Shown here: positions 1 through 64,000 of the stretch, piece after piece
Layout: the number at the start of each line of letters is the position of its first letter
Position numbering within the stretch: the first letter of the stretch is position 1
NCBI RefSeq assembly: GCF_014529625.1
Contig: NZ_CP076039.1
Location: 3,844,001-3,908,000, forward strand
Reading direction: 5' to 3'
Origin: Candidatus Pelagisphaera phototrophica
GTDB taxonomy: Bacteria > Verrucomicrobiota > Verrucomicrobiia > Opitutales > Opitutaceae
Length of the DNA: 64,000 nucleotides
Notes under the pieces: generated by a model
The model's input: the letters and a program-made list of their open reading frames with translations, nothing else
Database searches by the model: none
What the model was told of the DNA's origin: nothing
Made by a program: the position numbers and the translations under genes

Positions 1-2367
1 CATGTCTCCAAGAAAAGGAACTTTGTCTTTAACTGTGATCACGTCTTCACGCGTTAAACCACCCATTACCACGGTTGCCCCATCCCAAATGGTAACTTTG
101 GTTGAGACTTCCCTCACCGCGAAAATCGGTTGATAGAAACCAGAGGGAACTTTCACTGTGCGGTCCGCAGTCAATGCGACGCTCGGCCCGCCGTACTCGA
201 CGAATCCTTCAAATTCGGTCACGCTCGGGTTGAGCTCCAAAGTAATACTGTAATCATCCTCTTCAACGATTGGCGTTACCGAGAGTTCGACTCCGATATT
301 TCTAGTTTCGAAATCTTCTGGCGTACCAGGTGTAATCGTTACTCCAGCAGCGCCTCCACCGTTGATACTACCACTGGTATTACCAACATTACTCTCAGTA
401 TCCGTGTAGCGGGTCGGGTAACGAAACTCCTGGCTAACGTTTATTTCCGCCTGGTTTCCGGAAAGCACGGTTACTTTAGGAGCGCTTAACAGATCGGATC
501 CGGAAGTCTGGGAAAGTGCGCGAACGGCAACGTCCACGCTCATTTTTCCGATGTCCCCAAAAATTCGTGTCAAAGGCTCACTGCCTACCCCAAGAGGCAC
601 GCCACCTGGAATATCCGGAGGCGTAATCCGCTCGACTTCCAGTCCGTCGATCAAAATCGCACTCGATACATTTGAGGGGGAACTTGTATCAGAGAGACTT
701 CTAAGTGAACTCCGGTAGTCCTCACCCGTTCCATTTGGATTACCACTTGTTCTGCTATCGTCATGGGTCAGTATCCAATTAAATCCCAATTCTTCGATCG
801 TCCCTTCTTGAACCTCGAGGAACTTAGCTTCAATTTCGACCTGCTTAACATCGGTATACCGATTCAGTATATTTCGGATTCGCTCCAGGTTTCGCGTGGA
901 TTGGGTCACAATCATCGCCGATCCGTCGTAAGCCATTGTGCTACCTTCGGTGCTACTGAAATCTACCCCCGCCTGCTGCAAGAAATTTTGAATGGTGAAT
1001 GCATCGCTCGCCATTCCTCTTGCAGGTGATGATGTGCCACCACCAGAAGCGAATGGATCCGCATCAAACGCGCTTTCAGTCGAAGAACCCGACAATCCAG
1101 TCATCCGAATTACAGTGGACCGGGAAACGGGGAATACTTCTGTATTCAGATTTCGATTCTCACCTCCTGGTCGCAGAACTACCGCATCTTCCTGGATTTC
1201 GTACTGAAAGCCAACAGAGTCGACAATGAAATCCAATATTCGCCTCAGCGACAAATGGCGGAGCGTGATGTTCACGGTAGGATTGATCCGCTCTGGATCT
1301 AGGAGCACGAGATTTACACCGGGTGCTCCTATATCTGTGTTATCAAAATCCTCGGAAATCGCGCTTAGCGTATTCACCGCTTGGTTAAGAGGGACTTCAG
1401 TAAAATTGACATTCGCTATGACAATCCGGTCCAGCTTCTGCAGCAATGGAGCAGGGCCTAACACCGTTGGGTTCACATCTGGACGCTCTTCGTAAATACC
1501 CGGACGTTGCCAGGCGCTAGAGACTTCTTCCAAAAGCTGTTCCCTCGACTTCAGTTTATTTAGGTAAGCCAATGACTGTCTTTCTTGAGAGATCTTCACA
1601 AGGAAGCTTTTCGCCATCGCGCTATTGGGATCTAGTGCTTCGATTTGCTTGAAGGAAGACTCCGCTCCGTCGATATCGCCTGCGATGAACTGGCTCCGGC
1701 CGCGCAGTGACAATGCTTCAATCTCTTGCTGAAGATTGACGAAATCTGGACTGATCTGGTCGATAGGCAAAAGTCCATTTGAGGAATCGGCGGCGGACAC
1801 ACGCCGGGCATCGCTCGTCGATTGCTTTCTCAAGATCTCCCGCTGATCGCGCTTAAGCTCATCAATCAGCGTTTGCGTTAATGGATTTGGCTCCAGCATT
1901 CCTATCGCGCTACCAATGGTTTTGAGAGCGAGCGGAAAGTCACCGCGCTTACTTTGTCTTAAAGCGATTTCACGAATTTCTCGAGCACTCACCATTGATT
2001 TTTCTATACGCTCTGCCTCTAGTCGCGCCAAATATTCCGCTTCGCTTTGCAGGGCTGCCCTTCGATCTGCGGCTGCCGACGCAGCGTTCGAGCCACCCGC
2101 ACTGTTTTTTTCAGCGATCATGCTATCGACGCTTTTGAGAATGCTTTGGACTGAACGGTCAGCCGGTGTAATCTCCAACAACTGATTCAATCGCTCTCGG
2201 GCTTTCTCCAAGTCTCCCGAGTCGCGTGCTTGCAGAGCCTCCGACATCAATCGGATCTTGGTATCGATCTCACTCTGCCCCAAGGAGGAACTTGTCGAGA
2301 CGATCGAAATCATGGCAACTGCAGCGCATACAGCGAATTTCGAAAAATGTGATTTTAAGTTTTTCAT
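1..2367 (-). CDS. Amuc_1098-like secretin (pilus/type II-like outer-membrane channel), 3' end outside window
   Basis: Translating the minus strand from ATG at 2367 gives about 789 residues with no stop before the left edge. It opens with a signal peptide (hydrophobic stretch around residues 10-27), then a charged helical region with TPR-like spacing (roughly 30-270), then N-domains, then the secretin domain (motif LLSAPKVTVLSGNQAEINV and later VVMGGLTREDV). Secretins form the outer-membrane pore of type II secretion and type IV pilus systems. The gene starts 26 bp after the stop of the Amuc_1099-like gene and is the last visible gene of a five-gene minus-strand run. The helical N-terminal half and the neighbours match the Akkermansia Amuc_1098 family better than classical PilQ/GspD. 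The C-terminal end of the barrel domain is not visible. Confidence 0.88.
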   Translation of the reverse strand, partial: MKNLKSHFSKFAVCAAVAMISIVSTSSSLGQSEIDTKIRLMSEALQARDSGDLEKARERLNQLLEITPADRSVQSILKSVDSMIAEKNSAGGSNAASAAADRRAALQSEAEYLARLEAERIEKSMVSAREIREIALRQSKRGDFPLALKTIGSAIGMLEPNPLTQTLIDELKRDQREILRKQSTSDARRVSAADSSNGLLPIDQISPDFVNLQQEIEALSLRGRSQFIAGDIDGAESSFKQIEALDPNSAMAKSFLVKISQERQSLAYLNKLKSREQLLEEVSSAWQRPGIYEERPDVNPTVLGPAPLLQKLDRIVIANVNFTEVPLNQAVNTLSAISEDFDNTDIGAPGVNLVLLDPERINPTVNITLRHLSLRRILDFIVDSVGFQYEIQEDAVVLRPGGENRNLNTEVFPVSRSTVIRMTGLSGSSTESAFDADPFASGGGTSSPARGMASDAFTIQNFLQQAGVDFSSTEGSTMAYDGSAMIVTQSTRNLERIRNILNRYTDVKQVEIEAKFLEVQEGTIEELGFNWILTHDDSRTSGNPNGTGEDYRSSLRSLSDTSSPSNVSSAILIDGLEVERITPPDIPGGVPLGVGSEPLTRIFGDIGKMSVDVAVRALSQTSGSDLLSAPKVTVLSGNQAEINVSQEFRYPTRYTDTESNVGNTSGSINGGGAAGVTITPGTPEDFETRNIGVELSVTPIVEEDDYSITLELNPSVTEFEGFVEYGGPSVALTADRTVKVPSGFYQPIFAVREVSTKVTIWDGATVVMGGLTREDVITVKDKVPFLGDM

Positions 2368-2393
2368 AGGCTTGGGAGCTCTGATTGGGGGAA

Positions 2394-3344
2394 TTAACTA
2401 TTGGGTTTCGGAGAAACGAATTTTGGCCTAATCGCGAAAGGACTGTAAGTACCTTGATCTTGGTTACCTTGATTCAGCAAATCGTCAGTCGCAGACGGCT
2501 TGAGCAATTTAGAAAGGCGTTTTCCACCATCGATAGAAATTTTCGTTACCATCGCTTCCGGAGGGCTGTCTGACAGAGCCCCGATCACATATGAACTATC
2601 TGCCAGCTCAACCTGGCTTCCTTCGCGAACGACATAAACGTCTCCATCCTCATTAGAACGAACTTTGGCCTCCAGATCAGAGAACATTTTCGTCTCCAAA
2701 TTCGTGAGATAAACTTCTTCGTTAGTCTCATAGTCAAGCAATCGGGCAACACCCACTTTTTCAAAGACCGGCATGCTTCCCTCTTGCTCGACCTCCATCT
2801 GCTTCACTTCGAAAGAAAGGACTTTAACCCCTGCTTCCACAAGCATTTTGCCCGATTTAGCCAAGAGAAGTTCATTGGTATTCAGGAACTCGAAATAAGC
2901 CATGTAGTTACCCTCTTCTCCGGCATACCCAACCAATTGGAGCCGGTACGGGCGCTGCCTCACTTCAACAAGCTCTATCTCAAACTCCGTCCAAGGATCT
3001 TTGGATTTCAAGTTCGTTGTTTCCGGAGAAGTTACCGTAAACTCTCGCGAGGCAGGGTTGTAGTAAAGCACCGGAGGCGTAAACACATCGAAAACCCAAT
3101 CCTCTCCACGAGATTGAGGCTGAGGAGGGGCCCAGGAAATTGACTTAGGGATATGCCTGTCTACAACGAACAATTCCACGTCCACTTTATTCTCTGAAAG
3201 CATCGGCATGTCTTGACTAGATAGTGTATCTAAACTTTTCACACTCTTGATACTCATAATCCCCATCAGAAGAAAAACGACCATCGCAACTAGTAGGATG
3301 AACTTATCCAAAAATTCTGATAGACTAAATCTAAACATCGCCAC
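2394..3344 (-). CDS. Amuc_1099-like pilus-system membrane protein
   Basis: 316 residues with one N-terminal transmembrane helix (about residues 13-31) and a long periplasmic part rich in beta-strand patterns, ending in a proline-rich tail. There is no recognisable enzyme motif. The assignment rests on position: in Akkermansia the order 1102-1101-1100-1099-1098 is the same, and this gene sits between the Amuc_1100-like gene (14 bp overlap, suggesting translational coupling) and the secretin. By analogy it is an inner-membrane-anchored periplasmic component that may take the place of PilN/PilO/PilP-type alignment proteins. The function is inferred, not visible in the sequence. Confidence 0.75.
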   Translation of the reverse strand: MAMFRFSLSEFLDKFILLVAMVVFLLMGIMSIKSVKSLDTLSSQDMPMLSENKVDVELFVVDRHIPKSISWAPPQPQSRGEDWVFDVFTPPVLYYNPASREFTVTSPETTNLKSKDPWTEFEIELVEVRQRPYRLQLVGYAGEEGNYMAYFEFLNTNELLLAKSGKMLVEAGVKVLSFEVKQMEVEQEGSMPVFEKVGVARLLDYETNEEVYLTNLETKMFSDLEAKVRSNEDGDVYVVREGSQVELADSSYVIGALSDSPPEAMVTKISIDGGKRLSKLLKPSATDDLLNQGNQDQGTYSPFAIRPKFVSPKPNS

Positions 3345-4311
3345 TTCCCTTTCCCACGCGCTCCACCTCAGTCAATACCCCGCTATCGATCAACTCAAGA
3401 AACTCCAAGGTCACACCGAAGTGAGACTCGTTTTCCGATATGATAGGCACTTGAACCGCCCTTGATTGCACATTCGAGTTTTCTTCGCTCAAGAAAGGAT
3501 TGTCAATAATCGCACTGCGACCTTCATCAGACCCAGATTCACGTTCGAGCCTAACATCAACTTCATGCACTGAAAAGGGCAAAGACGAACCCGTGATTCG
3601 ATTCAGGAATCCTCTCATAGCGAGGGACTGACCCTTGAATTCCAACCGGAAGGCCAGAGAATCAAATGAATCCGCGCGACGAACCAAGCCATCGCCTTCT
3701 AAACTGAATAATTCCCCGTTAGAAGTTGAATTACTTCTCCCTTTCAATTGCGGCTGAGCTTCTTCCGATCCTTCACGTTTGATGGATACGAGCTCGCCAA
3801 TGCCTGAGTCAAATAGGGCTTGAAGCAAGGCTTCCATAATCTTCGTCTGCCGATGGACCCGAGTAATATCCTCTTTCGATGGTCCCACGTTCTCGTACTG
3901 CTTAAAACCAAACCGGCTGCCCTCGACCGTTTTCACGCTACTGCTAATTGCCAGTCGCCGGGTATCCTCGACATACTTGGCGATCATGAAGAAGGCATCG
4001 TTGCTATTCGAAGGCGGTTTTCCAAAAAACAGATCCCTGTCGAATGTACTCAGATTAAGGGAAGCTTGGGATTTCTTAAACTCCTCCATCAATTGCTCAT
4101 AATTTCGGTCCAAAACGGCAAGATTGGCATTCGTAGGAGCGGGAGATCGACTCAAGAAAAGCTGTAATTGCTTGTCCTTGGACTCATACTGATCCTTGAG
4201 CTGCTCGAGCCTATCCGCATCCTTCGAAGTGTAAAGCATCCCCCCAATCGCGACCACCAAAAGCAGCCCAAGAGTGAGATAGAAAAAAGGATTTCGCTTA
4301 AGCCAGAACAT
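3331..4311 (-). CDS. Amuc_1100-like pilus-associated protein
   Basis: 326 residues, near the 317 of Akkermansia Amuc_1100. Layout: short cytoplasmic N-terminus, one transmembrane helix (about 9-28), a coiled-coil segment (about 30-90) and a periplasmic alpha/beta part. The coiled coil followed by a PAPTN-like turn and two PilO-like ferredoxin-type halves is the arrangement known for Amuc_1100. It starts 4 bp after the PilM-like gene and overlaps the next gene by 14 bp. Amuc_1100 is the outer-surface protein known for interaction with host Toll-like receptor 2. In a free-living relative its role is more likely structural within the pilus-like complex. Confidence 0.8.
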   Translation of the reverse strand: MFWLKRNPFFYLTLGLLLVVAIGGMLYTSKDADRLEQLKDQYESKDKQLQLFLSRSPAPTNANLAVLDRNYEQLMEEFKKSQASLNLSTFDRDLFFGKPPSNSNDAFFMIAKYVEDTRRLAISSSVKTVEGSRFGFKQYENVGPSKEDITRVHRQTKIMEALLQALFDSGIGELVSIKREGSEEAQPQLKGRSNSTSNGELFSLEGDGLVRRADSFDSLAFRLEFKGQSLAMRGFLNRITGSSLPFSVHEVDVRLERESGSDEGRSAIIDNPFLSEENSNVQSRAVQVPIISENESHFGVTLEFLELIDSGVLTEVERVGKGSGDV

Positions 4312-4315
4312 CGAA

Positions 4316-6010
4316 TTACAATGGGCGGGCGGAATCGACCACCAAAGTGAAATTAAACTTCAGAATGCCAGGCACGTTATTATCGAAACTCTCGTTTTCC
4401 AGACCTTCAACAAACTCGGACGCAGCAAAGCTGTCCAAAAGAGCCGACACCCGGCGATTAGACTCCTGGCTTACTGTCGAAAGGGGATTGGACACATCGA
4501 GCAACCGCCCTTCCAGATGAAGGCGGACCTTGCTGGGTTCTGCAGCACTCGCGTTGTTTCGCTTAGAATTGAAACGGTTAGAAGTATTTGAGGCGAGAGT
4601 TACCGGACGGGCAACTTCTATTCGGTCTATCCATACGTCTTCCACGTCGTCGAGCCGCGATTGAATGTCATTCAGAAACTGTATCCAGTTTGAACGACTC
4701 TCCGCGATCATACTCGCCTCCCCAATCACGCTTCTCAATTTCTCAATATCGGCTATTCGATTATTGATGCGAGTATTGAGCTCCCGGAGAGGAATCACTT
4801 TCGAATCTAGATTACGAATCTCCTCTTCGTATCGTTGTGCCGCTATTTTTGTGTTAACAAGTGGCAATGCGATCGACGCGCACGCCACGAGGCCCGCAAA
4901 AAGATAATAAGGTTGCTGGCGTTTAAATTTCCGCTGCCATAGGATACTCCTCGGGAGCAGATTGATTTGCGTCGAGTCGGGCAAAAACCGCCCTATCGCG
5001 ATTCCAATCGCCTCCGCGAGAAAAGCCTTATCCATTTCGAGCTTCTCGTCAGAACAACTTGTAGAAACTCGAACCTCTTTCAAGGGATCGAAGTGCCCCA
5101 CAGGTAAACCGAGACGGTCTCCCAAACCGCCTTGGAGATTCGGCAGCAGAGACCCCCCCCCAGTAATGTAGCACCGAACGGGATCGTCATCGTATCCGTG
5201 ATTCTTGTAAATAGCTAGGGTTCGACTGATTTCTATATTGAGCTTCTTAAGGAAGCTTTCTTGGGCCTCCCTAAATGCGATATGCTCCCCCGTTGGTAAA
5301 GGGTCACCCGCGATCGCAGCTCGCTTGATGTTCTCAGCATCATCAAAGGGCAAATCTAAAGCGCCTCGAATTTCCTGGGTTACGGTGTTACCCCCTAGAG
5401 ACACATTTCTTGAGTAGAACTTGCTACCATCGAAAAAGACAATGTCGGTAGACTTTGCGCCGATCGACAAAAGAAGCGAACAACCGCTGGTTTCGGGCTC
5501 GTTGAATCTGAAGGCATTGATCAAACCCACAAAAGTCGGTTCAATCACATCTGGATCCATCTTGGATTGCTTTCCGTAAAGTGAGAGCGATTCCACAAGC
5601 TCAGATTTGGATGCGGCGATGACGGTTTCGAAGTCCAGATCATCTTCGTCGATCAGATTGTCATCCCAAGCCACATCCGCGATCGGGTACGGGATATTCT
5701 GCCTGGCCTCAAACGCGACCACCTTTTCCCGCTTCTTCACAGGAACTTGGGGGATCTTCAGATACTTCGTCAGTACCAGATTGCCAGGAAGCGCATACCC
5801 CACAGGCATGTCACCCTTGAAGCGAGAGCGGACATCGCCAAAAGACTGGGATGCCGCCTTGAGCCAGAGCAGGGGCTCGCTGAGCGACTGATCTAGTTCC
5901 CTCCTCCAGTAGTTGACCAACTCGCAGCGACCACTTGTGTTCATAGACAGATGAACAGCAGCAATGTGGCTCGAGCCACAGCTTACAACTAGGTAGTGAG
6001 GAGGTCTCAT
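4316..6010 (-). CDS. Amuc_1101-like PilM-type actin-fold protein fused to a PilN-like segment
   Basis: 564 residues. The first ~350 form a PilM/FtsA-type actin-like ATPase: phosphate-binding stretches such as LVVSCGSSHIAAVHL near the start, LLLSIGAKSTDIVFFDG near residue 180 and YITGGGSLLPNLQGGLGDRL near 285. A transmembrane helix follows at about 368-388, then a coiled coil and a PilN-like periplasmic domain. In classical type IV pili PilM and PilN are separate, so this is a natural fusion, as in Amuc_1101. It starts with ATG at 6010 and is the second gene of the run, after a 246-bp gap that probably holds a promoter. Confidence 0.85.
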   Translation of the reverse strand: MRPPHYLVVSCGSSHIAAVHLSMNTSGRCELVNYWRRELDQSLSEPLLWLKAASQSFGDVRSRFKGDMPVGYALPGNLVLTKYLKIPQVPVKKREKVVAFEARQNIPYPIADVAWDDNLIDEDDLDFETVIAASKSELVESLSLYGKQSKMDPDVIEPTFVGLINAFRFNEPETSGCSLLLSIGAKSTDIVFFDGSKFYSRNVSLGGNTVTQEIRGALDLPFDDAENIKRAAIAGDPLPTGEHIAFREAQESFLKKLNIEISRTLAIYKNHGYDDDPVRCYITGGGSLLPNLQGGLGDRLGLPVGHFDPLKEVRVSTSCSDEKLEMDKAFLAEAIGIAIGRFLPDSTQINLLPRSILWQRKFKRQQPYYLFAGLVACASIALPLVNTKIAAQRYEEEIRNLDSKVIPLRELNTRINNRIADIEKLRSVIGEASMIAESRSNWIQFLNDIQSRLDDVEDVWIDRIEVARPVTLASNTSNRFNSKRNNASAAEPSKVRLHLEGRLLDVSNPLSTVSQESNRRVSALLDSFAASEFVEGLENESFDNNVPGILKFNFTLVVDSARPL

Positions 6011-6256
6011 TTGTAATCCTTTACTATTTTTTGAAATATATCAGATCGGTACAAGAAAAAACGGTCGATCACCAGGTGTTTACATCGATAAACTATTCCA
6101 TATAACCCTGAATTAATTCCCACCTGCTACGAATTGCTCCTCACATGACATAAAACAAAGAGCGATTCACTAACGACAATGAGCAATTTCGCCCATTTCA
6201 CAACGGCACAACATCCAAAAATCAACTGATTTCAGACAGGCGAACTTTTTTGAGAG

Positions 6257-6859
6257 CTAAGGAACCAAGACTGGAGTGTCCAAGTCTCGATAGCTGGGGG
6301 TTTCTCGAGAATAGGCGTCAGAGAAAGGCGTTTTAAACTGCGGCAGGAGAATGCCGTCGTTTTGAGAGGATTCTTCCTCGATCCGTTTAAGGAAGCTGTC
6401 TTTGACCTGCGGCCTTTCCAACTGCCGCGAAACTGTCTCGAAAACAGGGCCCCCGGACCGCGCTAACTGAACCAAAAAGGAATGAACTTCGTTCCGCACC
6501 CGATCCCTTTCCACAATCTCAGGCGGCAGATAAAATCGTATGTAGTGACGCCCTTCCTTCAAGGAGACCAGGGATGCTTCAGATCGGAAGAACTCGAAGG
6601 TTTTTCCCGACTCGCTTTCCACTTCCACGCCAAGCATCAGCTTTACCACCAAATCGTCCAAATAACTCGGGTTCTTGCGGGTAGGGTCCTGCGAATCTCG
6701 CCTCACCTCGACTTCGATAGTGCACTCTAGCCAATCGCCTGATGAAGAATTCCCGTTGAGTCTGTCAAATTCAATTTCGCGGACTCCGACCGACCCCTCA
6801 ACAAAAAAAGGCCCACAGAGGATCAGCAGAAAGCTGCATATACTGAATTGGCGAGACAT
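6257..6859 (-). CDS. Amuc_1102-like secreted pilus-system protein
   Basis: 200 residues with an N-terminal signal peptide (residues 1-22, cleavage near VEGSVG), followed by a beta-rich domain (strand patterns around 25-130) and a polar tail. There are no catalytic motifs. Position and length agree with the Amuc_1102 family, the fifth member of the Akkermansia 1098-1102 cluster. It is transcribed in the same direction as the PilM-like gene but is separated from it by 246 AT-rich bases, so it may be its own transcription unit. The role in the complex is unknown. Confidence 0.7.
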   Translation of the reverse strand: MSRQFSICSFLLILCGPFFVEGSVGVREIEFDRLNGNSSSGDWLECTIEVEVRRDSQDPTRKNPSYLDDLVVKLMLGVEVESESGKTFEFFRSEASLVSLKEGRHYIRFYLPPEIVERDRVRNEVHSFLVQLARSGGPVFETVSRQLERPQVKDSFLKRIEEESSQNDGILLPQFKTPFSDAYSRETPSYRDLDTPVLVP

Positions 6860-6982
6860 TATCCTTGGCTAGCGAAAGAATCGATATCCCGCAAGACTTT
6901 GCACGTCTTTCGGGTCTTTTTGATTCTCGCTTTCCGCTTGACCCTCCTATTTCTCTCCACTGCCTGAACTCCGACAGATCCC

Positions 6983-7489
6983 ATGGAATATAAGATAAGC
7001 GTCCTGATCTTCATCAGAAACATCAAAGGAGAGTTCCTGATGCTAGAAAGAAAGAAATCTCCGAATCAGGGTCTCTGGAGCCCTATTGGCGGAAAGCTTA
7101 AAATGGAGACGGGTGAATCCCCCCATCAATGCGCCGCTCGAGAGACGTTCGAGGAAATTGGGCTTAAAATTGACCCTTCCCAACTCCACCTCTTTTGCAT
7201 GATCGCGGAGAAAGCTTACGAAGGGAATAATCATTGGCTAATGTTCCTATTCGACAGCCAACTAGCGATTCACGAACTTCCTGAAGCCATAGACGAGGGA
7301 ACGTTCTCATTCTTCTCGCGGGAACAAATCGACAATCTTTCGATACCTGAAACCGACCGCCAGGGACTCTGGGCGATCTACGACAATTACAGGGACAGCT
7401 TCGTGTCCGCTCGAGCCAATTGCGAGCCAGGGCAACCCCTGGAAATCGTCGTGGAACAAGTGATTGAAGGTTGGGAAAGCAAATCCTGA
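6983..7489 (+). CDS. Nudix hydrolase
   Basis: 168 residues. A Nudix box is visible at about residues 36-61: GGKLKMETGE, then RETFEEIGL, giving the G...E...REUxEExGU pattern with a loop two residues longer than the usual GX5E. Nudix enzymes cleave nucleoside diphosphates linked to another group; this size and layout resemble MutT/8-oxo-dGTPase and ADP-ribose pyrophosphatase relatives, but the substrate cannot be told. It starts with ATG at 6983 and is divergent from the pilus operon. It may be co-transcribed with the PDH genes about 100 bp downstream. Confidence 0.88.
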   Translation: MEYKISVLIFIRNIKGEFLMLERKKSPNQGLWSPIGGKLKMETGESPHQCAARETFEEIGLKIDPSQLHLFCMIAEKAYEGNNHWLMFLFDSQLAIHELPEAIDEGTFSFFSREQIDNLSIPETDRQGLWAIYDNYRDSFVSARANCEPGQPLEIVVEQVIEGWESKS

Positions 7490-7591
7490 CGCCCAAATAC
7501 CTACAAGAAACTCTAGGATCTGCGATATGCCCTTGATCATTGAAGAAAATTGCCATCATTCTTACAACTCAAATTAGAAAAAACTCAAATC

Positions 7592-8707
7592 GTGACCAAA
7601 ACCACCGCACCAAAGAAATCTGCGCGACCCAAGCCGACAAAGGCAAATCTCGCCAAAGAAGCCAAAACTTCCGCCAACGCCAAACTGACGGCCGAAGAGC
7701 TGATTGGATTCTACCGGGAAATGGTCCGAATCAGAAGATTTGAGGAGAGGTCTCTTCGGGCCTACCAACAGGGGAAAATCGCAGGATTCCTGCACCTCTA
7801 CATTGGACAGGAGTCCATCGCTGTCGGTTGCGTCTCTTTAATGGAGGAAAATGACCACGTAATCACCGCGTATCGTGATCATGGACACGCTCTCGCGGTT
7901 GGGATGAGTATGGACGAATGCATGGCTGAGCTTTTTGGGAAGGCTACCGGGTGCTCCAAAGGGAAAGGGGGCTCGATGCACTACTTTGACCCCAGCAAAA
8001 ACTATTGGGGCGGACACGGAATCGTTGCGGGACAAACACCGTTAGGAGCCGGTCTGGCATATGGTCTGAAATACCAAGAGAAAAAAGGTTGTGCCCTTTG
8101 CTTCCTTGGAGATGGAGCCGTAAACCAAGGGGCCTTCCACGAGTCATTGAATATCGCTTCCCTTTGGGACCTGCCCGTCGTCTACATCATCGAAAACAAT
8201 GGCTACTCAATGGGGACTTCCCAGGAACGTTCCAGCGTACATCCCGAAGCTGGCATTGCTGCAAGAGCGGATGGATACAATATGAACTGGGCCAAGATTA
8301 ACGGAGAATCCCTCTTCGATATTCGTGAAGGGGTAGAGAAAGCGATGAATCTAGCCCGAGATGAGTCCAAGCCGTCCCTTCTGGAGATCCATACCTACCG
8401 ATATCAGGGTCACTCCATCGCCGATGCGAACCACAAGAAATATCGTTCCAAGGAGGAAATCGACGACTACCGTAAAAACCATGACCCAATAATCCTTTAC
8501 CGAGACTATCTACTTGAATCAAAACTGTTGGACGACGATGGCATCAAAAAAATAGACCTCGCTGCGAAAGAGGAGGCAGAAAAGTCTGCCGCCTTCGCGG
8601 AGCAAAGCGAGTTTCCAATCGAAGAGGATATATTGAAAGACGTGTACTGGGAAGAGGACAATCCAGATCAAAAGCAGTCCGAGGGTCGAATTTTTTTCAA
8701 CGATTAA
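7592..8707 (+). CDS. pdhA: Pyruvate dehydrogenase E1 component, alpha subunit
   Basis: About 371 residues from GTG at 7592. A TTG at 7550 would add 14 residues; neither has a strong Shine-Dalgarno, so the start is uncertain. The N-terminus is Lys/Ala/Pro-rich. The thiamine diphosphate motif GDGAVNQGAFHESLN ending in ENN is clear, as are the E1-alpha signatures RRFEERS and GHGIVAGQTPLGAGLAYG. It decarboxylates pyruvate in the cytosol together with E1-beta and passes the acetyl group to E2. It is first of a pdhA-pdhB-pdhC run with short gaps. Confidence 0.93.
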   Translation: MTKTTAPKKSARPKPTKANLAKEAKTSANAKLTAEELIGFYREMVRIRRFEERSLRAYQQGKIAGFLHLYIGQESIAVGCVSLMEENDHVITAYRDHGHALAVGMSMDECMAELFGKATGCSKGKGGSMHYFDPSKNYWGGHGIVAGQTPLGAGLAYGLKYQEKKGCALCFLGDGAVNQGAFHESLNIASLWDLPVVYIIENNGYSMGTSQERSSVHPEAGIAARADGYNMNWAKINGESLFDIREGVEKAMNLARDESKPSLLEIHTYRYQGHSIADANHKKYRSKEEIDDYRKNHDPIILYRDYLLESKLLDDDGIKKIDLAAKEEAEKSAAFAEQSEFPIEEDILKDVYWEEDNPDQKQSEGRIFFND

Positions 8708-8755
8708 ATTAGTAACTTATTTTTAGATACGCAAAACCAATCAGGGAATTTTATC

Positions 8756-9730
8756 ATGCCAGATATCAGTTACCGTCAAGCGATTAAAAACGCTATGATA
8801 GAAGAGCTCAATCGCGATGAAAACGTCGTAATTATCGGCGAAGAGGTTGCGGAATACAATGGCGCTTACAAAGTCACAGAGGGACTCCTGAAGCAATTCG
8901 GGCCCAAGCGAATTGTCGATGCTCCGATCAGTGAAGCGGGTTTTATCGGAATGGGGATTGGCGCATCCATGCTCGGGATACGACCGGTTATGGAACTCAT
9001 GTTCTGGAGCTTCGCCTACGTTGCCTGGGACCAGATCATTAACAATGCCGCCAGCGTCCGCTATATGTCTGGAGGAAAAATCAATGTGCCAATCGTTATT
9101 CGAGGACCCGCAAACGGCGGCACCGGTGTTGGAGCCACTCACTCTCACACTCCAGAAAACTTTATCGCCAACACTCCTGGTCTTAAGGTTGTCTGCCCGT
9201 CCAATCCTTACGATGCCAAAGGCTTGATGAAGTCCGCCATCCGCGACAACGACCCGGTTTATGTCATGGAGAGTACCATCATGTATAATGACGTGGGCGA
9301 AGTTCCGGACGAAGACTACACGGTCCCCCTCGGAAAGGCAAAGGTTACGCGGGAAGGCACCGACCTATCACTAATCGCACACGGACCCTCCGTACTGGTT
9401 TGCCTGGAGGCAGCAGAAGTATTGAAGACGGAGCACAATATTGATGCAGAAGTCGTGGACCTACGATCAATCCGCCCCCTAGATGAGGAAATGATTGTCA
9501 ATTCAGTCAAAAAGACGAGTCGTGCCGTGCTTGTAGAAGAGAACAAACCCTTCTGCGGTGTCGATGCCCAGATCGCTTACCTGATTCAGAACCAAGCCTT
9601 CGACTATCTCGACGCTCCCGTCCAGCGGATATCCGCGATCGACGCGCCGGCTGTTTACAGTCCACCTCTGGAAAAAATCCAGCTTCCCAAAGCCAATGTG
9701 GTCGTGAAGAAAGTACTGGAGATCTGCTGA
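8756..9730 (+). CDS. pdhB: Pyruvate dehydrogenase E1 component, beta subunit
   Basis: 324 residues, the normal length for E1-beta. It shows the Transket_pyr-type N-terminal half (ENVVIIGEEVAEYNGAYKVT; DAPISEAGFIGMGIGAS) and the C-terminal transketolase half (VVDLRSIRPLDEEMIV, VLVEENKPFCGVDAQIA). It forms the E1 heterotetramer with the product of the upstream gene, from which it is separated by 48 bp. AGGGA lies upstream of the ATG. Closely related E1-beta subunits use branched-chain 2-oxo acids, but the length and neighbours favour pyruvate. Confidence 0.94.
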   Translation: MPDISYRQAIKNAMIEELNRDENVVIIGEEVAEYNGAYKVTEGLLKQFGPKRIVDAPISEAGFIGMGIGASMLGIRPVMELMFWSFAYVAWDQIINNAASVRYMSGGKINVPIVIRGPANGGTGVGATHSHTPENFIANTPGLKVVCPSNPYDAKGLMKSAIRDNDPVYVMESTIMYNDVGEVPDEDYTVPLGKAKVTREGTDLSLIAHGPSVLVCLEAAEVLKTEHNIDAEVVDLRSIRPLDEEMIVNSVKKTSRAVLVEENKPFCGVDAQIAYLIQNQAFDYLDAPVQRISAIDAPAVYSPPLEKIQLPKANVVVKKVLEIC

Positions 9731-9766
9731 CCCGATAAAATCACCACAAATAATTTCCGACAGAAT

Positions 9767-11044
9767 ATGGCCACTATAATCGACATGCCCAAACTTAGCG
9801 ACACCATGACATTGGGAACCGTCGCTAACTGGCTCAAGAATGAAGGCGACACCGTAGAGTCCGGCGACGTCATTGCCGAAATCGAAACCGACAAGGCAAC
9901 CATGGAACTGGAAGCGTTTGACGAGGGTGTGCTCTTGAAGCAGATTGCCGCCGTCGGCGCCCAAGTGCCCGTTGGATCTCCCATCTGCGCCATCGGAGAA
10001 GAAGGAGAATCCATTGATATCCAGTCCACGCCGGCAACGGATACTTCAACAAGTGCAGAGGCTAATGCAGAACCTGAGACCTCTGAAAATGCATCATCGG
10101 ATTCAAGAAGTTCAGAAGCAGAACCTGATCCTACTCAAGAAAAAGCGGCTACTGGTCGACTCAAAGCATCCCCGCTAGCCAGGAAGATTGCGGAACAACG
10201 GAGTATCGATCTTTCCAAATTGACCGGTTCTGGTCCCAAAGGTCGAATTGTTAAGAAAGATGTGCTGGGAGCGGATTCAGGATCTGTGGGCCAACCCACT
10301 TCAACTGATGTCCCTACTTCCACATCGGGTGGGATAGCCGTATCCGAGGACATTCCGGTTTCCCAAATGCGGGCAATCATCGCCCAACGGCTCCAGGAGA
10401 GCAAAACGACCGCTCCTCACTTCTATCTCGAATCAGAAATCGATGTCGGTGCACTGCTGGACTTGCGCAAACAACTCAATTCGGAGTTAGCCGCCCTTCC
10501 ACCGGAGCACGGAAGCGTCAAATTTAGTGTTAATGATTTCATATTGAAGGCAGCAACCGAAGCCTTGCGCCGGGTTCCCGCAATGAACCGCTCTTGGGCA
10601 GGAAAGACCATCCGGCAACATAGTTCCGTCGATATTTCTTTTGGCGTGGCAATCGAAGACGGCCTTTTGACCCCAGTCATCAGAAATGCGGAGGCAAAGT
10701 CCCTGAAATCAATCTCAGCAGAAGCGAAAGAACTAATCACTAAGGCCAGATCGAAGAAACTTTCCCCCAACGAGATGTCCGGAAGCACTTTCACGGTAAC
10801 CAATCTCGGTATGTTCGGCGTAACCGGATTTTACGGAATCATCAACACTCCAAACGCAGGAATTCTGTCAATTGGTGCCACAATCGCCCGTCCAGTCGTC
10901 CGAGATAACGGAAGTATTGAGGCCGCGCAGATAATGAAAATCGGCCTTAGCTGCGATCATCGTGTTGTCGATGGGGCGACCGGAGCGAAATTCCTCCAGT
11001 CGCTCAAGACGATCCTCGAAAACCCAGCCTTCATTTTCCTCTAA
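9767..11044 (+). CDS. pdhC: Pyruvate dehydrogenase E2 component (dihydrolipoamide acetyltransferase)
   Basis: 425 residues in the classical order. There is one lipoyl domain (about 1-80, lipoylated Lys43 in ETDKATMELEAF), an Ala/Ser/Glu-rich linker, a peripheral-subunit-binding domain (about 138-172, ASPLARKIAE and GRIVKKDV), a second linker and the catalytic acetyltransferase domain with CDHRVVDGATGAKFL near the end. It moves acetyl from E1 to coenzyme A. The E3 gene (lpd) is not in the window. The gene ends convergently, 28 bp from the PAS/receiver gene. Confidence 0.95.
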   Translation: MATIIDMPKLSDTMTLGTVANWLKNEGDTVESGDVIAEIETDKATMELEAFDEGVLLKQIAAVGAQVPVGSPICAIGEEGESIDIQSTPATDTSTSAEANAEPETSENASSDSRSSEAEPDPTQEKAATGRLKASPLARKIAEQRSIDLSKLTGSGPKGRIVKKDVLGADSGSVGQPTSTDVPTSTSGGIAVSEDIPVSQMRAIIAQRLQESKTTAPHFYLESEIDVGALLDLRKQLNSELAALPPEHGSVKFSVNDFILKAATEALRRVPAMNRSWAGKTIRQHSSVDISFGVAIEDGLLTPVIRNAEAKSLKSISAEAKELITKARSKKLSPNEMSGSTFTVTNLGMFGVTGFYGIINTPNAGILSIGATIARPVVRDNGSIEAAQIMKIGLSCDHRVVDGATGAKFLQSLKTILENPAFIFL

Positions 11045-11071
11045 AGCAAATTCGGGCCAGGCCCGGCTACA

Positions 11072-12658
11072 CTATTCAAAAGCAACCGGTTTTCCGGCAA
11101 ACCGGTCTACGACTTGCTTCACATCAGCTAGTCCGAACGGTTTCAAGAGAAAATCACAATTCTCCTTCTCCCCATCTGAGAACGGCAATGCCTGCTTGTC
11201 ATCGTTTCCACTCGTCATTATAATTGGGATACGATCACCATCATTTCTTATCCGTTCAAAAACTTTACTACCATCAACACGGGGCATATTCATATCAATA
11301 ATTACGATTTCAATTTCCCCCTGATGCTTTTCGTAAAGCTCTATCCCTTCTACCCCATCATTGGCGAGTAGAGTAGTGAATCCATAGGAAGCCAAAATAG
11401 AGTCTAGGGCTTTGCGAAGCACCTCTTCGTCGTCTACGATCAAGGCGATTCCAACCGCAGCCAAATTCTTCTTAACGGATTTCCTTTGTGTTTTGGACGG
11501 TTCTTCAAAACCGGCCTTTCCAGAATTCTTGGAAACATAATTCTCCTTATTGTCGTTCAGCCGGAACAATGAGCCCCCAATCACAACCGGCTCTGGATCC
11601 CCTAATGGAATTCGACCACCTCTCATTCCAACGCTCGCATAGAGGTCATCTCCACAACATATTCTAAATCTCAATTCAAAATCATATATCGAATCACCGG
11701 CAATAACGCGAAACTCAGCTTTTACTCGATCTTTATCCTCTGGGTGAACCAATTCCTCGAAATCTGAAAATGTATCGCAAAATACAGACTGCTCGTAACC
11801 CAACGTTCTTCGTAGCGAATCACTAAACTGCGCCTCTTGGCTCGCCAGATTCCATGACCAAAACCCAACTTCCATCGTGGCTAGATCCAGTCTCCTCTGA
11901 CTCGCCAGAAAAGCGTCCTCCGCTCTCTTCTGCTTAGATATGTCCCGCATCGAAATGAGACACGCCAATTCCGTGCCCCAATCCACAGATAAGGACCTCA
12001 GTTCCGCTCGCGGATAGCTAGAATTCTTGACGGAGATCTCCATCTCGACCTCGTCAACTTCAAGGAGATCGTACTCCAGTACATCCTCGAGGGCTTCACC
12101 CATATTTGCGCCAAACCAACGCTTAGCGGTTTCGTTCGAGTACAACAAAACCCCGTCTTCTCTGGAAACGACAAAGACCGCCTCATCAATCTTATCCAAG
12201 ATCCCTTGATAATAGAAATTCTCATACCCTCCGACTTTTTCAGTCCGCTGAATCTGCAGTTCTCGAAGCATGCGACGGCGCTCGAGCGCATAGGAAATGG
12301 ATTGAACAAGACGATCCTCCCCGAGCTCTCCCCAAAAGAGGCAATCGTCGGACAAGCTTCGAGCCGCATTTAATACCGAATCAGACTCTGCTCCTTCTAC
12401 GAGAGCTATGACAGGAGTATCCGCTCTACCTAGGTTAAACGAGACAAGTGAATCCAATCCTTTGGCATCCACTAGCTCGAGGGAACTTAGCACGATGTCA
12501 CATCGCTTTTCTACAAGCAGCTTGTTCGCCCGCACCAAGGAATTTGCAGTGCAACAACGAAACCGTTGATCGTTTGATCTCTCGAGAAGCGCGACGATCC
12601 GATTTGTCCTCGACGCATCCGATTCAACAATTAGCGCTTTGATCTCTATTCGACCCAT
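11072..12658 (-). CDS. Hybrid signalling protein: pseudo-receiver, two PAS domains, C-terminal receiver; no kinase
   Basis: 528 residues. Residues 5-125 look like a response-regulator receiver fold, but the phospho-acceptor position reads DIVLSSLEL, with Ser where Asp is expected, so it is probably degenerate. Two PAS-like segments follow (about 150-250, 255-375; the second has the PAS3 feature VHPEDKDRVKAEF and an FELRFR strand). The C-terminal part (about 408-525) is an intact receiver: IVDDEE, phospho-acceptor in VIIDMNMPRVDG, MTSGND and LLKPFG. No HisKA or HATPase motif is present, so it must receive phosphate from elsewhere or act as a scaffold. No partner kinase lies next to it. Confidence 0.82.
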   Translation of the reverse strand: MGRIEIKALIVESDASRTNRIVALLERSNDQRFRCCTANSLVRANKLLVEKRCDIVLSSLELVDAKGLDSLVSFNLGRADTPVIALVEGAESDSVLNAARSLSDDCLFWGELGEDRLVQSISYALERRRMLRELQIQRTEKVGGYENFYYQGILDKIDEAVFVVSREDGVLLYSNETAKRWFGANMGEALEDVLEYDLLEVDEVEMEISVKNSSYPRAELRSLSVDWGTELACLISMRDISKQKRAEDAFLASQRRLDLATMEVGFWSWNLASQEAQFSDSLRRTLGYEQSVFCDTFSDFEELVHPEDKDRVKAEFRVIAGDSIYDFELRFRICCGDDLYASVGMRGGRIPLGDPEPVVIGGSLFRLNDNKENYVSKNSGKAGFEEPSKTQRKSVKKNLAAVGIALIVDDEEVLRKALDSILASYGFTTLLANDGVEGIELYEKHQGEIEIVIIDMNMPRVDGSKVFERIRNDGDRIPIIMTSGNDDKQALPFSDGEKENCDFLLKPFGLADVKQVVDRFAGKPVAFE

Positions 12659-12821
12659 TTCAAATTTACGGGATTCTCAGCATGGCTACCCTCCTGCTAA
12701 GTCCTCTGAGATATAAAACGTTTTCCAATCTTACAACGGGTGCAAGTACTGAAAACGACGATTTTGCTAATCTTCAGTGAATCGTTTCATCTGAGCCTTC
12801 AAACTCACTCCTTCACTCCGG

Positions 12822-12932
12822 TCAAAAACTCACGCCCTGGATCTCGTAATCGTCTGGGGAAATCGGAGCGTATTGCATTCTCAATACAGAAAAGACCCCG
12901 AAAAGGAGCATCACCGCTCCGGCAATGCCCAT
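12822..12932 (-). CDS. Possible 36-residue membrane peptide or gene remnant
   Basis: A minus-strand reading frame from ATG at 12932 to TGA gives 36 residues: a hydrophobic stretch (MGIAGAVMLLFGVFSVL) and then an acidic tail (SPDDYEIQGVSF). The frame stays open for only four codons upstream, and GAGGA is too close to the ATG to be a normal Shine-Dalgarno. It could be a small membrane protein or the 3' scrap of an older gene. It is the only protein-like signal in the 315-bp gap between the PAS/receiver gene and the broken esterase. Confidence 0.25.
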   Translation of the reverse strand: MGIAGAVMLLFGVFSVLRMQYAPISPDDYEIQGVSF

Positions 12933-12973
12933 TTCCTCAGCGTATCAAAAAGAAAAGGGTAACATTCCTGCAA

Positions 12974-13907
12974 TCATTCTGGTTTTGAAAGTCCCGCCAC
13001 CCTATTCATCCACTTCCACGTTCTTAAGCGGTACTTGCTCGGAATGAATGTCCACCTATCGGTATGCGGATGAACGGCCATTGGATGAGGGAAGCTCCCG
13101 AAGATCTCGTTTGTATTGATATTACTGATCGTAAAATTTTCGGTGGACGAAAAAACCGCTTCAATAAACTCCTTCCTACCAGATGTGCCACCATTTTGGC
13201 TGACAAGGTAAGGTCGATCACCCACTCGCTTCAGGCGTTCGATCGCTCCCGCACGGTACTTTTCCATCGGCGTTCCCTATTCAGTATTTTTCCACTCTTT
13301 GATCCCATCAAAGTGGTCATGAGTAATAAAGGCCGACCATAATCGAGCAACCTCGACATCATACAGACCAAGATAGTTCACCCCAATCGCCCCCCTGGAA
13401 AAACCGCACAAAAACACCGCTTCGGGATCCGCGTTGTACTCTCGAATAATCCGCGGCACATTGACCTTTGCGTACTCAACCGTTGTGCGCTCGTCGCCCC
13501 ACCACGTCACCTGATTGTCCTTATGATCCTGGCTTATGTAAGGCAATGAGACCCAAATAAACTTACCTCCTGACAGACCATAACCTAGCCCTGCATCTTC
13601 AACCTCGCCCGTCGATCCTGATTTAGGAAAGTAATTACCCGTGTACTCAAAAATTATGGGCAACTTTTCTCCCTTATATCTCCAGTTCCTTGGCAAATAG
13701 AGCGTATGGGAAAACTTCGGTACCCAAGTACTCGGGAGCTATTAGATTTACCCGCTTACCCGCCGACGGCTCACCGTCACTTAACTGAGGGATTTGCAAG
13801 ATCTCGTCGGCCTCAGTATCCAAACGGACGCTTTCGGCCGCAGCAAAAACGGAACCTCCCACCACGGCGGCGGCAAACGAACGAACGAAAACAGCATATC
13901 GATTCAA
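12974..13907 (-). pseudogene. Broken alpha/beta-hydrolase (esterase-like) gene
   Basis: Three consecutive minus-strand pieces form one protein. Piece 1 (13907-13674) has a signal-peptide-like start (VVGGSVFAAAESV). Piece 2 (13696-13277) continues the sequence one base out of frame and carries LCGFSRGAIG, a nucleophile-elbow G-x-S-x-G-type motif. Piece 3 (13267-12974) is in frame with piece 2 but separated by a TAG within about four codons (NTE, stop, GTPMEKYRAGAI). The joined protein would be about 300 residues and exported. One frameshift plus one nonsense codon means it is either a pseudogene or carries two sequencing errors. The substrate is unknown. Confidence 0.72.
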
Positions 13908-14065
13908 TTGGTTTACAAAAGTAACTCAACCGTCCCCTTCGCAACCCTTAACTGCCCATCAAATCAAAGGCAAAGAATCTCGGGCCCAATCCCGCGTATC
14001 AGGCGAGCTGGGTTCAAAATCAGCTTACTACCCTGAGCTCGTCGATGGACCGAGCGCCTACATGT

Positions 14066-15001
14066 CTATCCGATTTGATAACAATAGCGATTTTCCCCAA
14101 CTGCCAGATCAAGAAGGATGGCCCGAGAGTGCTGCTCCGAACGGTCAAGGGTGTACCTTACCTTCAGGATTTGCCCTGCCTCCACATCGAATGGCTTGAA
14201 TGGGAAATGAATCTGACGCCAATGGGTCAGAGGGGAATCAGGCCCCGTATCGAGACGGACCGAGGGTGAAAGCTGCATAGAGAACCAGCCCACAAATCCA
14301 TCCAGACGGGCTCCGCGCTCCATTTGAAACTCAAGCTCTCCGCGTTCCCATGGATCCTCGCTCGAGGCAGTTGCCAAATTCAAGGAAACCATCGGCTGCC
14401 CTTTTGCTAGCATTGACTCCGCCGGCAACCTGATTTGCAGTGACAGTTCCTGATTTTGCTCCAATTCCTCCAAAATCGAATAGTCGATTCCGTGAATCGG
14501 CTCCCGCCAAAACCCCGGCCCTTCCCGATTGTACAGATCGGGACAGCTCACTGGAGCCAAGAGCACATCCACCTCTGATGGAATCATTGTACCGCCGGGC
14601 TTCAAGTTTGCGTCTCGGGCCACAATCAGATCATCCAGCATCGCTTCCGCAAAGGCAAGGAGCCCGAGCCATTCGCTCACGATTACATCCGTGGTATTTC
14701 CTAAATCAAAATTGCTGGCATTGCATCGTACAATGTCAACCACGTCCGTCAGTCCATTTCGCTCGACCAGCGTCTTCGCAACTTCCGCGATATCCGAATC
14801 ATCTAACCCATAGACTTTCTTGGCTCCCGCCTTGGCAGCTAGTATCGCCAAAAGTCCCGTACCTGTACCTACGTCGATAACCTCGTCCCCCTCCTGAACA
14901 ACTTCCTTAATCGCTGCCGCAAACGAATCTGTTCGAGGCTTGTCCGAAACCATGTAACGCTGCAGCCCAAGGCCTCCGTAAGATTGGAAATAGTGATCCA
15001 T
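14066..15001 (-). CDS. Protein arginine N-methyltransferase-like protein (PRMT fold)
   Basis: 311 residues. The N-terminal half is a class I SAM methyltransferase: motif I VIDVGTGTGLLAILAAKAGA (about 38-57), post-I acidic residue in VYGLDDSD. The PRMT double-E loop is recognisable as SEWLGLLAFAEAM (both Glu present), followed by LKPGGTMIPS as in PRMTs. The C-terminal half is a beta barrel containing the THW loop (LTHWRQIHFPF). These three signatures together are specific to protein arginine methyltransferases, which are common in eukaryotes and rare in bacteria. The N-terminus lacks any extra domain. The target is unknown; it could also modify a small molecule. It is monocistronic between a pseudogene and another pseudogene. 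Confidence 0.72.
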   Translation of the reverse strand: MDHYFQSYGGLGLQRYMVSDKPRTDSFAAAIKEVVQEGDEVIDVGTGTGLLAILAAKAGAKKVYGLDDSDIAEVAKTLVERNGLTDVVDIVRCNASNFDLGNTTDVIVSEWLGLLAFAEAMLDDLIVARDANLKPGGTMIPSEVDVLLAPVSCPDLYNREGPGFWREPIHGIDYSILEELEQNQELSLQIRLPAESMLAKGQPMVSLNLATASSEDPWERGELEFQMERGARLDGFVGWFSMQLSPSVRLDTGPDSPLTHWRQIHFPFKPFDVEAGQILKVRYTLDRSEQHSRAILLDLAVGENRYCYQIG

Positions 15002-15203
15002 CCTATCCGCATAGATTCATATTCCTCTTAAGCAACTGAATTCGGTAACAATGCCCAATCATCGACTGAAAGTCCAAAAACAAAAATCCCATTCAAATAG
15101 GGTTTCAGAGATTTTTGGATACATAATTCTCAATTCCGGCAAGCTACTTGAGATTCGACAAATCCCTATCAATCTGCTCAAGTACACCTCAATCCCGCAG
15201 CCC

Positions 15204-16192
<989 letters not shown>

Positions 16193-16266
16193 CAACGCCA
16201 AAAACTCTTAATTCAGGCAGTTCGCTTCCGGCAAACAAACTCCCATACAGAGTATTCAATAATCCT

Positions 16267-17331
16267 TTACTCAGCGTACTTATCAACCGTTAGGTCGTCG
16301 CAGTCGTACTCCAAGAAGGGGTCGCTGGTCAGCACGGAGGTATTCTGATGAGTGTGCGGCTGGGCTAGGTACACGGGATCGACAACCGTGTACTCACGCT
16401 TGAGTTCATTACCTGCTTCATTGAGATAAAAACGTTCGGTGATTTCCATTTGCTCTCCGTGTCTAATAGCCGGACCCGGTCTTCCTCCTGGGGCCCGTAG
16501 GAATCCGGGACCGAAACCCTTCGTTCTGACAACCAGGGTGTCTCCTTCCCATTTGCCAACCGAATAGCCTCTTACGCTGGGTTCGATCGTTTCGGGAAAT
16601 TCACCGTCCAGGTGAATGGTCCGGACCACATCCATAAATCCATAGGTGATCACAATCTTGGTCTCAGACTGCTCGAACTTATTAACCATTTGATCAAAAT
16701 TGTAGTCCAGTATGATATTGGTGGGCTCGCACATGAACCTTGGATTGTCCGCTTCCGTGTAGTTAACTCCTTCTTCCCTCGCGATCTGAGACATCACATA
16801 GCGAGGAGGCCTAGCGCCACGACCTCTGCCTCTTCCTCTTGGGGGCTCGGTCCAGTTACCTTCAAGATTGGGCGTACCGTCTTCGCGTTTAAGTTCGCGT
16901 TCCCCGCTCACCACTTGCCCCGCCTCGTTGAGCGAGTCGCGGCGGTTCACTATTTTGCCATCCGCAAAGGTGATGGTATGAGCATAGCAGGTTTTCGAGT
17001 CCCGCCGGTCCGGCGATCCGTTGACAGTGATTTTCGTTCCTAGAGCAAACATCTCCTCAGTCCAGCCCCTTCGCTTTAACAAGCTTCCCGAACGCAATTC
17101 ACATCGCCATTGTTCCTCTTCCCCAGCTTCGTTGATAGCCTTGAAGTAGACGTAACCATGCGGATTCACAAAACGAACGCGATTCACGGTACCGGTCACT
17201 GTCACATTCTGATCAAGGTTGAATTGTCCCGTGACTCCGTGATGCGAAAATACAGTCGATGAGGTCAAAATTGACGCACACACAAATACCAAAGCGCCAG
17301 CGAGATAGGATTTATTTATAGTCATGGTCAT
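16267..17331 (-). CDS. DUF6152-family secreted protein, paralogue 1
   Basis: 354 residues. The signal peptide (about 1-29) ends in a small residue directly before His-His-Gly, so the mature protein probably begins HHGVTGQF. An N-terminal DUF6152 domain (about 30-145; VTGTVNRVRFVNPHGYVYF, WRCELRSGSLLKRRGW) is joined by an Arg/Gly/Pro-rich linker (RGRGRGARPP) to a C-terminal domain with GKWEGDTLVVRTKGF and EITERFYLNEAGNELKREY. Two longer paralogues lie in tandem at 29998-32495. The function is unknown. The N-terminal His pair and the later conserved residues could bind a metal, which is inference. This copy stands alone, divergent from the malonyl-CoA synthetase gene. Confidence 0.8.
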   Translation of the reverse strand: MTMTINKSYLAGALVFVCASILTSSTVFSHHGVTGQFNLDQNVTVTGTVNRVRFVNPHGYVYFKAINEAGEEEQWRCELRSGSLLKRRGWTEEMFALGTKITVNGSPDRRDSKTCYAHTITFADGKIVNRRDSLNEAGQVVSGERELKREDGTPNLEGNWTEPPRGRGRGRGARPPRYVMSQIAREEGVNYTEADNPRFMCEPTNIILDYNFDQMVNKFEQSETKIVITYGFMDVVRTIHLDGEFPETIEPSVRGYSVGKWEGDTLVVRTKGFGPGFLRAPGGRPGPAIRHGEQMEITERFYLNEAGNELKREYTVVDPVYLAQPHTHQNTSVLTSDPFLEYDCDDLTVDKYAE

Positions 17332-17612
17332 TATTCTGTGGGTGTTTAGGCCCTAATTAGCTGAAGCATTCAAAGAGACAGTTTCTTAAACCGCCTTCTA
17401 TGAAATGCCTACACTAAGGTCTCGGTTACAATCAATGTGCTAAATCCCTAGGTTATGGCAAGAAAGCTCTAACGAGGATACCATTGCCTTGGTAGGGTGT
17501 ATCTGTATTTCAATATTCTTTGAGCATTGAACGACCGTCTAGGATTTCAGGGCTTCAGAATGCTTGCACCTTCTGTATTTTGTGTTTCGGTACGCACTTA
17601 GTCAAAATACCT

Positions 17613-19100
17613 ATGGACGAGCTACCCTTGTTTTCTCGAGTGCGTAACTATGGTGAGAAGGTCGCCATTAGTAATACCACATCGCAATTTACCTATAAAC
17701 AGCTACTAACGGATTCCGCCGCACTGGCCTCAACGCTATTGGGGGATGAGGCTGACCTGAAAGAAGCTCGTATCGCCTTTTTGGCTCCTGGTGGCCCTGA
17801 ATATGCAACCATTCAATGGGGGATTTGGCGAGCAGGTGGAGTCATAACTCCCTTATGCCTTTCGGCCGCAGAACCAGAATTCGAATATTCAATCACCGAT
17901 TCGGAAGCCAGTCGAGTTATAGCGACACGGGAACAGGCCAACAAAGTGGCATCCGTCTGCGAGCGCCTAGAAATTCCTTTGCTGGTTCTGGAAGACCTGC
18001 AACTTGTATCTGAGAAATCGCTACCAATGCTGGAACCCTCGCGGCGAGCTATGATTCTGTACACGAGCGGAACCACCAGCAAACCAAAGGGAGTGGTCAC
18101 AACGCACGGCAATATTCAGGCGCAAATCGAATCGCTAATCGAAGCCTGGGAATGGCAGGCCAGCGACCGCATCCCTCTCTTTTTACCACTACACCATGTT
18201 CATGGGATCATTAACGTTCTCTCCTGTGCCCTCTGGATGGGAGCTTCGATCGAAACGTTTTCAAAATTTGAATACGGTTCCATCTTTAAGCGTGTGGCGG
18301 AAGATGCCTATACGGTTTTCATGGCCGTGCCAACGATCTACGTAAAGTTGATTGAGGCTTTAGAAGATTCAGATGATCAAGAACGCTCGAAAGTAGTCAA
18401 AGGTTTCAATAAGATGCGGTTAATGGTATCGGGATCGGCCGCCCTACCCGCGAGCGTGCACATGAAATGGACCGAACTGACCGGGCAAAAACTTTTGGAG
18501 CGTTATGGGATGACCGAAATCGGCATGGCACTGTCCAATCCCTTTCATGGCGAACGTCGACCTGGATCGGTAGGCCAGGCACTACCTCTCGTCGAGATCC
18601 GCCTAAAAACTGAGACCGGTGAACTGGTAAAGGTCGAGAATGAACCGGGTGAAATTCAAGTGAGGGGGCCTTGTGTATTCAACGAGTACTGGAATCGCCC
18701 GGAAATCACCAAAGAATCCTTTGACGACGGCTGGTTCCGAACCGGTGATATGGCTGTAATGGAAACTGAATACTATCGAATCATGGGTAGACTTTCAGTT
18801 GATATCATCAAGAGTGGGGGGTACAAATTGTCCGCTCTGGAAATTGAGGCCGTACTATTACAACATCCGAATATCAGAGAATGCGCAGTCATTGGTCATC
18901 TAGACAAAACTTGGGGAGAAGTCGTTGCCGCTGCCGTAATACTCAAAGCGGGATCTAGTCTCGACTTGGGGCATTTAAGAGACTGGTGCCGAAATAGACT
19001 GTCCCATTACAAACTACCTAAAAGACTATTGGTGGTAGACACCCTACCTCGAAATACCATGGGCAAGGTCACAAAACCCGCGGTTAAGGAGTTATTCTAG
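17613..19100 (+). CDS. Malonyl-CoA synthetase-like acyl-CoA ligase (MatB/ACSF3 type)
   Basis: 495 residues from ATG at 17613; an upstream TTG at 17520 gives an unlikely Cys-rich leader. AMP-binding motifs: P-loop YTSGTTSKPKG, LPLHHVHG, YGMTEIGMALSNPF and the hinge/C-domain VDIIKSGGYKLSALEIE, ending with NTMGKVTK carrying the catalytic Lys. Several blocks (FMAVPTIYVKL, RLMVSGSAALP, RRPGSVG) agree closely with human ACSF3 and bacterial MatB, which join malonate or methylmalonate to CoA. Substrate specificity is thus inferred from subfamily likeness. It is a cytosolic enzyme. It is followed by a sulfatase gene of unrelated role, so it is probably its own unit. Confidence 0.82.
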   Translation: MDELPLFSRVRNYGEKVAISNTTSQFTYKQLLTDSAALASTLLGDEADLKEARIAFLAPGGPEYATIQWGIWRAGGVITPLCLSAAEPEFEYSITDSEASRVIATREQANKVASVCERLEIPLLVLEDLQLVSEKSLPMLEPSRRAMILYTSGTTSKPKGVVTTHGNIQAQIESLIEAWEWQASDRIPLFLPLHHVHGIINVLSCALWMGASIETFSKFEYGSIFKRVAEDAYTVFMAVPTIYVKLIEALEDSDDQERSKVVKGFNKMRLMVSGSAALPASVHMKWTELTGQKLLERYGMTEIGMALSNPFHGERRPGSVGQALPLVEIRLKTETGELVKVENEPGEIQVRGPCVFNEYWNRPEITKESFDDGWFRTGDMAVMETEYYRIMGRLSVDIIKSGGYKLSALEIEAVLLQHPNIRECAVIGHLDKTWGEVVAAAVILKAGSSLDLGHLRDWCRNRLSHYKLPKRLLVVDTLPRNTMGKVTKPAVKELF

Positions 19101-19250
19101 AGCCGAAGGCGTACAAAGACAAAATTCTACAAACCTGACGCAATTCTCTATTGCGTGCCGTTTTTCATTCCTTTTCGGAATGGAGCATTGAAATATCCAT
19201 CCTCAAATAAATGATTGGACAGTCTGTATCCGTATCGCCATTAAACCGAT

Positions 19251-20804
19251 ATGTCCCCGAATAGACCCCTGATTGCACTAGCTGTCCTAATTATTTTACC
19301 GCTGATCCAGGCCAACAATCGACGTGATATATTGTTTATTGCGATCGATGACTTGAACGACTGGGTTGGGCCTCTGGGGCACTCCCAAGCCAAGACACCC
19401 CACATGGATCGACTCGCGGAGCGAGGCATGGTGTTCACCAATGCCCACAGTCCGTCCATGGTTTGCAATCCTTCTCGCACCGCCATCATGCTGGGGCTAC
19501 ACCCCTCAACCACCGGTATCTTTGGGAATGGGCCGGATTGGAGAACGATTGAAGGGGTGAAAAACAAGGTATCCATTCCTCGATTTTTCAAGGAAGCAGG
19601 CTACCAGACTTTCGGAGCGGGAAAGATATTCCATGCCTCTACTTTCGCCCCGATGTCGTTCTATGGGTACAACGATCCGAATGGCTGGGATGCGTTTTTC
19701 CCGTCACTAGATCGGCAGCTACCGGACGAGATCGGTCCCTACGAGCGGCCGGCCAACGGCGGTCCAGAACGAAATTTTGACTGGTCCCCCGTTGCTGCAC
19801 TCGATTCGGCAATCGGTGACGGGCAAGTGGTGAGTTGGTCCATAGAAAAGATTCTGGCACAGGGAGAGGGACCTAGGTTCAACGCCGTAGGCATTTATCG
19901 CCCACACGAGCCCTGGTACGTCCCTCAAACCTACTTCGATCTCTATCCACTTGAAGAGATCCAGCTTCCACCCGTGATCGCGGATGACTTGGATGACGTT
20001 TCCGAAGCTGCCAAATCTGGTAGACGCCCCCCAAGTAGAATCTCTCCCTATGACCTTCATAAATGGGTGCTGGAAGACGAAACCATGAATCGCTGGAGAG
20101 AAGGCGTTCAGGCTTACCTAGCAAGTATCAGTTTTTCCGATACGATGCTTGGACTAGTACTAGATGCACTCGAACAGAGCGGTCGGTCGGACAATACCAT
20201 TATCGTCCTTTGGTCAGATCATGGATTTCATCTGGGGGAAAAGGGCCGCTGGCGCAAAGCTAGCCTCTGGAGTGAATCGCACAGAATACCGTTTATCATT
20301 GCCGCTCCGGGGATCACCACCCCTGGCAGTGTTTCCAACTCGCCGGTCAGCACTCTCGACATCTATTCCACGTTAGCAGAACTCACAGAAATGGAGGCGC
20401 CAACGCACGTACAAGGAACCAGTCTCGTGCCGATCCTCAAGGATCCAAGCAAACGTCCAAACCGGGCGGCAGTATCAACCTCAGCCTTCAAAACCCATGT
20501 CGTGTCAGGACAGAGATTTCGCTACCTCGTTTACCCTGATGGCTCGGAAGAATTATACGATATTGAAGCAGACCCTCATGAATGGCGGAACCTAGCTTCG
20601 GATCCAGCCTACGCGGAATACAAAACCAAACTGTCCCAGTGGCTACCAAAACAGAACGCGCCACAAATTGGAGGTCCCCCAACAGGAGGTCGAGGTGGGC
20701 AAAGACCCGCTGGTGCGCACCCCGAGACAGGACCTCGCGGAGGAGGTGGACGTCCCGATGGCGAAGGTCCGCGTGGACCGCGAGCAGGTGGTCCGCAAGG
20801 CTAG
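19251..20804 (+). CDS. Sulfatase (iduronate-2-sulfatase-like, formylglycine type)
   Basis: 517 residues with a signal peptide (1-21). The metal-binding start ILFIAIDDLNDW (about 27-38) resembles iduronate-2-sulfatases and choline sulfatase relatives. The active-site Cys72 lies in CNPSRT (C-x-P-S-R), to be converted to formylglycine. GKIFHAS, SDHGFHLGEKG and the C-terminal YPDGSEELYDIEADP are family hallmarks. The last ~45 residues are an unusual Gly/Pro/Arg-rich tail of unknown role, similar in composition to the linkers of the DUF6152 proteins. It likely removes sulfate from a polysaccharide in the periplasm. No maturation enzyme lies in the window. Confidence 0.9.
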   Translation: MSPNRPLIALAVLIILPLIQANNRRDILFIAIDDLNDWVGPLGHSQAKTPHMDRLAERGMVFTNAHSPSMVCNPSRTAIMLGLHPSTTGIFGNGPDWRTIEGVKNKVSIPRFFKEAGYQTFGAGKIFHASTFAPMSFYGYNDPNGWDAFFPSLDRQLPDEIGPYERPANGGPERNFDWSPVAALDSAIGDGQVVSWSIEKILAQGEGPRFNAVGIYRPHEPWYVPQTYFDLYPLEEIQLPPVIADDLDDVSEAAKSGRRPPSRISPYDLHKWVLEDETMNRWREGVQAYLASISFSDTMLGLVLDALEQSGRSDNTIIVLWSDHGFHLGEKGRWRKASLWSESHRIPFIIAAPGITTPGSVSNSPVSTLDIYSTLAELTEMEAPTHVQGTSLVPILKDPSKRPNRAAVSTSAFKTHVVSGQRFRYLVYPDGSEELYDIEADPHEWRNLASDPAYAEYKTKLSQWLPKQNAPQIGGPPTGGRGGQRPAGAHPETGPRGGGGRPDGEGPRGPRAGGPQG

Positions 20805-21002
20805 GATGAATTTAGAGATTCGAAGTCATCGATTCCCAATAACCTCCTGAGAAAGAGTTTCTTGTGGTAACGCACAAAATCTTGCCAGATCATATTTCTT
20901 AGTTTCACCTTCGTCCCGTAAACCTACTCCCTACTCCCATCTACAGATTTCAATGCCCAAAATTTTGGTTCCTCGTTATATAATTCTACTTAGGAAGAAC
21001 TC

Positions 21003-22085
21003 GTGCTGACAAAAAAAACTCTCATCCAAAACGTTATTCTGCTGGCGGCAGCATCCATGATTGGATGCTCCGGACCTGGGCCTAAGCAAGAAACCATTAG
21101 TTTAACGGTCGTAGACGGCTACCCGACTCAGTCCCTTTGGGTGAGAGAGTTTATCGACTACTACATTCCCGAAGTCGACAAGCGCTTGGCTGCCACAGGA
21201 AACCACCAGATCAAATGGAACCAGGCTTGGGGTGGGCAAATCGTCAAAACAAGGAACGTACTTCCTGGGATACAAAAAGGTCTAGGGGATATTGGCGTCG
21301 TGACTACCGTCTTTCATCAAGACAAAGTCCCAATCCAAGCGATTGCCTATGTAACGCCTTTTGTCACGACCGATCCTGAGCTAGTCGCTCGAACCGTCGA
21401 TCAAATCGCCGAGAAGTTTCCTGAGATGAGAGAAGCCTGGGAAAAATACGACCAAGTGTATTTGACCAACATGGTGGTTCTCGACAGCTACCAGCTGTTT
21501 TCAAAAGAACCAATCAATGGACTATCTGATTTGGAAGGGCTGAAAATCAATGGAGCGGGTACCAACCTGAGGTACTTGCAGGGCCTTGGTTCCGCGGGAG
21601 TCGCAGGGAGCTTGGTGACCTACTTCCAAAACATCAATACAGGTGTCGTAGATGCCGCTATGCTTTGGCCTGAAGCCGCTATCTCGTTTAAGATGCATGA
21701 AGTCGCTCCTTACATGCTCCAAGCCGACATGGGGACCGTTAACTCCAAGGCGATCACGGTTAACAAGCGGGCATGGAACAAACTGCCCGCTGAAGTCCAG
21801 CAAGTCCTTTCCGAAACAGCGATTGATTACCGTGACCATGTCGCCAAATTGGCGGTATCCAAAGGCATCGAAAGCCTTAGATTGTATCAAGACAACGGAG
21901 GCAAAATATCCGTTATGTCCACAGAAGAGCGCGACCAATGGGCAAAGAACATGCTGAACATCGCCAAAGAATGGGCTGACGGTTTAGAAGAAAAAGGACT
22001 TCCGGGACACGAAATATTGAAGTTCTACATGGATACCATGCGAGCTAATGGGCAAAAGATCTCCCGTCACTGGGATCGGGAGTAA
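21003..22085 (+). CDS. dctP: TRAP transporter substrate-binding protein, DctP family (lipoprotein)
   Basis: 360 residues from GTG at 21003. A lipoprotein signal ends in SMIGC (Cys20 or nearby), so this receptor is membrane-tethered. The mature part has the DctP pattern: IQKGLGDIGVVTTVF, LSDLEGLKINGAG, INTGVVDAAMLWPEA and the C-terminal VQQVLSETAIDYRDHVAKLA. It binds an organic acid and delivers it to the DctQM permease encoded 6 bp downstream. The ligand cannot be read from the sequence; the dioxygenase, YciI, synthase and nitroreductase genes that follow suggest a substrate or product of that pathway. Confidence 0.9.
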   Translation: MLTKKTLIQNVILLAAASMIGCSGPGPKQETISLTVVDGYPTQSLWVREFIDYYIPEVDKRLAATGNHQIKWNQAWGGQIVKTRNVLPGIQKGLGDIGVVTTVFHQDKVPIQAIAYVTPFVTTDPELVARTVDQIAEKFPEMREAWEKYDQVYLTNMVVLDSYQLFSKEPINGLSDLEGLKINGAGTNLRYLQGLGSAGVAGSLVTYFQNINTGVVDAAMLWPEAAISFKMHEVAPYMLQADMGTVNSKAITVNKRAWNKLPAEVQQVLSETAIDYRDHVAKLAVSKGIESLRLYQDNGGKISVMSTEERDQWAKNMLNIAKEWADGLEEKGLPGHEILKFYMDTMRANGQKISRHWDRE

Positions 22086-22091
22086 CTATTC

Positions 22092-22634
22092 ATGGAAAAC
22101 GTAAGCCAAAAACGATCTATTGGCATTTTCGATCGGATCTTGGAAATTTTGCTTTCCAATCTCAATAGCATTGGGTCGGTCTGGATATTTATCCTGACCC
22201 TCCTGATAAACGCGGACGCCTTTGGAAGGAAGCTCTTCCATTCTCCTATCGATGGAGTGAACGAAATTGTGGAGTTGTCCATCGTGGGCATTGTCTTTCT
22301 GCAGTTGGGAGATGCCACGCGAAAGGGGCGATTGCCCCGCTCGGACGGGCTTTTCAATTTGATCGGGAGACGAATGCCCAATTTCAGTCGTTTTCATGGG
22401 GCATTGTTTGATCTACTCGGTGCTGTATTTATGGGATTGATACTCTACGGAAGCATTCCTCTTTTCATCGAGTCCTACAATTCGGATTTCTACGTCGGAG
22501 TTGAGGGAGTGTTCACAGCACCCGTTTGGCCCATCAAGCTGATCATAATCATTGGCTGCACCGTGACACTCTTGCAATTTGTCGTTTTTGTAAGACGGAA
22601 TTTGGCCAGACCAAAGATGCGACCCACCGAATAA
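22092..22634 (+). CDS. dctQ: TRAP transporter small permease, DctQ family
   Basis: 180 residues with four predicted transmembrane helices (about 27-45, 62-80, 103-123, 146-166) and the DctQ-type segment NADAFGRKLFHSPIDGVNEI followed by the second helix. It is the small membrane subunit of the TRAP transporter and pairs with the large DctM subunit 18 bp downstream. It starts with ATG at 22092. Confidence 0.9.
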   Translation: MENVSQKRSIGIFDRILEILLSNLNSIGSVWIFILTLLINADAFGRKLFHSPIDGVNEIVELSIVGIVFLQLGDATRKGRLPRSDGLFNLIGRRMPNFSRFHGALFDLLGAVFMGLILYGSIPLFIESYNSDFYVGVEGVFTAPVWPIKLIIIIGCTVTLLQFVVFVRRNLARPKMRPTE

Positions 22635-22652
22635 GCGCTAGAGAAGATTCTA

Positions 22653-23972
22653 ATGACAGGAGTAGAAGTTGGTTTAGTCTCCGTCGGATTGATCTTAGTA
22701 TTGATCTATACCGGCCTGTATATCCCAGTAGCACTGGGGTTGGTTTCCTTTATTGGGGTCTGGCTTCTTCGCGGAGACATTGAAGTACCCATTTACCTGC
22801 TTTCCCTAGCGGCAGCTGACACAATCGCTGAACCTACCTTTGCTGTCGTACCCTTATTTGCCTTGATGGGGCTCCTAATCAGCGAAGCAGGAGTAGGAAG
22901 AGACATTTACGATGTATCCAATTATCTATTTAGAAGACTTAAAGGTGGGTTAGGCATCGCGACTGTTGTCGCCAACGCCATTTTTGCCTCCATCACAGGG
23001 TCTTCGATCGCTTCCGCATCGGTCTTTACCAAAGTTTCCATTCCCGAAATGAAACGCTTTGGATACAACCCCCGATTTACCGTTGGCGTGGTGGCAGGGA
23101 GTTCTGTGCTCGGGATGCTCATTCCCCCAAGCGTGATGCTTATCCTCTACGCGATCATCACGGAGCAATCGGTCGGGCATATGTTTATTGCCGGAATCAT
23201 TCCAGGCATACTACTCTCAATCGCATTCGGAGTGGCAATCCTAGTAATGGCCACTTTTCTTCCGAGACTGGTAATGAAGGAATCCACCGACCAGGTCGAA
23301 CAGGAGAAGCAGCCATCTTTAACGGGTCTGCAACTACTACGAATGGTATTCCCTATTTTGCTACTAGTAGGAATTGTCTTGGGCGGAATTTACACGGGGT
23401 GGTTTACCGCGACCGAAGCTGGGGCGGCCGGAGCCGTCGGAGCCCTCATTGTAGCAGTATTCAAAAAACGGTTGACCACCAAAGGGCTCTGGAAGGTCCT
23501 CACGGAAACAGGTCATATAACCGCTTCCATCTTGCTTCTCTTAATTGCCGCATCCATGTACAGCCGGATGCTGGGGATCGCTGGTTTGCCAACCACTTTT
23601 AGCGAATGGATCCAATCTCAAGAATTGGGTTTCGCTACGATCATGCTCATATATGTCATACTTTTAGTCCTCATGGGGACTATCTTGGATACAGTGTCCA
23701 TCATCCTCATCATCGTCCCGCTTTTTCTGCCCATTTTGGAACCCATGGACATCCATTTAGTGTGGTTCGGTATCGTCACCGTCATCGGTGCTGAAATTGG
23801 CCTACTCACGCCACCCTTGGGGGTTTCTTGCTTTGTGATCCATAGCTCCTTGAACGATCCGGATATTTCGCTTTCTGACGTTTTTATTGGCGCCTTTCCG
23901 TTTGCCCTTATCATGTTGGCGATTCTTATTTTGATAATCGTTTTCCCTTCTCTTTCATTGGTCTTTGTTTGA
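22653..23972 (+). CDS. dctM: TRAP transporter large permease, DctM family
   Basis: 439 residues, with about 12 hydrophobic segments and DctM hallmarks: AVVPLFALMGLLISEAGV, FASITGSSIASASVFTKVSIP, PPSVMLILYAIITEQSVG and LLTPPLGVSCFVIH. It is the sodium-coupled channel subunit in the inner membrane. It follows dctQ closely, and its stop codon is 31 bp from the ATG of the dioxygenase gene, consistent with one operon. Confidence 0.93.
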   Translation: MTGVEVGLVSVGLILVLIYTGLYIPVALGLVSFIGVWLLRGDIEVPIYLLSLAAADTIAEPTFAVVPLFALMGLLISEAGVGRDIYDVSNYLFRRLKGGLGIATVVANAIFASITGSSIASASVFTKVSIPEMKRFGYNPRFTVGVVAGSSVLGMLIPPSVMLILYAIITEQSVGHMFIAGIIPGILLSIAFGVAILVMATFLPRLVMKESTDQVEQEKQPSLTGLQLLRMVFPILLLVGIVLGGIYTGWFTATEAGAAGAVGALIVAVFKKRLTTKGLWKVLTETGHITASILLLLIAASMYSRMLGIAGLPTTFSEWIQSQELGFATIMLIYVILLVLMGTILDTVSIILIIVPLFLPILEPMDIHLVWFGIVTVIGAEIGLLTPPLGVSCFVIHSSLNDPDISLSDVFIGAFPFALIMLAILILIIVFPSLSLVFV

Positions 23973-24003
23973 GAAAGGAGGACATTACTTTTATAGACAA
24001 CCT

Positions 24004-24861
24004 ATGAAAAATCTCACAGAAGGCAATATCACCGAAGCGGTCATTAAGGCAATAGAAGGGACGAAAGAGCCTCGTGCAAAAGAAGTGATGTCGAGTCTTA
24101 TTCGGCATCTTCATGCCTTCGTTAAAGAGGTCCAGTTGACTCAAGATGAGTGGGAGGCGGCGATTGAATATCTGTACGACACCGGACAAATTTCGGGACC
24201 AACTCGCAATGAATTTGTTCTTACCTCGGACACCCTGGGGATATCGTCCCTCGTCGATATCATCAACAGCAACCCTGATGGCGGCACAGAAGCAAGTGTG
24301 TTAGGACCGTTTTACATAGAAGGTTCGAAGATGGTTGAAATTGGTACCAATTTAATCGGAGACAGCGAGGGGGAACCGACTGTGGTATCGGGTATCGTTC
24401 GGACGTTTGGCGGCGAGCCGATCGAGGGTGCTGTGATCGATCTTTGGCAAACTGCTGCTAACGGCCTATATGAGAACCAAGACCCCGATCAACCGGAAAA
24501 CAACCTGCGTTGCCGGATGCTAACTGACAAGGACGGCTACTACCAATTCACCACCATAAAACCGGTCAGCTATAAAGTTCCGACCGACGGACCTGTAGGC
24601 AGAATGCTCGATTTGCAGGGAAGGCACGCCTGGCGCCCCTCGCATCTTCATTACAAGGTGAGCGCAGACGGACACCGCAATCTGATAACGGAAGTTTTTT
24701 ATGAAGGGGACGAATACATCGATGAGGATTCCGTTTTTGGTGTGCGAGAATCACTGGCTATTCCCTACAATCTGATCACCTCCAAAGAGGAAGCCGAAAA
24801 GTTTGGCGTCTCCTCCCCTTTTTACCGGGTGAAATTCGATTTCGAACTCGAAGCTCTCTAA
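24004..24861 (+). CDS. Intradiol ring-cleavage dioxygenase (hydroxyquinol 1,2-dioxygenase-like)
   Basis: 285 residues from ATG at 24004; a TTG at 23965 would overlap dctM. An N-terminal dimerisation domain (about 1-95) is followed by the catalytic beta sandwich. Fe(III) ligands are visible: a Tyr in GLYENQDP, a Tyr in VSYKVPTDGPVG and the two His of RPSHLHYKV. The block EASVLGPFYIEG and the length match hydroxyquinol/catechol 1,2-dioxygenases. Such enzymes split an aromatic ring between two hydroxyls, giving a muconate or maleylacetate. Hydroxyquinol is the best guess because of the long N-terminal domain. It is the first enzyme gene after the TRAP transporter. An AGGAGG lies about 25 bp upstream of the chosen ATG, farther than normal. 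Confidence 0.86.
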   Translation: MKNLTEGNITEAVIKAIEGTKEPRAKEVMSSLIRHLHAFVKEVQLTQDEWEAAIEYLYDTGQISGPTRNEFVLTSDTLGISSLVDIINSNPDGGTEASVLGPFYIEGSKMVEIGTNLIGDSEGEPTVVSGIVRTFGGEPIEGAVIDLWQTAANGLYENQDPDQPENNLRCRMLTDKDGYYQFTTIKPVSYKVPTDGPVGRMLDLQGRHAWRPSHLHYKVSADGHRNLITEVFYEGDEYIDEDSVFGVRESLAIPYNLITSKEEAEKFGVSSPFYRVKFDFELEAL

Positions 24862-24877
24862 TCCCAAAAGTATAACT

Positions 24878-25270
24878 ATGGCACAATCCTCTTGGGAAGC
24901 GCATCACGAGCACGTCAAAGAAAAAGGCTTGTTAGCTAAGAAACTCTACGTAGTCCTCACAAAGCCTGCCGGTGACATGGAAGCTGTGATGGAGAATCTA
25001 CAGGAACACCTCAAATACCAATTGGAGTTGGAAGCTAATGGTTCGATGTTTGCCGCAGGACCTTTCGCTGACGATGAAGAACGGGAATGGGAAGGTGAAG
25101 GCATGGTTATTCTTCGGGCAGAATCTCTAGCGGAGGCCCGAAGCATGGCTGAAAACGATCCTATGCACAAAAGCGGAGCCCGCACGTTCAGGCTCAGACC
25201 TTGGATGCTGAACGAAGGATCTATAACGATCAATATAACCTATTCCAACGGTAAACGAAACATAACCTAA
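24878..25270 (+). CDS. YciI-like protein (dimeric alpha/beta-barrel fold)
   Basis: 130 residues. The central part (about 20-110) has the YciI/muconolactone-isomerase-like pattern: LYVVLTKPAGD, an HLKYQLELEANG helix, MFAAGPFADDE, MVILRAESLAEARSMAENDPM and RPWMLNEGS. YciI proteins are small putative enzymes of the dimeric alpha/beta-barrel fold. In aromatic pathways relatives act on muconolactones, and the position 16 bp after the dioxygenase suggests it handles the ring-cleavage product. That role is inference. Confidence 0.8.
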   Translation: MAQSSWEAHHEHVKEKGLLAKKLYVVLTKPAGDMEAVMENLQEHLKYQLELEANGSMFAAGPFADDEEREWEGEGMVILRAESLAEARSMAENDPMHKSGARTFRLRPWMLNEGSITINITYSNGKRNIT

Positions 25271-25309
25271 TTCACAGTGAATCGAACAAACTCTCCTTCT
25301 ACGGTTACA

Positions 25310-25510
25310 ATGCTAAAATACAATTTTCTATTACCAAAGACATGGCCTGTAGTTGCAGGTCTACTACTCGTTTTCTCACAATCGGTCTCAGCACAGGATT
25401 TCAAAGTTACATTACTTGGAACCGGAGACTCGATCGTATCGAGCGACATCATGAAAAGTATTCCGAGAGCGGCAAAATCATTGCGTCAGCTGCTGTGTCG
25501 GGATTGTTGA
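25310..25510 (+). pseudogene. 5' stub of a secreted metallo-beta-lactamase-fold hydrolase
   Basis: From ATG at 25310 a signal peptide (ending SVSAQ) leads into DFKVTLLGTG, the usual first strand of secreted MBL-fold hydrolases. The expected continuation (a proline/serine turn and later HxHxDH) is absent; the frame drifts and stops at 25510. Another frame downstream (about 25480-25560) reads protein-like VEIKPLYAERIIDKL up to a stop just before the next gene. This looks like two scraps joined by deletion. It interrupts an otherwise tight operon with a 306-bp spacer. Confidence 0.5.
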
Positions 25511-25576
25511 AATAAAGCCTTTGTATGCGGAAAGAATTATCGACAAACTGATTTTTAGAAATATAGAAATACACAC

Positions 25577-26803
25577 ATGATTGAAAACCGCAAGCATTAC
25601 AAAGAAGACAAGTATTGGGTAAGCCCATACAATTTTCATCCGGAAGTCACTGGTGAATTAAATCTGCCAGAGAAGGTCGAAATCCATGATGCGACGCTAC
25701 GAGATGGCGAACAAACACCTGGCCTTGTCTTTTCTGTCGAAGAAAAAGTTGCGATTGCAAAAAAATTAGACGAGGTCGGCATCGATCGAATCGAGGCCGG
25801 AATGCCAGCGGTTTCGCCGCAAGACTTTGAAGCGATCAAGCAAATCTCGGCTCTCGGGCTTAAAGCTAAAATTTATACGTTCGCTCGTGCTATGACAGCG
25901 GACATCGACAAAGCGGTCGAATGCGGAGCAGACGGTGTGATCATTGAAGTACCGATTGGTTACCCTAAACTGAAATACCAATTTAATTGGACTTGGGAGG
26001 ACGTTCTCAAAAAGAGCGCAGATGTGATCAACTACGCCAAAACTAAAGGGCTCCACGCTGTCTTCTTTCCCTATGACACTACGCGGGCGCGCGAGGACGA
26101 TTTAACCAATTTGCTCACCGGCATCATGAACGAGTCAGAACCTGATTCGATCGGTGTAGTGGACACGATGGGCTGTGCAACCCCTGAAGCGATCAAGTAT
26201 CTAGTTCGAAAGGTCGCTGATCTGACTAACCTTCCAGTCGAAATTCACACGCACAACGATTTTGGAACGGGAGTAGCAACCGAGTTGGCAGCCGTCACGG
26301 TCGGCGCATCTTGTGTTCACAGCTGCGTCGGTGGGCTCGGTGAACGAACCGGCAATGCGGCTCTCGAGGAGTTGATTCTCTGTCTCGAGCTACTCTATGG
26401 CTACGACACCAAATACGAACTCGCTAAACTGCCCGAGCTTGGCGAATTGCTGGCCAACATAACCGGCATTCCCTACGCTTTGAATAAGCCGATTCTGGGA
26501 GAACGAAATTTCACCCGCGAGTCTGGTATCGGCGTTAACTTGGTAGTCGAGAAGCCCCTTGCCATGTTTGGGACGCATCCAGCCCTAACTGGGCGTACAG
26601 GCGACATCGTACTTGGCAAGAAAAGCGGAAAGGCATCAATAACCTACAAACTTGATGAGCTCGGAATTGAAGGTGTCAGCGATGAGCAGATAACCGAATT
26701 GCTAGCTGAGGTCAAAAAAGCGGGGATTGCTAAAAAGGGCATACTTACCGATGATGAGTTCCGGAGAATCCTGGCGGGTGTCACTCAGTCTGATTCTGCG
26801 TAA
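25577..26803 (+). CDS. DRE-TIM metallolyase: homocitrate/isopropylmalate synthase-like enzyme
   Basis: 408 residues. The TIM-barrel signature HDATLRDGEQTPG (about 38-50), the HTHNDFGTGVA metal His pair and CVGGLGERTGNAALEE are those of the LeuA/NifV (homocitrate synthase) branch. The C-terminal part (LGKKSGKASI onward) is short, without a full LeuA regulatory domain. Members condense acetyl-CoA with a 2-oxo acid or run related lyase reactions. Here, within a ring-cleavage cassette, it might act on the oxo acid from the dioxygenase step. The substrate is unknown. A biosynthetic homocitrate or isopropylmalate role is less likely given the neighbours. Confidence 0.82.
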   Translation: MIENRKHYKEDKYWVSPYNFHPEVTGELNLPEKVEIHDATLRDGEQTPGLVFSVEEKVAIAKKLDEVGIDRIEAGMPAVSPQDFEAIKQISALGLKAKIYTFARAMTADIDKAVECGADGVIIEVPIGYPKLKYQFNWTWEDVLKKSADVINYAKTKGLHAVFFPYDTTRAREDDLTNLLTGIMNESEPDSIGVVDTMGCATPEAIKYLVRKVADLTNLPVEIHTHNDFGTGVATELAAVTVGASCVHSCVGGLGERTGNAALEELILCLELLYGYDTKYELAKLPELGELLANITGIPYALNKPILGERNFTRESGIGVNLVVEKPLAMFGTHPALTGRTGDIVLGKKSGKASITYKLDELGIEGVSDEQITELLAEVKKAGIAKKGILTDDEFRRILAGVTQSDSA

Positions 26804-26824
26804 TGACGAACATCCAATTGGGCA

Positions 26825-27463
26825 ATGTCGAAAAGCAATCCTCAAGCGGAAGCGGTCGCTAATTTGAAAAACCGTATCCAAAGACTAGATAATGATGGTC
26901 TTGATCTAATATTTCGAGAGGCCCGGTCCTTCAAGAAATGGCAGAATCGAGAAGTAGAATCCTCGGTCCTTCATGAGCTTTACGATATCATGAAGTGGGG
27001 GCCCACCTCTCAAAATTCCAACCCTGGGCGGATCGTTTTCCTGAGAAGCGAGGACGCGAAAGACCGAGCCATCCCTGCTTTGCACGAGGGGAATATCCCG
27101 AAGGTCAAGACATCACCCGTGTTGGCGATCATCGCATACGACAAACAGTTCTTCGAATATTTACCTCAATTATTCCCAGCGAAAGACACCAGCCCCCTTT
27201 ATCGGGCCAATCCCGCCAAAGCCGAATCCACGGCTTTCCGCAACAGCTCGCTCCAAGGTGCCTATTTTATGCTAGCCGCCCGAGCCCTTGGTCTCGACGT
27301 CAATGGCATTTCAGGATTTCACAACGAGATTATCGATAGCGAGTTCTTTTCTGACGGACGCTACAAATCGAATTTTCTCTGCTGCCTAGGCTACGGCGAA
27401 ATCGAGGGGCTACATCCTCGAGGTCCACGTCTGGATTTTGAAGAGGCTTGTGAGATTCTATAG
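26825..27463 (+). CDS. RutE-like nitroreductase (malonic semialdehyde reductase family)
   Basis: 212 residues. Blocks MKWGPTSQNSNPGRIVFLR, TSPVLAIIAYD, FRNSSLQGAYFMLAARALGL and RLDFEEACEIL track E. coli RutE along most of its length. RutE is an FMN-dependent reductase that turns malonic semialdehyde into 3-hydroxypropionate. The protein is cytosolic. It starts 21 bp after the synthase gene and ends the cassette. Reduction of a semialdehyde from the ring-cleavage pathway, or of a quinone or nitro compound, would both fit. The RutE likeness is seen; the substrate is inferred. Confidence 0.82.
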   Translation: MSKSNPQAEAVANLKNRIQRLDNDGLDLIFREARSFKKWQNREVESSVLHELYDIMKWGPTSQNSNPGRIVFLRSEDAKDRAIPALHEGNIPKVKTSPVLAIIAYDKQFFEYLPQLFPAKDTSPLYRANPAKAESTAFRNSSLQGAYFMLAARALGLDVNGISGFHNEIIDSEFFSDGRYKSNFLCCLGYGEIEGLHPRGPRLDFEEACEIL

Positions 27464-27479
27464 TGTAGTCTTGGCAAAC

Positions 27480-27738
27480 CGCCGAGAGCACAGAGAACGC
27501 GGAGTTTGGCGGACCGATAATCACTATTCACTCTCCTCGCGCGATCGATCTTCTCGTGGAAAATTAAGTGATATTGGAAATCAAAGTTGTGGATGAGCTC
27601 ACTAACACACACAGCTCAACTACTGACCTAACTTAAACTTCCGGGATTCAAGTTGGGTTGTCCGTTAATCTTCAATACGAAAATTCTAAAGAACGGAATC
27701 AGAAGAATCTCCGCGACCTTTGAGATCTCTGCGGGAGT
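27480..27738. repeat. Diverged inverted GC/GA-rich repeat pair
   Basis: The left arm (about 27480-27505, CCGCCGAGAGCACAGAGAAC...) and the reverse complement of the right arm (about 27711-27736) agree at about 19 of 26 positions. Both have the period of 'CGCAGAGA..' dispersed repeats that I associate with Verrucomicrobia-type genomes. The ~200 bp between them hold no recognisable gene. This may be an old non-autonomous repeat element in the convergent space between the nitroreductase and sulfatase genes. Confidence 0.4.
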
Positions 27739-27760
27739 CTTTTAAACAATTCTAGCCCAG

Positions 27761-29464
27761 TCAGTTTCTAGCTCCACCCCGAGGACCCCTTCCAGGGGGA
27801 GGTGCAGGTCGGCCAACAGGCAGAACGATTCCATTCCTCGCCACATAGTCATCCCATTCTTTCAAAAGGTCTGCTCTAATTTCTGGCTTAGATTCGGAGA
27901 GATCATTCGTTTCACCAGGGTCAACGGAAAGGTCATAGAGACCCCATTGATCGGCCAGTTCCGGCACTACTTGTCCTGGCTCTGTCGGCTTTGATGTTAA
28001 CCAAAGCAGTTTGTAATCCCCTTTGCGGAGAGCTCGATGGCCAAAGACTTCCCAGCCATAAGTAAAGTCGTCCGGACGGACTGAGTCGGCATCGCCAAAC
28101 AAAACGGGCAACAGGGAATACCCCTGAATCTCATGAATGGCCTTTCCATTGCTCCCTGTCTTAAAATGACTGCCACCTGCCAATTCCACAAAGGTTGGGT
28201 AGAAATCGACTACAGACATAAACTCATCGTTCATCTGTCCCTTCTTGGTCATGTCTTTATTGTAAATGATTGCCGGGCCAAGCGATCCGCCTTCTGAAGT
28301 TAAAGCTTTGTGGTAACGTCCAACCCCTACGCCGGCTTGAGCCCACCGTTCTCCGTAGTATAGGTACGAGTTGATACGCCCCATATTTTCTAAACTGTTA
28401 TCCCAGCCCCGCGCAGGTCCTCCTCGATCTACGCCCTCAGCACCGTTGTCTGAGATAAAAATGATAAGTGTATCATCGTATTCGCCGATAGCTTTCAGGT
28501 GGTTCAAAAGTCGTCCCACGTTCTGGTCTATACCATCAACCATGGCCGCATAGATTTCCATTTCTCTGGAAGCGATAGCTTTTTCCTCTACGGCAAGATC
28601 AGTCCATGCCGGGACCGATTGATAACGTGGATACATCACCGCTTCCTGCGGAATAACACCGAGTTTTTTACCGCGGGCAATGCGCTTTTCCCGCAGCACC
28701 TCATAACCTTCGTCATAAACTCCTTTGTATTTGTCGATGTATTCGTCGGGTGCTTGTAAGGGCCAATGCGGTGCGGGGTAAGCCAAATAGGCAAACCAGG
28801 GCTTTCCACTTTCCGCGTCCTTGTCCAGATAATCGATCAAAAGATCCGTATAAAAGTCGGTGGAGAAAAAATCTTCCGGTAGTTTCTCAACCAACTTTCC
28901 GTCCTCGTAGTAAGTCCCAAGCTGGTCGGGCCTGAAACGACCCCTATCATGAAAATGGCTGGCGAAGCCTTCCATGAGTGCATAGGAGCGGTCGAAACCG
29001 CGGGCGGATGGTAGATGCTCGGGCTCGCTGCCCAAATGCCATTTACCAAAAAAGTACGTGGTATAACCACTTTGGCGAAGCAGGTCTGGAAAAGGTACGA
29101 CATCGAGGCTCAAATGAGACTCGTAACCTGGAACGCCTACCTGATTCGGTGTTTGATGCATGGCGCCACCGGCATTTCGGTTGTCAGTTCCGGCCAGGAT
29201 GGATGCTCGAGTGGGTGCGCATACCGCTTGATTGTGAAAGTCGGTGAGTATCAGGCCGGCTTTGGCTAACCGATCCAAATTTGGAGTTTCTATCTCCCCG
29301 CCATATACGCCCAGATCAGTGTATCCAAGGTCATCTGCTAAGATGAACAGAATATTCGGCCTAGAGAAATCGGAGACAGTTTCCCCAGTTTTGCCGTCAC
29401 CACACGCAACGAGAAAGAAAACGAACGGGCAGGTAAGTGCCCAGACTAGGTACTGTTTATTCAT
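27761..29464 (-). CDS. Sulfatase (arylsulfatase type, lipoprotein)
   Basis: 567 residues from ATG at 29464. A lipoprotein signal ends in FFLVACGDG (Cys21). SRPNILFILADDLGYTDLG binds the metal, Cys82 in CAPTRAS is the formylglycine site, FGKWHLG carries catalytic Lys and His, and FISDNGAEG is the distal Asp/Asn pair. The length and GRYHKALTSEGGSLGPAI-like region fit S1_4-type arylsulfatases. A Pro/Gly/Arg-rich tail ends the protein. It is anchored in a membrane and desulfates a glycan or sulfate ester. The 533-bp divergent region upstream separates it from the DUF6152 run. Confidence 0.9.
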   Translation of the reverse strand: MNKQYLVWALTCPFVFFLVACGDGKTGETVSDFSRPNILFILADDLGYTDLGVYGGEIETPNLDRLAKAGLILTDFHNQAVCAPTRASILAGTDNRNAGGAMHQTPNQVGVPGYESHLSLDVVPFPDLLRQSGYTTYFFGKWHLGSEPEHLPSARGFDRSYALMEGFASHFHDRGRFRPDQLGTYYEDGKLVEKLPEDFFSTDFYTDLLIDYLDKDAESGKPWFAYLAYPAPHWPLQAPDEYIDKYKGVYDEGYEVLREKRIARGKKLGVIPQEAVMYPRYQSVPAWTDLAVEEKAIASREMEIYAAMVDGIDQNVGRLLNHLKAIGEYDDTLIIFISDNGAEGVDRGGPARGWDNSLENMGRINSYLYYGERWAQAGVGVGRYHKALTSEGGSLGPAIIYNKDMTKKGQMNDEFMSVVDFYPTFVELAGGSHFKTGSNGKAIHEIQGYSLLPVLFGDADSVRPDDFTYGWEVFGHRALRKGDYKLLWLTSKPTEPGQVVPELADQWGLYDLSVDPGETNDLSESKPEIRADLLKEWDDYVARNGIVLPVGRPAPPPGRGPRGGARN

Positions 29465-29997
29465 AAGGGTAGTCTTTGGTAAAATGATTTGAGGCCTCAA
29501 AATATGCGCCGTTGCGCTTCGTTAAACTGTATTCTTCCTGTAACTGCTAATCCGTCATTTTAAACCACCTAATTTTTGCTCGCACTCCAGTACAGCTACT
29601 TACAACACGGACACAGATCAACGAGCTCTGTCAAATAAATCCGTTTTCTAGCTTAACCTATCGTGCCATTATCAAACGACAATTCACTTTTATATTTCTA
29701 GAGTTTTACCCTGGCACGAATTTGCTACTTCCAGAACGTCCTTGCGCAGGTCCCTAGAAAAAAATCGAAAGATCAGTTTCCCTTAGCGGATCGTTGCTTG
29801 TCTTTACCGGCAGTTCACCGGTTTCACTTGCGAGTACGGGTGTAGGGTGGTTTTCTTCTTGTTAAAAATGAACCGTATAATGAGATTAATGTAGCCAAGA
29901 TTAAGGATCGACAAACCTGACATTGAACGTAATCGTTTACTTAGATTTGCTCGTCACTAACTCAAACAAGACCCCCTGACTAATTACCTACAAAACA
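29465..29997. other. Long divergent intergenic region
   Basis: 533 bp between the divergently transcribed sulfatase (minus) and DUF6152 paralogue 2 (plus). No open frame here looks like a protein. The region is AT-richer than the genes and should hold promoters for both sides; the only clear element is a TATAAT at 29875-29880. Confidence 0.5.
29852..29880 (+). promoter_or_regulatory. Possible promoter for the DUF6152-HupE run
   Basis: A perfect TATAAT (29875-29880) sits about 120 bp before the ATG at 29998. At 17-bp spacing the -35 position reads TTCTTC, a weak match. TTGTTA is also present nearer but only 11 bp away, too close. Judged by eye only. Confidence 0.3.
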
Positions 29998-31224
29998 ATG
30001 GCTAGGACTATCAAAAAATCATTCATGGCCTGCATGCTTGCATCGCTGTGCAGTATTGTACTTTTACCCCCGACCACCATGGCGCACCACGGTGTCAGCG
30101 GGCAATTTGACCTAGAGCAGGTTTTGACGGTGACCGGAGTCGTGAACCGCGTTCGCTTCGTAAATCCACATGCTTACGTCTATTTCATGGTCACCAACGC
30201 TCAAGGTGAAGAAGAACAATGGCGATGCGAATTGCGCTCAGGCAGCTTGCTCAAACGCAAAGGCTGGACCACGGACATGTTTGCAATCGGTTCGACCATC
30301 AAGATATTTGGATCACCGGACCGAAGGGATCCCAAGACAGTCTATACCGAGACTATCACATTTGAGGACGGCACGGTAATCGCCCGCTATGATGCGTTGG
30401 ACGATTCCGGAAATACAATTGCGGGCGAGCGGGAGCTCACACGTGAAGATGGTACACCGAATCTGGCAGGGAACTGGTCTGAACCGGTAAGAAACAGTCC
30501 TCCCCCCCAGGGCCCACGCCCGAGATCGGCCCCGCCCGAAGGCATTAATCTCGCAAACGACGGCTCTCCCCAACGAGTAGACTTTCCACCCCCTACAGGA
30601 AACCAAGCGAGAGCCGGTGGCCCAGGAGGCGGACGGCCAGAGGGTGGACGACCTGGAGGCGGACGACCAGGAGGTGGCAATCGTCCGCCGCAGTATGCAC
30701 TAACGGATATCGCGCGTGCGGAAGCTGGGAACTTTACTGCAGACCAAAATCCTCGATTCAACTGTGAACCTACCAACATCATATTTGACTACGCTTTTGA
30801 TCAGATGTTGAACAAAATCGATCAAACCGGATCTGCGATTGTGTTCTCTTACGGCTTTATGGATCTGGTACGCGTCATTCACCTTATCGGAGACTTCCCC
30901 GATGAAATTGAACCCAGCGTAGCCGGCTACTCTATCGGCAAATGGGAGGAAGATACATTGGTCGTTCATACAAAAGGCTTTAAACCAGGTTTTCTTCAGG
31001 CCCCGGGAGGGCGGGCTAGAGGAGCTGTCCGACACGGTGACCAAATGGAGATCACCGAGCGCTTTACCATGAGTGAGGACGGCAATGAACTCACCCGTGA
31101 ATACACCGTGGTAGACCCTGTCTATTTGGCTAAACCCTATTCGCACAGAAATTCGTCATTGTATACGACCGACCCTTTTATTCCGTACGAATGCGAAGAG
31201 TTGAAGGACGATAGGCAGCAGTAA
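29998..31224 (+). CDS. DUF6152-family secreted protein, paralogue 2
   Basis: 408 residues. The signal peptide (1-29, ending TTMA) is followed directly by HHGVSGQF. The DUF6152 domain (about 30-150) contains VNRVRFVNPHAYVYF and WRCELRSGSLLKRKGW. A long low-complexity linker (about 165-240) follows, rich in Pro, Gly and Arg with a GGRP repeat. The C-terminal domain has GKWEEDTLVVHTKGF and MEITERFTMSEDGNELTREY and ends in a Cys near FIPYECEEL. It is probably periplasmic. First of a six-gene run ending with a HupE-type permease and an anchor protein. The function is unknown; metal binding by the N-terminal His pair is a hypothesis. Confidence 0.82.
   Translation: MARTIKKSFMACMLASLCSIVLLPPTTMAHHGVSGQFDLEQVLTVTGVVNRVRFVNPHAYVYFMVTNAQGEEEQWRCELRSGSLLKRKGWTTDMFAIGSTIKIFGSPDRRDPKTVYTETITFEDGTVIARYDALDDSGNTIAGERELTREDGTPNLAGNWSEPVRNSPPPQGPRPRSAPPEGINLANDGSPQRVDFPPPTGNQARAGGPGGGRPEGGRPGGGRPGGGNRPPQYALTDIARAEAGNFTADQNPRFNCEPTNIIFDYAFDQMLNKIDQTGSAIVFSYGFMDLVRVIHLIGDFPDEIEPSVAGYSIGKWEEDTLVVHTKGFKPGFLQAPGGRARGAVRHGDQMEITERFTMSEDGNELTREYTVVDPVYLAKPYSHRNSSLYTTDPFIPYECEELKDDRQQ
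30625..30678 (+). repeat. Short tandem coding repeat (GGRP units)
   Basis: Four imperfect 12-15-bp units encode GGRPEGGRPGGGRPGGG within the linker of DUF6152 paralogue 2. Paralogues 1 and 3 have shorter, different linkers at the same place, so the linker length is variable, probably through slippage. Confidence 0.6.
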
Positions 31225-31322
31225 GCGGGATTACTATTCGTATCCGCTATTCAGCTACGTTTCTACTTTATGCTGCACACAGCGGTTTTTAATCCTAAGA
31301 ATATGTACCAGGATGAAGGACG

Positions 31323-32495
31323 ATGACCCATAAAAGAAATCTGATCATCGGCATGCTTGCATCTTTGATCAGCATTGTCATCCTACCCTCTAACGCCGTA
31401 GCTCACCACGGTATTACTGGACAGTTCGACCTTGAACAAGTGCTGAGAGTGAAGGGTGTCGTGAATCGTGTTCGATTTGTGAACCCACATGCTTATGTCT
31501 ATTTCAAGGTCAAGAATGACCAGGGCGATGAAGAGCAATGGCGTTGCGAATTGCGCTCTGGGAGCTTGCTCAAACGCAAAGGTTGGTCTGTCGACATGTT
31601 TGCCATTGGCAGCACAATCGAGATATTTGGATCACCAGATCGTCGCGATCCTAAAACGGTCTATACCGAGACCATTACCTTTGAAGATGGTACGGTAGTC
31701 GCTCGCTATCAGGCATTAGACGATTCAGGAAATGTCATCCTTGGAGAGCGTGAACTCAAACGTGAGGATGGAACCCCAAATTTGGCTGGAAATTGGTCAG
31801 AGCCAGTGCGAGACGGCCCGCCACCGCGAGATCCCACACCAAGGTCCGAGGGCCCGCCACCGGAGCTGAGTCTCACAATTGACGGATCCCCACAACGAAT
31901 AGAGATTCTTCCACCCGTGGGAATTCAAGGAGTGCCGGGGATTGGAAGTGGTAGGCCGCGACCACCACTGTATGCTCCAACAGAAATTGGGCACGCCGAA
32001 GCCAGCAAATATTCAGGAGAGGACAATCCACGATTCAATTGCGAGCCAACCAACATCCTCTTTGATTACGCTTTTGATCAGATGATGAACAAGATCGAGC
32101 AAACGGGTTCCACGATTGTCATCACCTATGGGTTTATGGATCTGTTGCGCACCATCCATTTAATTGGAGATTTCCCGGAAAACATCGAACCCAATGTTGC
32201 CGGGTACTCCGTTGGCAAATGGGAAGGTGACACCTTGGTCGTCCACACAAAAGGCTTTAAGCCAGGTTTTCTTCAAGCCCCTAGAGGGGCCAGAGCCGGC
32301 GTCCGGCACGGTAACCAAATGGTAATTACAGAACGATTCAACATGAGTGAGGATGGCATGGAGTTGAAACGTGAATATACGGTCGTTGATCCCGTTTATT
32401 TGGCAGAGCCTTACTCAGGTTCTAATTCGTCCCTTTATACAACCGAAAAATTCATTCCTTACGAATGCGAAGAGTTAAAGGACGAGACACAATAA
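31323..32495 (+). CDS. DUF6152-family secreted protein, paralogue 3
   Basis: 390 residues, a tandem copy of the upstream gene 98 bp away; the two are alike at most positions outside the linker. The signal peptide ends SNAVA before HHGITGQF. The DUF6152 domain has VNRVRFVNPHAYVYF, the linker is Pro-rich (PPPRDPTPRSEGPPPE) and lacks the GGRP repeat, and the C-terminal domain has GKWEGDTLVVHTKGF and MVITERFNMSEDG. Conservation of the mature HHG start in all three copies despite diverged signal peptides suggests it matters. It is followed 41 bp later by the first four-helix membrane gene. Confidence 0.82.
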   Translation: MTHKRNLIIGMLASLISIVILPSNAVAHHGITGQFDLEQVLRVKGVVNRVRFVNPHAYVYFKVKNDQGDEEQWRCELRSGSLLKRKGWSVDMFAIGSTIEIFGSPDRRDPKTVYTETITFEDGTVVARYQALDDSGNVILGERELKREDGTPNLAGNWSEPVRDGPPPRDPTPRSEGPPPELSLTIDGSPQRIEILPPVGIQGVPGIGSGRPRPPLYAPTEIGHAEASKYSGEDNPRFNCEPTNILFDYAFDQMMNKIEQTGSTIVITYGFMDLLRTIHLIGDFPENIEPNVAGYSVGKWEGDTLVVHTKGFKPGFLQAPRGARAGVRHGNQMVITERFNMSEDGMELKREYTVVDPVYLAEPYSGSNSSLYTTEKFIPYECEELKDETQ

Positions 32496-32536
32496 CCGAG
32501 ACATTCGTCGATAATTGGATAATAAACCAATTTTGA

Positions 32537-32995
32537 ATGGAAATACTGTGGTGGATTGAAGATTCCTGGCTTGGGATGCTTGTTTCGAGCTCCCAGTGGG
32601 GTTACCCGATCGTGTTATCTCTGCATGCGGTCGGTATGGCTGTATTGGTCGGAGTTTCATTGATTCTCGCCATGCGCGTACTTGGTTTTGGTAACGCTAT
32701 TCCAGTCACCGCATTGGCTCCATTCTGGACCATAGCTCAAGTAGGCTTCGTGGTAAATTTATTATCCGGCGCCGCCTTGTTTATGGGCAACGCATCTGTG
32801 CTGTTTTTCAATACGGCTTTTCATATCAAACTGATCGGAGTCGTCGTGGGCTTGGCACTTACCTGGTGGCTGGTAAAAATCTGCATACGCGGAACCGGTG
32901 AGGTCTCCACTTCTCACAAAGGATTTGCCGGAGTCGCTCTACTCGCTTGGGCCGTGGCACTCGTCGCGGGCCGTCTCATCGGCTATTTTTCATAG
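32537..32995 (+). CDS. Four-helix membrane protein (DUF6644-like), copy A
   Basis: 152 residues with four predicted transmembrane helices (about 20-42, 62-84, 92-112, 128-149). A His lies in the first helix (LSLHAVGMAVLVG) and another at FHIKLIG, and charged residues bound the helices. The layout resembles DUF6644 and small cytochrome-b-like four-helix proteins, but no heme ligand pair can be assigned. It is adjacent to a second copy 10 bp downstream, so the two may form a complex. The role in the run is unknown. Confidence 0.7.
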   Translation: MEILWWIEDSWLGMLVSSSQWGYPIVLSLHAVGMAVLVGVSLILAMRVLGFGNAIPVTALAPFWTIAQVGFVVNLLSGAALFMGNASVLFFNTAFHIKLIGVVVGLALTWWLVKICIRGTGEVSTSHKGFAGVALLAWAVALVAGRLIGYFS

Positions 32996-33005
32996 GAACG
33001 GACAA

Positions 33006-33488
33006 ATGGATTCGCTTATAGAATGGCTAAATAGCACCGCTCTCAATGACTTCATCATGTCAACCGCCTGGCTATGGCCAACGCTGGAGATCGCACATTT
33101 TTTCGGTCTGTGCCTTCTTCTCGGAGCGTTGATCGTATCCGACCTTCGGATGATGGGGGTGGCACGTGCTGTACCGCTTGTCTTGATTGAAAAGTTCATG
33201 ATCTTGGCTGTCATTGGCTTCTCGATCAACGCAATCACCGGCATCTTTTTCATTGTTGGGGATCCCGACCGTTACTTGCCCAATATCGCCTTTCGCATCA
33301 AAATGGTACTGATCGTGATCGCAGGCCTCAATGTCGGCTATTACTTGTTGCGAGTAAGATTCCAGGTCCTGAGTGGGAGTAAAGACACAGAACTATCTTC
33401 CGGCGGTCGCCTGATAGCAGCTCTATCGTTAGTGCTTTGGACCAGCATAATAGTGCTGGGGCGAATTATTCCCTATGTCGAAGACTAG
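33006..33488 (+). CDS. Four-helix membrane protein (DUF6644-like), copy B
   Basis: 160 residues from ATG at 33006; an earlier in-frame start at 32898 would overlap copy A heavily and adds a poor leader. Four transmembrane helices, with IAHFFGLCLLLGALIVSDLRMMG matching the first-helix His region of copy A and FRIKMVLIVIAGL matching FHIKLIGVVVGLAL, so the two are diverged duplicates. Its 3' end overlaps the HupE-like gene by 14 bp, which suggests coupled translation and a shared function. Confidence 0.72.
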   Translation: MDSLIEWLNSTALNDFIMSTAWLWPTLEIAHFFGLCLLLGALIVSDLRMMGVARAVPLVLIEKFMILAVIGFSINAITGIFFIVGDPDRYLPNIAFRIKMVLIVIAGLNVGYYLLRVRFQVLSGSKDTELSSGGRLIAALSLVLWTSIIVLGRIIPYVED

Positions 33489-34170
33489 CCAAACAGTTTG
33501 GCTGCGCTATGGGCGTTGGGTAATCCTGTCGGCAATTGGGGTTATCCTTGCGAGCGAGAGTTGGGCGCATGGGGTTGCCAGTTCAGATCAAGGATTTCTA
33601 GCGAGGGCGGAAGGCGTGCATGCAGGCCCTTTCCTCTATTTGGGTGCTAAGCACATGGTCACCGGTTACGACCACCTTCTCTATCTAGCCGGGGTCATCT
33701 TCTATTTACGGGCGCTGACCGACGTGGTAAAGTTTGTGAGCCTTTTCGCGCTCGGCCACTCTATCACGCTACTGTTCGGAGTGTTGTCTGGCATAAATAT
33801 CAGTCCCTATTTCATCGATGCGATCATCGGACTTTCAATCTGCTACAAGGCTCTGGAAAATTTGGGAACGATTCGATTTATCGACCCAAAACTTGCGGTA
33901 TTTGGATTTGGGCTGGCCCATGGTTTTGGCCTTTCAACGAAATTGCAGGATCTAGCACTATCTCGAGATGGGCTCATTGCCAATATGATCAACTTTAACA
34001 TCGGAGTTGAGATCGGCCAAGTAATTGGGCTGGTGATTCTATTCATCGGTTTATCCTGGCTTCGGGAGCGCCAAGACTTCGATACTGTTTCCCGTAATGC
34101 CAACGTAGCGTTGTTCGGTGCCGGTTTGGTATTTTTTGGCCTGCAAATGACGGGGCTTTTCGTAAACTAG
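33475..34170 (+). CDS. HupE/UreJ-type membrane permease
   Basis: 231 residues. A signal-like first segment ends ESWA before HG, then about six transmembrane helices. The metal-permease signature is visible: KHMVTGYDHLLYLAGV (H-x4-G-x-D-H), FALGHSITLLFG and GLAHGFGLSTKL. HupE/UreJ proteins are linked to nickel (and cobalt) uptake for hydrogenase and urease. No hydrogenase or urease gene is seen here, so nickel is only one option. It overlaps copy B by 14 bp and is 9 bp from the anchor gene. Confidence 0.84.
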   Translation: MSKTSQTVWLRYGRWVILSAIGVILASESWAHGVASSDQGFLARAEGVHAGPFLYLGAKHMVTGYDHLLYLAGVIFYLRALTDVVKFVSLFALGHSITLLFGVLSGINISPYFIDAIIGLSICYKALENLGTIRFIDPKLAVFGFGLAHGFGLSTKLQDLALSRDGLIANMINFNIGVEIGQVIGLVILFIGLSWLRERQDFDTVSRNANVALFGAGLVFFGLQMTGLFVN

Positions 34171-34179
34171 TCTCGTATT

Positions 34180-34842
34180 ATGAAAAAAGAAAAATCATGG
34201 ACTACCCCAACAAAGCTTGGCCTGGCTGCGGCTGGGGCCGCCGTGTTGCTGATCGCCGTTATCTTGCCAGCGGAGTACGGCATCGACCCTACCGGGTTCG
34301 GGCGGCTTACGAGTATTAGCGCCTTGTCTGAAAATGTCCCAGCCACAGCCCGCGATTTCGGTCAGACCATGGTATTCAACATCGAGGAATACGACCCCGC
34401 CGCAGAGCAGATCGAACAATCGATCCAAGGACTCATTCGTCTAGAGGAAAAACCGTTCCTTACAGAAACGATCGATCTAAAGATTGAGGACTTTGGGGAA
34501 ATCGAACATAAGTTTATCATGCCAGCCGATACCACCCTACTCTACTCTTGGGAGGTGCTGGACGCCAAAGGCGATGGGGTTTTCTTTGAATTTCACGGTC
34601 ATCCATCCAGTGCCGATGCGCCGAACTATCCAGAAGGTTTTGAACAAGCCTACAGTAAGGGTGAAGGCACTACGCAAAGTGGATCGTTCACTACTCCGTT
34701 TCCTGGCTACCACGGCTGGTACCTCATGAATCTTGAAGAAGGTCCCATTACCGTCCGCTTGCAGGTCAGCGGCTATTGGCAGGAACACAAGGAAATGTAC
34801 CGTGCAGTCGACGGTAAAGTACTGAAGGTAGTCGATTTTTAG
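34180..34842 (+). CDS. Membrane-anchored domain protein next to the HupE-like permease
   Basis: 220 residues. One N-terminal transmembrane helix (about 13-31) is followed by an acidic linker and a beta-rich domain (about 95-215) with His residues in FEFHGHPSS and GYHGWYLMN. No enzyme family is recognised; it resembles the 'transmembrane anchor' proteins I recall beside HupE-type genes. The two His-containing loops could form a metal site on the outer face of the membrane. It is the last gene of the run, converging with the sulfatase at 35018. Confidence 0.6.
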   Translation: MKKEKSWTTPTKLGLAAAGAAVLLIAVILPAEYGIDPTGFGRLTSISALSENVPATARDFGQTMVFNIEEYDPAAEQIEQSIQGLIRLEEKPFLTETIDLKIEDFGEIEHKFIMPADTTLLYSWEVLDAKGDGVFFEFHGHPSSADAPNYPEGFEQAYSKGEGTTQSGSFTTPFPGYHGWYLMNLEEGPITVRLQVSGYWQEHKEMYRAVDGKVLKVVDF

Positions 34843-35017
34843 CTATTGAGTTTGAATCAGGACCCCAAGGAGCCTGAAGGAACAGACGTTCCAACTAAAA
34901 GGTCATTCCCCTTATCAAATCGATGCCTCTGGGCTAATATTAATTGGACTGGAAAAGTACTCGAGAATTCGTTCCGAACAATTGATCGTTGGCCATCTCC
35001 ATCCGATGTTTACCGGA

Positions 35018-36946
35018 CTAATTTGAGCCGAACCGATTCAGGAAGGCCTGAGTGGAGAAACCGACGAACATGGCTTTGTCCAATTCTGGATCCGGGTCTA
35101 GGGGTGACGTATCCGGTGGACGGATTGTTAGCATGCGGGCATTGCATGCGGTAACTGCAGGTAGCGCCTCAATCGCCTTCTCGCCGAGAAGCTCAATTAC
35201 CCGGGCCGCGTGTTGAACCGCTGCGAGATTCTCTTCTTCCAAAGCACTAGCGAGGGCTGAAATAGATCTTTCATTACGTCCGTGACGAGCAAGCGCATTG
35301 GCAGACTCGATGCGAACATTCGGAGCTGCGTCCTCTAGAGCCGTCGTTAGCGCATCGATCGCCTTGTCGGAAAGCGACCCGGCCGCGCTGAATCCAACGG
35401 CTCCCCAAAAACGGACGCCGGGATCACTATGCTCAAGGTTAGCGAGAAACTCATTTTCCGAGCCTTGCCCCACTTGTGATGCGGCCTTAATAAGGCGGGA
35501 CTGCTGATAGGCGTTCTGGGAAGCCCTAGCAAGATCGTAAGGAGTCGAGCCCTTGCTGGTCTCCCAGGCAAGAGCCTCCGGAATGAAGCCCAGGTCGCGG
35601 CTATCACGAAGGCGCTTATCAAGCTGTGCGCGCATTCGTTCAAGATTATCCTGGTGGGCAGGCGAACCGGCGAGATTCTTGAGGTTTTGCGGATCGGCCT
35701 GACAATCGTAGAGCTCTTCTAATGGACGGATCGGTCCCGCAAAATGCCGTTGCGGGTCCGTCATAAATTCGGTTTTGGCATGGGCGTAGATTTCGTGACG
35801 GATTTCACCGAGATCGGGCCAAGCCGTGGGCTGATTGTAACCAAGATGGGGCATGAAATTTCGGATGTAGAGGAAGCGCTGGTCCCTAACTGATCGGGCG
35901 AGATCATGAACTTCGTCGACACGATCTCGATGGCCATAAGTGTATTCTCGGAGGAAACCGTCGGCCTTTCCCAGAAAAGGCTTTCCTTCCATGTATTCGG
36001 GAATTGCCTTACCAGTGAGGCTGAGAACAGTGGGCCCAAAGTCGTCGAAGCTTACCAGTCGATCTGTGCGAGTACCTGATTCCGAGGGAGATAGATGCTG
36101 ATACCTTTCCGGGAAGCGGACGATAAGCGGAATCTTTAGACCCGAATCCAGCAGTGCCCGTTTGTGACGGGGCATCCCAGAGCCGTGATCGGAATAGAAG
36201 AAAACGATCGTGCTATCCGCCAGTCCATCGTCTTCCAGTTGCTGAAGAATGGCGCCGACCTCCTTGTCCATGGCAGTGACACAGTCATAAAACCGAGCAA
36301 TCGTTTTCCGGATAACCGGAGTGTCTGGATAGTATGGCGGAACAGGCGCAGACTTCGGGCTGTGAATTTCACTCGTCTCAAGCTTGCTCTGAATTTCCGA
36401 AACGAATTGCTCATAGGGCCAAACCATCGTCCGGCTCTGATGGGAGGTCATTAAATTAAACACGGAAAAGAATGCTTTGCCTTCTTCCCTACTCCTCCAA
36501 TGAGCCTGGTCGCTGCTCTCGTTCCAGGAAGCTTCAACAATGGCTTCCCAATTACCGTTATTGTAGTCGGTCTTAACGTTGTTCGATGTGTAATAGCCCG
36601 CATCACGAAGAAGACTCGGGAATCCTTTCATGTATCCAGGAATTGGAAACGCAGAACGCATTTGCTGCGTACCCTGAGAGGTAGCAGGCAGTCCATTGAT
36701 GATACACGAACGGGATGGGGAGCAAACAGGAGCCGTAGCAAACGCATTGGTGTAGAGGACACCGTCGGACGCTAGCTGGTCAATATTGGGAGTAATCGCG
36801 TAGTCATCTCCATAACAGCCCAATGTCGGGCTCATGTCTTCGGCGGTTATCCATAGAATATTGGGTACAGACTCTTCAACTACATGGGGTCCGTCGGCGG
36901 CGAGGGAGGAAACAATCATAAAAAGCAGCGGGGAAATTCGGGTCAT
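35018..36946 (-). CDS. Sulfatase with C-terminal HEAT repeats
   Basis: 642 residues from ATG at 36946. Signal peptide (1-17), then PNILWITAEDMSPTLGCYG as in heparan N-sulfatase (sulfamidase) relatives, Cys75 in CSPSRS as formylglycine site, and YSDHGSGMPRHKR. Residues about 500-620 form HEAT/armadillo-type helical repeats (RFWGAVGFSAAGSLSDKA, VRIESANALARHG, VQHAARVIELLGEKA). The HEAT part may bind a partner protein or glycan. It probably cleaves a sulfate ester or sulfamide in the periplasm. It is the first of several minus-strand carbohydrate genes. Confidence 0.88.
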   Translation of the reverse strand: MTRISPLLFMIVSSLAADGPHVVEESVPNILWITAEDMSPTLGCYGDDYAITPNIDQLASDGVLYTNAFATAPVCSPSRSCIINGLPATSQGTQQMRSAFPIPGYMKGFPSLLRDAGYYTSNNVKTDYNNGNWEAIVEASWNESSDQAHWRSREEGKAFFSVFNLMTSHQSRTMVWPYEQFVSEIQSKLETSEIHSPKSAPVPPYYPDTPVIRKTIARFYDCVTAMDKEVGAILQQLEDDGLADSTIVFFYSDHGSGMPRHKRALLDSGLKIPLIVRFPERYQHLSPSESGTRTDRLVSFDDFGPTVLSLTGKAIPEYMEGKPFLGKADGFLREYTYGHRDRVDEVHDLARSVRDQRFLYIRNFMPHLGYNQPTAWPDLGEIRHEIYAHAKTEFMTDPQRHFAGPIRPLEELYDCQADPQNLKNLAGSPAHQDNLERMRAQLDKRLRDSRDLGFIPEALAWETSKGSTPYDLARASQNAYQQSRLIKAASQVGQGSENEFLANLEHSDPGVRFWGAVGFSAAGSLSDKAIDALTTALEDAAPNVRIESANALARHGRNERSISALASALEEENLAAVQHAARVIELLGEKAIEALPAVTACNARMLTIRPPDTSPLDPDPELDKAMFVGFSTQAFLNRFGSN

Positions 36947-36988
36947 TTTCAAGGATGAGGGATTCGATTTGGGAGCAGCGACAACGTG

Positions 36989-37681
36989 TTAGCCGCTGGA
37001 CGTTTCCTTTATTCTAATGTTGCGGAAGGCCACGGTACAGCCTTTGCCATGGTCTTGGAAGGCAATCCATCCCTTTGACCTACTCATTTCCGAATCCTGA
37101 TCAATCAGCGTGGCAAAGTGGACGCCATTGATCTTTTGAATGACCATGTCACCCGAAGCAATAATCTCCATAGTATTCCACTCATTTTCGTTATAATGGG
37201 CTTGGATTGCGGCCGCATCTTCGAGCTTCGTGTTTACCCGCGTCCCATCACTAACAATCAGGGCCCTTTCTCCCGCAGTGGTCATCAAGAACCGGGCTTC
37301 ACGCTTTGGATGCTCCCGATCAATCAAGGAGTGATGCCAGAGTCCCATGACTTCTTGCCGCGCAATTTCTACTTGGTATCCAAAAACCTGCCACTCGCCA
37401 AGATCGTCACTGCGAACCTGCACACCTGAATTTCCCTTGTCCCAGCGAAACTCCAACCGGAGTGTAAAGTCGGTAGGCTGGCCGCCCCGCCAAATAAGCC
37501 AATTTCGATTTTCGGATACGCCGGTACACCAAATTTCATCACCACGTACTTCCCAAGCTCCAGGCTTGCCATCCCATCCGTCAAGATTCTCTCCGTTGAA
37601 TAGCTCGACAAATCCTGATTCGTCATCGGCATGCGATTGAGTCACTAGAATGAGAAGGAAAAAGACGAGAGCAGTTTTCAT
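36989..37681 (-). CDS. DUF1080-family protein (3-keto-disaccharide hydrolase domain)
   Basis: 230 residues with a signal peptide (1-18) and a concanavalin-like beta-sandwich: FVELFNGENLDGWDGKPG (start of the domain), LRLEFRWDKGNSGVQVRS, YQVEI and WNTMEIIASGD. This domain is found in secreted glycoside-handling proteins of Verrucomicrobia and Planctomycetes, and some members hydrolyse 3-keto sugars. It lies just upstream (in transcription) of the HEAT sulfatase, 43 bp away, so the two may be co-transcribed. Confidence 0.85.
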   Translation of the reverse strand: MKTALVFFLLILVTQSHADDESGFVELFNGENLDGWDGKPGAWEVRGDEIWCTGVSENRNWLIWRGGQPTDFTLRLEFRWDKGNSGVQVRSDDLGEWQVFGYQVEIARQEVMGLWHHSLIDREHPKREARFLMTTAGERALIVSDGTRVNTKLEDAAAIQAHYNENEWNTMEIIASGDMVIQKINGVHFATLIDQDSEMSRSKGWIAFQDHGKGCTVAFRNIRIKETSSG

Positions 37682-37740
37682 AGTATAACTTGGTATTAGT
37701 AGGTGTTTTCTAATTCAGGCAACAGAATCAATGACATTAT

Positions 37741-37760
37741 AGAATCTCTGTTGAGATTCT
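37741..37760. other. Perfect 8-bp hairpin
   Basis: AGAATCTC, loop TGTT, GAGATTCT between the cytochrome c/sugar dehydrogenase gene and the DUF1080 gene. There is no T-tract on either side, so it is not a clear intrinsic terminator. It could be an operator or an RNA processing site. Confidence 0.35.
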
Positions 37761-37804
37761 TGTTGGGTCGAATATATCGGTGGAACGCGACTCCATACCA
37801 GTCC

Positions 37805-39262
37805 CTATTTCTCCGGAGTTAGTCGCAGAATCATGCCCCTTCGATCGATCAATACGTATAGGGATCCATCAGGACCAGTCTTTATTTCCCTGACTCGCCC
37901 AGACTCCTTCAGAACGACCTCCTCTTTTACAACTGTGTGTCCGTCGAGAACGACCCGAACGATTTGCTGATGCTTAAGGAAGCCCACGAGAAGGTTATTT
38001 TTCCAGTCCGGGAAAAGCGGACTGGTTGAGAATTCGATGCCCCCAACGGCAGGTGACGGAATCCAGTAGTGAATCGGCTCCACCATGCCGGGCAGCGACT
38101 TGTGAGGTGTTTGTACTGTTCCATCACGATCCAGTCCTTTAGTAGTCAAGGGCCAGCCGTAGTTTGCCCCTGCCTTAACTACATTGATCTCATCACCTCC
38201 CATAGGTCCATGCTCAGCCGCCCAAACCTCGTGGGTTTCTGGATGGAGGGCCATACCCTGGGCGTTGCGAGTCCCGTAAGCGTAGACCGTGGGAAGAACA
38301 CCGTATTTTTCCAACGAGTTGTAGGGGTTGCTGTCAACGGGTCGACCATCGTCATGCATGCGGTGAAACTTTCCTTCAGGACGGGCCAAGCTTTGGGAAT
38401 CGAGCATGCGGCCGCGATCGCCAATGGACAAGTAAAGATAGCCTTCGTGATCAAAAAGCATACGAGCGCCAAAGTGGTCGTAAACAACCGTGTAGTCCTC
38501 TGGCCGAGGATCGTAGACAACCTCCTCGTCTTCCCATCTACGGTCAACGATACGGCCTCGAACAATGCGGGTGGCACACCGTCGGTTCGGTTCATCGCCG
38601 ACGTTCAGATACCTCATCAAATCGCCGACGATTTCAGATACCTCATCAATATAGCACAGGTAAATCCATCCGTTTTCTACGTAGTTGGGATGGAGGGCGA
38701 CATCCATGAAGCCAAAGGATTGGCCCGATGGACGGGTTGCTGGCTTAGGAGTATTGGCAATCGGCCGGTTGTCTACCTCCCCATCTACGAGTAAGCGCAA
38801 TCGACCGGGAAACTCGGAAAACACGGCCGTGCGGTCATCGAGAAACTCAATCCCCCATGGCTGCTCCAAGCCTTCCGCCAAGACTTCGACCTTGAGATTG
38901 AAATGTTCGGTTTCAGAAAGCGGATTGGGCGGCGGAGGCTGGACCCCCATCTCTTTCTCGCGTTCCAGGATAAAGTTGAGGACCGCTTCGATCTGCTCGT
39001 CTTCGAGCACGCTTCCCCAGGCGATCATCTGCGTACCCGGGATGCCGAATTTGATATTGTCCCAGTGCAGATTGTATCCAGAAGCGTAGTTCCATATCCC
39101 GTCTAGAAAGCTGGAAGCCTGTCCCCCCTCCAGATTCGGGCCATGGCACTGGGCACAGTAGGTTGCGTAAATTTTAGCTCCATCGTCCAGATCTTGCGAC
39201 GACGCATTAGGCACAAGCCAAAGAATGGGGATTAAGGCACCTAACAGTCGCCATTTTTCAAT
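37805..39262 (-). CDS. Exported cytochrome c plus PQQ-type sugar dehydrogenase fusion
   Basis: 485 residues from an unusual ATT at 39262 preceded by AGGAGG at ideal spacing; the first ATG in frame (39388) would add 42 polar residues before the signal peptide and has no ribosome site. The signal peptide ends NASSQ. Residues about 24-110 hold one cytochrome c with CAQCH and a distal Met (GTQMIAW). A six-bladed glucose/sorbosone-dehydrogenase (YliI-type) propeller follows, with GLEQPWGIEFLD and GTRNAQGMALHP. It likely oxidises a sugar and hands electrons to its own heme. Start choice is tentative. Confidence 0.78.
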   Translation of the reverse strand: MEKWRLLGALIPILWLVPNASSQDLDDGAKIYATYCAQCHGPNLEGGQASSFLDGIWNYASGYNLHWDNIKFGIPGTQMIAWGSVLEDEQIEAVLNFILEREKEMGVQPPPPNPLSETEHFNLKVEVLAEGLEQPWGIEFLDDRTAVFSEFPGRLRLLVDGEVDNRPIANTPKPATRPSGQSFGFMDVALHPNYVENGWIYLCYIDEVSEIVGDLMRYLNVGDEPNRRCATRIVRGRIVDRRWEDEEVVYDPRPEDYTVVYDHFGARMLFDHEGYLYLSIGDRGRMLDSQSLARPEGKFHRMHDDGRPVDSNPYNSLEKYGVLPTVYAYGTRNAQGMALHPETHEVWAAEHGPMGGDEINVVKAGANYGWPLTTKGLDRDGTVQTPHKSLPGMVEPIHYWIPSPAVGGIEFSTSPLFPDWKNNLLVGFLKHQQIVRVVLDGHTVVKEEVVLKESGRVREIKTGPDGSLYVLIDRRGMILRLTPEK

Positions 39263-39528
39263 AAAGCAACCTCCTCTGCGTCTCCAATACTCGCTCGCTA
39301 CACTGTTCAAAACATGAGTCCGGTTACTGGAGTAAGAGCGGACGAATTTACAATTTAGGTCTCGACTAAGATTAAACTGCTTAAACACCTCTCAGTTATC
39401 AGAAAGAAATCGAGGAAATTCAAGAAAGGATAAGCCAGTTAGCTCACAGTTCTCATCGGTTCATAGTCTCGCAGCCAACGAAAACACATGACCTTGAAAA
39501 CTAAGCCCTCGCCAAGAAGCCGATCTAC

Positions 39529-41082
39529 CTACCTCTGACCGCTCTGTTTCATGCCCTCCAACTCGTCTTCAGGAAGATCGTACGCAGCGCGTAAGCGATT
39601 GAGTTGTGCCAATAGGTTTTGCTGGATTTCCGGATTCGCCTGACCGTAAATGTTCTCCATTTCCATTGGGTCGTTCTTAAGGTCGAATAGTTCCCAGGTA
39701 TCGTTTTCCTCGTCCGGGTAGCGAATCAGTTTAAAGTGGCCATTGGTCACGCCGAAGTGAAGCGGGACCCCATGCCCGCCGTGCTCGTAGTAATGATAAT
39801 AGTGATACTCGCGCCAATCTTGCGGCGTTTCATTCTTAAAGATCGGCACCAAGGAGCGGCCTTGCATGTCGTTTGGTATTTCAGCACCCGCTAAATCTAA
39901 GAAGGTCTGAGCGAAGTCTAAATTAGAAACGATGTCCGTATCATTGACCGTGCCAGCTTTTGTGACGCCCGGCCAACGGACCAACAAGGGTGACCTCAGA
40001 GACTCTTCGTACATCCAGCGCTTATCGAAAAGTCCGTGCTCGCCCAAATAGAATCCCTGGTCCGATGAATATATAACGATAGTGTTGTCAGCTAGGCCAC
40101 TCTCTTCCAAATATTCGAGCAGCTGGCCAATACTCTCATCTACCGCCTTCACGCACCGAAGGTAGTTTTTGATATAGCGTTGGTAGTTCCATTTGGTGCG
40201 CTCGACATCGTTTAGATTGGCGGCCAACATAGCCTCGTTGCGAGGGCGAAAGTAGTCATCGAAAGGCTTAAGCTGCTCAGGTGTATGCTTGGAGGAATAC
40301 TTGATCATGAGTCGGTGATCGTTCATCTCCTCCAACATGCGTGCCCGATTTTGCGAGATGGGCCGTGCTCTGCCTGTATAGTCGTCGAATAATGTCGACG
40401 GCTCTGGCATTTCAATGTTGTCGAATAACTCCAAGTGCCGAATCGCCGGTTCCCAGCGACCATGCGGTGCCTTCTGCTGAACCATTAACAGAAACGGCTT
40501 ATCTGGATCGCGCTCCTCCTGGAGCCAATCTAGGGACCGCTCGGTAATGATGTCCGTCGTGTACCCAACATGGTCTACATTCTCGCCATTGGTGATAAGC
40601 ATTGGATTATAGTAAGCGCCCTGCCCTTTTAAGACCTCGAAGTGGTCATATCCGGTAGGCATCGATGCCAAGTGCCACTTACCGATGACTGCGGTTTGAT
40701 AGCCCGATTTTTGCAAATACTTGGGGGCCGTCGGCTGGGTACCGTCGAACTGGTCACCGTTTTGCCGAAAACCGTTCAAGTGCGAATACTTGCCGGTCTG
40801 GATAACCGCTCGGGCAGGTCCGCAAATTGAATTGGTTACATAGCACTTTCGAAAAAGGATCCCCTCACCGGCAAGCCGGTCTAGATTAGGAGTCGGGGCT
40901 ATATCGGCCAACATCCCTCCATAAGCGCTGATGGCCTGAGTAGCATGATCATCGGTGAAAATGAAAAGAATGTTCGGCCGCTCTTCCTTGCCAGCAAGAC
41001 TCAACAAGAAGGTGCATGATAAAAGCCCTAGCCTCGAGAAGGCACGGACCATGAACGAAACAGGAAGTATCAAATTCTGCAT
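39529..41082 (-). CDS. Sulfatase (S1-type, formylglycine)
   Basis: 517 residues. A leader with hydrophobic core (about 12-30) is followed by RPNILFIFTDDHATQAISAYGG, the active-site Cys87 in SICGPARA (C-x-P-A-R, a permitted variant of C-x-P-S-R), VIGKWHLA, YSSDQGFYLGEHGLFDKRWMYEE and a C-terminal WELFDLKNDPMEMENIYG. The HATQAISAYGG start and SDQGFYLGEHG block resemble marine polysaccharide sulfatases acting on fucoidan- or carrageenan-type glycans, but the substrate is not certain. It is monocistronic, followed on the same strand by the cytochrome/sugar dehydrogenase gene. Confidence 0.9.
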   Translation of the reverse strand: MQNLILPVSFMVRAFSRLGLLSCTFLLSLAGKEERPNILFIFTDDHATQAISAYGGMLADIAPTPNLDRLAGEGILFRKCYVTNSICGPARAVIQTGKYSHLNGFRQNGDQFDGTQPTAPKYLQKSGYQTAVIGKWHLASMPTGYDHFEVLKGQGAYYNPMLITNGENVDHVGYTTDIITERSLDWLQEERDPDKPFLLMVQQKAPHGRWEPAIRHLELFDNIEMPEPSTLFDDYTGRARPISQNRARMLEEMNDHRLMIKYSSKHTPEQLKPFDDYFRPRNEAMLAANLNDVERTKWNYQRYIKNYLRCVKAVDESIGQLLEYLEESGLADNTIVIYSSDQGFYLGEHGLFDKRWMYEESLRSPLLVRWPGVTKAGTVNDTDIVSNLDFAQTFLDLAGAEIPNDMQGRSLVPIFKNETPQDWREYHYYHYYEHGGHGVPLHFGVTNGHFKLIRYPDEENDTWELFDLKNDPMEMENIYGQANPEIQQNLLAQLNRLRAAYDLPEDELEGMKQSGQR

Positions 41083-41298
41083 TGTTTGACTTTCTCGCTA
41101 GCTTACTCGTCTGGCAAGGCAAGACCTAGAGCATGCTCGAAAAGATGCGCTGGCACGGGATTTCCTATTCAAATGGATTTATTCATTATTTTTCGTTAGA
41201 CCATCGTAATGAATGGTGCTTAGAAACAAGGTGTGAAGTCAGATTTCAAGGGATCCTTCAAAACCTCGCTAATTTGACAATACGCGAAAAGACCCTAA

Positions 41299-41330
41299 CA
41301 AAAAAGAGACCTGAAGGTCTCTTTGAAATT
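41299..41330 (-). terminator. Intrinsic terminator after the Gfo/Idh/MocA gene
   Basis: Stem AAAGAGACC (minus-strand reading) with loop TTCA and GGTCTCTTT, running into a T-tract (TTTTTTG) on the minus strand. It lies about 40-65 bp after the stop codon of the gene at 41367. Confidence 0.75.
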
Positions 41331-41366
41331 GTCTAAGGATTATCGGTCCTCGATAAGAGGAATCAG

Positions 41367-42773
41367 CTAGCCGTTGAGAGCCCATCCCTTGCGGTATTCC
41401 TTCCGCAAGAGGCGGTTCGCTTCTGGGCTATTCGTCACTTCCATCTTCTTCGCGTTGTAATCGATCTTTTTCCCTACATCGTAGGCCACAGCTCCAAGAA
41501 GTAGTTGCTCGATCAATACACCCGAGTAGTCAAAGTTGCAGGACGTCTTCAGGTCCGTCTTACAAGCATTAGTCCACTCTTCCCCGAAATTAGAGACCTG
41601 CCTTTCCGGAACCTTGATTTTGCTCGAATCGTAGTACGAAAGGTCCGCGGATTTTCCGTATGGGATAACCGTACGCGTCTTGAAATCAGCTACAATGAAT
41701 CCCTTAGTTCCTTTGAAAAGCGCTCCGTGCCCGATTTTTGTAACGTCGACGTAGCTAAGCGGAGATTTCGGCATATTACCACCCTGATGCCAAGAAACTC
41801 GAATCTTGCCGCGCCAGTCGTTGGCGGGATTGATACAGCTCGAGCTCATACGCGATGGTGCGACGTCCGGATTATAGGCCTCTCCCTCGGCTTGGGCTGA
41901 AATGGGATAGTCGGCATCAAGCGGGTTGAAAGCCAAATCCATGGTGTGGCTCCCCATGTCACCAATCTGCCAGTTGCCAAATTCGCGATACATGTTCCAG
42001 GAGAGGCAATTCGAACCCGTCGGCCATTTCGCTGAGTCCGTCTCAAAATAGGAATGCGTCTTTTGGCCAGTGCGCCAATTGAGTGCGGTGAAGTAGTCCG
42101 AACTAAAGGGTCTCTTTTGAGAGGGGCCGACCCAGAGATCCCAGTCTATAAAATCGGGAGCGGACCCGGTTGCCATGGGGTAACTTTTTTTATTATGGTA
42201 GCGATCACCCCAGGCATGCACATCCTGCAGCTCGCCAATGGCTCCTTCTCTGATGAGCTCGCGTATGTAGGCGAAATTAGGATCGAAATGGCGTTGAGTA
42301 CCACATTGGGTCGCGACCTTGTTCTGGTTCTCCAAATAGGTCTCACGGACCATTCGTGCTTCTTCCACGGTGTTCGCCAATGGCTTCTCGCCATACACGT
42401 GTAGTCCTCGATTCATGGCCCAAATAGAAATGAAAGCGTGATGATGATCAGGCGTACAGCAGACCACGGCGTCTAGATCTTTCTGGTCCAGGCATTTCCG
42501 CCAGTCTTTATACTGCTTGGCCTTGGGAAACTTCTGTCCGGCGGCCGCTAGGGCCTTGGAATTGATATCGCAGAGAGCGACCACATTCTCCTGCTCAAGC
42601 ATATTGAAATGGGCTTTAGCACGACCCCAGCAGCCTATCAGAGCGATATTCAGACGGTTACCGGGACGATTCTGCCCGAAAAGCGTACCGCTCGGCAGAA
42701 AAAGGAGACCCGCACCTGTCGAAGCGGAGGCTGCGAGAAATTGACGACGATTTGGAGTAGAAGATCTGTTCAT
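41367..42773 (-). CDS. Gfo/Idh/MocA-family oxidoreductase, Tat-exported, full length
   Basis: 468 residues. Tat signal NRRQFLAASASTGAG (about 8-22), then a Rossmann fold starting LNIALIGCWGRAKAHFN, the NAD(P)-sugar catalytic motif GEKPLANTVEEA (Lys in EKP) and the C-terminal alpha/beta domain with [29 protein letters not shown] and the end RKEYRKGW. These proteins oxidise or reduce sugars or their derivatives using NAD(P). It shares most landmarks with the deleted copy at 15204-16192. Located between two sulfatase regions, it may act on released sugars. Confidence 0.88.
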   Translation of the reverse strand: MNRSSTPNRRQFLAASASTGAGLLFLPSGTLFGQNRPGNRLNIALIGCWGRAKAHFNMLEQENVVALCDINSKALAAAGQKFPKAKQYKDWRKCLDQKDLDAVVCCTPDHHHAFISIWAMNRGLHVYGEKPLANTVEEARMVRETYLENQNKVATQCGTQRHFDPNFAYIRELIREGAIGELQDVHAWGDRYHNKKSYPMATGSAPDFIDWDLWVGPSQKRPFSSDYFTALNWRTGQKTHSYFETDSAKWPTGSNCLSWNMYREFGNWQIGDMGSHTMDLAFNPLDADYPISAQAEGEAYNPDVAPSRMSSSCINPANDWRGKIRVSWHQGGNMPKSPLSYVDVTKIGHGALFKGTKGFIVADFKTRTVIPYGKSADLSYYDSSKIKVPERQVSNFGEEWTNACKTDLKTSCNFDYSGVLIEQLLLGAVAYDVGKKIDYNAKKMEVTNSPEANRLLRKEYRKGWALNG

Positions 42774-43279
42774 GATATTATAAGTTAGAAATCTGCCTCC
42801 CTACGTCAATGAATTTACACGTCCACCATTCAAGAATCCGAGACTGGCAAATTATGAGGGTTTTATCGCCGATTTCAAGCTGATTGGCGAAAAAGCGAAA
42901 TAGGGTCTTTGATATCCTCTTTTAGTGGATGCTTGATTCCTAAAGACAACGGCACTATCCCTCTCGGTGGAGGCGGATCGGGTTCGCTGCTTTACAAGGA
43001 ATTCGAAAAAGACTCGAGAAGCTAGATACCTCCTATCCCGGCAGCTCCCCTTTTTCACGATTCACCAAAAGATAGCAGAGGATTTAAAGAAGATCATATC
43101 AAAAGCTTAGATTGGAATAATCTGCCGACAGATAAAATGCTAGAGTAAGAAAGCATTCCCTTTCGTGCTACCTGATCCACTTTGAGTACCCCTGAAGTCG
43201 AGGAACCTTTTCAGACGATTGCTCAGACGAAGCCGTTTCACTAACAGGTTGACAATTGACCCCTTCGTACTTTTCCGAG
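42774..43279. other. Intergenic region without recognised features
   Basis: 506 bp between the Gfo/Idh/MocA gene (minus) and the dioxygenase gene (plus). Only short open frames without protein-like composition are present. The promoters of both genes should lie here, but I could not place any element with confidence. Confidence 0.5.
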
Positions 43280-44215
43280 ATGGGTACTACCCAAATGACA
43301 AGATCAATTTTAGCAGGGCCAGCAGTGTGGAAAGGCGATGGGCTGTCGCAAAGTCCGGATTGGAAATGGGATTTTTCCAACACCGATCCAAGAGCAATTC
43401 GCGAAGCACTGGAGAGTGGCCCCGGAGCGTTAATGCTCCACGGTTTTCCTATTGATCAGTACGATCGAAACGAGGCCCGCGAGGCATTTCGGTCCTGGTG
43501 TGGCGAGCTAGGGAATTTGCTCGCTCAGAATGAAAGAGGCGACACTGTATTCGAGGTTACGGATGCAGGGTTTGGCTCCAGTGACCTACGTATTCGCGGA
43601 CCAAATACTAATAAGAAACTTTCATTTCACACGGATCGTTGCGACGTCATCGTTTTTCTGTGCTGGAAGAAAGCCCTAATTGGGGGAGAGAACGAGGTGG
43701 TCAGCTCCATGCACCTCTACAACGAGATTGCCCAGAGGCGTCCCGATCTTCTAAAGATTTTGATGGAGTCGTTTACCTACAAGCGCCACACGGTAGATCT
43801 AGGGAATGAAAGCCGCTATTGTCAGCAGCCAATTTTTTCATTCCGCAACGGGTTTTTCGCCTGCAGCTTTCTACGGGTCTTGATTGATCGGGCCCATGCC
43901 GATCCGGAGCTGCCAGATCTGACCCCACAGCAGATCGAGGCCATTGACTTTCTTGAAGTAGTGGCGGGCGAGCCGGGCCAGTCCTGTCGTTTCATGCAAG
44001 AACGAGGCGATATTCTAATTCTCAACAACTGGGTGACGCTCCACCGGCGAACCGCATTCGAGGATGGGGAGAGTCCAGAGGAGAAACGCCGGATATTTCG
44101 CACGTGGCTCAGCATGCCCAATAGTCGGCCCATCGATGAGCGATTCGAGGCGAATTTCGGGGCTACAGGCGCGGGCAAAGTGAGAGGCGGTTTCCCCGTC
44201 TTGCGTGATGAGTAG
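43280..44215 (+). CDS. TauD/TfdA-like Fe(II)/2-oxoglutarate-dependent oxygenase
   Basis: 311 residues from ATG at 43280; a TTG at 43256 and an ATG at 43295 are the other start options. The jelly-roll pattern is visible: LMLHGFPIDQYD near the start, the metal pair in SFHTDRCDV (H-x-D) and the distal His/Arg in VTLHRRTAFED plus a late RRIFRTWL. TauD/TfdA enzymes hydroxylate small substrates such as taurine or phenoxyacetates using 2-oxoglutarate. In a sulfatase neighbourhood a sulfonate or sulfate ester is possible, but nothing shows the substrate. It is monocistronic. Confidence 0.82.
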   Translation: MGTTQMTRSILAGPAVWKGDGLSQSPDWKWDFSNTDPRAIREALESGPGALMLHGFPIDQYDRNEAREAFRSWCGELGNLLAQNERGDTVFEVTDAGFGSSDLRIRGPNTNKKLSFHTDRCDVIVFLCWKKALIGGENEVVSSMHLYNEIAQRRPDLLKILMESFTYKRHTVDLGNESRYCQQPIFSFRNGFFACSFLRVLIDRAHADPELPDLTPQQIEAIDFLEVVAGEPGQSCRFMQERGDILILNNWVTLHRRTAFEDGESPEEKRRIFRTWLSMPNSRPIDERFEANFGATGAGKVRGGFPVLRDE

Positions 44216-44265
44216 GCCGAATTTTCGAAAGACCAAATCGGTTACAAGCTAGAGTTTTCCCTGCG

Positions 44266-45717
44266 TCAATTGAGCCTGGACGTTTTCGCAAGGAGCATTT
44301 CCTTTAACTCTTTAACTAATACCGGGTTTTCTTCTGCCAAGTTCTGAGTTTCCTTCTTGGGAGAGGTGTGATCGTACAGCTCAGTGTAACCGTCTTTGTG
44401 AAGCACAAAGCGATAACGATCAGTACGGAGTGTTTGTGCTCTTCCGGTGTAAGCGAGAGCAGTGTGGCCTTTGGCATTTGGCTTTTCGATCTGAGGAAGA
44501 AGCGAGGTGCCGTGGGCGAAATCCGGTTGTTCCAAACCGGTGAGTTCACAAAGCGTCGGAAAGAGATCGACGGTCTCTACCACCCCGTTCGATTTGGCGC
44601 CCGGCTCTTTCATGCCGGGGGCGGAAATGATGAGTGGGGATCGCAGGGCTTCTTCGAAGAGGCAGTGTTTTCCCCAAATGCTGTGCTCTCCTAGGTGCCA
44701 ACCATGATCGCCCCAGAGCACGACAATAGTGTCTTTGTCCCGGCCGGTTTCCTTTAGTTTGGCGAGGATCTCTCCTACGAGATGGTCGACGTAGCTCACG
44801 CAGGCAGCGTAGTGGCGACGCACTTTGTCCGCGTAAGCTTTGTCTTCCCGCGGGTCCTGCCCGTGATGGAAGTACTGGTTCATGAATTCCCCAGAGGCAT
44901 GCCAGGTGCTTTGCCAGTCCGGCTTCTCTGGATGAGGAATGGGTGGCAACTCGACCCCTTCGTAGGGATCCATGTAGCGCTTAGGCGATCCGAATGGGAG
45001 GTGAGGCTTGATAAAACCGATGGCGAGAAAGAAAGGCGTGTGCGAGTTGGCCAAATTTTCGAGTTGTTCGAGGCCGGCAGCACCAATCAAGCCATCATGG
45101 TAGTCGGTGTCCTTGCCTTCGGCGCTCTGCATGACTTCCATTTTATTTTCAGAGAAAGACCCGATTGGTTTGATCTCACCGTGAATCAAGGAGTGCATGG
45201 CGCCTCGTGGGTGCTTCCATCGGCCGGTGGGCATGAGTTGACGATCCCAGGCACCGGGCATTTCGAGAACGTTATGGTCGTACCAGTCTTCACCGCCCCA
45301 ACCTCCTGGATGGTGCGAGACTTTTCCGACGGATACGGTCTTATATCCATTTTCCCGAAACCACTCCGGCATGCTTGGAGGAATGGATGCATCGGGGGAA
45401 TCCAGCTTCTCAGCCCGAGCGAAGAGAGATTGATTTCCATAGGGACCGTACTGCCCGGTTAGCATCGTGTAGCGGGAGGCACCGCAGGTGGGGGCGTTGA
45501 CGTAGTGATTGTGAAAGGCTCTGCCGGAGGCCGCGAGTCGATCGATATTCGGGGAGTGAATGTAATCGACGCCAAAGGACTTCAGCTCGGGGCGTAGGTC
45601 GTCGACGCAGATGAGCAAAATATTTTTCTTAGTCAATTCGTGCCCATCAGCTATTGCAGATTGGGTGCAGATTGAGAAGAGGAGAAGTGCGAAAGCGATG
45701 GGTGTGTAACGTTTCAT
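44266..45717 (-). CDS. Sulfatase (iduronate-2-sulfatase-like, C-x-A-x-R type)
   Basis: 483 residues with a signal peptide (1-23). [20 protein letters not shown] is the metal-binding start typical of iduronate-2-sulfatase relatives. Cys78 in TCGASRYTM is the formylglycine site, with Ala in the P position. [22 protein letters not shown] and the C-terminal [19 protein letters not shown] are family hallmarks. It is predicted periplasmic. It converges with the dioxygenase gene on the other side of a 50-bp spacer. Confidence 0.9.
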
Positions 45718-46186
45718 TATCAGGATAGGGGAAATTCAATAGTTCCAGTTTTGGGCACCCGTTAAACTGAAGGGGTGATTTCTCTGTATCAAGGTATAAT
45801 GCTCATCCGCTATTTCGAAAAGTTTCCGAAATTTTTCTGGCCCGCCGAAAAACCGCTAAACAACTCCTCTAGAGGGGCGAATGAAATCACAAAGCGATGT
45901 GGCTAGATTATCCAGATTTGACCTTAGTAAATGGAAATTACGGGACGATCTCGTCAGTTCGTTTGTAGTTTTCCAATTAACCCATCATGGAACTCAGAAG
46001 GTCCAATAAGCCGCTTTCGAGGTCTTGAAGTTATATTTCGAATTCAAAATTAGGCCTTTGAGCAGAGTAATACTCAGAGGGTGTTGCGATGCCATTAAAC
46101 GAATTTTCGACTCAAATAGGACCAACGAACGAAGAAATTGGACTTTTAGGACACTTGTTTAATCTCAACTTTCTGATTTTTCGCCG
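45718..46186. other. Intergenic region without recognised features
   Basis: 469 bp with no protein-like frame on either strand and no strong hairpin except a short CCTCTAGAGG palindrome near 45870. The sulfatase promoter (minus strand) should lie near its left end. The right end runs into the gene remnant at 46187. Confidence 0.4.
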
Positions 46187-46360
46187 ATGACCCGTTCGTT
46201 GAAACTGCAAACCGCCCGACGGCAACTCCTGTTTGCTATCGTGGCGGTTATCACGCTAGCTGCCGGACTGCATCCAAAGGAGTTCCGATTTCGCAACAGC
46301 GTGGAACGTAGCGCGGAAGGCACTTAATTGCACTTCGGCAAAATCGGGGTCCCCTAAACG
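46187..46360 (+). pseudogene. 5' remnant of a LamG/VanZ-linked membrane protein
   Basis: ATG at 46187 opens a 46-residue frame with a basic start and a hydrophobic helix (LLFAIVAVITLAAGLHP), then FRFRNSVERSAEGT and a TAA; in the same frame after the stop it reads LHFGKIGVP and a second stop. The pattern 'N-x-V-x-W/R-...-G-L-x-F-G-x-x-G' is what I know from the N-terminal part of bacterial LamG or VanZ-associated proteins. Two stops and the loss of everything downstream mark it as a remnant. Confidence 0.4.
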
Positions 46361-46420
46361 GATCCCAATCTCGACGTGACCACCGTGGAGATATTAAACT
46401 TGAATGGTTTTGAGTTGGCT

Positions 46421-47290
46421 CTATCGCTCGGGGAGCAGTTCGAGAACCTCATCGAGCGCGTAACGAAGGATCCAAGCTTTGCGAGTGCCGGAGGTCGTAA
46501 GAATCGATTTGTTGAGTGCTCGCAGCAGTGCGGTACGAGCTGACTCCGGGACTGCTATGGATTCGAGGAGAGAACGGCAGGTGATTTCGTAGATGGCGGC
46601 ACAGGCGTCGGGGTTACCTTGATTGAAGATTGGAACACCCCGGGAAATAGCTAATTCGATAAGAGCTCGAGGCCCCTCCATTTGCGAGACGGGAGTCCGA
46701 GAAGAACCCACGGTGCTATCTGGGGAAGTACTTGAAGTGGCTCTGACGTACTCGATCTCAAGTTTGAAGGGGCCTGGGTTCTTATCAGACAAAGTGAAGC
46801 CGATGGAGTTAACGTCGCTAGGGTTTAGGGGAATATCAGAAAAGGGGCGGCCGAAAGACTGTCGGACAAACTCTGACGCCGGGAGAAAGGTTTCCGTCCA
46901 TATGTTTTTTTCGGTGGGAAAGGCCGCGCGAAAGGAGCCGGAGGTCCTTTGCCCATTGACCCGGAGGTCAAGGTAGTAGGTCCGACCATCACCCCTTGCT
47001 TTGATGTTGAAGCCTTCGACGTTTTGCAGATCAAAAGAGTCAGGCCGACTTCGTATGGATACGAACCCGCCATTGTTTTCTAGAGAGAGTACACCTTGGA
47101 AGAGAAGATTTCCGTCGTCAGTTTGCTCGAAACGGCTGGTTGATATTCCACCCATGACTCTGTCGTTGACCACGCCCCAGTTTCGAAGGTCGCTGGGATT
47201 TTCGAAAGAAGCGATCGTTTGAGAGCGAAGAGGATTGGAGTTCACCGAGATCGTAAGCATTGTCAGAATTATCGTGGGGATCCAGTTCAT
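46421..47290 (-). CDS. Secreted CIA30-domain protein
   Basis: 289 residues with a signal peptide (1-24). The CIA30-like beta sandwich (about 27-180) shows WGVVNDRVMGGISTSRF, FQGVLSLENNGGFVSIRS and VEGFNIKARGDGRTYYLDLR. CIA30 domains were named from a complex I assembly factor, but bacterial secreted versions are probably carbohydrate- or ligand-binding. The helical C-terminal ~90 residues (from about 205) contain two Cys (DACAAIYEITCRSLL) and are not in a family I recognise. Its 5' region holds a perfect hairpin. Confidence 0.8.
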   Translation of the reverse strand: MNWIPTIILTMLTISVNSNPLRSQTIASFENPSDLRNWGVVNDRVMGGISTSRFEQTDDGNLLFQGVLSLENNGGFVSIRSRPDSFDLQNVEGFNIKARGDGRTYYLDLRVNGQRTSGSFRAAFPTEKNIWTETFLPASEFVRQSFGRPFSDIPLNPSDVNSIGFTLSDKNPGPFKLEIEYVRATSSTSPDSTVGSSRTPVSQMEGPRALIELAISRGVPIFNQGNPDACAAIYEITCRSLLESIAVPESARTALLRALNKSILTTSGTRKAWILRYALDEVLELLPER

Positions 47291-47333
47291 ACTTTTTGAT
47301 CAACGCTTTGCGTCGGATATTTGAGGAGGAATA

Positions 47334-47359
47334 CAACACAAACGAATGAGTTTGTGTTG
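47334..47359. promoter_or_regulatory. Perfect 10-bp inverted repeat upstream of the CIA30 gene
   Basis: CAACACAAAC, 6-bp loop GAATGA, GTTTGTGTTG, placed 44-69 bp before the start codon at 47290. AT-rich, symmetrical and close to the start, it could be an operator or a 5'-leader hairpin. Confidence 0.4.
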
Positions 47360-47632
47360 TTCAAGGATTGTTCCAAGGCGAGAAAGGGAATGTGTGAAGC
47401 CCTTCGCGGCGGAGCAAATGAAGATCCTGCCCAATCGGAGAGAGGCTTAATGCAGAATCTCGGGCTTGCTTTTGTGTCACTTGATTACTCGGTCTAACCT
47501 TGTTTCAGCACTTTGGGATATAGGGATGAAATCAGTCGTTTCGATATCTATTGTGGAGATAGTGAATATTAAAAATAGACCCAATCAAATTCCAGCCTGC
47601 TTTTACAAACTACCTGAGGAAAGAACTGATTA

Positions 47633-47731
47633 CTAATCCAATTTCCGTTGATCTAAACGTTCGGCCGCGGATCCCAATCCGAGGGCCTTGAGCACGGTGC
47701 GTCGGTCAAATTGATTCTGTGTTTTCTTCAT
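47633..47731 (-). pseudogene. Stub of a Tat-exported protein
   Basis: ATG at 47731 gives 32 residues ending at a stop, including FDRRTVLKALGLGSAA, a Tat twin-arginine core as in DUF1501/DUF1552 or oxidoreductase genes. The rest of the gene is missing. It stands alone in the 570-bp gap between the CIA30 and DUF1592 genes; the remaining bases of that gap show nothing recognisable. Confidence 0.45.
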
Positions 47732-47860
47732 GAGGAGGCGAGGTTAACTATCTGAAGAGGATGTGAATCATCAACGCAGAATCAAACAAGTTCGACGTAA
47801 GCACGTTATACTAGTCTGCTAGGCTCCCACAAATTACAGGTACGCGGTCCTGTAAGGAAA

Positions 47861-50458
47861 CTACTTAGACAGAAAAACGTCGCTCTGCGTCACTGCATGG
47901 ACCAGCGAACGCAAACCATAGTTCTCTCCTTCTAAATCTTCCACAATCTGATCCACTTCTCTGCGATCAGCGAACTCGATCTCGGCACCGGTGGCGTAGG
48001 TCATCACTTGATTTACGAGATTGCGAGCAATCTGCTTCACATCGGAAAGCGCCAGCTCCTTAAAGCCCTTTATATCAGTGAAAGCTCTGCCATCTGGCAT
48101 GGAATAACTCGCGTCAACAGCCGGTCCGTGTGCCCATCCCTTGTCATCTGAATCAATCGCTCGATAATTGTCTCTCCAACCTCCGATGACATCATAGTTC
48201 TCAAGAGCGAACCCAGGTGGATCGATAATTCTGTGACAGGCCATGCATGATTCAGTAGAACGATGTTTATCAAGCTGATCCCGAATCGAAACCGCGCCAC
48301 GTATGTCCGGTTCAACGGCGGGCACTTGATCTGGTGGTGGCGGAATATGTTTCCCCAAGATACGCTCCAACAACCAAACCCCTCTAACGATGGGCGAGGT
48401 TGTCGTCCCATTGGCGGTCACTTTAAGCACGCTCGCTTGCGTAATAAGACCGCCTCGCCTTGAGCTTCCATTAAGCTCCACTTCTCTCAATCCAGGCTCA
48501 AGCCCAAACTCTATTCCATAGTGCTTGGCGATACGCTCGTTGAGCACCGTAAAGTCCGAATCGATTACATTCGCCACACTCAGGTCCCGATCAAGCAGAT
48601 GTTGAAGAAAAGAGTAGGTTTCATCCAGCATTGAATGGAGAAGAATGTTGTCATACTCTGGATACAGTTTAGTATCAGGAGTCGTGAAAGTGATGTCCCT
48701 AAGCTCGAGCCAACTATCCGCAAAATTCTTCACAAACGATTTTGCTTTGGTGTCATTGAGCATTCGCTCCACTTGCGCTTTGAGAACATCTGGACGTGAA
48801 AGTAGCCCCTTCTCAGCCTGTGCGAACAATGCGTTGTCAGGGGGAGCACTCCAAAGAAAGTAACTCAACCGCGTCGCAATACTGTAATCATCCAGCTGAC
48901 TCGGATCTTCCTGAAAATAAAGGAAACGGTGAGATGAGAGAATGGCTCGATAACCGGACTTTACCGCCTTAATGAGCGAACCGCTCGAATCGAGCTCTAC
49001 TTTTGCGAACTCAAAGTAGGGCTGGATGTCAAAATCGCTTGCAGGACGACGAAAAACGCGGTCCGCAAATCGACGTAGTAGCCGCTTAAGGTCTGCTTCC
49101 AATGCTTGGCTTACGAGTTCTCCGTCCCTGATCGATAAACCGCCAAATAGCTGTTTTCTCAGTTCAGGATTGTCCAATCCTGGATAGATTCTCTCGACCT
49201 CCAAGCTTTCGACCGCAATTCCAGAGGAACCGTCATGAATCACAGAGAGATCTTGAATCGCTTTTGACGAAACCCACTTGAGGGTTCTATCTGTTGGGCG
49301 GATTCCAATGATGTGATTTTTCCGAATCCAGGCATCAAACACAAATTCTTGAAGCTCTCTCGTGGCCTCGAACTTCCCTACCCAGTAGACGGCTGGCGCC
49401 TTGGCTCGAAGAATCCCAGTTTTAATACGACCCCAAACATTGCGTCCTTCAGGCGGATTGTGAGCCTTAGCTTTTAAGCGGATACGGTACCAACCGGTTT
49501 CAGGAACCTCCGTGCCTGCCATTCGTCCGTGAAAACCTTGTGTGGTAGGGAAGCTTAAAAGCTGGTTTTCGTGATAGATCGCCTGCCGCTCGTTCAAGAT
49601 TCGCTCCGAACCGACACCTAGCTCATTGGGGTGGTAGACTCTCTTATACGGAAGCGTCGAAAGCAATTCAGCGATCTCCGCATTCTTCGCGATCGTTCCC
49701 CTGAGATCAAGCGGCGAATTCGTATCCACAAATTTCCCATTTTCGTATCGATAGGTTTTATTCTCGCTTCCTAGAAATGTCCTGTAGCCTTCATAAAAAA
49801 ATATCGTTGGCAGTTTTGAAGTGGCAAACGGATCGATCTCAATGAGTCTCAAGTCTTTCGGCAAAGGTGAGGAAGCCGAGACCGGAGGATTGATAACCCG
49901 CTCGAAAGATTCATCCAGAATAAGGTCCACTACCCCTAGGTATTTCTGAAGCAGGTGATAAGACACCTGCTGCACCTCCGCGATATTGCTAAACCCATCC
50001 GTGGTCTGATCTTCAGGCAATAGTTCCAGCAATGGAATATCTACGCCCAAGAGATTATGTAATGTATTTTCATACTCAATACGACTTAGTCGCCGTGACT
50101 TCACGCGCCCTTCTGCCTTGATTTGCTTGTAGGAAATCTCGTGCAGAATATCTTCGAACTCATCCAAGAACCCGGCCCTTTCACCGGGCTCCAACAACGA
50201 ATCCTTCGGGGGTGGCATTTCGGCTTCTTTAATGCGGTCGTGCACGAAGGCCCATCGGTCCATGTTCGAGTGGTCCGAGGGATCGAAAAGAAGCGATTCA
50301 AGATCGAGTTCCCCCTTCTTATCCACATTATTGTGGCACTCGTAGCAATTGAGATCGAGAAACTGGGTGATTGAATCAGGCACCTCGAAATCATTATCCG
50401 TTTTCCCAAAGCAGGGGAAAGCGAAAAAGATTAATGAAGGTATAATAATTCGAATCAT
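47861..50458 (-). CDS. Planctomycete-type cytochrome c / DUF1587-DUF1592-DUF1588-DUF1585 protein
   Basis: 865 residues with a signal peptide (1-18). The order of the family is complete: a PSCyt1-type cytochrome c (CYECHNN at about 37-43), DUF1587 (LSRIEYENTLHNLLGVDIPL), a carbohydrate-binding-like middle part (about 230-420), DUF1595, DUF1592 (LSYFLWSAPPDNALFAQAE), DUF1588 (second CxxCH, CMACHRIIDPPGFALENYD) and DUF1585 near the end. These large secreted proteins are typical of Planctomycetes and Verrucomicrobia and are always found with a DUF1552 gene. They are thought to take part in polysaccharide oxidation. Confidence 0.9.
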   Translation of the reverse strand: MIRIIIPSLIFFAFPCFGKTDNDFEVPDSITQFLDLNCYECHNNVDKKGELDLESLLFDPSDHSNMDRWAFVHDRIKEAEMPPPKDSLLEPGERAGFLDEFEDILHEISYKQIKAEGRVKSRRLSRIEYENTLHNLLGVDIPLLELLPEDQTTDGFSNIAEVQQVSYHLLQKYLGVVDLILDESFERVINPPVSASSPLPKDLRLIEIDPFATSKLPTIFFYEGYRTFLGSENKTYRYENGKFVDTNSPLDLRGTIAKNAEIAELLSTLPYKRVYHPNELGVGSERILNERQAIYHENQLLSFPTTQGFHGRMAGTEVPETGWYRIRLKAKAHNPPEGRNVWGRIKTGILRAKAPAVYWVGKFEATRELQEFVFDAWIRKNHIIGIRPTDRTLKWVSSKAIQDLSVIHDGSSGIAVESLEVERIYPGLDNPELRKQLFGGLSIRDGELVSQALEADLKRLLRRFADRVFRRPASDFDIQPYFEFAKVELDSSGSLIKAVKSGYRAILSSHRFLYFQEDPSQLDDYSIATRLSYFLWSAPPDNALFAQAEKGLLSRPDVLKAQVERMLNDTKAKSFVKNFADSWLELRDITFTTPDTKLYPEYDNILLHSMLDETYSFLQHLLDRDLSVANVIDSDFTVLNERIAKHYGIEFGLEPGLREVELNGSSRRGGLITQASVLKVTANGTTTSPIVRGVWLLERILGKHIPPPPDQVPAVEPDIRGAVSIRDQLDKHRSTESCMACHRIIDPPGFALENYDVIGGWRDNYRAIDSDDKGWAHGPAVDASYSMPDGRAFTDIKGFKELALSDVKQIARNLVNQVMTYATGAEIEFADRREVDQIVEDLEGENYGLRSLVHAVTQSDVFLSK

Positions 50459-50619
50459 GCTATTTAGCTACACCCATAAATTGGCCCGAATGGAACGGTC
50501 TCTGAAAAGGCAAAATTCACTACTTTCGTTTGGCCAAACCCAAAAACATTCGTTTGAATTAGCAAGATTGGTAGGTGAAAAAGATTTCTCTAAAAAATTC
50601 TGTAGTTAAAAACCGATCA

Positions 50620-51909
50620 CTACGCTATTTCCAGACCCGTCATTTCACCTGTGCTGGTGGCGAAGCGTTCGTCTTCCAGTCCATGTCGACGAAGAATACT
50701 GAGAAACAGGTTCGGCAGTGGATAGTTATTCGCTTTGTCAAATGCCAGGTGCTGGCCGTGTTTGAATCCGCCACCCGCTAAAACCACCGGCATGTTGCGG
50801 TTGTCGTGAGAGCTCCCGTTACCCAAATTTGATGTCATGAGAACACTGGTTCTATCCAACAGCGTTCCACTGGATTCCTCCACCCCTTTGAGTTCACGTA
50901 GAAAATCTCCCCATTTCCGCATTAGCTCCGTTTCGACGATCGTGAGCTGATCCAGTTTTTCCTCATCCAGTCCATGATGGCTCAAGCTGTGGTAACCCTC
51001 GTCAACACCTTCAAGCGGAACCGCACCGCCTTCACCATTCAGGTGGACCGTGATAAATCGCGTAGAGTCCGTCTGGAGAGCCAGAGACATCACATCCAGC
51101 ATCAGTTTTTTACGATCAATGATGGCGTCGCTGTTATCGATATCGACCGGCGCCGCGACCCCCACCTTCGGCTTGGGCCGTAACGTCCATTCTTGGGCCT
51201 CGCCCAGCCGCTTTTCGAAATTTCGAACAGAGGTAAAGTACTGATCCAGCTTTTCCCGATCTCCCGATCCTAGGGTTTTCTCAACCCGTTTTGCGTCCGC
51301 AGCGACCACGTCCATAATACTCCGACCCTGCTTGAGCCGCTCAACTTGGCGCGCTTTCTCTTTGGGCGTGTCCGGAATAAAAAGCTGATTAAATACTCGC
51401 GACGGAGACTGCTCCGCGGGAATCATGCTTCCTGATTCTGTATAGGAGGCACTGGTACTTCCATTGATATCAAGTACAAGGGAAGGGAAACGGGTGTAGT
51501 GCCCTTGATGTTTGGCGAGATACTGATCGATGGATATTGAGTTCTTGAAAGCGGCACTCCGGGAATACGGAGCAGCGGTGAGAATACTTCCCTCAGCTTG
51601 GTGCCCGCCACTCACCCCGGGGTGAGACGAACCTGTGACAACCGTCATATCACCAAGAAGATCCTCGACCTCTGACAGGTACAGAGAGGGTGCGTAGTTC
51701 CGACCGGTTTCCCTAGGATTTAAGTTCGGACCGTGAAGTCCTAAGGCAAGCGTAAAGGCCACAAAACGCCTTGGGGCTTCATAGGCTGAAGAGGCGGCAA
51801 ACGCTGGAGTCATCGCTTCGAGCCATGGGAGTGCCATCGCGGCCCCCGCCCCTTTTAGAAACGAGCGTCGGGAGAGTGATTTTGAGAAACTAAAATGTAC
51901 GTCTTTCAT
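50620..51909 (-). CDS. DUF1552-family Tat-exported protein
   Basis: 429 residues. Tat signal LSRRSFLKGAGAAMALPWLE (about 12-31), then the DUF1552 body with VVTGSSHPGVSGGHQAEGS, SIDQYLAKHQG, SSHDNRNMPVVLAGGGFKHG and LFLSILRRHGLE. It resembles the sulfatase/alkaline-phosphatase fold in outline, as does DUF1501. It is the constant partner of DUF1592 proteins; here it is transcribed first, with 161 bp to the DUF1592 gene. It is exported folded and probably works with it in the periplasm. Confidence 0.9.
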   Translation of the reverse strand: MKDVHFSFSKSLSRRSFLKGAGAAMALPWLEAMTPAFAASSAYEAPRRFVAFTLALGLHGPNLNPRETGRNYAPSLYLSEVEDLLGDMTVVTGSSHPGVSGGHQAEGSILTAAPYSRSAAFKNSISIDQYLAKHQGHYTRFPSLVLDINGSTSASYTESGSMIPAEQSPSRVFNQLFIPDTPKEKARQVERLKQGRSIMDVVAADAKRVEKTLGSGDREKLDQYFTSVRNFEKRLGEAQEWTLRPKPKVGVAAPVDIDNSDAIIDRKKLMLDVMSLALQTDSTRFITVHLNGEGGAVPLEGVDEGYHSLSHHGLDEEKLDQLTIVETELMRKWGDFLRELKGVEESSGTLLDRTSVLMTSNLGNGSSHDNRNMPVVLAGGGFKHGQHLAFDKANNYPLPNLFLSILRRHGLEDERFATSTGEMTGLEIA

Positions 51910-52063
51910 CTCGTTTGTTCTTCTGGTTTGTTTACCATAATAGAGGGATCTATAGACAACAAATTACACTAAAAACTAAATTGAAACACAATTCGAGTCT
52001 CAGTCTACAGTTGACCTATTACGGTAGCTCGCCCCCCAATCCACAAGCGGATTTGCAAAGAGC

Positions 52064-53758
52064 TTACATCGAAGTACGCAAGTAGTCGCGGTATTTCGGC
52101 TCCCAAAAGTTGTCGTCGATCGCCCGATCCAGGGCGAGTTCAGTCCCTTCGCGAGCTACTCCGTCCCGCATCGCTTGGCGCCCCACTCTCCTGGCAATGA
52201 CTTTGCTTAAGTCCCGTATTTCATCCAGTGGCGGCAGTAGACCTTGATTAGGCTCATCAGCTTTGGGCGAACTATCCGCCAATGCCTCACTAGCGGCGAT
52301 CAACATGTTTTCAGTCATCCGCTTCGCTCTACTCGCAACCACACCTAGACCTACCCCGGGAAAAATATAGCTGTTGTTACACTGAGCGATCGAATGAGTC
52401 CTCCCTTTATATTCAACCGAGTCAAAAGGGCTTCCCGTTGCGACGATCGCCCTACCTTCTGACCATTCGATCACGTCTTTTGGTGTCGCTTCCGCAAGGC
52501 TAGTTGGGTTCGAAAGCGGAAAGACAATCGGCCTTTCCACGTGCGTTGACATTTCCCGGATCACTGGCTCGGTAAAGAGATTGTATTGCCCAGAAACCCC
52601 TACCAGCACTGTTGGCTTCACCTGCTTCATAACACCCAGCAACGACACCTGCCCACTCTCTTCTAGCCACCTACTAGCTTCCTCATGGTCGCGAGCGAGT
52701 TCGTACTGGAAGTCCCGCAAGTCCTCCGAGTCCGTAGTCAGCAAACCATTACGGTCCACCATATAGATTCGTTGCTTTGCCTCATTTTCGCTCAATCCTT
52801 CCTTACGCATGTGAGCTATCAGATGCGAAGCGATGCCACAACCTGCTGAACCCGCGCCCGCAAAGCAAATTTTCTGATCGACAAGCCGTTCATTTTTTTG
52901 CTCACACGCAGTAATCAAGGTCCCTGCGGTAACAGCAGCGGTTCCTTGTATGTCATCGTTAAAACAGCAAAGACGATCCCGATAGCGTCGCAAAAGCGGC
53001 ATGGCGGCTGGCTGAGCAAAATCCTCGAATTGCAGCAGCGCATTCGGCCAAAGGCTTACAACACACTCAATGAACTTTTCCACAAAGTCGAAATAAGCTT
53101 CGCCCGAAATGCGTCCGGTTCGTTTCCCCATGTACATAGGATCATTGACAAGTTCCTCGTTGTTGCATCCTACATCAAGTGTTATCGGAAGAGTATGAGC
53201 AGGACTAATGCCCCCACAAGCTGAATACAGGGCAAGCTTCCCAATTGTGATACCCATACCTCCAATTCCCTGATCACCGAGACCGAGGACTCGTTCGCCG
53301 TCCGTGACCACAATTACTTTAATATTCTGCTTGGTCGCGTTTCGCAGAATTCGGTCGATCTTGTCACGGTCATCGTAAGAGATGAATAGACCCCGCTTGC
53401 GCCGATAAATCTGAGAAAACTTCTGGCACGCCTCTCCAACAGTTGGGGTATAGATGATCGGCATCAGTTCCTCTAAATTGTGAACGAGCAAGCTGAAATA
53501 TAGGGTCTCGTTCGTATCCTGAATCGAGCGCAAGTAGATGTGCTTGTCCATCCGGCTAGTGAAAGCGCAGAGCTGCTCATAAGCCCGTTCGCGCTGCTCA
53601 TCTATTGTCTCGACACGATAGGGAAGCAGCCCGTCCAAATTGAATTCGCGCCGCTCCTTTTCCGTAAAACCACTCCCTTTGTTAAGCAGCGGCGTTTCAA
53701 GCAAAATAGGCCCTGCATATGGAATATACAAGGGGCGCTTTGATTTCTGCATCTTCAT
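52064..53758 (-). CDS. maeA: NAD-dependent malic enzyme
   Basis: 564 residues, as for E. coli MaeA (565). Motifs: [58 protein letters not shown] and the second nucleotide-binding loop [17 protein letters not shown]. It decarboxylates malate to pyruvate in the cytosol, feeding the pyruvate dehydrogenase encoded earlier in the window. ATG at 53758 is preferred over GTG at 53761. NAD rather than NADP is inferred from length and subfamily. Confidence 0.94.
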
Positions 53759-53891
53759 CACTATAGGTGAAACAGGTTTTTGCCGTCAGACGCAACCTTC
53801 TTTGCCTTCCGAGCAAGCGGGAACGAGTGGGAATTCACACTTAATGGAAAGTAACTTGTATTTCCGCCCGAACTGCCCTCTCTTCGGAAAA

Positions 53892-55310
53892 CTACTCAAT
53901 ATAGGTATCCTGAGAAAAATCGGTGTCTAGGCCACGTTTTTCCCAAGACTCTCGAAACGTCTCTAAATCATATCCAAATAGTGGCGACACTTCGATCTTC
54001 CGCAAGGGAACTCCCTCACTATCTTTTTCAACTGAAACCCCTACATCGGTTAGCCACTGGGCAAATAACCGCTGCTGGTCCGCGCGGCAGGTAACCGCCG
54101 AATCCACGCCTTCGGCATTCTTGACGGGACTGAAATCGCCCAATCGAGTCGTCTCGATGATCATCGGCTTCCCCGCGAAAGGCAACGCATCAAAAACGAA
54201 GAGCTCAAATTTAAGCCCATTCGGCTCGCTTGGGAAAACCTTTTCCCCGTTTGAACCTAAACAGGCTATCTTCTTCAAAGCCTTGTGGAAGGGCAAAGCG
54301 ATGGAGCTATTTTTGCCCGTCAACTTTCTAATGAAGTCAACCGAAACGATGTGGATCGCCACACTTCCGGCAATGAATCTCAATTGCCCCTTTTCATCCC
54401 TTTGGGCGGTCAACTCGTCGGGCATGTCGCTGTATTCAACGATTTCAAGTCGATCTCCCAAAACGCAAAAGTGCCCCAGCTTTTCTTTCTCGTAGGCCTT
54501 CGGAAGCATTTTACTCGACATCGAAGAGCCAGAGAGAATATGGAATCCAAGAAAATAAGGGTCAATCACTTGGACATGGGGATTATCCACTTGGAAATAG
54601 CTCATCAAGTCGATCCCCTTGGCCTCCATCTCATCGAGGATCCCATTTCTTTCCAATGCTCTTAAGGCTCCGCCGTGGCCATCGGGGCTCATCGCGATAC
54701 TCCTTTTTGATTCCATCAAGATTTTGCCTTCAAAATCGACGGCCGGCATACGTCCTTGCCTAAAGAAACGTACACTGTCTTCCCCAAGCCCAAAGTGATC
54801 GTTCTCCCGAAAGAAGGAGACGGTTGCCTCATGATTGACATGGCTGGTCATGAGGTACCAGGGAATTTCACAATCATACCGACACCTCGCTGCCCTTATT
54901 TTTTCTGCGAACAACTGGAACAAGGTTTTATTATTGACGGGCGAGATGGGATAAGTCCCCTTTGGCCCGTCGTAACCCAAACGTGTGCCTTGGCCACCCG
55001 CTACGGTGAACGCGGCCACTCGTCCGGCACACAGAGCAGCTTCTCCATCTATTTTTGCTTTCTGCCACTTCTCGTCTCCAAGAATATCACCGGGGAGGGG
55101 CTCGTAAGGAGCGGGATCTAGGCTGCTGAAGTCTATTGTAGAGCTCCCTTTTTTCGAGAGAACCAATTGCTTCACTAAACCGTCTAACTCGTCGAGATCG
55201 ATTTCATCTGCCTGCTCCTGCAGGACTCTCTTTTCCTCTTCGTCAAGCGATTCCCAATACTGAAAAACATGCCCCTGACCTTTCTGTTCGAAAAGTTCCT
55301 TGGTATCCAT
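53892..55310 (-). CDS. UDP-sugar pyrophosphorylase, eukaryotic UAP1-like
   Basis: 472 residues from ATG at 55310. The uridylyltransferase signature VAGGQGTRLGYDGPKGTYPI, SPDGHGGALRALE and FQVDNPHVQVIDPYFLG match the UAP1 (UDP-N-acetylglucosamine pyrophosphorylase) family, which is eukaryotic in character, rather than bacterial GlmU or GalU. It likely forms UDP-GlcNAc or UDP-glucose from UTP and the sugar 1-phosphate. Bacterial cases are known in Bacteroidetes and Chlamydiae relatives. It is followed (upstream in transcription) by the FtsB-like gene. Confidence 0.88.
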   Translation of the reverse strand: MDTKELFEQKGQGHVFQYWESLDEEEKRVLQEQADEIDLDELDGLVKQLVLSKKGSSTIDFSSLDPAPYEPLPGDILGDEKWQKAKIDGEAALCAGRVAAFTVAGGQGTRLGYDGPKGTYPISPVNNKTLFQLFAEKIRAARCRYDCEIPWYLMTSHVNHEATVSFFRENDHFGLGEDSVRFFRQGRMPAVDFEGKILMESKRSIAMSPDGHGGALRALERNGILDEMEAKGIDLMSYFQVDNPHVQVIDPYFLGFHILSGSSMSSKMLPKAYEKEKLGHFCVLGDRLEIVEYSDMPDELTAQRDEKGQLRFIAGSVAIHIVSVDFIRKLTGKNSSIALPFHKALKKIACLGSNGEKVFPSEPNGLKFELFVFDALPFAGKPMIIETTRLGDFSPVKNAEGVDSAVTCRADQQRLFAQWLTDVGVSVEKDSEGVPLRKIEVSPLFGYDLETFRESWEKRGLDTDFSQDTYIE

Positions 55311-55351
55311 GGTATTCAAGTCGAAACGGGTGTATTCAACCCACGGCCCTT

Positions 55352-55642
55352 CTAACGGTCGTCAAACTCAAACTTGAAGACCGTTTCTTCTGCCTTGGCG
55401 TAATTCAATTTCTGGCGAATGACCTTTTCCACGTATTCAGGATCATGGTTCAACCGTTCAAGAGAGCTTTTCTTAGACCCGATTTTGGCTTCGATTTCCG
55501 CAAGCTGGCTCTTAGCCAATTGCTCTGATTCTCGAGCCGCCACCAGCTTATCGTAACGCGCATTTAGATGAGAAAGTGCGAATCCGCTCGCCAAAAGGAA
55601 AACTATGAGGAACAAGAGATTTAAGATTCGGGTGGTACTCAT
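55352..55642 (-). CDS. FtsB/DivIC-type septum formation protein
   Basis: 96 residues from ATG at 55642. One transmembrane helix (about 7-25), then a coiled coil (about 30-65) and the conserved tail NHDPEYVEKVIRQKLNYAKAEETVF that marks FtsB/DivIC proteins. It takes part in the divisome in the inner membrane with FtsL. It lies 41 bp before the uridylyltransferase gene and is divergent from the ExeA-like gene. Confidence 0.85.
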   Translation of the reverse strand: MSTTRILNLLFLIVFLLASGFALSHLNARYDKLVAARESEQLAKSQLAEIEAKIGSKKSSLERLNHDPEYVEKVIRQKLNYAKAEETVFKFEFDDR

Positions 55643-55731
55643 GATAGACAAGTGCTAAATACGAATAAACCTTTCTCCTTTGCAAAATTATAATTGCAGC
55701 CTTCCCTTAATTTAAGAAGAAATTTACTCAA

Positions 55732-56550
55732 ATGTATCAGAGTTTCTACGGCCTCAAAGAGATGCCGTTCAACATTACTCCCGATCCCAACTTTCTCTAC
55801 TTGAGCCCGACTCACCAGGAGGCCCTCCAGCACCTGAAGTACGGCATAGCAGAGAAAAAGGGATTTATAGTGTTGACCGGAGAAGTAGGATGCGGAAAGA
55901 CCACGCTTTGTCGTCATTTCATTAATGAGATTGACGACGAGAAGTACGAGAGCGCCTTGATCCTCAACCCTCGTATCACCGAGACCCAGCTCCTGAAAAC
56001 GATCCTCTCTGAACTCGGAGAGGAAGGCTCTAGCCGAAGTCGGAGCGGCCTCGTAAAACAGGTTAATGACGTCCTCTTGGACCGAATCCAGCGGGGGAAA
56101 GACATCCTTCTGATCATTGACGAGGCCCAGAACCTCACCTTTGACCTCCTTGAACAGCTCCGTCTGCTCTCGAACCTGGAGACCGACAAGCAGAAGTTGC
56201 TTCAGATCATCCTAATGGGACAGCCCGAGTTTAAGCGGATCCTGGGTGAAAATAGACTGCGCCAGCTCCGCCAACGAATCCTGGTCCACACCGAGCTAGT
56301 CCCTCTAAATCGCTATCAGGTAGAGCAATACATACACCACCGTATCGCGATGGCCGGTGGCCAAGGAATTCCGTTTTTCACCAGTTGGGCAGTACGTTGG
56401 ATCCATTGGAAATCACGGGGGGTACCTCGGATCATCAACAATATTTGCGACAAGGCTCTTCTTTCAGCCTATATCAGATCTTCAGAAGTCGTGAAGGTGA
56501 AGGACGTGCGTACCGCTCTCAAGGAAATCAGTTCCTTGGATTTTGGCTGA
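55732..56550 (+). CDS. ExeA/GspA-like AAA ATPase
   Basis: 272 residues. Start MYQSFYGLKEMPFNITPDPNFLYLS is the usual ExeA opening. Walker A GEVGCGKTTL (about 49-58), Walker B DILLIIDEAQNL, sensor GQPEFK and RGVPRIINNICDKALL complete the AAA module. There is no C-terminal peptidoglycan-binding or membrane part, which ExeA of Aeromonas has. In secretion systems ExeA helps secretin assembly, so a link to the Amuc_1098-like secretin is possible. It is monocistronic. Confidence 0.88.
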   Translation: MYQSFYGLKEMPFNITPDPNFLYLSPTHQEALQHLKYGIAEKKGFIVLTGEVGCGKTTLCRHFINEIDDEKYESALILNPRITETQLLKTILSELGEEGSSRSRSGLVKQVNDVLLDRIQRGKDILLIIDEAQNLTFDLLEQLRLLSNLETDKQKLLQIILMGQPEFKRILGENRLRQLRQRILVHTELVPLNRYQVEQYIHHRIAMAGGQGIPFFTSWAVRWIHWKSRGVPRIINNICDKALLSAYIRSSEVVKVKDVRTALKEISSLDFG

Positions 56551-56640
56551 TACTCCCAGTCGGCTAGAAGATAGAATCCCTCTGATAAAGGAAGGATTCT
56601 TGCTAAAGTGATCCTAAATCTGGGGTTGAAATAGCGGTTG

Positions 56641-56680
56641 TTAGTACCACAGGTTCGAATCTCGCTCTCTCTGCTATTAT
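56641..56680 (+). other. tRNA 3'-end remnant (possible attachment-site scar)
   Basis: GGTTCGAAT is a T-loop, followed by CTCGCTCTCTCTGCTA, which looks like the 3' acceptor and near-CCA end of a tRNA-Ser. No matching 5' acceptor, D-arm or anticodon arm is found in the preceding 90 bases, so the tRNA gene is not complete. Such isolated ends are left by integrases at attachment sites. Confidence 0.45.
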
Positions 56681-56736
56681 ATAAGTAATTGATACAAAGG
56701 GTTTAAATTGAAATAGGTTCAAACTGACAGGTGAAA

Positions 56737-56757
56737 TGGTACACTAAGTGGTACACT
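56737..56757 (+). repeat. Two TGGTACACT direct repeats, 12-bp period
   Basis: TGGTACACT occurs at 56737-56745 and 56749-56757, about 60 bp after the tRNA remnant. Closely spaced repeats of this kind are often integrase arm-type sites or the edges of mobile elements. No integrase gene is left nearby. The remaining part of the 431-bp gap up to 56981 shows nothing else that I can name. Confidence 0.5.
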
Positions 56758-56981
56758 GCTCATCAAGTTTCATTGTCGTTCGAGTAGGATTTTTCATCTG
56801 GATCATAACACACGGTTGCAAAAAACGAGGGGGGTGGGGTGTCGCTGATCCTGCGGTCGCTGTGGTAATATTGATCAACAGCCCCCAGAAAAAAATTGTC
56901 GCCCTATGGGGCAATCTCTGTCTCCGTTATCCTGTGAAAACACTCCCCACGCCACTCTAGGACCAGTAAAATAAACAAATC

Positions 56982-57440
56982 ATGAACCTTAAAGAGCTTA
57001 AGCATTCTCTGCAACAACGCGACGAAATCACCTTCGTCTTACCCAGTGGTGAATACGTCCCTCCGCATTTCCATGTAACCGAAGTCGGAAAATCGAATAA
57101 GCTTTACGTCGACTGCGGGGGCACTGTCCGCGAAGAGGAAGTCATCACCTTTCAGCTTTGGAGTGCAGATGACTACGAACACAGAATTCAGCCTCAAAAG
57201 ATTCTTCAAATAATCGAAATTGCAGAAGATACCCTTGGTTTGGAAAATCTCGAAGTAGAGATTGAATACCAGCGTGACACGATAGGACGCTATGGTCTGT
57301 CGATTGACAAAGATAGGTTTCTTTTGACCCCGACTCAAACCGACTGTCTCGCGAAAGATAAATGTGGCATCCCTGAACAAGTGGAAGGCCTTGATTCCGA
57401 ACCTTCATCCGACTGCTGTCCAGATTCTGGTTGCTGCTGA
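56982..57440 (+). CDS. DUF6428-family protein with cysteine-rich tail
   Basis: 152 residues. Blocks PSGEYVPPHFHVTEVG, YVDCGGTVREEEVITFQLW, ILQIIEIAEDTLGLENLEVE and TDCLAKDKCGIPEQ match the DUF6428 family that I know from Bacteroidetes arsenic-resistance clusters. The C-terminus SSDCCPDSGCC has four Cys in ten residues and could bind a soft metal or arsenite. No arsR, arsC or efflux gene is next to it, so it is isolated. It follows the tRNA-scar region by 220 bp, consistent with an acquired gene. Confidence 0.75.
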   Translation: MNLKELKHSLQQRDEITFVLPSGEYVPPHFHVTEVGKSNKLYVDCGGTVREEEVITFQLWSADDYEHRIQPQKILQIIEIAEDTLGLENLEVEIEYQRDTIGRYGLSIDKDRFLLTPTQTDCLAKDKCGIPEQVEGLDSEPSSDCCPDSGCC

Positions 57441-57523
57441 CCATTCAATTAAAGACGATCTGGACGGTTCGAACGATCTACTCGCCCAACACCCTGGTGG
57501 CTACCCTCCCAGCATCCCGATGT

Positions 57524-57613
57524 GCCATTTTCATTTTTGACTAAAAATAGGCCATTTTAGCCCAAAAACAGCCAAAAATCGTCAAATTTGGCTCATTTTA
57601 TGCCATTTTTGGC
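57524..57613. repeat. AT-rich GCCATTTT/GCCAAAAAT repeat cluster
   Basis: GCCATTTT occurs at 57524, 57551 and 57602, and GCCAAAAAT at 57571-57579 is the exact inverse of ATTTTTGGC at 57605-57613. The cluster lies in the 231-bp space between the DUF6428 gene and the small lipoprotein gene. It might form hairpins or be protein-binding iterons. Confidence 0.55.
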
Positions 57614-57671
57614 CCATTTCAGGTATTCTCAGTTTTAGAATTTGTTCTGCTAAGCTCACTGTGTAACCTGC

Positions 57672-57935
57672 TTGAATCACGTGAGATTTTTGTGCGTTGC
57701 CCTGCTTATTTCCTTTCTGTTGTTCGGCTGCTCAAAAGCCTCAACAGAGCCGAAGGAGGACGAGCTACTGCTCACGCCCATTGAGGACTTGGGGTTCTCC
57801 CATGACGCGGAGGCGGACGATCCGCCTGGATTAAAGATCTATTCGCTACCTCATTCCGCCAGCCTTAGTCCCAATCCAGTCAAGATATCTCCCAAGTCGA
57901 AGGCTGATACTGCACGATCATTATCGCACGCGTAG
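57672..57935 (+). CDS. Small lipoprotein
   Basis: 87 residues from TTG at 57672 (a GTG at 57681 is also possible). A lipoprotein signal LLISFLLFGCSK is clear, with Cys near residue 20. The rest is short, acidic and then Ser/Pro-rich, with no known domain. Its last 85 bp overlap the 3' end of the phytase gene on the other strand. It may be the outer-membrane partner of the phosphate locus or just a small surface lipoprotein. Confidence 0.5.
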   Translation: MNHVRFLCVALLISFLLFGCSKASTEPKEDELLLTPIEDLGFSHDAEADDPPGLKIYSLPHSASLSPNPVKISPKSKADTARSLSHA

Positions 57936-58897
57936 AATACACCATGCGGGAAGCGAGACAGGGACTTCTGGCTTAGCCAAACACCGTCAGTATTCAAAGT
58001 CCTTTCGCCCGAAAAACTTCCTACATGGGTAAAGCTTTCACGGTCGAAAATATGGTACCAATTCTCGATCTTGCCTTGATCCGTTACGATCCAATATCCT
58101 TCCAAATCAGAGATTTTATACAGTGCGATGCCCTCGACCTGGCTTTTGAATATCCCTTGCCCGAAGGTTTCTCCCGTGAAATTCCCTTCGAAATCGTAGA
58201 CCTTTACTTGGCGCCCTTTAATATCGTCTTCTAATTCCTCGGCGACCAAGAGTCGATTGTGGGCTGGGTCTCCGTAAACCGATTCGACGACGTACAAACG
58301 CCCATTGCCTGAGGTGGCTCCAAACGCCTCTTCCCATTCGCCATCTGCAGTCGAACCCGCGGTTTCCAGCAAATACCGATTCACGCGCCGATCTAGATCC
58401 TTATCCGCAGGTATCTCTTCGCTCGGGCTTTCATAGTTATCCGTTACATACACTTCGTATTCTCCTCTGCCCATCGGGCGAACATAAAGGCCGTATGGCT
58501 TCCTCAGTTCGCTCTCTCCGAACGTCGCGATGCCTACCATGGTCGGCAGATAGATTACTTGCACGCGGCGGTTGTCACGCTCGACCACCAACAAATAGTC
58601 ATCGATCACCCATATGCCATTAGGGCGATTGAACTGGCCGAGTTCGGACCCAAGACCGCCCAATCGACTAACCATTGCTCCATTCTCAGCATCGAACACA
58701 TTTACAGAGTGCCCCACTTTGCTCGTAGCGAAAAGCAGATTACGCCCATCCCGTGCGTGCCACACCGCTGGAGAATCGATATTCTCCCGAGACTGGTCCG
58801 TCGTAAAGAACACCTCCTTTACTACTATTTCTTCTTCCCCAGGTTGAGCCAGCCCCATCACGGAAAGCCAGGCTCCTACGCAAACAATCTTTTTCAC
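57851..58897 (-). CDS. Beta-propeller phytase-like protein
   Basis: 348 residues from GTG at 58897 with a signal peptide (1-17). A six-bladed beta-propeller pattern is present, with ENIDSPAVWHARDG, the ERDNRRVQV blade, VYVTDNYESP, FKSQVEGIALYKISDLEG, TDQGKIENWYHIFDRE and LNTDGVWL, all typical of 3-phytase-type (BPP) proteins, which bind calcium and remove phosphate from phytate. The usual calcium-site acidic residues cannot be assigned safely by eye. It lies 75 bp downstream of the TonB-receptor gene and is probably co-transcribed with it. Confidence 0.83.
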   Translation of the reverse strand: MKKIVCVGAWLSVMGLAQPGEEEIVVKEVFFTTDQSRENIDSPAVWHARDGRNLLFATSKVGHSVNVFDAENGAMVSRLGGLGSELGQFNRPNGIWVIDDYLLVVERDNRRVQVIYLPTMVGIATFGESELRKPYGLYVRPMGRGEYEVYVTDNYESPSEEIPADKDLDRRVNRYLLETAGSTADGEWEEAFGATSGNGRLYVVESVYGDPAHNRLLVAEELEDDIKGRQVKVYDFEGNFTGETFGQGIFKSQVEGIALYKISDLEGYWIVTDQGKIENWYHIFDRESFTHVGSFSGERTLNTDGVWLSQKSLSRFPHGVFYACDNDRAVSAFDLGDILTGLGLRLAE

Positions 58898-58972
58898 AAA
58901 ACAAAAATTGAGCCGCAGCTCGCTTAAGGCAAGTCTGCGGCTGTATATCTAACGGTATGATGAAAAATTGTG

Positions 58973-61777
58973 TCAATAGTGCCAGCGGAAACCGACATTC
59001 GAACTCCATCCGTATTCTTCGATCTGACCAAGACGGTCTGGAGACCCAGTGGGTGACTTTAGGAATACGTGGAAAGGCTCATCTGTGATATTTATGAGCT
59101 CAGTGTAAACTGTCCAATTCTTCGTCGCACGATAGCGGAATGTAAGATCGATCTGGTTGAAATCATCGACGTAGATATCCTCATAAACATCGCCCCCGAT
59201 CGTCTCATCTTCTCGCAGACGCTCGCTACGCCAGTTCAAGGCGATACGCCCGAAGAATTTGCCCTTCTCATAAGTCAAAGCCAAGTTGCCTACGGCGTCG
59301 CTTTGTCCGACGAATGGTACGACGTCATCTCGGCCGGGATAGGTAGCCTCGCTGTCGAGGAAAGTAATATTCGCCATCAAGCCGAATCCTTCGAGCGAAT
59401 TTCCAAGAAACCCGAGTTCCTGTTGGTAAGCGAGCTCGAGTCCCCTAATATCTCCAACGCTTCCATTAGCAAAGGTAGTGATCTCTTCGATTTCGTCGAA
59501 TACGGAGCCACTGCCTAATAAGGTATCGAAAATTTCGGGATTGTCTTCGCGCTCGTAACCTTGCTCGTAAGCGAAATTCTCAATGTCCTTGATGAAGACG
59601 GCTGCGGAAACCACGCCTAGAGAAGGTAGATAGTATTCGACCGACGCATCCCAGTTGGTCGACTCTAGGGTCTCCAAGAGAGGGTTACCAATTTCGATCT
59701 CGTCTCCGTCGTCGTTAATGAAGCTGCGATAAGCGGTTTCTCCGAATCCTGGGCGAGCCAAGGAGTTCGACCAAGAAGCACGGTATACCAGATTATCGGT
59801 AGCATCGTACCGCCACTGGAAGCTTGGGAGAAAGTTGTCGTAGCTGTGAGATTCGGAAATCGGGGAGAAGGTCTCGCTGTCTTCCAGAAATTGAAAGCCA
59901 CTCGTATCGAAATCTGTTTCCTCGAATCTGGCTCCCGCAATGAAGCTTGATTTGCCTGCTGTCCAGCCACTCATGGCATACAGTGCTAGAATGTCTTCTT
60001 CTGAATTCCAGTCGTCTACGGTACTGTCTTCAACGTGCCGCTCCGATTCGAAAGAACTCTCGTTACCGAAAAAGGCCGCGTTCACCTTCGAGCCATCGAT
60101 TTGAGGAGTTCTCAAAAATCGGTAGCTAGAAATAGGGCCTGCCAAGTTCACATACGAAAATGAAGACGGCCCGTCTTCGTATTCGATCAATTCCGCCTCG
60201 CTGCTCTTCTCCTTTTTGCGCATGCGAACACCGAATTTGACGTATTTCCGAAAATCCCCCTGGAAGTCGAAGCGAGCGTTGAGAGCAAGATCCAAGGAAT
60301 CCTCTTCGCCTACTTCGTTGGTGACCTCGACCCTGTGCAAATCGCTGAAAGTCGACGGCTCTTGGAAATTTGGACCATCTATTTGGTTCACAGTGAAATC
60401 GTAGGGATTGGTGAAACTGTAGTTGAAGCTCACGTCTCCATCGCGGCGCCTGAAGCGAGCCGAGGTTTCGTTGGGGCGAGTTTCCTTGCCATTCGAAATC
60501 CCTACACGGCCATCCAGAGTCCAATTTTCGACTAGTTTCTCAAAGCCGACGATCGCACCGATAGTTTCTTGATCCTTTGTACGCTGACGAAGACGACGGG
60601 CGATATCTTCCACGTTTTCAACAGTGCCAGAAGAATCATCGAATGCCGTCAACTCTCCGTCTTCGAAGGGAATGATCGTGCGATGGCGCTCCTCGGTATC
60701 CTTAAAGTTATTGTAGCTCGTTTTGATGTAGACCTTCGTTTCATCATTTGGCCTCGTTTCGATGGTAGCTGTAATGCCCTTGCGCTCGCGATCGATCACA
60801 TACTCGCGGTATTGGATTTCTTCAGGGAAATAAATTCCGTCTTCCTCGTCCCAGGCATCTGCAATTTCGTAGTTGTGAGAAGCATACTCGCGACTCTGAA
60901 AAGAAGGAGCGATGAGGAAGCCCCACTTGCCGTCCTCAGCGAGCCAAGTGGTCTCGCCATTGAATTTGTGGCTCCAATCTCCAGTGATGTCAGAGTAGGT
61001 CGTTTGTAAACCGAACTTGGCATTGAAGACGTCGCCATCGAATGGGCTCTTGGTTTTGATGTTCACCTTGCCCGCAATGCCCTCTGCGTCCATGTCAGGA
61101 GTTGGAACCTTAGTGACCTCGATCGAGGCAAGCATGTCGGAAGAAACGCCATCCAACGCCGTCGCCCGTTCGCCCATATCGGCCCCAGCGAAGGCAGCTC
61201 CATCCAATTCGACCGAAGTGTATGTGTAATTTAAGCCGCGCAACACGACATATCGCCCCTCGCCTTGGTCTCGATAGAGTGCTACGCCAGGAATGCGCTG
61301 TAATGACTCCGCGGCGTTTTGATCTGGAAAGTTGCCAATTTCATCGGAAGCGATGATATTGCTCAACGAATCTGCAGCCCTTTGACTATTCAAAGCTCGG
61401 GCCGTTCCGACTAGCGAGCCTTGGACGCGAAACGCTTCTAGCTCTATCGCGCTCGTGGCGAAACTCGCATCGACCCGAGCAATGCCGTCGGAGGGGACGC
61501 TCACAGACTTGCTGATTGGGTCGTATCCAAGATAGGAGATGCGAATCGTCTTCTCACCTGGGGGCACGTTAGCCAGTACGAAATTTCCTTGATCGTCAGT
61601 GTATCCCTTAATCTCGCTATCCAACACTTGAACGAGCGCCCCGCCAAGAGCGAGCTCGGTATAATTATCCGTCACTCGACCAACGACATTTGCGTTTTGT
61701 GAGTATGCAATCGTGATGCTAACGCATTGGATTGCCAAAATAAGCCTGAGGCCCGTAATTAATGATAGTTTTTCCAT
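58973..61777 (-). CDS. TonB-dependent receptor (TIGR01782-like)
   Basis: 934 residues from ATG at 61777. Signal peptide (1-25), carboxypeptidase-regulatory-like domain (about 28-105; DNYTELALGGALVQVLDS), plug domain with FPDQNAAESLQRIPGVALYR and GEGRYVVLRGLNYTYTSVEL, then a 22-strand-type barrel ending in an aromatic residue (GFRWHY), the outer-membrane insertion signal. No TonB box could be fixed. Receptors of this branch are often beside phytases in Alphaproteobacteria; the phytase downstream supports uptake of phytate or a breakdown product. Confidence 0.92.
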   Translation of the reverse strand: MEKLSLITGLRLILAIQCVSITIAYSQNANVVGRVTDNYTELALGGALVQVLDSEIKGYTDDQGNFVLANVPPGEKTIRISYLGYDPISKSVSVPSDGIARVDASFATSAIELEAFRVQGSLVGTARALNSQRAADSLSNIIASDEIGNFPDQNAAESLQRIPGVALYRDQGEGRYVVLRGLNYTYTSVELDGAAFAGADMGERATALDGVSSDMLASIEVTKVPTPDMDAEGIAGKVNIKTKSPFDGDVFNAKFGLQTTYSDITGDWSHKFNGETTWLAEDGKWGFLIAPSFQSREYASHNYEIADAWDEEDGIYFPEEIQYREYVIDRERKGITATIETRPNDETKVYIKTSYNNFKDTEERHRTIIPFEDGELTAFDDSSGTVENVEDIARRLRQRTKDQETIGAIVGFEKLVENWTLDGRVGISNGKETRPNETSARFRRRDGDVSFNYSFTNPYDFTVNQIDGPNFQEPSTFSDLHRVEVTNEVGEEDSLDLALNARFDFQGDFRKYVKFGVRMRKKEKSSEAELIEYEDGPSSFSYVNLAGPISSYRFLRTPQIDGSKVNAAFFGNESSFESERHVEDSTVDDWNSEEDILALYAMSGWTAGKSSFIAGARFEETDFDTSGFQFLEDSETFSPISESHSYDNFLPSFQWRYDATDNLVYRASWSNSLARPGFGETAYRSFINDDGDEIEIGNPLLETLESTNWDASVEYYLPSLGVVSAAVFIKDIENFAYEQGYEREDNPEIFDTLLGSGSVFDEIEEITTFANGSVGDIRGLELAYQQELGFLGNSLEGFGLMANITFLDSEATYPGRDDVVPFVGQSDAVGNLALTYEKGKFFGRIALNWRSERLREDETIGGDVYEDIYVDDFNQIDLTFRYRATKNWTVYTELINITDEPFHVFLKSPTGSPDRLGQIEEYGWSSNVGFRWHY

Positions 61778-61921
61778 AAGATCTGTGTCAGTTTGATTCT
61801 TCCTGTAGAAGAAAAATCGATACAAATTGTATTATTCATCTGTCAACACCATCCTAAAACTGCGCGATTTCTTAACCTAAACGTATGTTAATTGTTACAT
61901 ACGCGTAACTTAAAATCAGCG

Positions 61922-62125
61922 TTAGACGACTTCAAGATTCAGAACCTCATCGATGAATTTCAGGTGCTCGGATACCGCTAGGCGGAATCTAATTCCCGCC
62001 TCTTGATGAATGGGTGTGTCTTTAAGCTAAACGACATCGTCGACAACGAGCGGGGTCTTCGCTCCATTGGTTCGAATAGCGAGAGCACCGTATTTGAGAC
62101 CCTATCCGGATATCGGTACTACAAG
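61922..62125 (-). pseudogene. Remnant of an unrecognised gene
   Basis: On the minus strand, ending with TAA at 61922, a frame reads LKDTPIHQEAGIRFRLAV then SEHLKFIDEVLNLEVV; before an in-frame TAG it continues as GALAIRTNGAKTPLVVDDVV. The composition is protein-like across about 60 codons with one internal stop and a likely frameshift further upstream. I cannot name the family. The other bases of the 413-bp gap between the receptor and ogt genes show nothing. Confidence 0.35.
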
Positions 62126-62190
62126 CCTCTTTGATTCCCCCGGTTCGTAAAGCCAGCCTTCCCAGAGGCCTATAATTACACAGTTGAAGT

Positions 62191-62691
62191 TTGTTCCCGA
62201 GGAGCCATGATTTCGGCATCATAAACTCAATTTTCTACCAATCTCCTATCGGCGAACTCAGAATCAGAGCGAATCAAATGGGAATCTGCTCGATCGAATT
62301 CATGAATCAGCCCAGTTCGGCCAACCACTCGCCCAACCAATCCTCCAATCCCCAACTCAAGAGCGCTATTCGGGAGCTGGATCTTTACTTTTCAGGAAAA
62401 TTGAGCACCTTTAAGACCCCAACCGCCGCTACAGGAAGTCCCTTCCAAGAAAGCGTCTGGAGTGAGCTCCAAAAACTCTTAGCCGCGTCAACTATCCATT
62501 ACGGCGCAATTGCCGAACGGATTGGAAACCCCAAAGCATCGAGAGCGGTTGGTCTCGCAAACAACCGTAATCCCCTGCCCATTCTCGTCCCTTGCCATCG
62601 AGTTGTGGGAAAGAGCGGTTCCTTAATCGGTTACGCAGGCGAACTTTGGCGAAAGGAATGGCTGCTCAAGCACGAGGGAGCTCTCATTTAG
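62191..62691 (+). CDS. ogt: Methylated-DNA-protein cysteine methyltransferase
   Basis: 166 residues from TTG at 62191, with no ATG in frame nearby and only a weak ribosome site, so the start is uncertain. The C-terminal DNA-binding domain (about 85-165) includes FQESVWSELQKL, ERIGNPKASRAVGLANNRNP and the acceptor PCHRVVGKSGSLIGYAGEL, with the alkyl-accepting Cys. It removes alkyl groups from O6 of guanine in a one-use reaction. The N-terminal domain is short, as in Ogt rather than Ada. It precedes the cardiolipin synthase gene by 28 bp. Confidence 0.9.
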   Translation: MFPRSHDFGIINSIFYQSPIGELRIRANQMGICSIEFMNQPSSANHSPNQSSNPQLKSAIRELDLYFSGKLSTFKTPTAATGSPFQESVWSELQKLLAASTIHYGAIAERIGNPKASRAVGLANNRNPLPILVPCHRVVGKSGSLIGYAGELWRKEWLLKHEGALI

Positions 62692-62719
62692 CTCAGGGAC
62701 CCGTGATTTTCAAAAATCC

Positions 62720-64000
62720 ATGGATTTGTCCTCATACGTAGTAGCCATATGGCCCTACTTGGGTACCTACCTCGGGTTTGGATTGGCGTTTGTTTTAATT
62801 GCTCGGCTCATGCGGGAGAAAAGGCGGCCAAGCGCTACCGTCGCCTGGCTGTTGGTCATTTGGTTCGTTCCTCCTCTTGGCGTACCTCTATACCTGATCT
62901 TCGGAGGGCGAAAGATCTCACGACTCACTCGCAATAAGAGTCCTTTAAACATCGCTCTGCCAAACGAAACGGGTACGATTAGTTCATCCGCCTTCGGCGT
63001 GATTTCGAAAGGCAATCGAACAGAGATGCAACCCACTGGCGTACACGCTTTCATATCGCTCATAAGAGAAATTAGAGCGGCTAAAGAATCGATAGAGATC
63101 ACAACGTTCATTCTTAGCCACGACGCTATTGGGCGAAATGTGGTAAAGGAGCTCTCACGTAAAGCCCAGGCAGGAGTTGAAGTGAGACTCCTCCTCGACG
63201 CCGTGGGTTCATTTGGCATGAAAACTCTCTATATGTTGGAGCTGGCGAAAGCGGGGGGGAGAATTGAGCGCTTTATGCCCGTCTTGCCCTTTCTATCGCT
63301 TGGCAGAGCCAATCTCAGGAACCATAGGAAACTGGCCATTTTCGATCGAAAACGGGTAATCATCGGAGGACGCAACATTGGAAAAGAATACATGGGGCCC
63401 ATCCAATCACCGAAACGCTGGAGAGACTTAAGTCTCCTCATTGAAGGTCCCGCGGTCATGCAGCTTTCGGCAATATTTGAAGCAGACTGGGCATTCGCTT
63501 GCCGGAGGAAGGGCGAAGTCCAAAGACCGGTTAAGAGCGTTCCTGAATTCCAGGGAAGTGAGCCAAGCACCATTGAAATCATGGTCAGTGGCCCCGATAC
63601 CCGAGGGGATCCTCTATATGAAAAAATCCTCTCAATTATCCAAGAGGCTGAAAAGAGTGTCACCATCGTCACGCCCTACTTTATACCAGACGAAGTTCTG
63701 CAAAGATCTCTTATGGTAAAGGCTCGCTCTGGCAAGTCCGTCCGCCTCCTGATACCGAGGCGCTCCAATCACCCGATAACCGACCTCGCTAGAAATGACT
63801 TTCTACGTGAACTCTCAGAAGCCGGGGTAGAGATACTGCTATTTAATGATGGCATGATGCATGGTAAAGTCGTCCTCGTAGACGAGGATATCGCTATGAC
63901 CGGTTCAGCCAATATTGATTTGCGAAGCCTGTTCGTGAACTACGAACTCGGCGCGTTCTTCTACTCTCAAAAAGAAATCGGTGAAATTACCAGCTGGGTA
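62720..64000 (+). CDS. cls: Cardiolipin synthase (PLD family), 3' end outside window
   Basis: 427 residues are visible from ATG at 62720 and the frame runs off the right edge. Two N-terminal transmembrane helices (about 5-30, 42-60) are followed by two phospholipase-D motifs: HRKLAIFDRKRVIIGGRN (first HKD) and MHGKVVLVDEDIAMTGSAN (second HKD), the latter followed by LRSLFVNYELG as in bacterial cardiolipin synthases. It joins two phosphatidylglycerols, or a related phospholipid pair, in the inner membrane. It may be co-transcribed with ogt. Confidence 0.9.
   Translation, partial: MDLSSYVVAIWPYLGTYLGFGLAFVLIARLMREKRRPSATVAWLLVIWFVPPLGVPLYLIFGGRKISRLTRNKSPLNIALPNETGTISSSAFGVISKGNRTEMQPTGVHAFISLIREIRAAKESIEITTFILSHDAIGRNVVKELSRKAQAGVEVRLLLDAVGSFGMKTLYMLELAKAGGRIERFMPVLPFLSLGRANLRNHRKLAIFDRKRVIIGGRNIGKEYMGPIQSPKRWRDLSLLIEGPAVMQLSAIFEADWAFACRRKGEVQRPVKSVPEFQGSEPSTIEIMVSGPDTRGDPLYEKILSIIQEAEKSVTIVTPYFIPDEVLQRSLMVKARSGKSVRLLIPRRSNHPITDLARNDFLRELSEAGVEILLFNDGMMHGKVVLVDEDIAMTGSANIDLRSLFVNYELGAFFYSQKEIGEITSWV

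Follow-up and report, generated by a model that had tools for sequence, protein, structure and literature searches.

The 64,000-nucleotide stretch of Candidatus Pelagisphaera phototrophica analysed here (the window) contains a run of six genes combining two pairs that occur apart from each other in other bacteria: one pair has a link to nickel resistance, and the other is centred on DUF6152. We propose that the run encodes an envelope system for metal capture and relay, with Ni(II) or Co(II) the likeliest metal and Cu(II) a less likely one, and give this reading a probability of about 45%.

Organization and occurrence of the run

All six open reading frames lie on the + strand, with gaps of 98, 41, 10, -14 and 9 bp. 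The first two encode DUF6152 proteins with signal-like stretches, A1 (408 aa; 29998..31224) and A2 (390 aa; 31323..32495), followed by the DUF6644-like membrane proteins B1 (152 aa; 32537..32995) and B2 (160 aa; 33006..33488, with the start taken at ATG 33006), a HupE/UreJ_2 permease (231 aa; 33475..34170) and a membrane anchor protein (220 aa; 34180..34842). B2 and HupE overlap by 14 bp, a length identical in 5/5 Opitutales relatives (71-98% protein identity). The gene order recurs at five other Opitutales loci, where each gene shares 71-98% identity with its best counterpart (the contig of L023 stops within HupE, and L024 has a single DUF6152 gene), and this recurrence exceeds chance. Furthermore, the run genes are under purifying selection: dN/dS is 0.065-0.15 in comparisons with measurable dS, and pN/pS is 0.14-0.23 in those with saturated dS. 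Short gaps, selection and the order kept in five loci confirm the six-gene run noticed in the sequence-only reading. Among the loci searched, the complete run was seen only in Opitutales; outside this order it splits into a DUF6152 + DUF6644-like pair and a HupE + "transmembrane anchor" pair, so that restriction to close relatives applies to the full run and not to its two halves.

Promoter-like sites (6 vs 6.1 expected) and terminator-like sites (11 vs 6.1; sd 2.8) were not convincing, and an upstream alignment gave no clear shared motif. Pfam searches of the genes at 25.6-39.4 kb identified no efflux pump, including the nickel/cobalt resistance-type (ncr or RND) families, and no metal regulator or metal-sensing repressor. 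The whole genome yielded no match to urease-alpha or NiFe-hydrogenase; a Ni-SOD search likewise gave no match, and none of its controls matched.

DUF6152 proteins and their DUF6644-like partners

A1 and A2 score 72.7 and 72.2 bits against Pfam DUF6152 (PF19649; curated cut-off 27). Their family assignment therefore stands, while the sequence-only reading overlooked a second domain: both proteins consist of a signal peptide, an OB-like DUF6152 domain, a Gly/Pro-rich linker and a beta-rich C-terminal domain (CTD), the latter spanning residues ~216-408 of A1, whose architecture was assigned via similarity to the modelled protein A2. The CTD of A1/A2 has no Pfam match. The DUF6152 domain was modelled as an OB fold, with model residues 1-6 at pLDDT < 50. 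Signal cleavage is predicted directly before HHG in both proteins, after TMA in A1 (His1 codon at 30085) and after AVA in A2 (31404). A third DUF6152 + CTD paralogue, A3, with HHG after VFS, lies apart from the run (16267..17331, - strand), and a fourth copy is located outside the window, at C1 1.70 Mb. HHG directly follows the signal-like stretch in 4/4 copies of the genome.

The histidine start is shared across the family: 81/81 distinct DUF6152 proteins with complete N-termini have HH after a signal-like stretch (of 82 sequences, one reading MAHHG was left out, its N-terminus being truncated by a contig end), and a cut before HH is allowed by the -3/-1 sequence rule in 80/81. In the control, HH occurs at an allowed cut in 1/192 other signal-like genes, the signal test being a crude rule passed by 192/203 other genes and not SignalP. 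A third histidine, in Pro-His at mature position 25-34, is likewise present in 81/81 proteins, which were gathered with a profile containing the HH and PH columns that favours sequences keeping these. Among 75 aligned sequences, full conservation is confined to P28, H29, G69 and both N-terminal histidines, whose columns are conserved by construction since the alignment was cut at HH; HH is followed by Ser, Gly or Ala in 74/75. The predicted mature HHG-type start and the third histidine thus extend to the wider family, in support of the sequence-only reading. The mature DUF6152 chain should start with His-His after export, and its sequence features point to DUF6152 as an undescribed family of candidate metal-binding proteins. 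Sequence searches of solved structures with DUF6152, DUF6644 and anchor profiles returned 0 matches each. We found no paper naming DUF6152 or DUF6644 in the literature searched, which leaves out most subscription journals; the two families can to that extent be called undescribed, but the underlying idea cannot, since anglerases have been published (PMC12537917).

The DUF6152 family was found both among Opitutales and among Alpha-, Beta- and Gammaproteobacteria. Among 288 sampled genomes of the phylum, only the genome studied here matched (4 matches), and among 100 genomes of the taxonomic family a single further one matched A2, with a hit confined to the CTD part and interrupted by a stop, so DUF6152 is patchy in this group. 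Four Opitutales MAG genomes reached otherwise contain 2-4 copies. Two Gammaproteobacteria genomes gave 91 and 98 matches, far more than a dedicated nickel carrier would call for. In the one of them that was sampled, the contexts are varied: across 50 other genes near 27 DUF6152 genes, each Pfam family was present in at most 2 (leaving out DUF6152, CTD, genes <100 aa and those with a low caller score; genes in L030 and L062-L084 were called with our own codon-usage caller). Within the stretches analysed from one of these two genomes, the CTD is fused in 5/27 DUF6152 proteins, and a CTD gene adjoins 17/22 others on the same strand.

B1 and B2 score 15.6 and 22.3 bits against DUF6644 (PF20349), below the curated cut-off of 27; they are called DUF6644-like for this reason, though homology is clear. 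B2 finds annotated DUF6644 genes by tblastn down to 7e-20, and 27/27 members of set A6 match the DUF6644 model at E <= 5. DUF6152 lies beside a DUF6644-like gene in 13/13 Proteobacteria plasmid loci (11 directly upstream, same strand) that were hand-picked for spread, 11 via DUF6644 hits from 33 + 69 records, with a shared DUF6152 hit known beforehand for some of these, and two (L093, L098) via DUF6152 hits. No Ni, Co or Cu gene was found near these pairs, which adjoin mostly catabolic genes, including those for phenylacetate, choline-sulfate and TRAP; siderophore or TonB genes lie nearby in three loci (L093, L095, L101). In genome G364, a DUF6152-like gene is present within the fetched 3.4 kb at one of three DUF6644 loci, and the other two are counterexamples to the pairing. 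Among 143 genomes of its class, only G364 matched the DUF6644 model, which also scores the window's own proteins below cut-off.

In hhalign, the DUF6644 profile matched HemJ at 42% over 53 columns and CopD at 10.8%, both weak (reversed controls 1.35% and 0.23%; maxima of 0.64% and 0.36% over 20 column shuffles each; HupE control 0.08%). HemJ against CopD reached no more than 2.7% in the same run, even though HemJ genes are found by the CopD model; with so erratic a test, we treat this kinship as no more than a hint.

HupE permease and GOLD-like anchor

HupE scores 156.4 bits against HupE_UreJ_2 (PF13795; curated cut-off 24.5) and contains an HMVTGYDH motif. A predicted cut between SWA and HGV would expose a mature N-terminal histidine (codon 33568), and a cut right before His is allowed in 17/17 HupE proteins (15 by pattern, 2 by eye) vs 23/192 other genes. 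The sixth protein has no Pfam match. It contains one N-terminal hydrophobic segment, followed in a structure model (pLDDT 52, built from 7 sequences) by a GOLD-like beta-sandwich, and p24/TMED GOLD domains make up the first five VIA matches of the model (best Z 13.0, 2.4 A, 97 aligned). The histidines of its two previously noticed loops (HG, HGW) proved invariant in 18/18 sequences.

HupE is located directly upstream of the anchor gene in 9/9 plasmid loci, hand-picked for spread out of 322 records. Neighbouring genes encode CusA/CzcA pumps, MFS transporters, metal-sensing repressors, DmeF, a nickel/cobalt efflux transporter and AMRFinder ncrA/B/C; the suspected nickel/cobalt link of HupE is thus reflected in mostly nickel/cobalt or heavy-metal resistance contexts. 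These pairs share families, order and predicted HupE histidine start with the run, and their anchors share PAEYxIDPTG-type and HGW motifs with the run's anchor. Contrastingly, the run has no efflux pump or repressor and begins with DUF6152 and DUF6644-like genes instead. Within the phylum, the anchor was identified in 5/288 genomes, comprising the one studied here, three same-order genomes that also have HupE, and G059, where the match is weak (1e-4) and the 3.2 kb covered contains no HupE. In the three same-order genomes, resistance-type HupE and anchor are preceded by a small His-rich protein, and these genomes gave no DUF6152 match.

Two loci from related Gammaproteobacteria (L030/L031) have HupE directly before DUF6152 + CTD, with the anchor 2-3 kb off on the other strand. 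We rejected them as independent proof of linkage: their HupE belongs to a different type (80 bits vs 189-223 for plasmid HupEs with anchor), and a genome with 91 DUF6152 matches is likely to show a chance neighbour in an estimated few percent of cases.

Proposed metal relay and alternative readings

In the proposed capture-and-relay system, DUF6152 proteins would be exported and cut to begin with His-His, as their conserved N-termini suggest. One metal ion may then be held by the amine and imidazole of His1, the conserved Pro-His histidine (~29), which would sit in the turn joining beta-strands 1 and 2 of the OB fold, and possibly His2. The loaded protein would dock on the two DUF6644-like proteins, with whose genes its own is frequently paired, and on HupE with its predicted N-terminal histidine and HMVTGYDH motif, and the GOLD-like anchor, paired with HupE, may serve as its periplasmic subunit.

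Anglerases Ang-1/Ang-2, in which N-terminal-His domains are fused to HupE/UreJ-2, have been proposed to capture and take up metal (PMC12537917). The run shares with them a periplasmic domain with a predicted mature N-terminal histidine and a PF13795 permease. It differs from the fused proteins described there (Ig-like in Ang-1) in that its histidine protein is OB-like and encoded separately, HupE having 231 aa with ~20 residues between His and the Pfam match, and in its two N-terminal histidines, extra CTD and DUF6644-like partners. According to the same source, one DUF4198 member binds Ni via His1 and His18. A DUF4198 gene precedes the HupE-anchor pair in Novosphingobium ES2-1 (L090), which likewise places a secreted protein with a predicted mature N-terminal histidine at the head of a HupE-anchor run; DUF4198 is unlike DUF6152 in being another family with a 13-strand beta-sandwich (PMC12537917), and the L090 stretch yielded neither a DUF6644-like nor a DUF6152 gene. 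A soluble N-terminal-His protein with a membrane partner also recalls CopC-CopD and YcnI-YcnJ copper uptake (PMC12154828), but neither the run proteins nor set A6 gave a CopC or CopD Pfam match.

The role of uptake carrier originally suggested for DUF6152 remains putative, given the HupE-anchor homologues in resistance operons, the genome without urease-alpha or NiFe-hydrogenase matches, and the 91 and 98 DUF6152 matches in two Gammaproteobacteria, with varied contexts in the one sampled. Because the run encodes no efflux pump, we nevertheless lean towards scavenging or import as the direction of transport. The foremost alternative, which we consider unlikely, is a nickel/cobalt tolerance accessory in which DUF6152 and anchor buffer periplasmic metal and HupE helps to sequester it instead of serving nutrition. 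The resistance genes beside plasmid HupE and anchor and the genome's lack of urease-alpha and NiFe-hydrogenase matches are consistent with it, as is Sphingobium ba1, where a HupE/UreJ-domain gene is the most Ni-up-regulated gene and the authors suggest accumulation or sequestration (PMC5557971). Against it, pumps and metal-sensing repressors are absent from 25.6-39.4 kb, and the same-order genomes with resistance-type HupE and anchor carry the His-rich protein instead of DUF6152.

Less probable still, DUF6152 + CTD could be a metalloenzyme, with a histidine-brace-like centre on the OB fold and a beta-barrel partner, supplied with metal by DUF6644-like proteins and, here, HupE-anchor, its paralogues serving different substrates. 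The high copy numbers, the fused or adjoining CTD in varied contexts and the three conserved histidines fit such an enzyme, as do the CRABP2 chains that Foldseek lists among its matches to the long model (E 0.007-0.016; aligned region not displayed), but that match is weak, and the 11 plasmid loci with DUF6152 directly before DUF6644 show no CTD gene. We consider it similarly improbable that DUF6152, CTD and DUF6644 serve together as an envelope cassette for a different, e.g. lipophilic, ligand, which HupE-anchor joined by chance in an Opitutales ancestor: the catabolic neighbours and a HupE linkage found, L030/L031 aside, only in Opitutales would suit this, but three conserved histidines are hard to explain without metal and the B2-HupE overlap is identical in all five relatives.

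If DUF6152 binds metal, it would constitute a testable class of N-terminal-histidine metalloproteins, with a fold differing from the beta-sandwich cases of PMC12537917. HupE/UreJ-2 permeases would gain a separate carrier protein, and the plasmid "transmembrane anchor protein" could be named as the GOLD-like partner of HupE. In a further, rather speculative reading, DUF6152 would be an undescribed family of secreted metalloproteins with a three-histidine centre (His1, His2, Pro-His ~29) on an OB fold, acting with a beta-barrel partner domain as metal-dependent enzymes or metal-cofactor carriers and radiated to >90 copies in some Gammaproteobacteria, and the Opitutales operon would wire such a protein to a dedicated metal supply via a HupE-GOLD permease and DUF6644-like proteins. 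With 91 and 98 matches in two genomes, the question arises what use one bacterium makes of so many DUF6152 copies.

The six-gene run and its conservation in Opitutales

The genome of Ca. Pelagisphaera phototrophica (4.09 Mb, single contig) contains four DUF6152 matches and one HupE_UreJ_2 match. The six genes at 29998-34842 of the window (forward strand) agree with the sequence-only reading, which had described them as one run, and are separated by intergenic gaps of 98, 41, 10, -14 and 9 bp. They encode two DUF6152 proteins (A1 and A2; 72.7 and 72.2 bits), two DUF6644-like proteins (B1 and B2; 15.6 and 22.3 bits, under the Pfam cut-off), a HupE/UreJ_2 permease (156.4 bits) and a membrane anchor protein with no Pfam match. 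The surrounding genes encode an HMGL-like protein, a nitroreductase, two sulfatases, a 3-keto-disaccharide hydrolase and a GSDH/cytochrome c protein. Neither DUF6152 nor DUF6644 is named in any paper of the literature searched, outside which most subscription journals lie.

The nearest named relatives are Opitutales/Opitutaceae MAGs, which belong to Verrucomicrobiota. Scanning genome contigs with the four paralogues of the window genome yielded 12 loci. The order DUF6152-B1-B2-HupE-anchor is kept at five Opitutales loci from five MAGs, comprising three full runs with two DUF6152 genes (L020, L021 and L022, the first DUF6152 gene of L020 being cut by the contig), one locus with two DUF6152 genes and a contig end within HupE (L023) and one with a single DUF6152 gene (L024). 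The 14-bp overlap of B2 and HupE is identical in all five, and codon comparison indicates purifying selection on the genes tested (A2, B1, B2, HupE and anchor). Five further Opitutales loci (L025-L029) carry a DUF6152 gene without the remaining run genes in the available DNA; two of these (L026 and L027) are uninformative on the run, as the contig stops at or just past the DUF6152 gene. In the phylum sample, DUF6152 was present in 1 of 288 genomes, the window's own.

The linker of A1 (window ~30600-30690), which joins the DUF6152 domain to a second, beta-rich domain (CTD), is a Gly/Arg/Pro-rich repeat (GGGRPGGGRPGGG) whose length varies among paralogues and relatives. At 15051-16192 (forward strand), a Gfo/Idh/MocA-type oxidoreductase gene appears frameshifted, representing a pseudogene or a sequence error, with a Tat-like signal (SRRQF) in ORF 15051-15527 and the remainder in another frame from 15269. 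Near 1.70 Mb of the same genome, a short ORF directly before the fourth DUF6152 copy (L001, 1089-1427) resembles, as read by eye, the N-terminal part of a sulfatase and is perhaps a remnant.

Predicted histidine start and fold, and paralogue expansion, of DUF6152

Of 82 distinct DUF6152 proteins from the sampled loci, one is truncated by a contig end and 81 were counted. The His-His of the HHG start noticed earlier in three copies extends to the family, with HH following a hydrophobic stretch in 81/81 proteins; cleavage directly before it is predicted, the -3/-1 rule being obeyed by 80. Pro-His occurs at mature position 25-34 in all 81. Among 75 complete sequences, the residue before HH is Ala in 71, Ser in three and Gly in one, and NPH is present in 70. 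When these 75 are cut at HH and aligned with weighting, full conservation beyond the two His is confined to P28, H29 and G69. HH stands at an allowed cut in 1 of 192 other genes passing the same loose signal test.

An AlphaFold2 model of mature A2 (18 sequences, mean pLDDT 62) contains strands 14-25, 30-37, 43-49, 71-79 and 85-93 and a helix at 53-58, which together form an OB fold. Its best VIA match is an SSB protein (Z 9.1, 2.4 Å, 79 residues aligned), and the top Foldseek rows are lysyl-tRNA synthetases (E 6e-4). These strand positions place the conserved His in the turn between strands 1 and 2. As residues 1-6 have pLDDT < 50, the metal site of DUF6152 is regarded as putative; the histidine brace is understood as defined in an excerpt of PMC10952591.

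In other bacteria, the CTD of A1 and A2 is encoded by a gene of its own. The domain has eight strands in the A2 model, and Foldseek on this model lists CRABP2 chains (E 0.007-0.016; aligned region not displayed), which may be a lipocalin-like hint for this domain. Two Gammaproteobacteria show a very large expansion of DUF6152 paralogues, with 91 matches in 3.6 Mb (G364, a MAG that includes locus L030) and 98 in 3.7 Mb (G365, which includes L031), the G364 copies being scattered over many contexts. In the G364 stretches sampled, 5 of 27 DUF6152 genes are fused to a CTD, and a same-strand CTD gene adjoins 17 of the other 22. The DUF6152/CTD gene pair is also found on Croceibacterium, Novosphingobium humi and Sphingobium plasmids. 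Since each Pfam family occurs in at most two of the 50 other neighbour genes scanned in G364, DUF6152-CTD does not belong to any single pathway in this genome.

Partner genes on plasmids and in other genomes

A DUF6644-like gene lies beside DUF6152 in all 13 hand-picked plasmid loci examined. It directly follows DUF6152 on plasmids of Paracoccus, Sinorhizobium (two), Azospirillum, Comamonas, Caballeronia, Cupriavidus, Indioceanicola, Rhizobium, Achromobacter and Microvirga, and two tandem DUF6644 genes adjoin an opposite-strand DUF6152-CTD cassette on the Novosphingobium humi plasmid and a Sphingobium plasmid. Counterexamples were found in G364, where two of three DUF6644 loci are without DUF6152 in the 3.4 kb examined. 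Five residues (H31, G79, K99, G152 and R153) show no variation across 27 aligned DUF6644-like proteins, and profile comparison gives no more than a hint of a HemJ/CopD type of membrane protein. The annotated flanks of the pairs vary and are mainly catabolic, with siderophore transport genes near L093 and L095 and a TonB receptor adjoining L101; no Ni, Co or Cu gene was seen in them (L096 and L097 are unannotated). At L082 (112-1131), a weak DUF2231-like domain is fused to a DUF6644-like domain, and a second DUF6644-like gene comes after it.

Relatives of the anchor are encoded on 322 plasmid records, and HupE is directly upstream in 9/9 hand-picked plasmid loci and three same-order genomes. 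The neighbours of these plasmid pairs comprise CusA/CzcA RND pumps (L010 and L012), MFS transporters accompanied by a metal-sensing repressor (L011, L086 and L089, with DmeF in L086), a nickel/cobalt efflux transporter and a repressor (L087), AMRFinder ncrA/B/C at 5-8 kb (L085) and a heavy-metal P-type ATPase at ~5 kb (L088). In Novosphingobium (L090), the HupE-anchor run begins with a DUF4198 gene whose product has HAIW as its predicted mature start; in a DUF4198 crystal structure, Ni is held by His1 and His18 (excerpt of PMC12537917). HupE itself has a permitted cut right before a His in 17/17 sequences (15 by pattern, L086 and L087 by eye); for comparison, 23 of the 192 other genes carry a lone His at such a position. 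Modelling of the anchor's soluble part reached low confidence (pLDDT 52), with p24/TMED GOLD domains as best matches (Z 13.0, 12.4, 12.0, 11.1 and 10.8). Neither of the two loop His of the anchor varies among 18 sequences.

Next to HupE-anchor, L012 (8463-8795; DUF6488) and L090 (6753-7136; unnamed) each encode a further small secreted protein in which a permitted cut falls immediately before a His (HADHG and HGSM, respectively). In the same-order genomes (L006, L007 and L008), the place of DUF6152 ahead of HupE-anchor is taken by a small protein containing a His-rich stretch, and L010, L085 and L087 likewise have small His-rich proteins ahead of HupE. A Pseudoalteromonas plasmid (L088, 3139-6830) carries an annotated DUF3604-peptidyl-prolyl isomerase-HupE cassette with HupE of a different type. 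The same cassette is seemingly present at L030 (3949-9885), where we take the first two genes to be DUF3604 and peptidyl-prolyl isomerase.

A candidate metal capture system

The Opitutales operon unites a DUF6152-DUF6644 module with a HupE-anchor module. What the analysis demonstrates is gene order, partner recurrence, residue conservation and family membership; cleavage before the His, metal binding, hand-over and its direction are predictions. An N-terminal-His domain feeding HupE/UreJ-2 is an already published concept, the anglerases (excerpt of PMC12537917). Ni induces HupE according to an excerpt of PMC5557971, and YcnI-YcnJ, the copper uptake pair used for comparison, is described in PMC12154828. 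Capture and hand-over of metal by DUF6152 is opposed by the 91 and 98 matches in G364 and G365, by the DUF6644-pair flanks without Ni, Co or Cu genes, by the window genome, in which neither urease-alpha nor NiFe-hydrogenase gave a match (positive controls were detected), and by the genes at 25.6-39.4 kb, which include no metal regulator or pump near the run. The most economical reading is nonetheless that DUF6152 would bind Ni/Co (or Cu) and then pass the metal to the membrane proteins, because HupE-anchor is metal-linked elsewhere, a different N-terminal-His protein heads it in Novosphingobium and DUF6152 is characterised by its three His.
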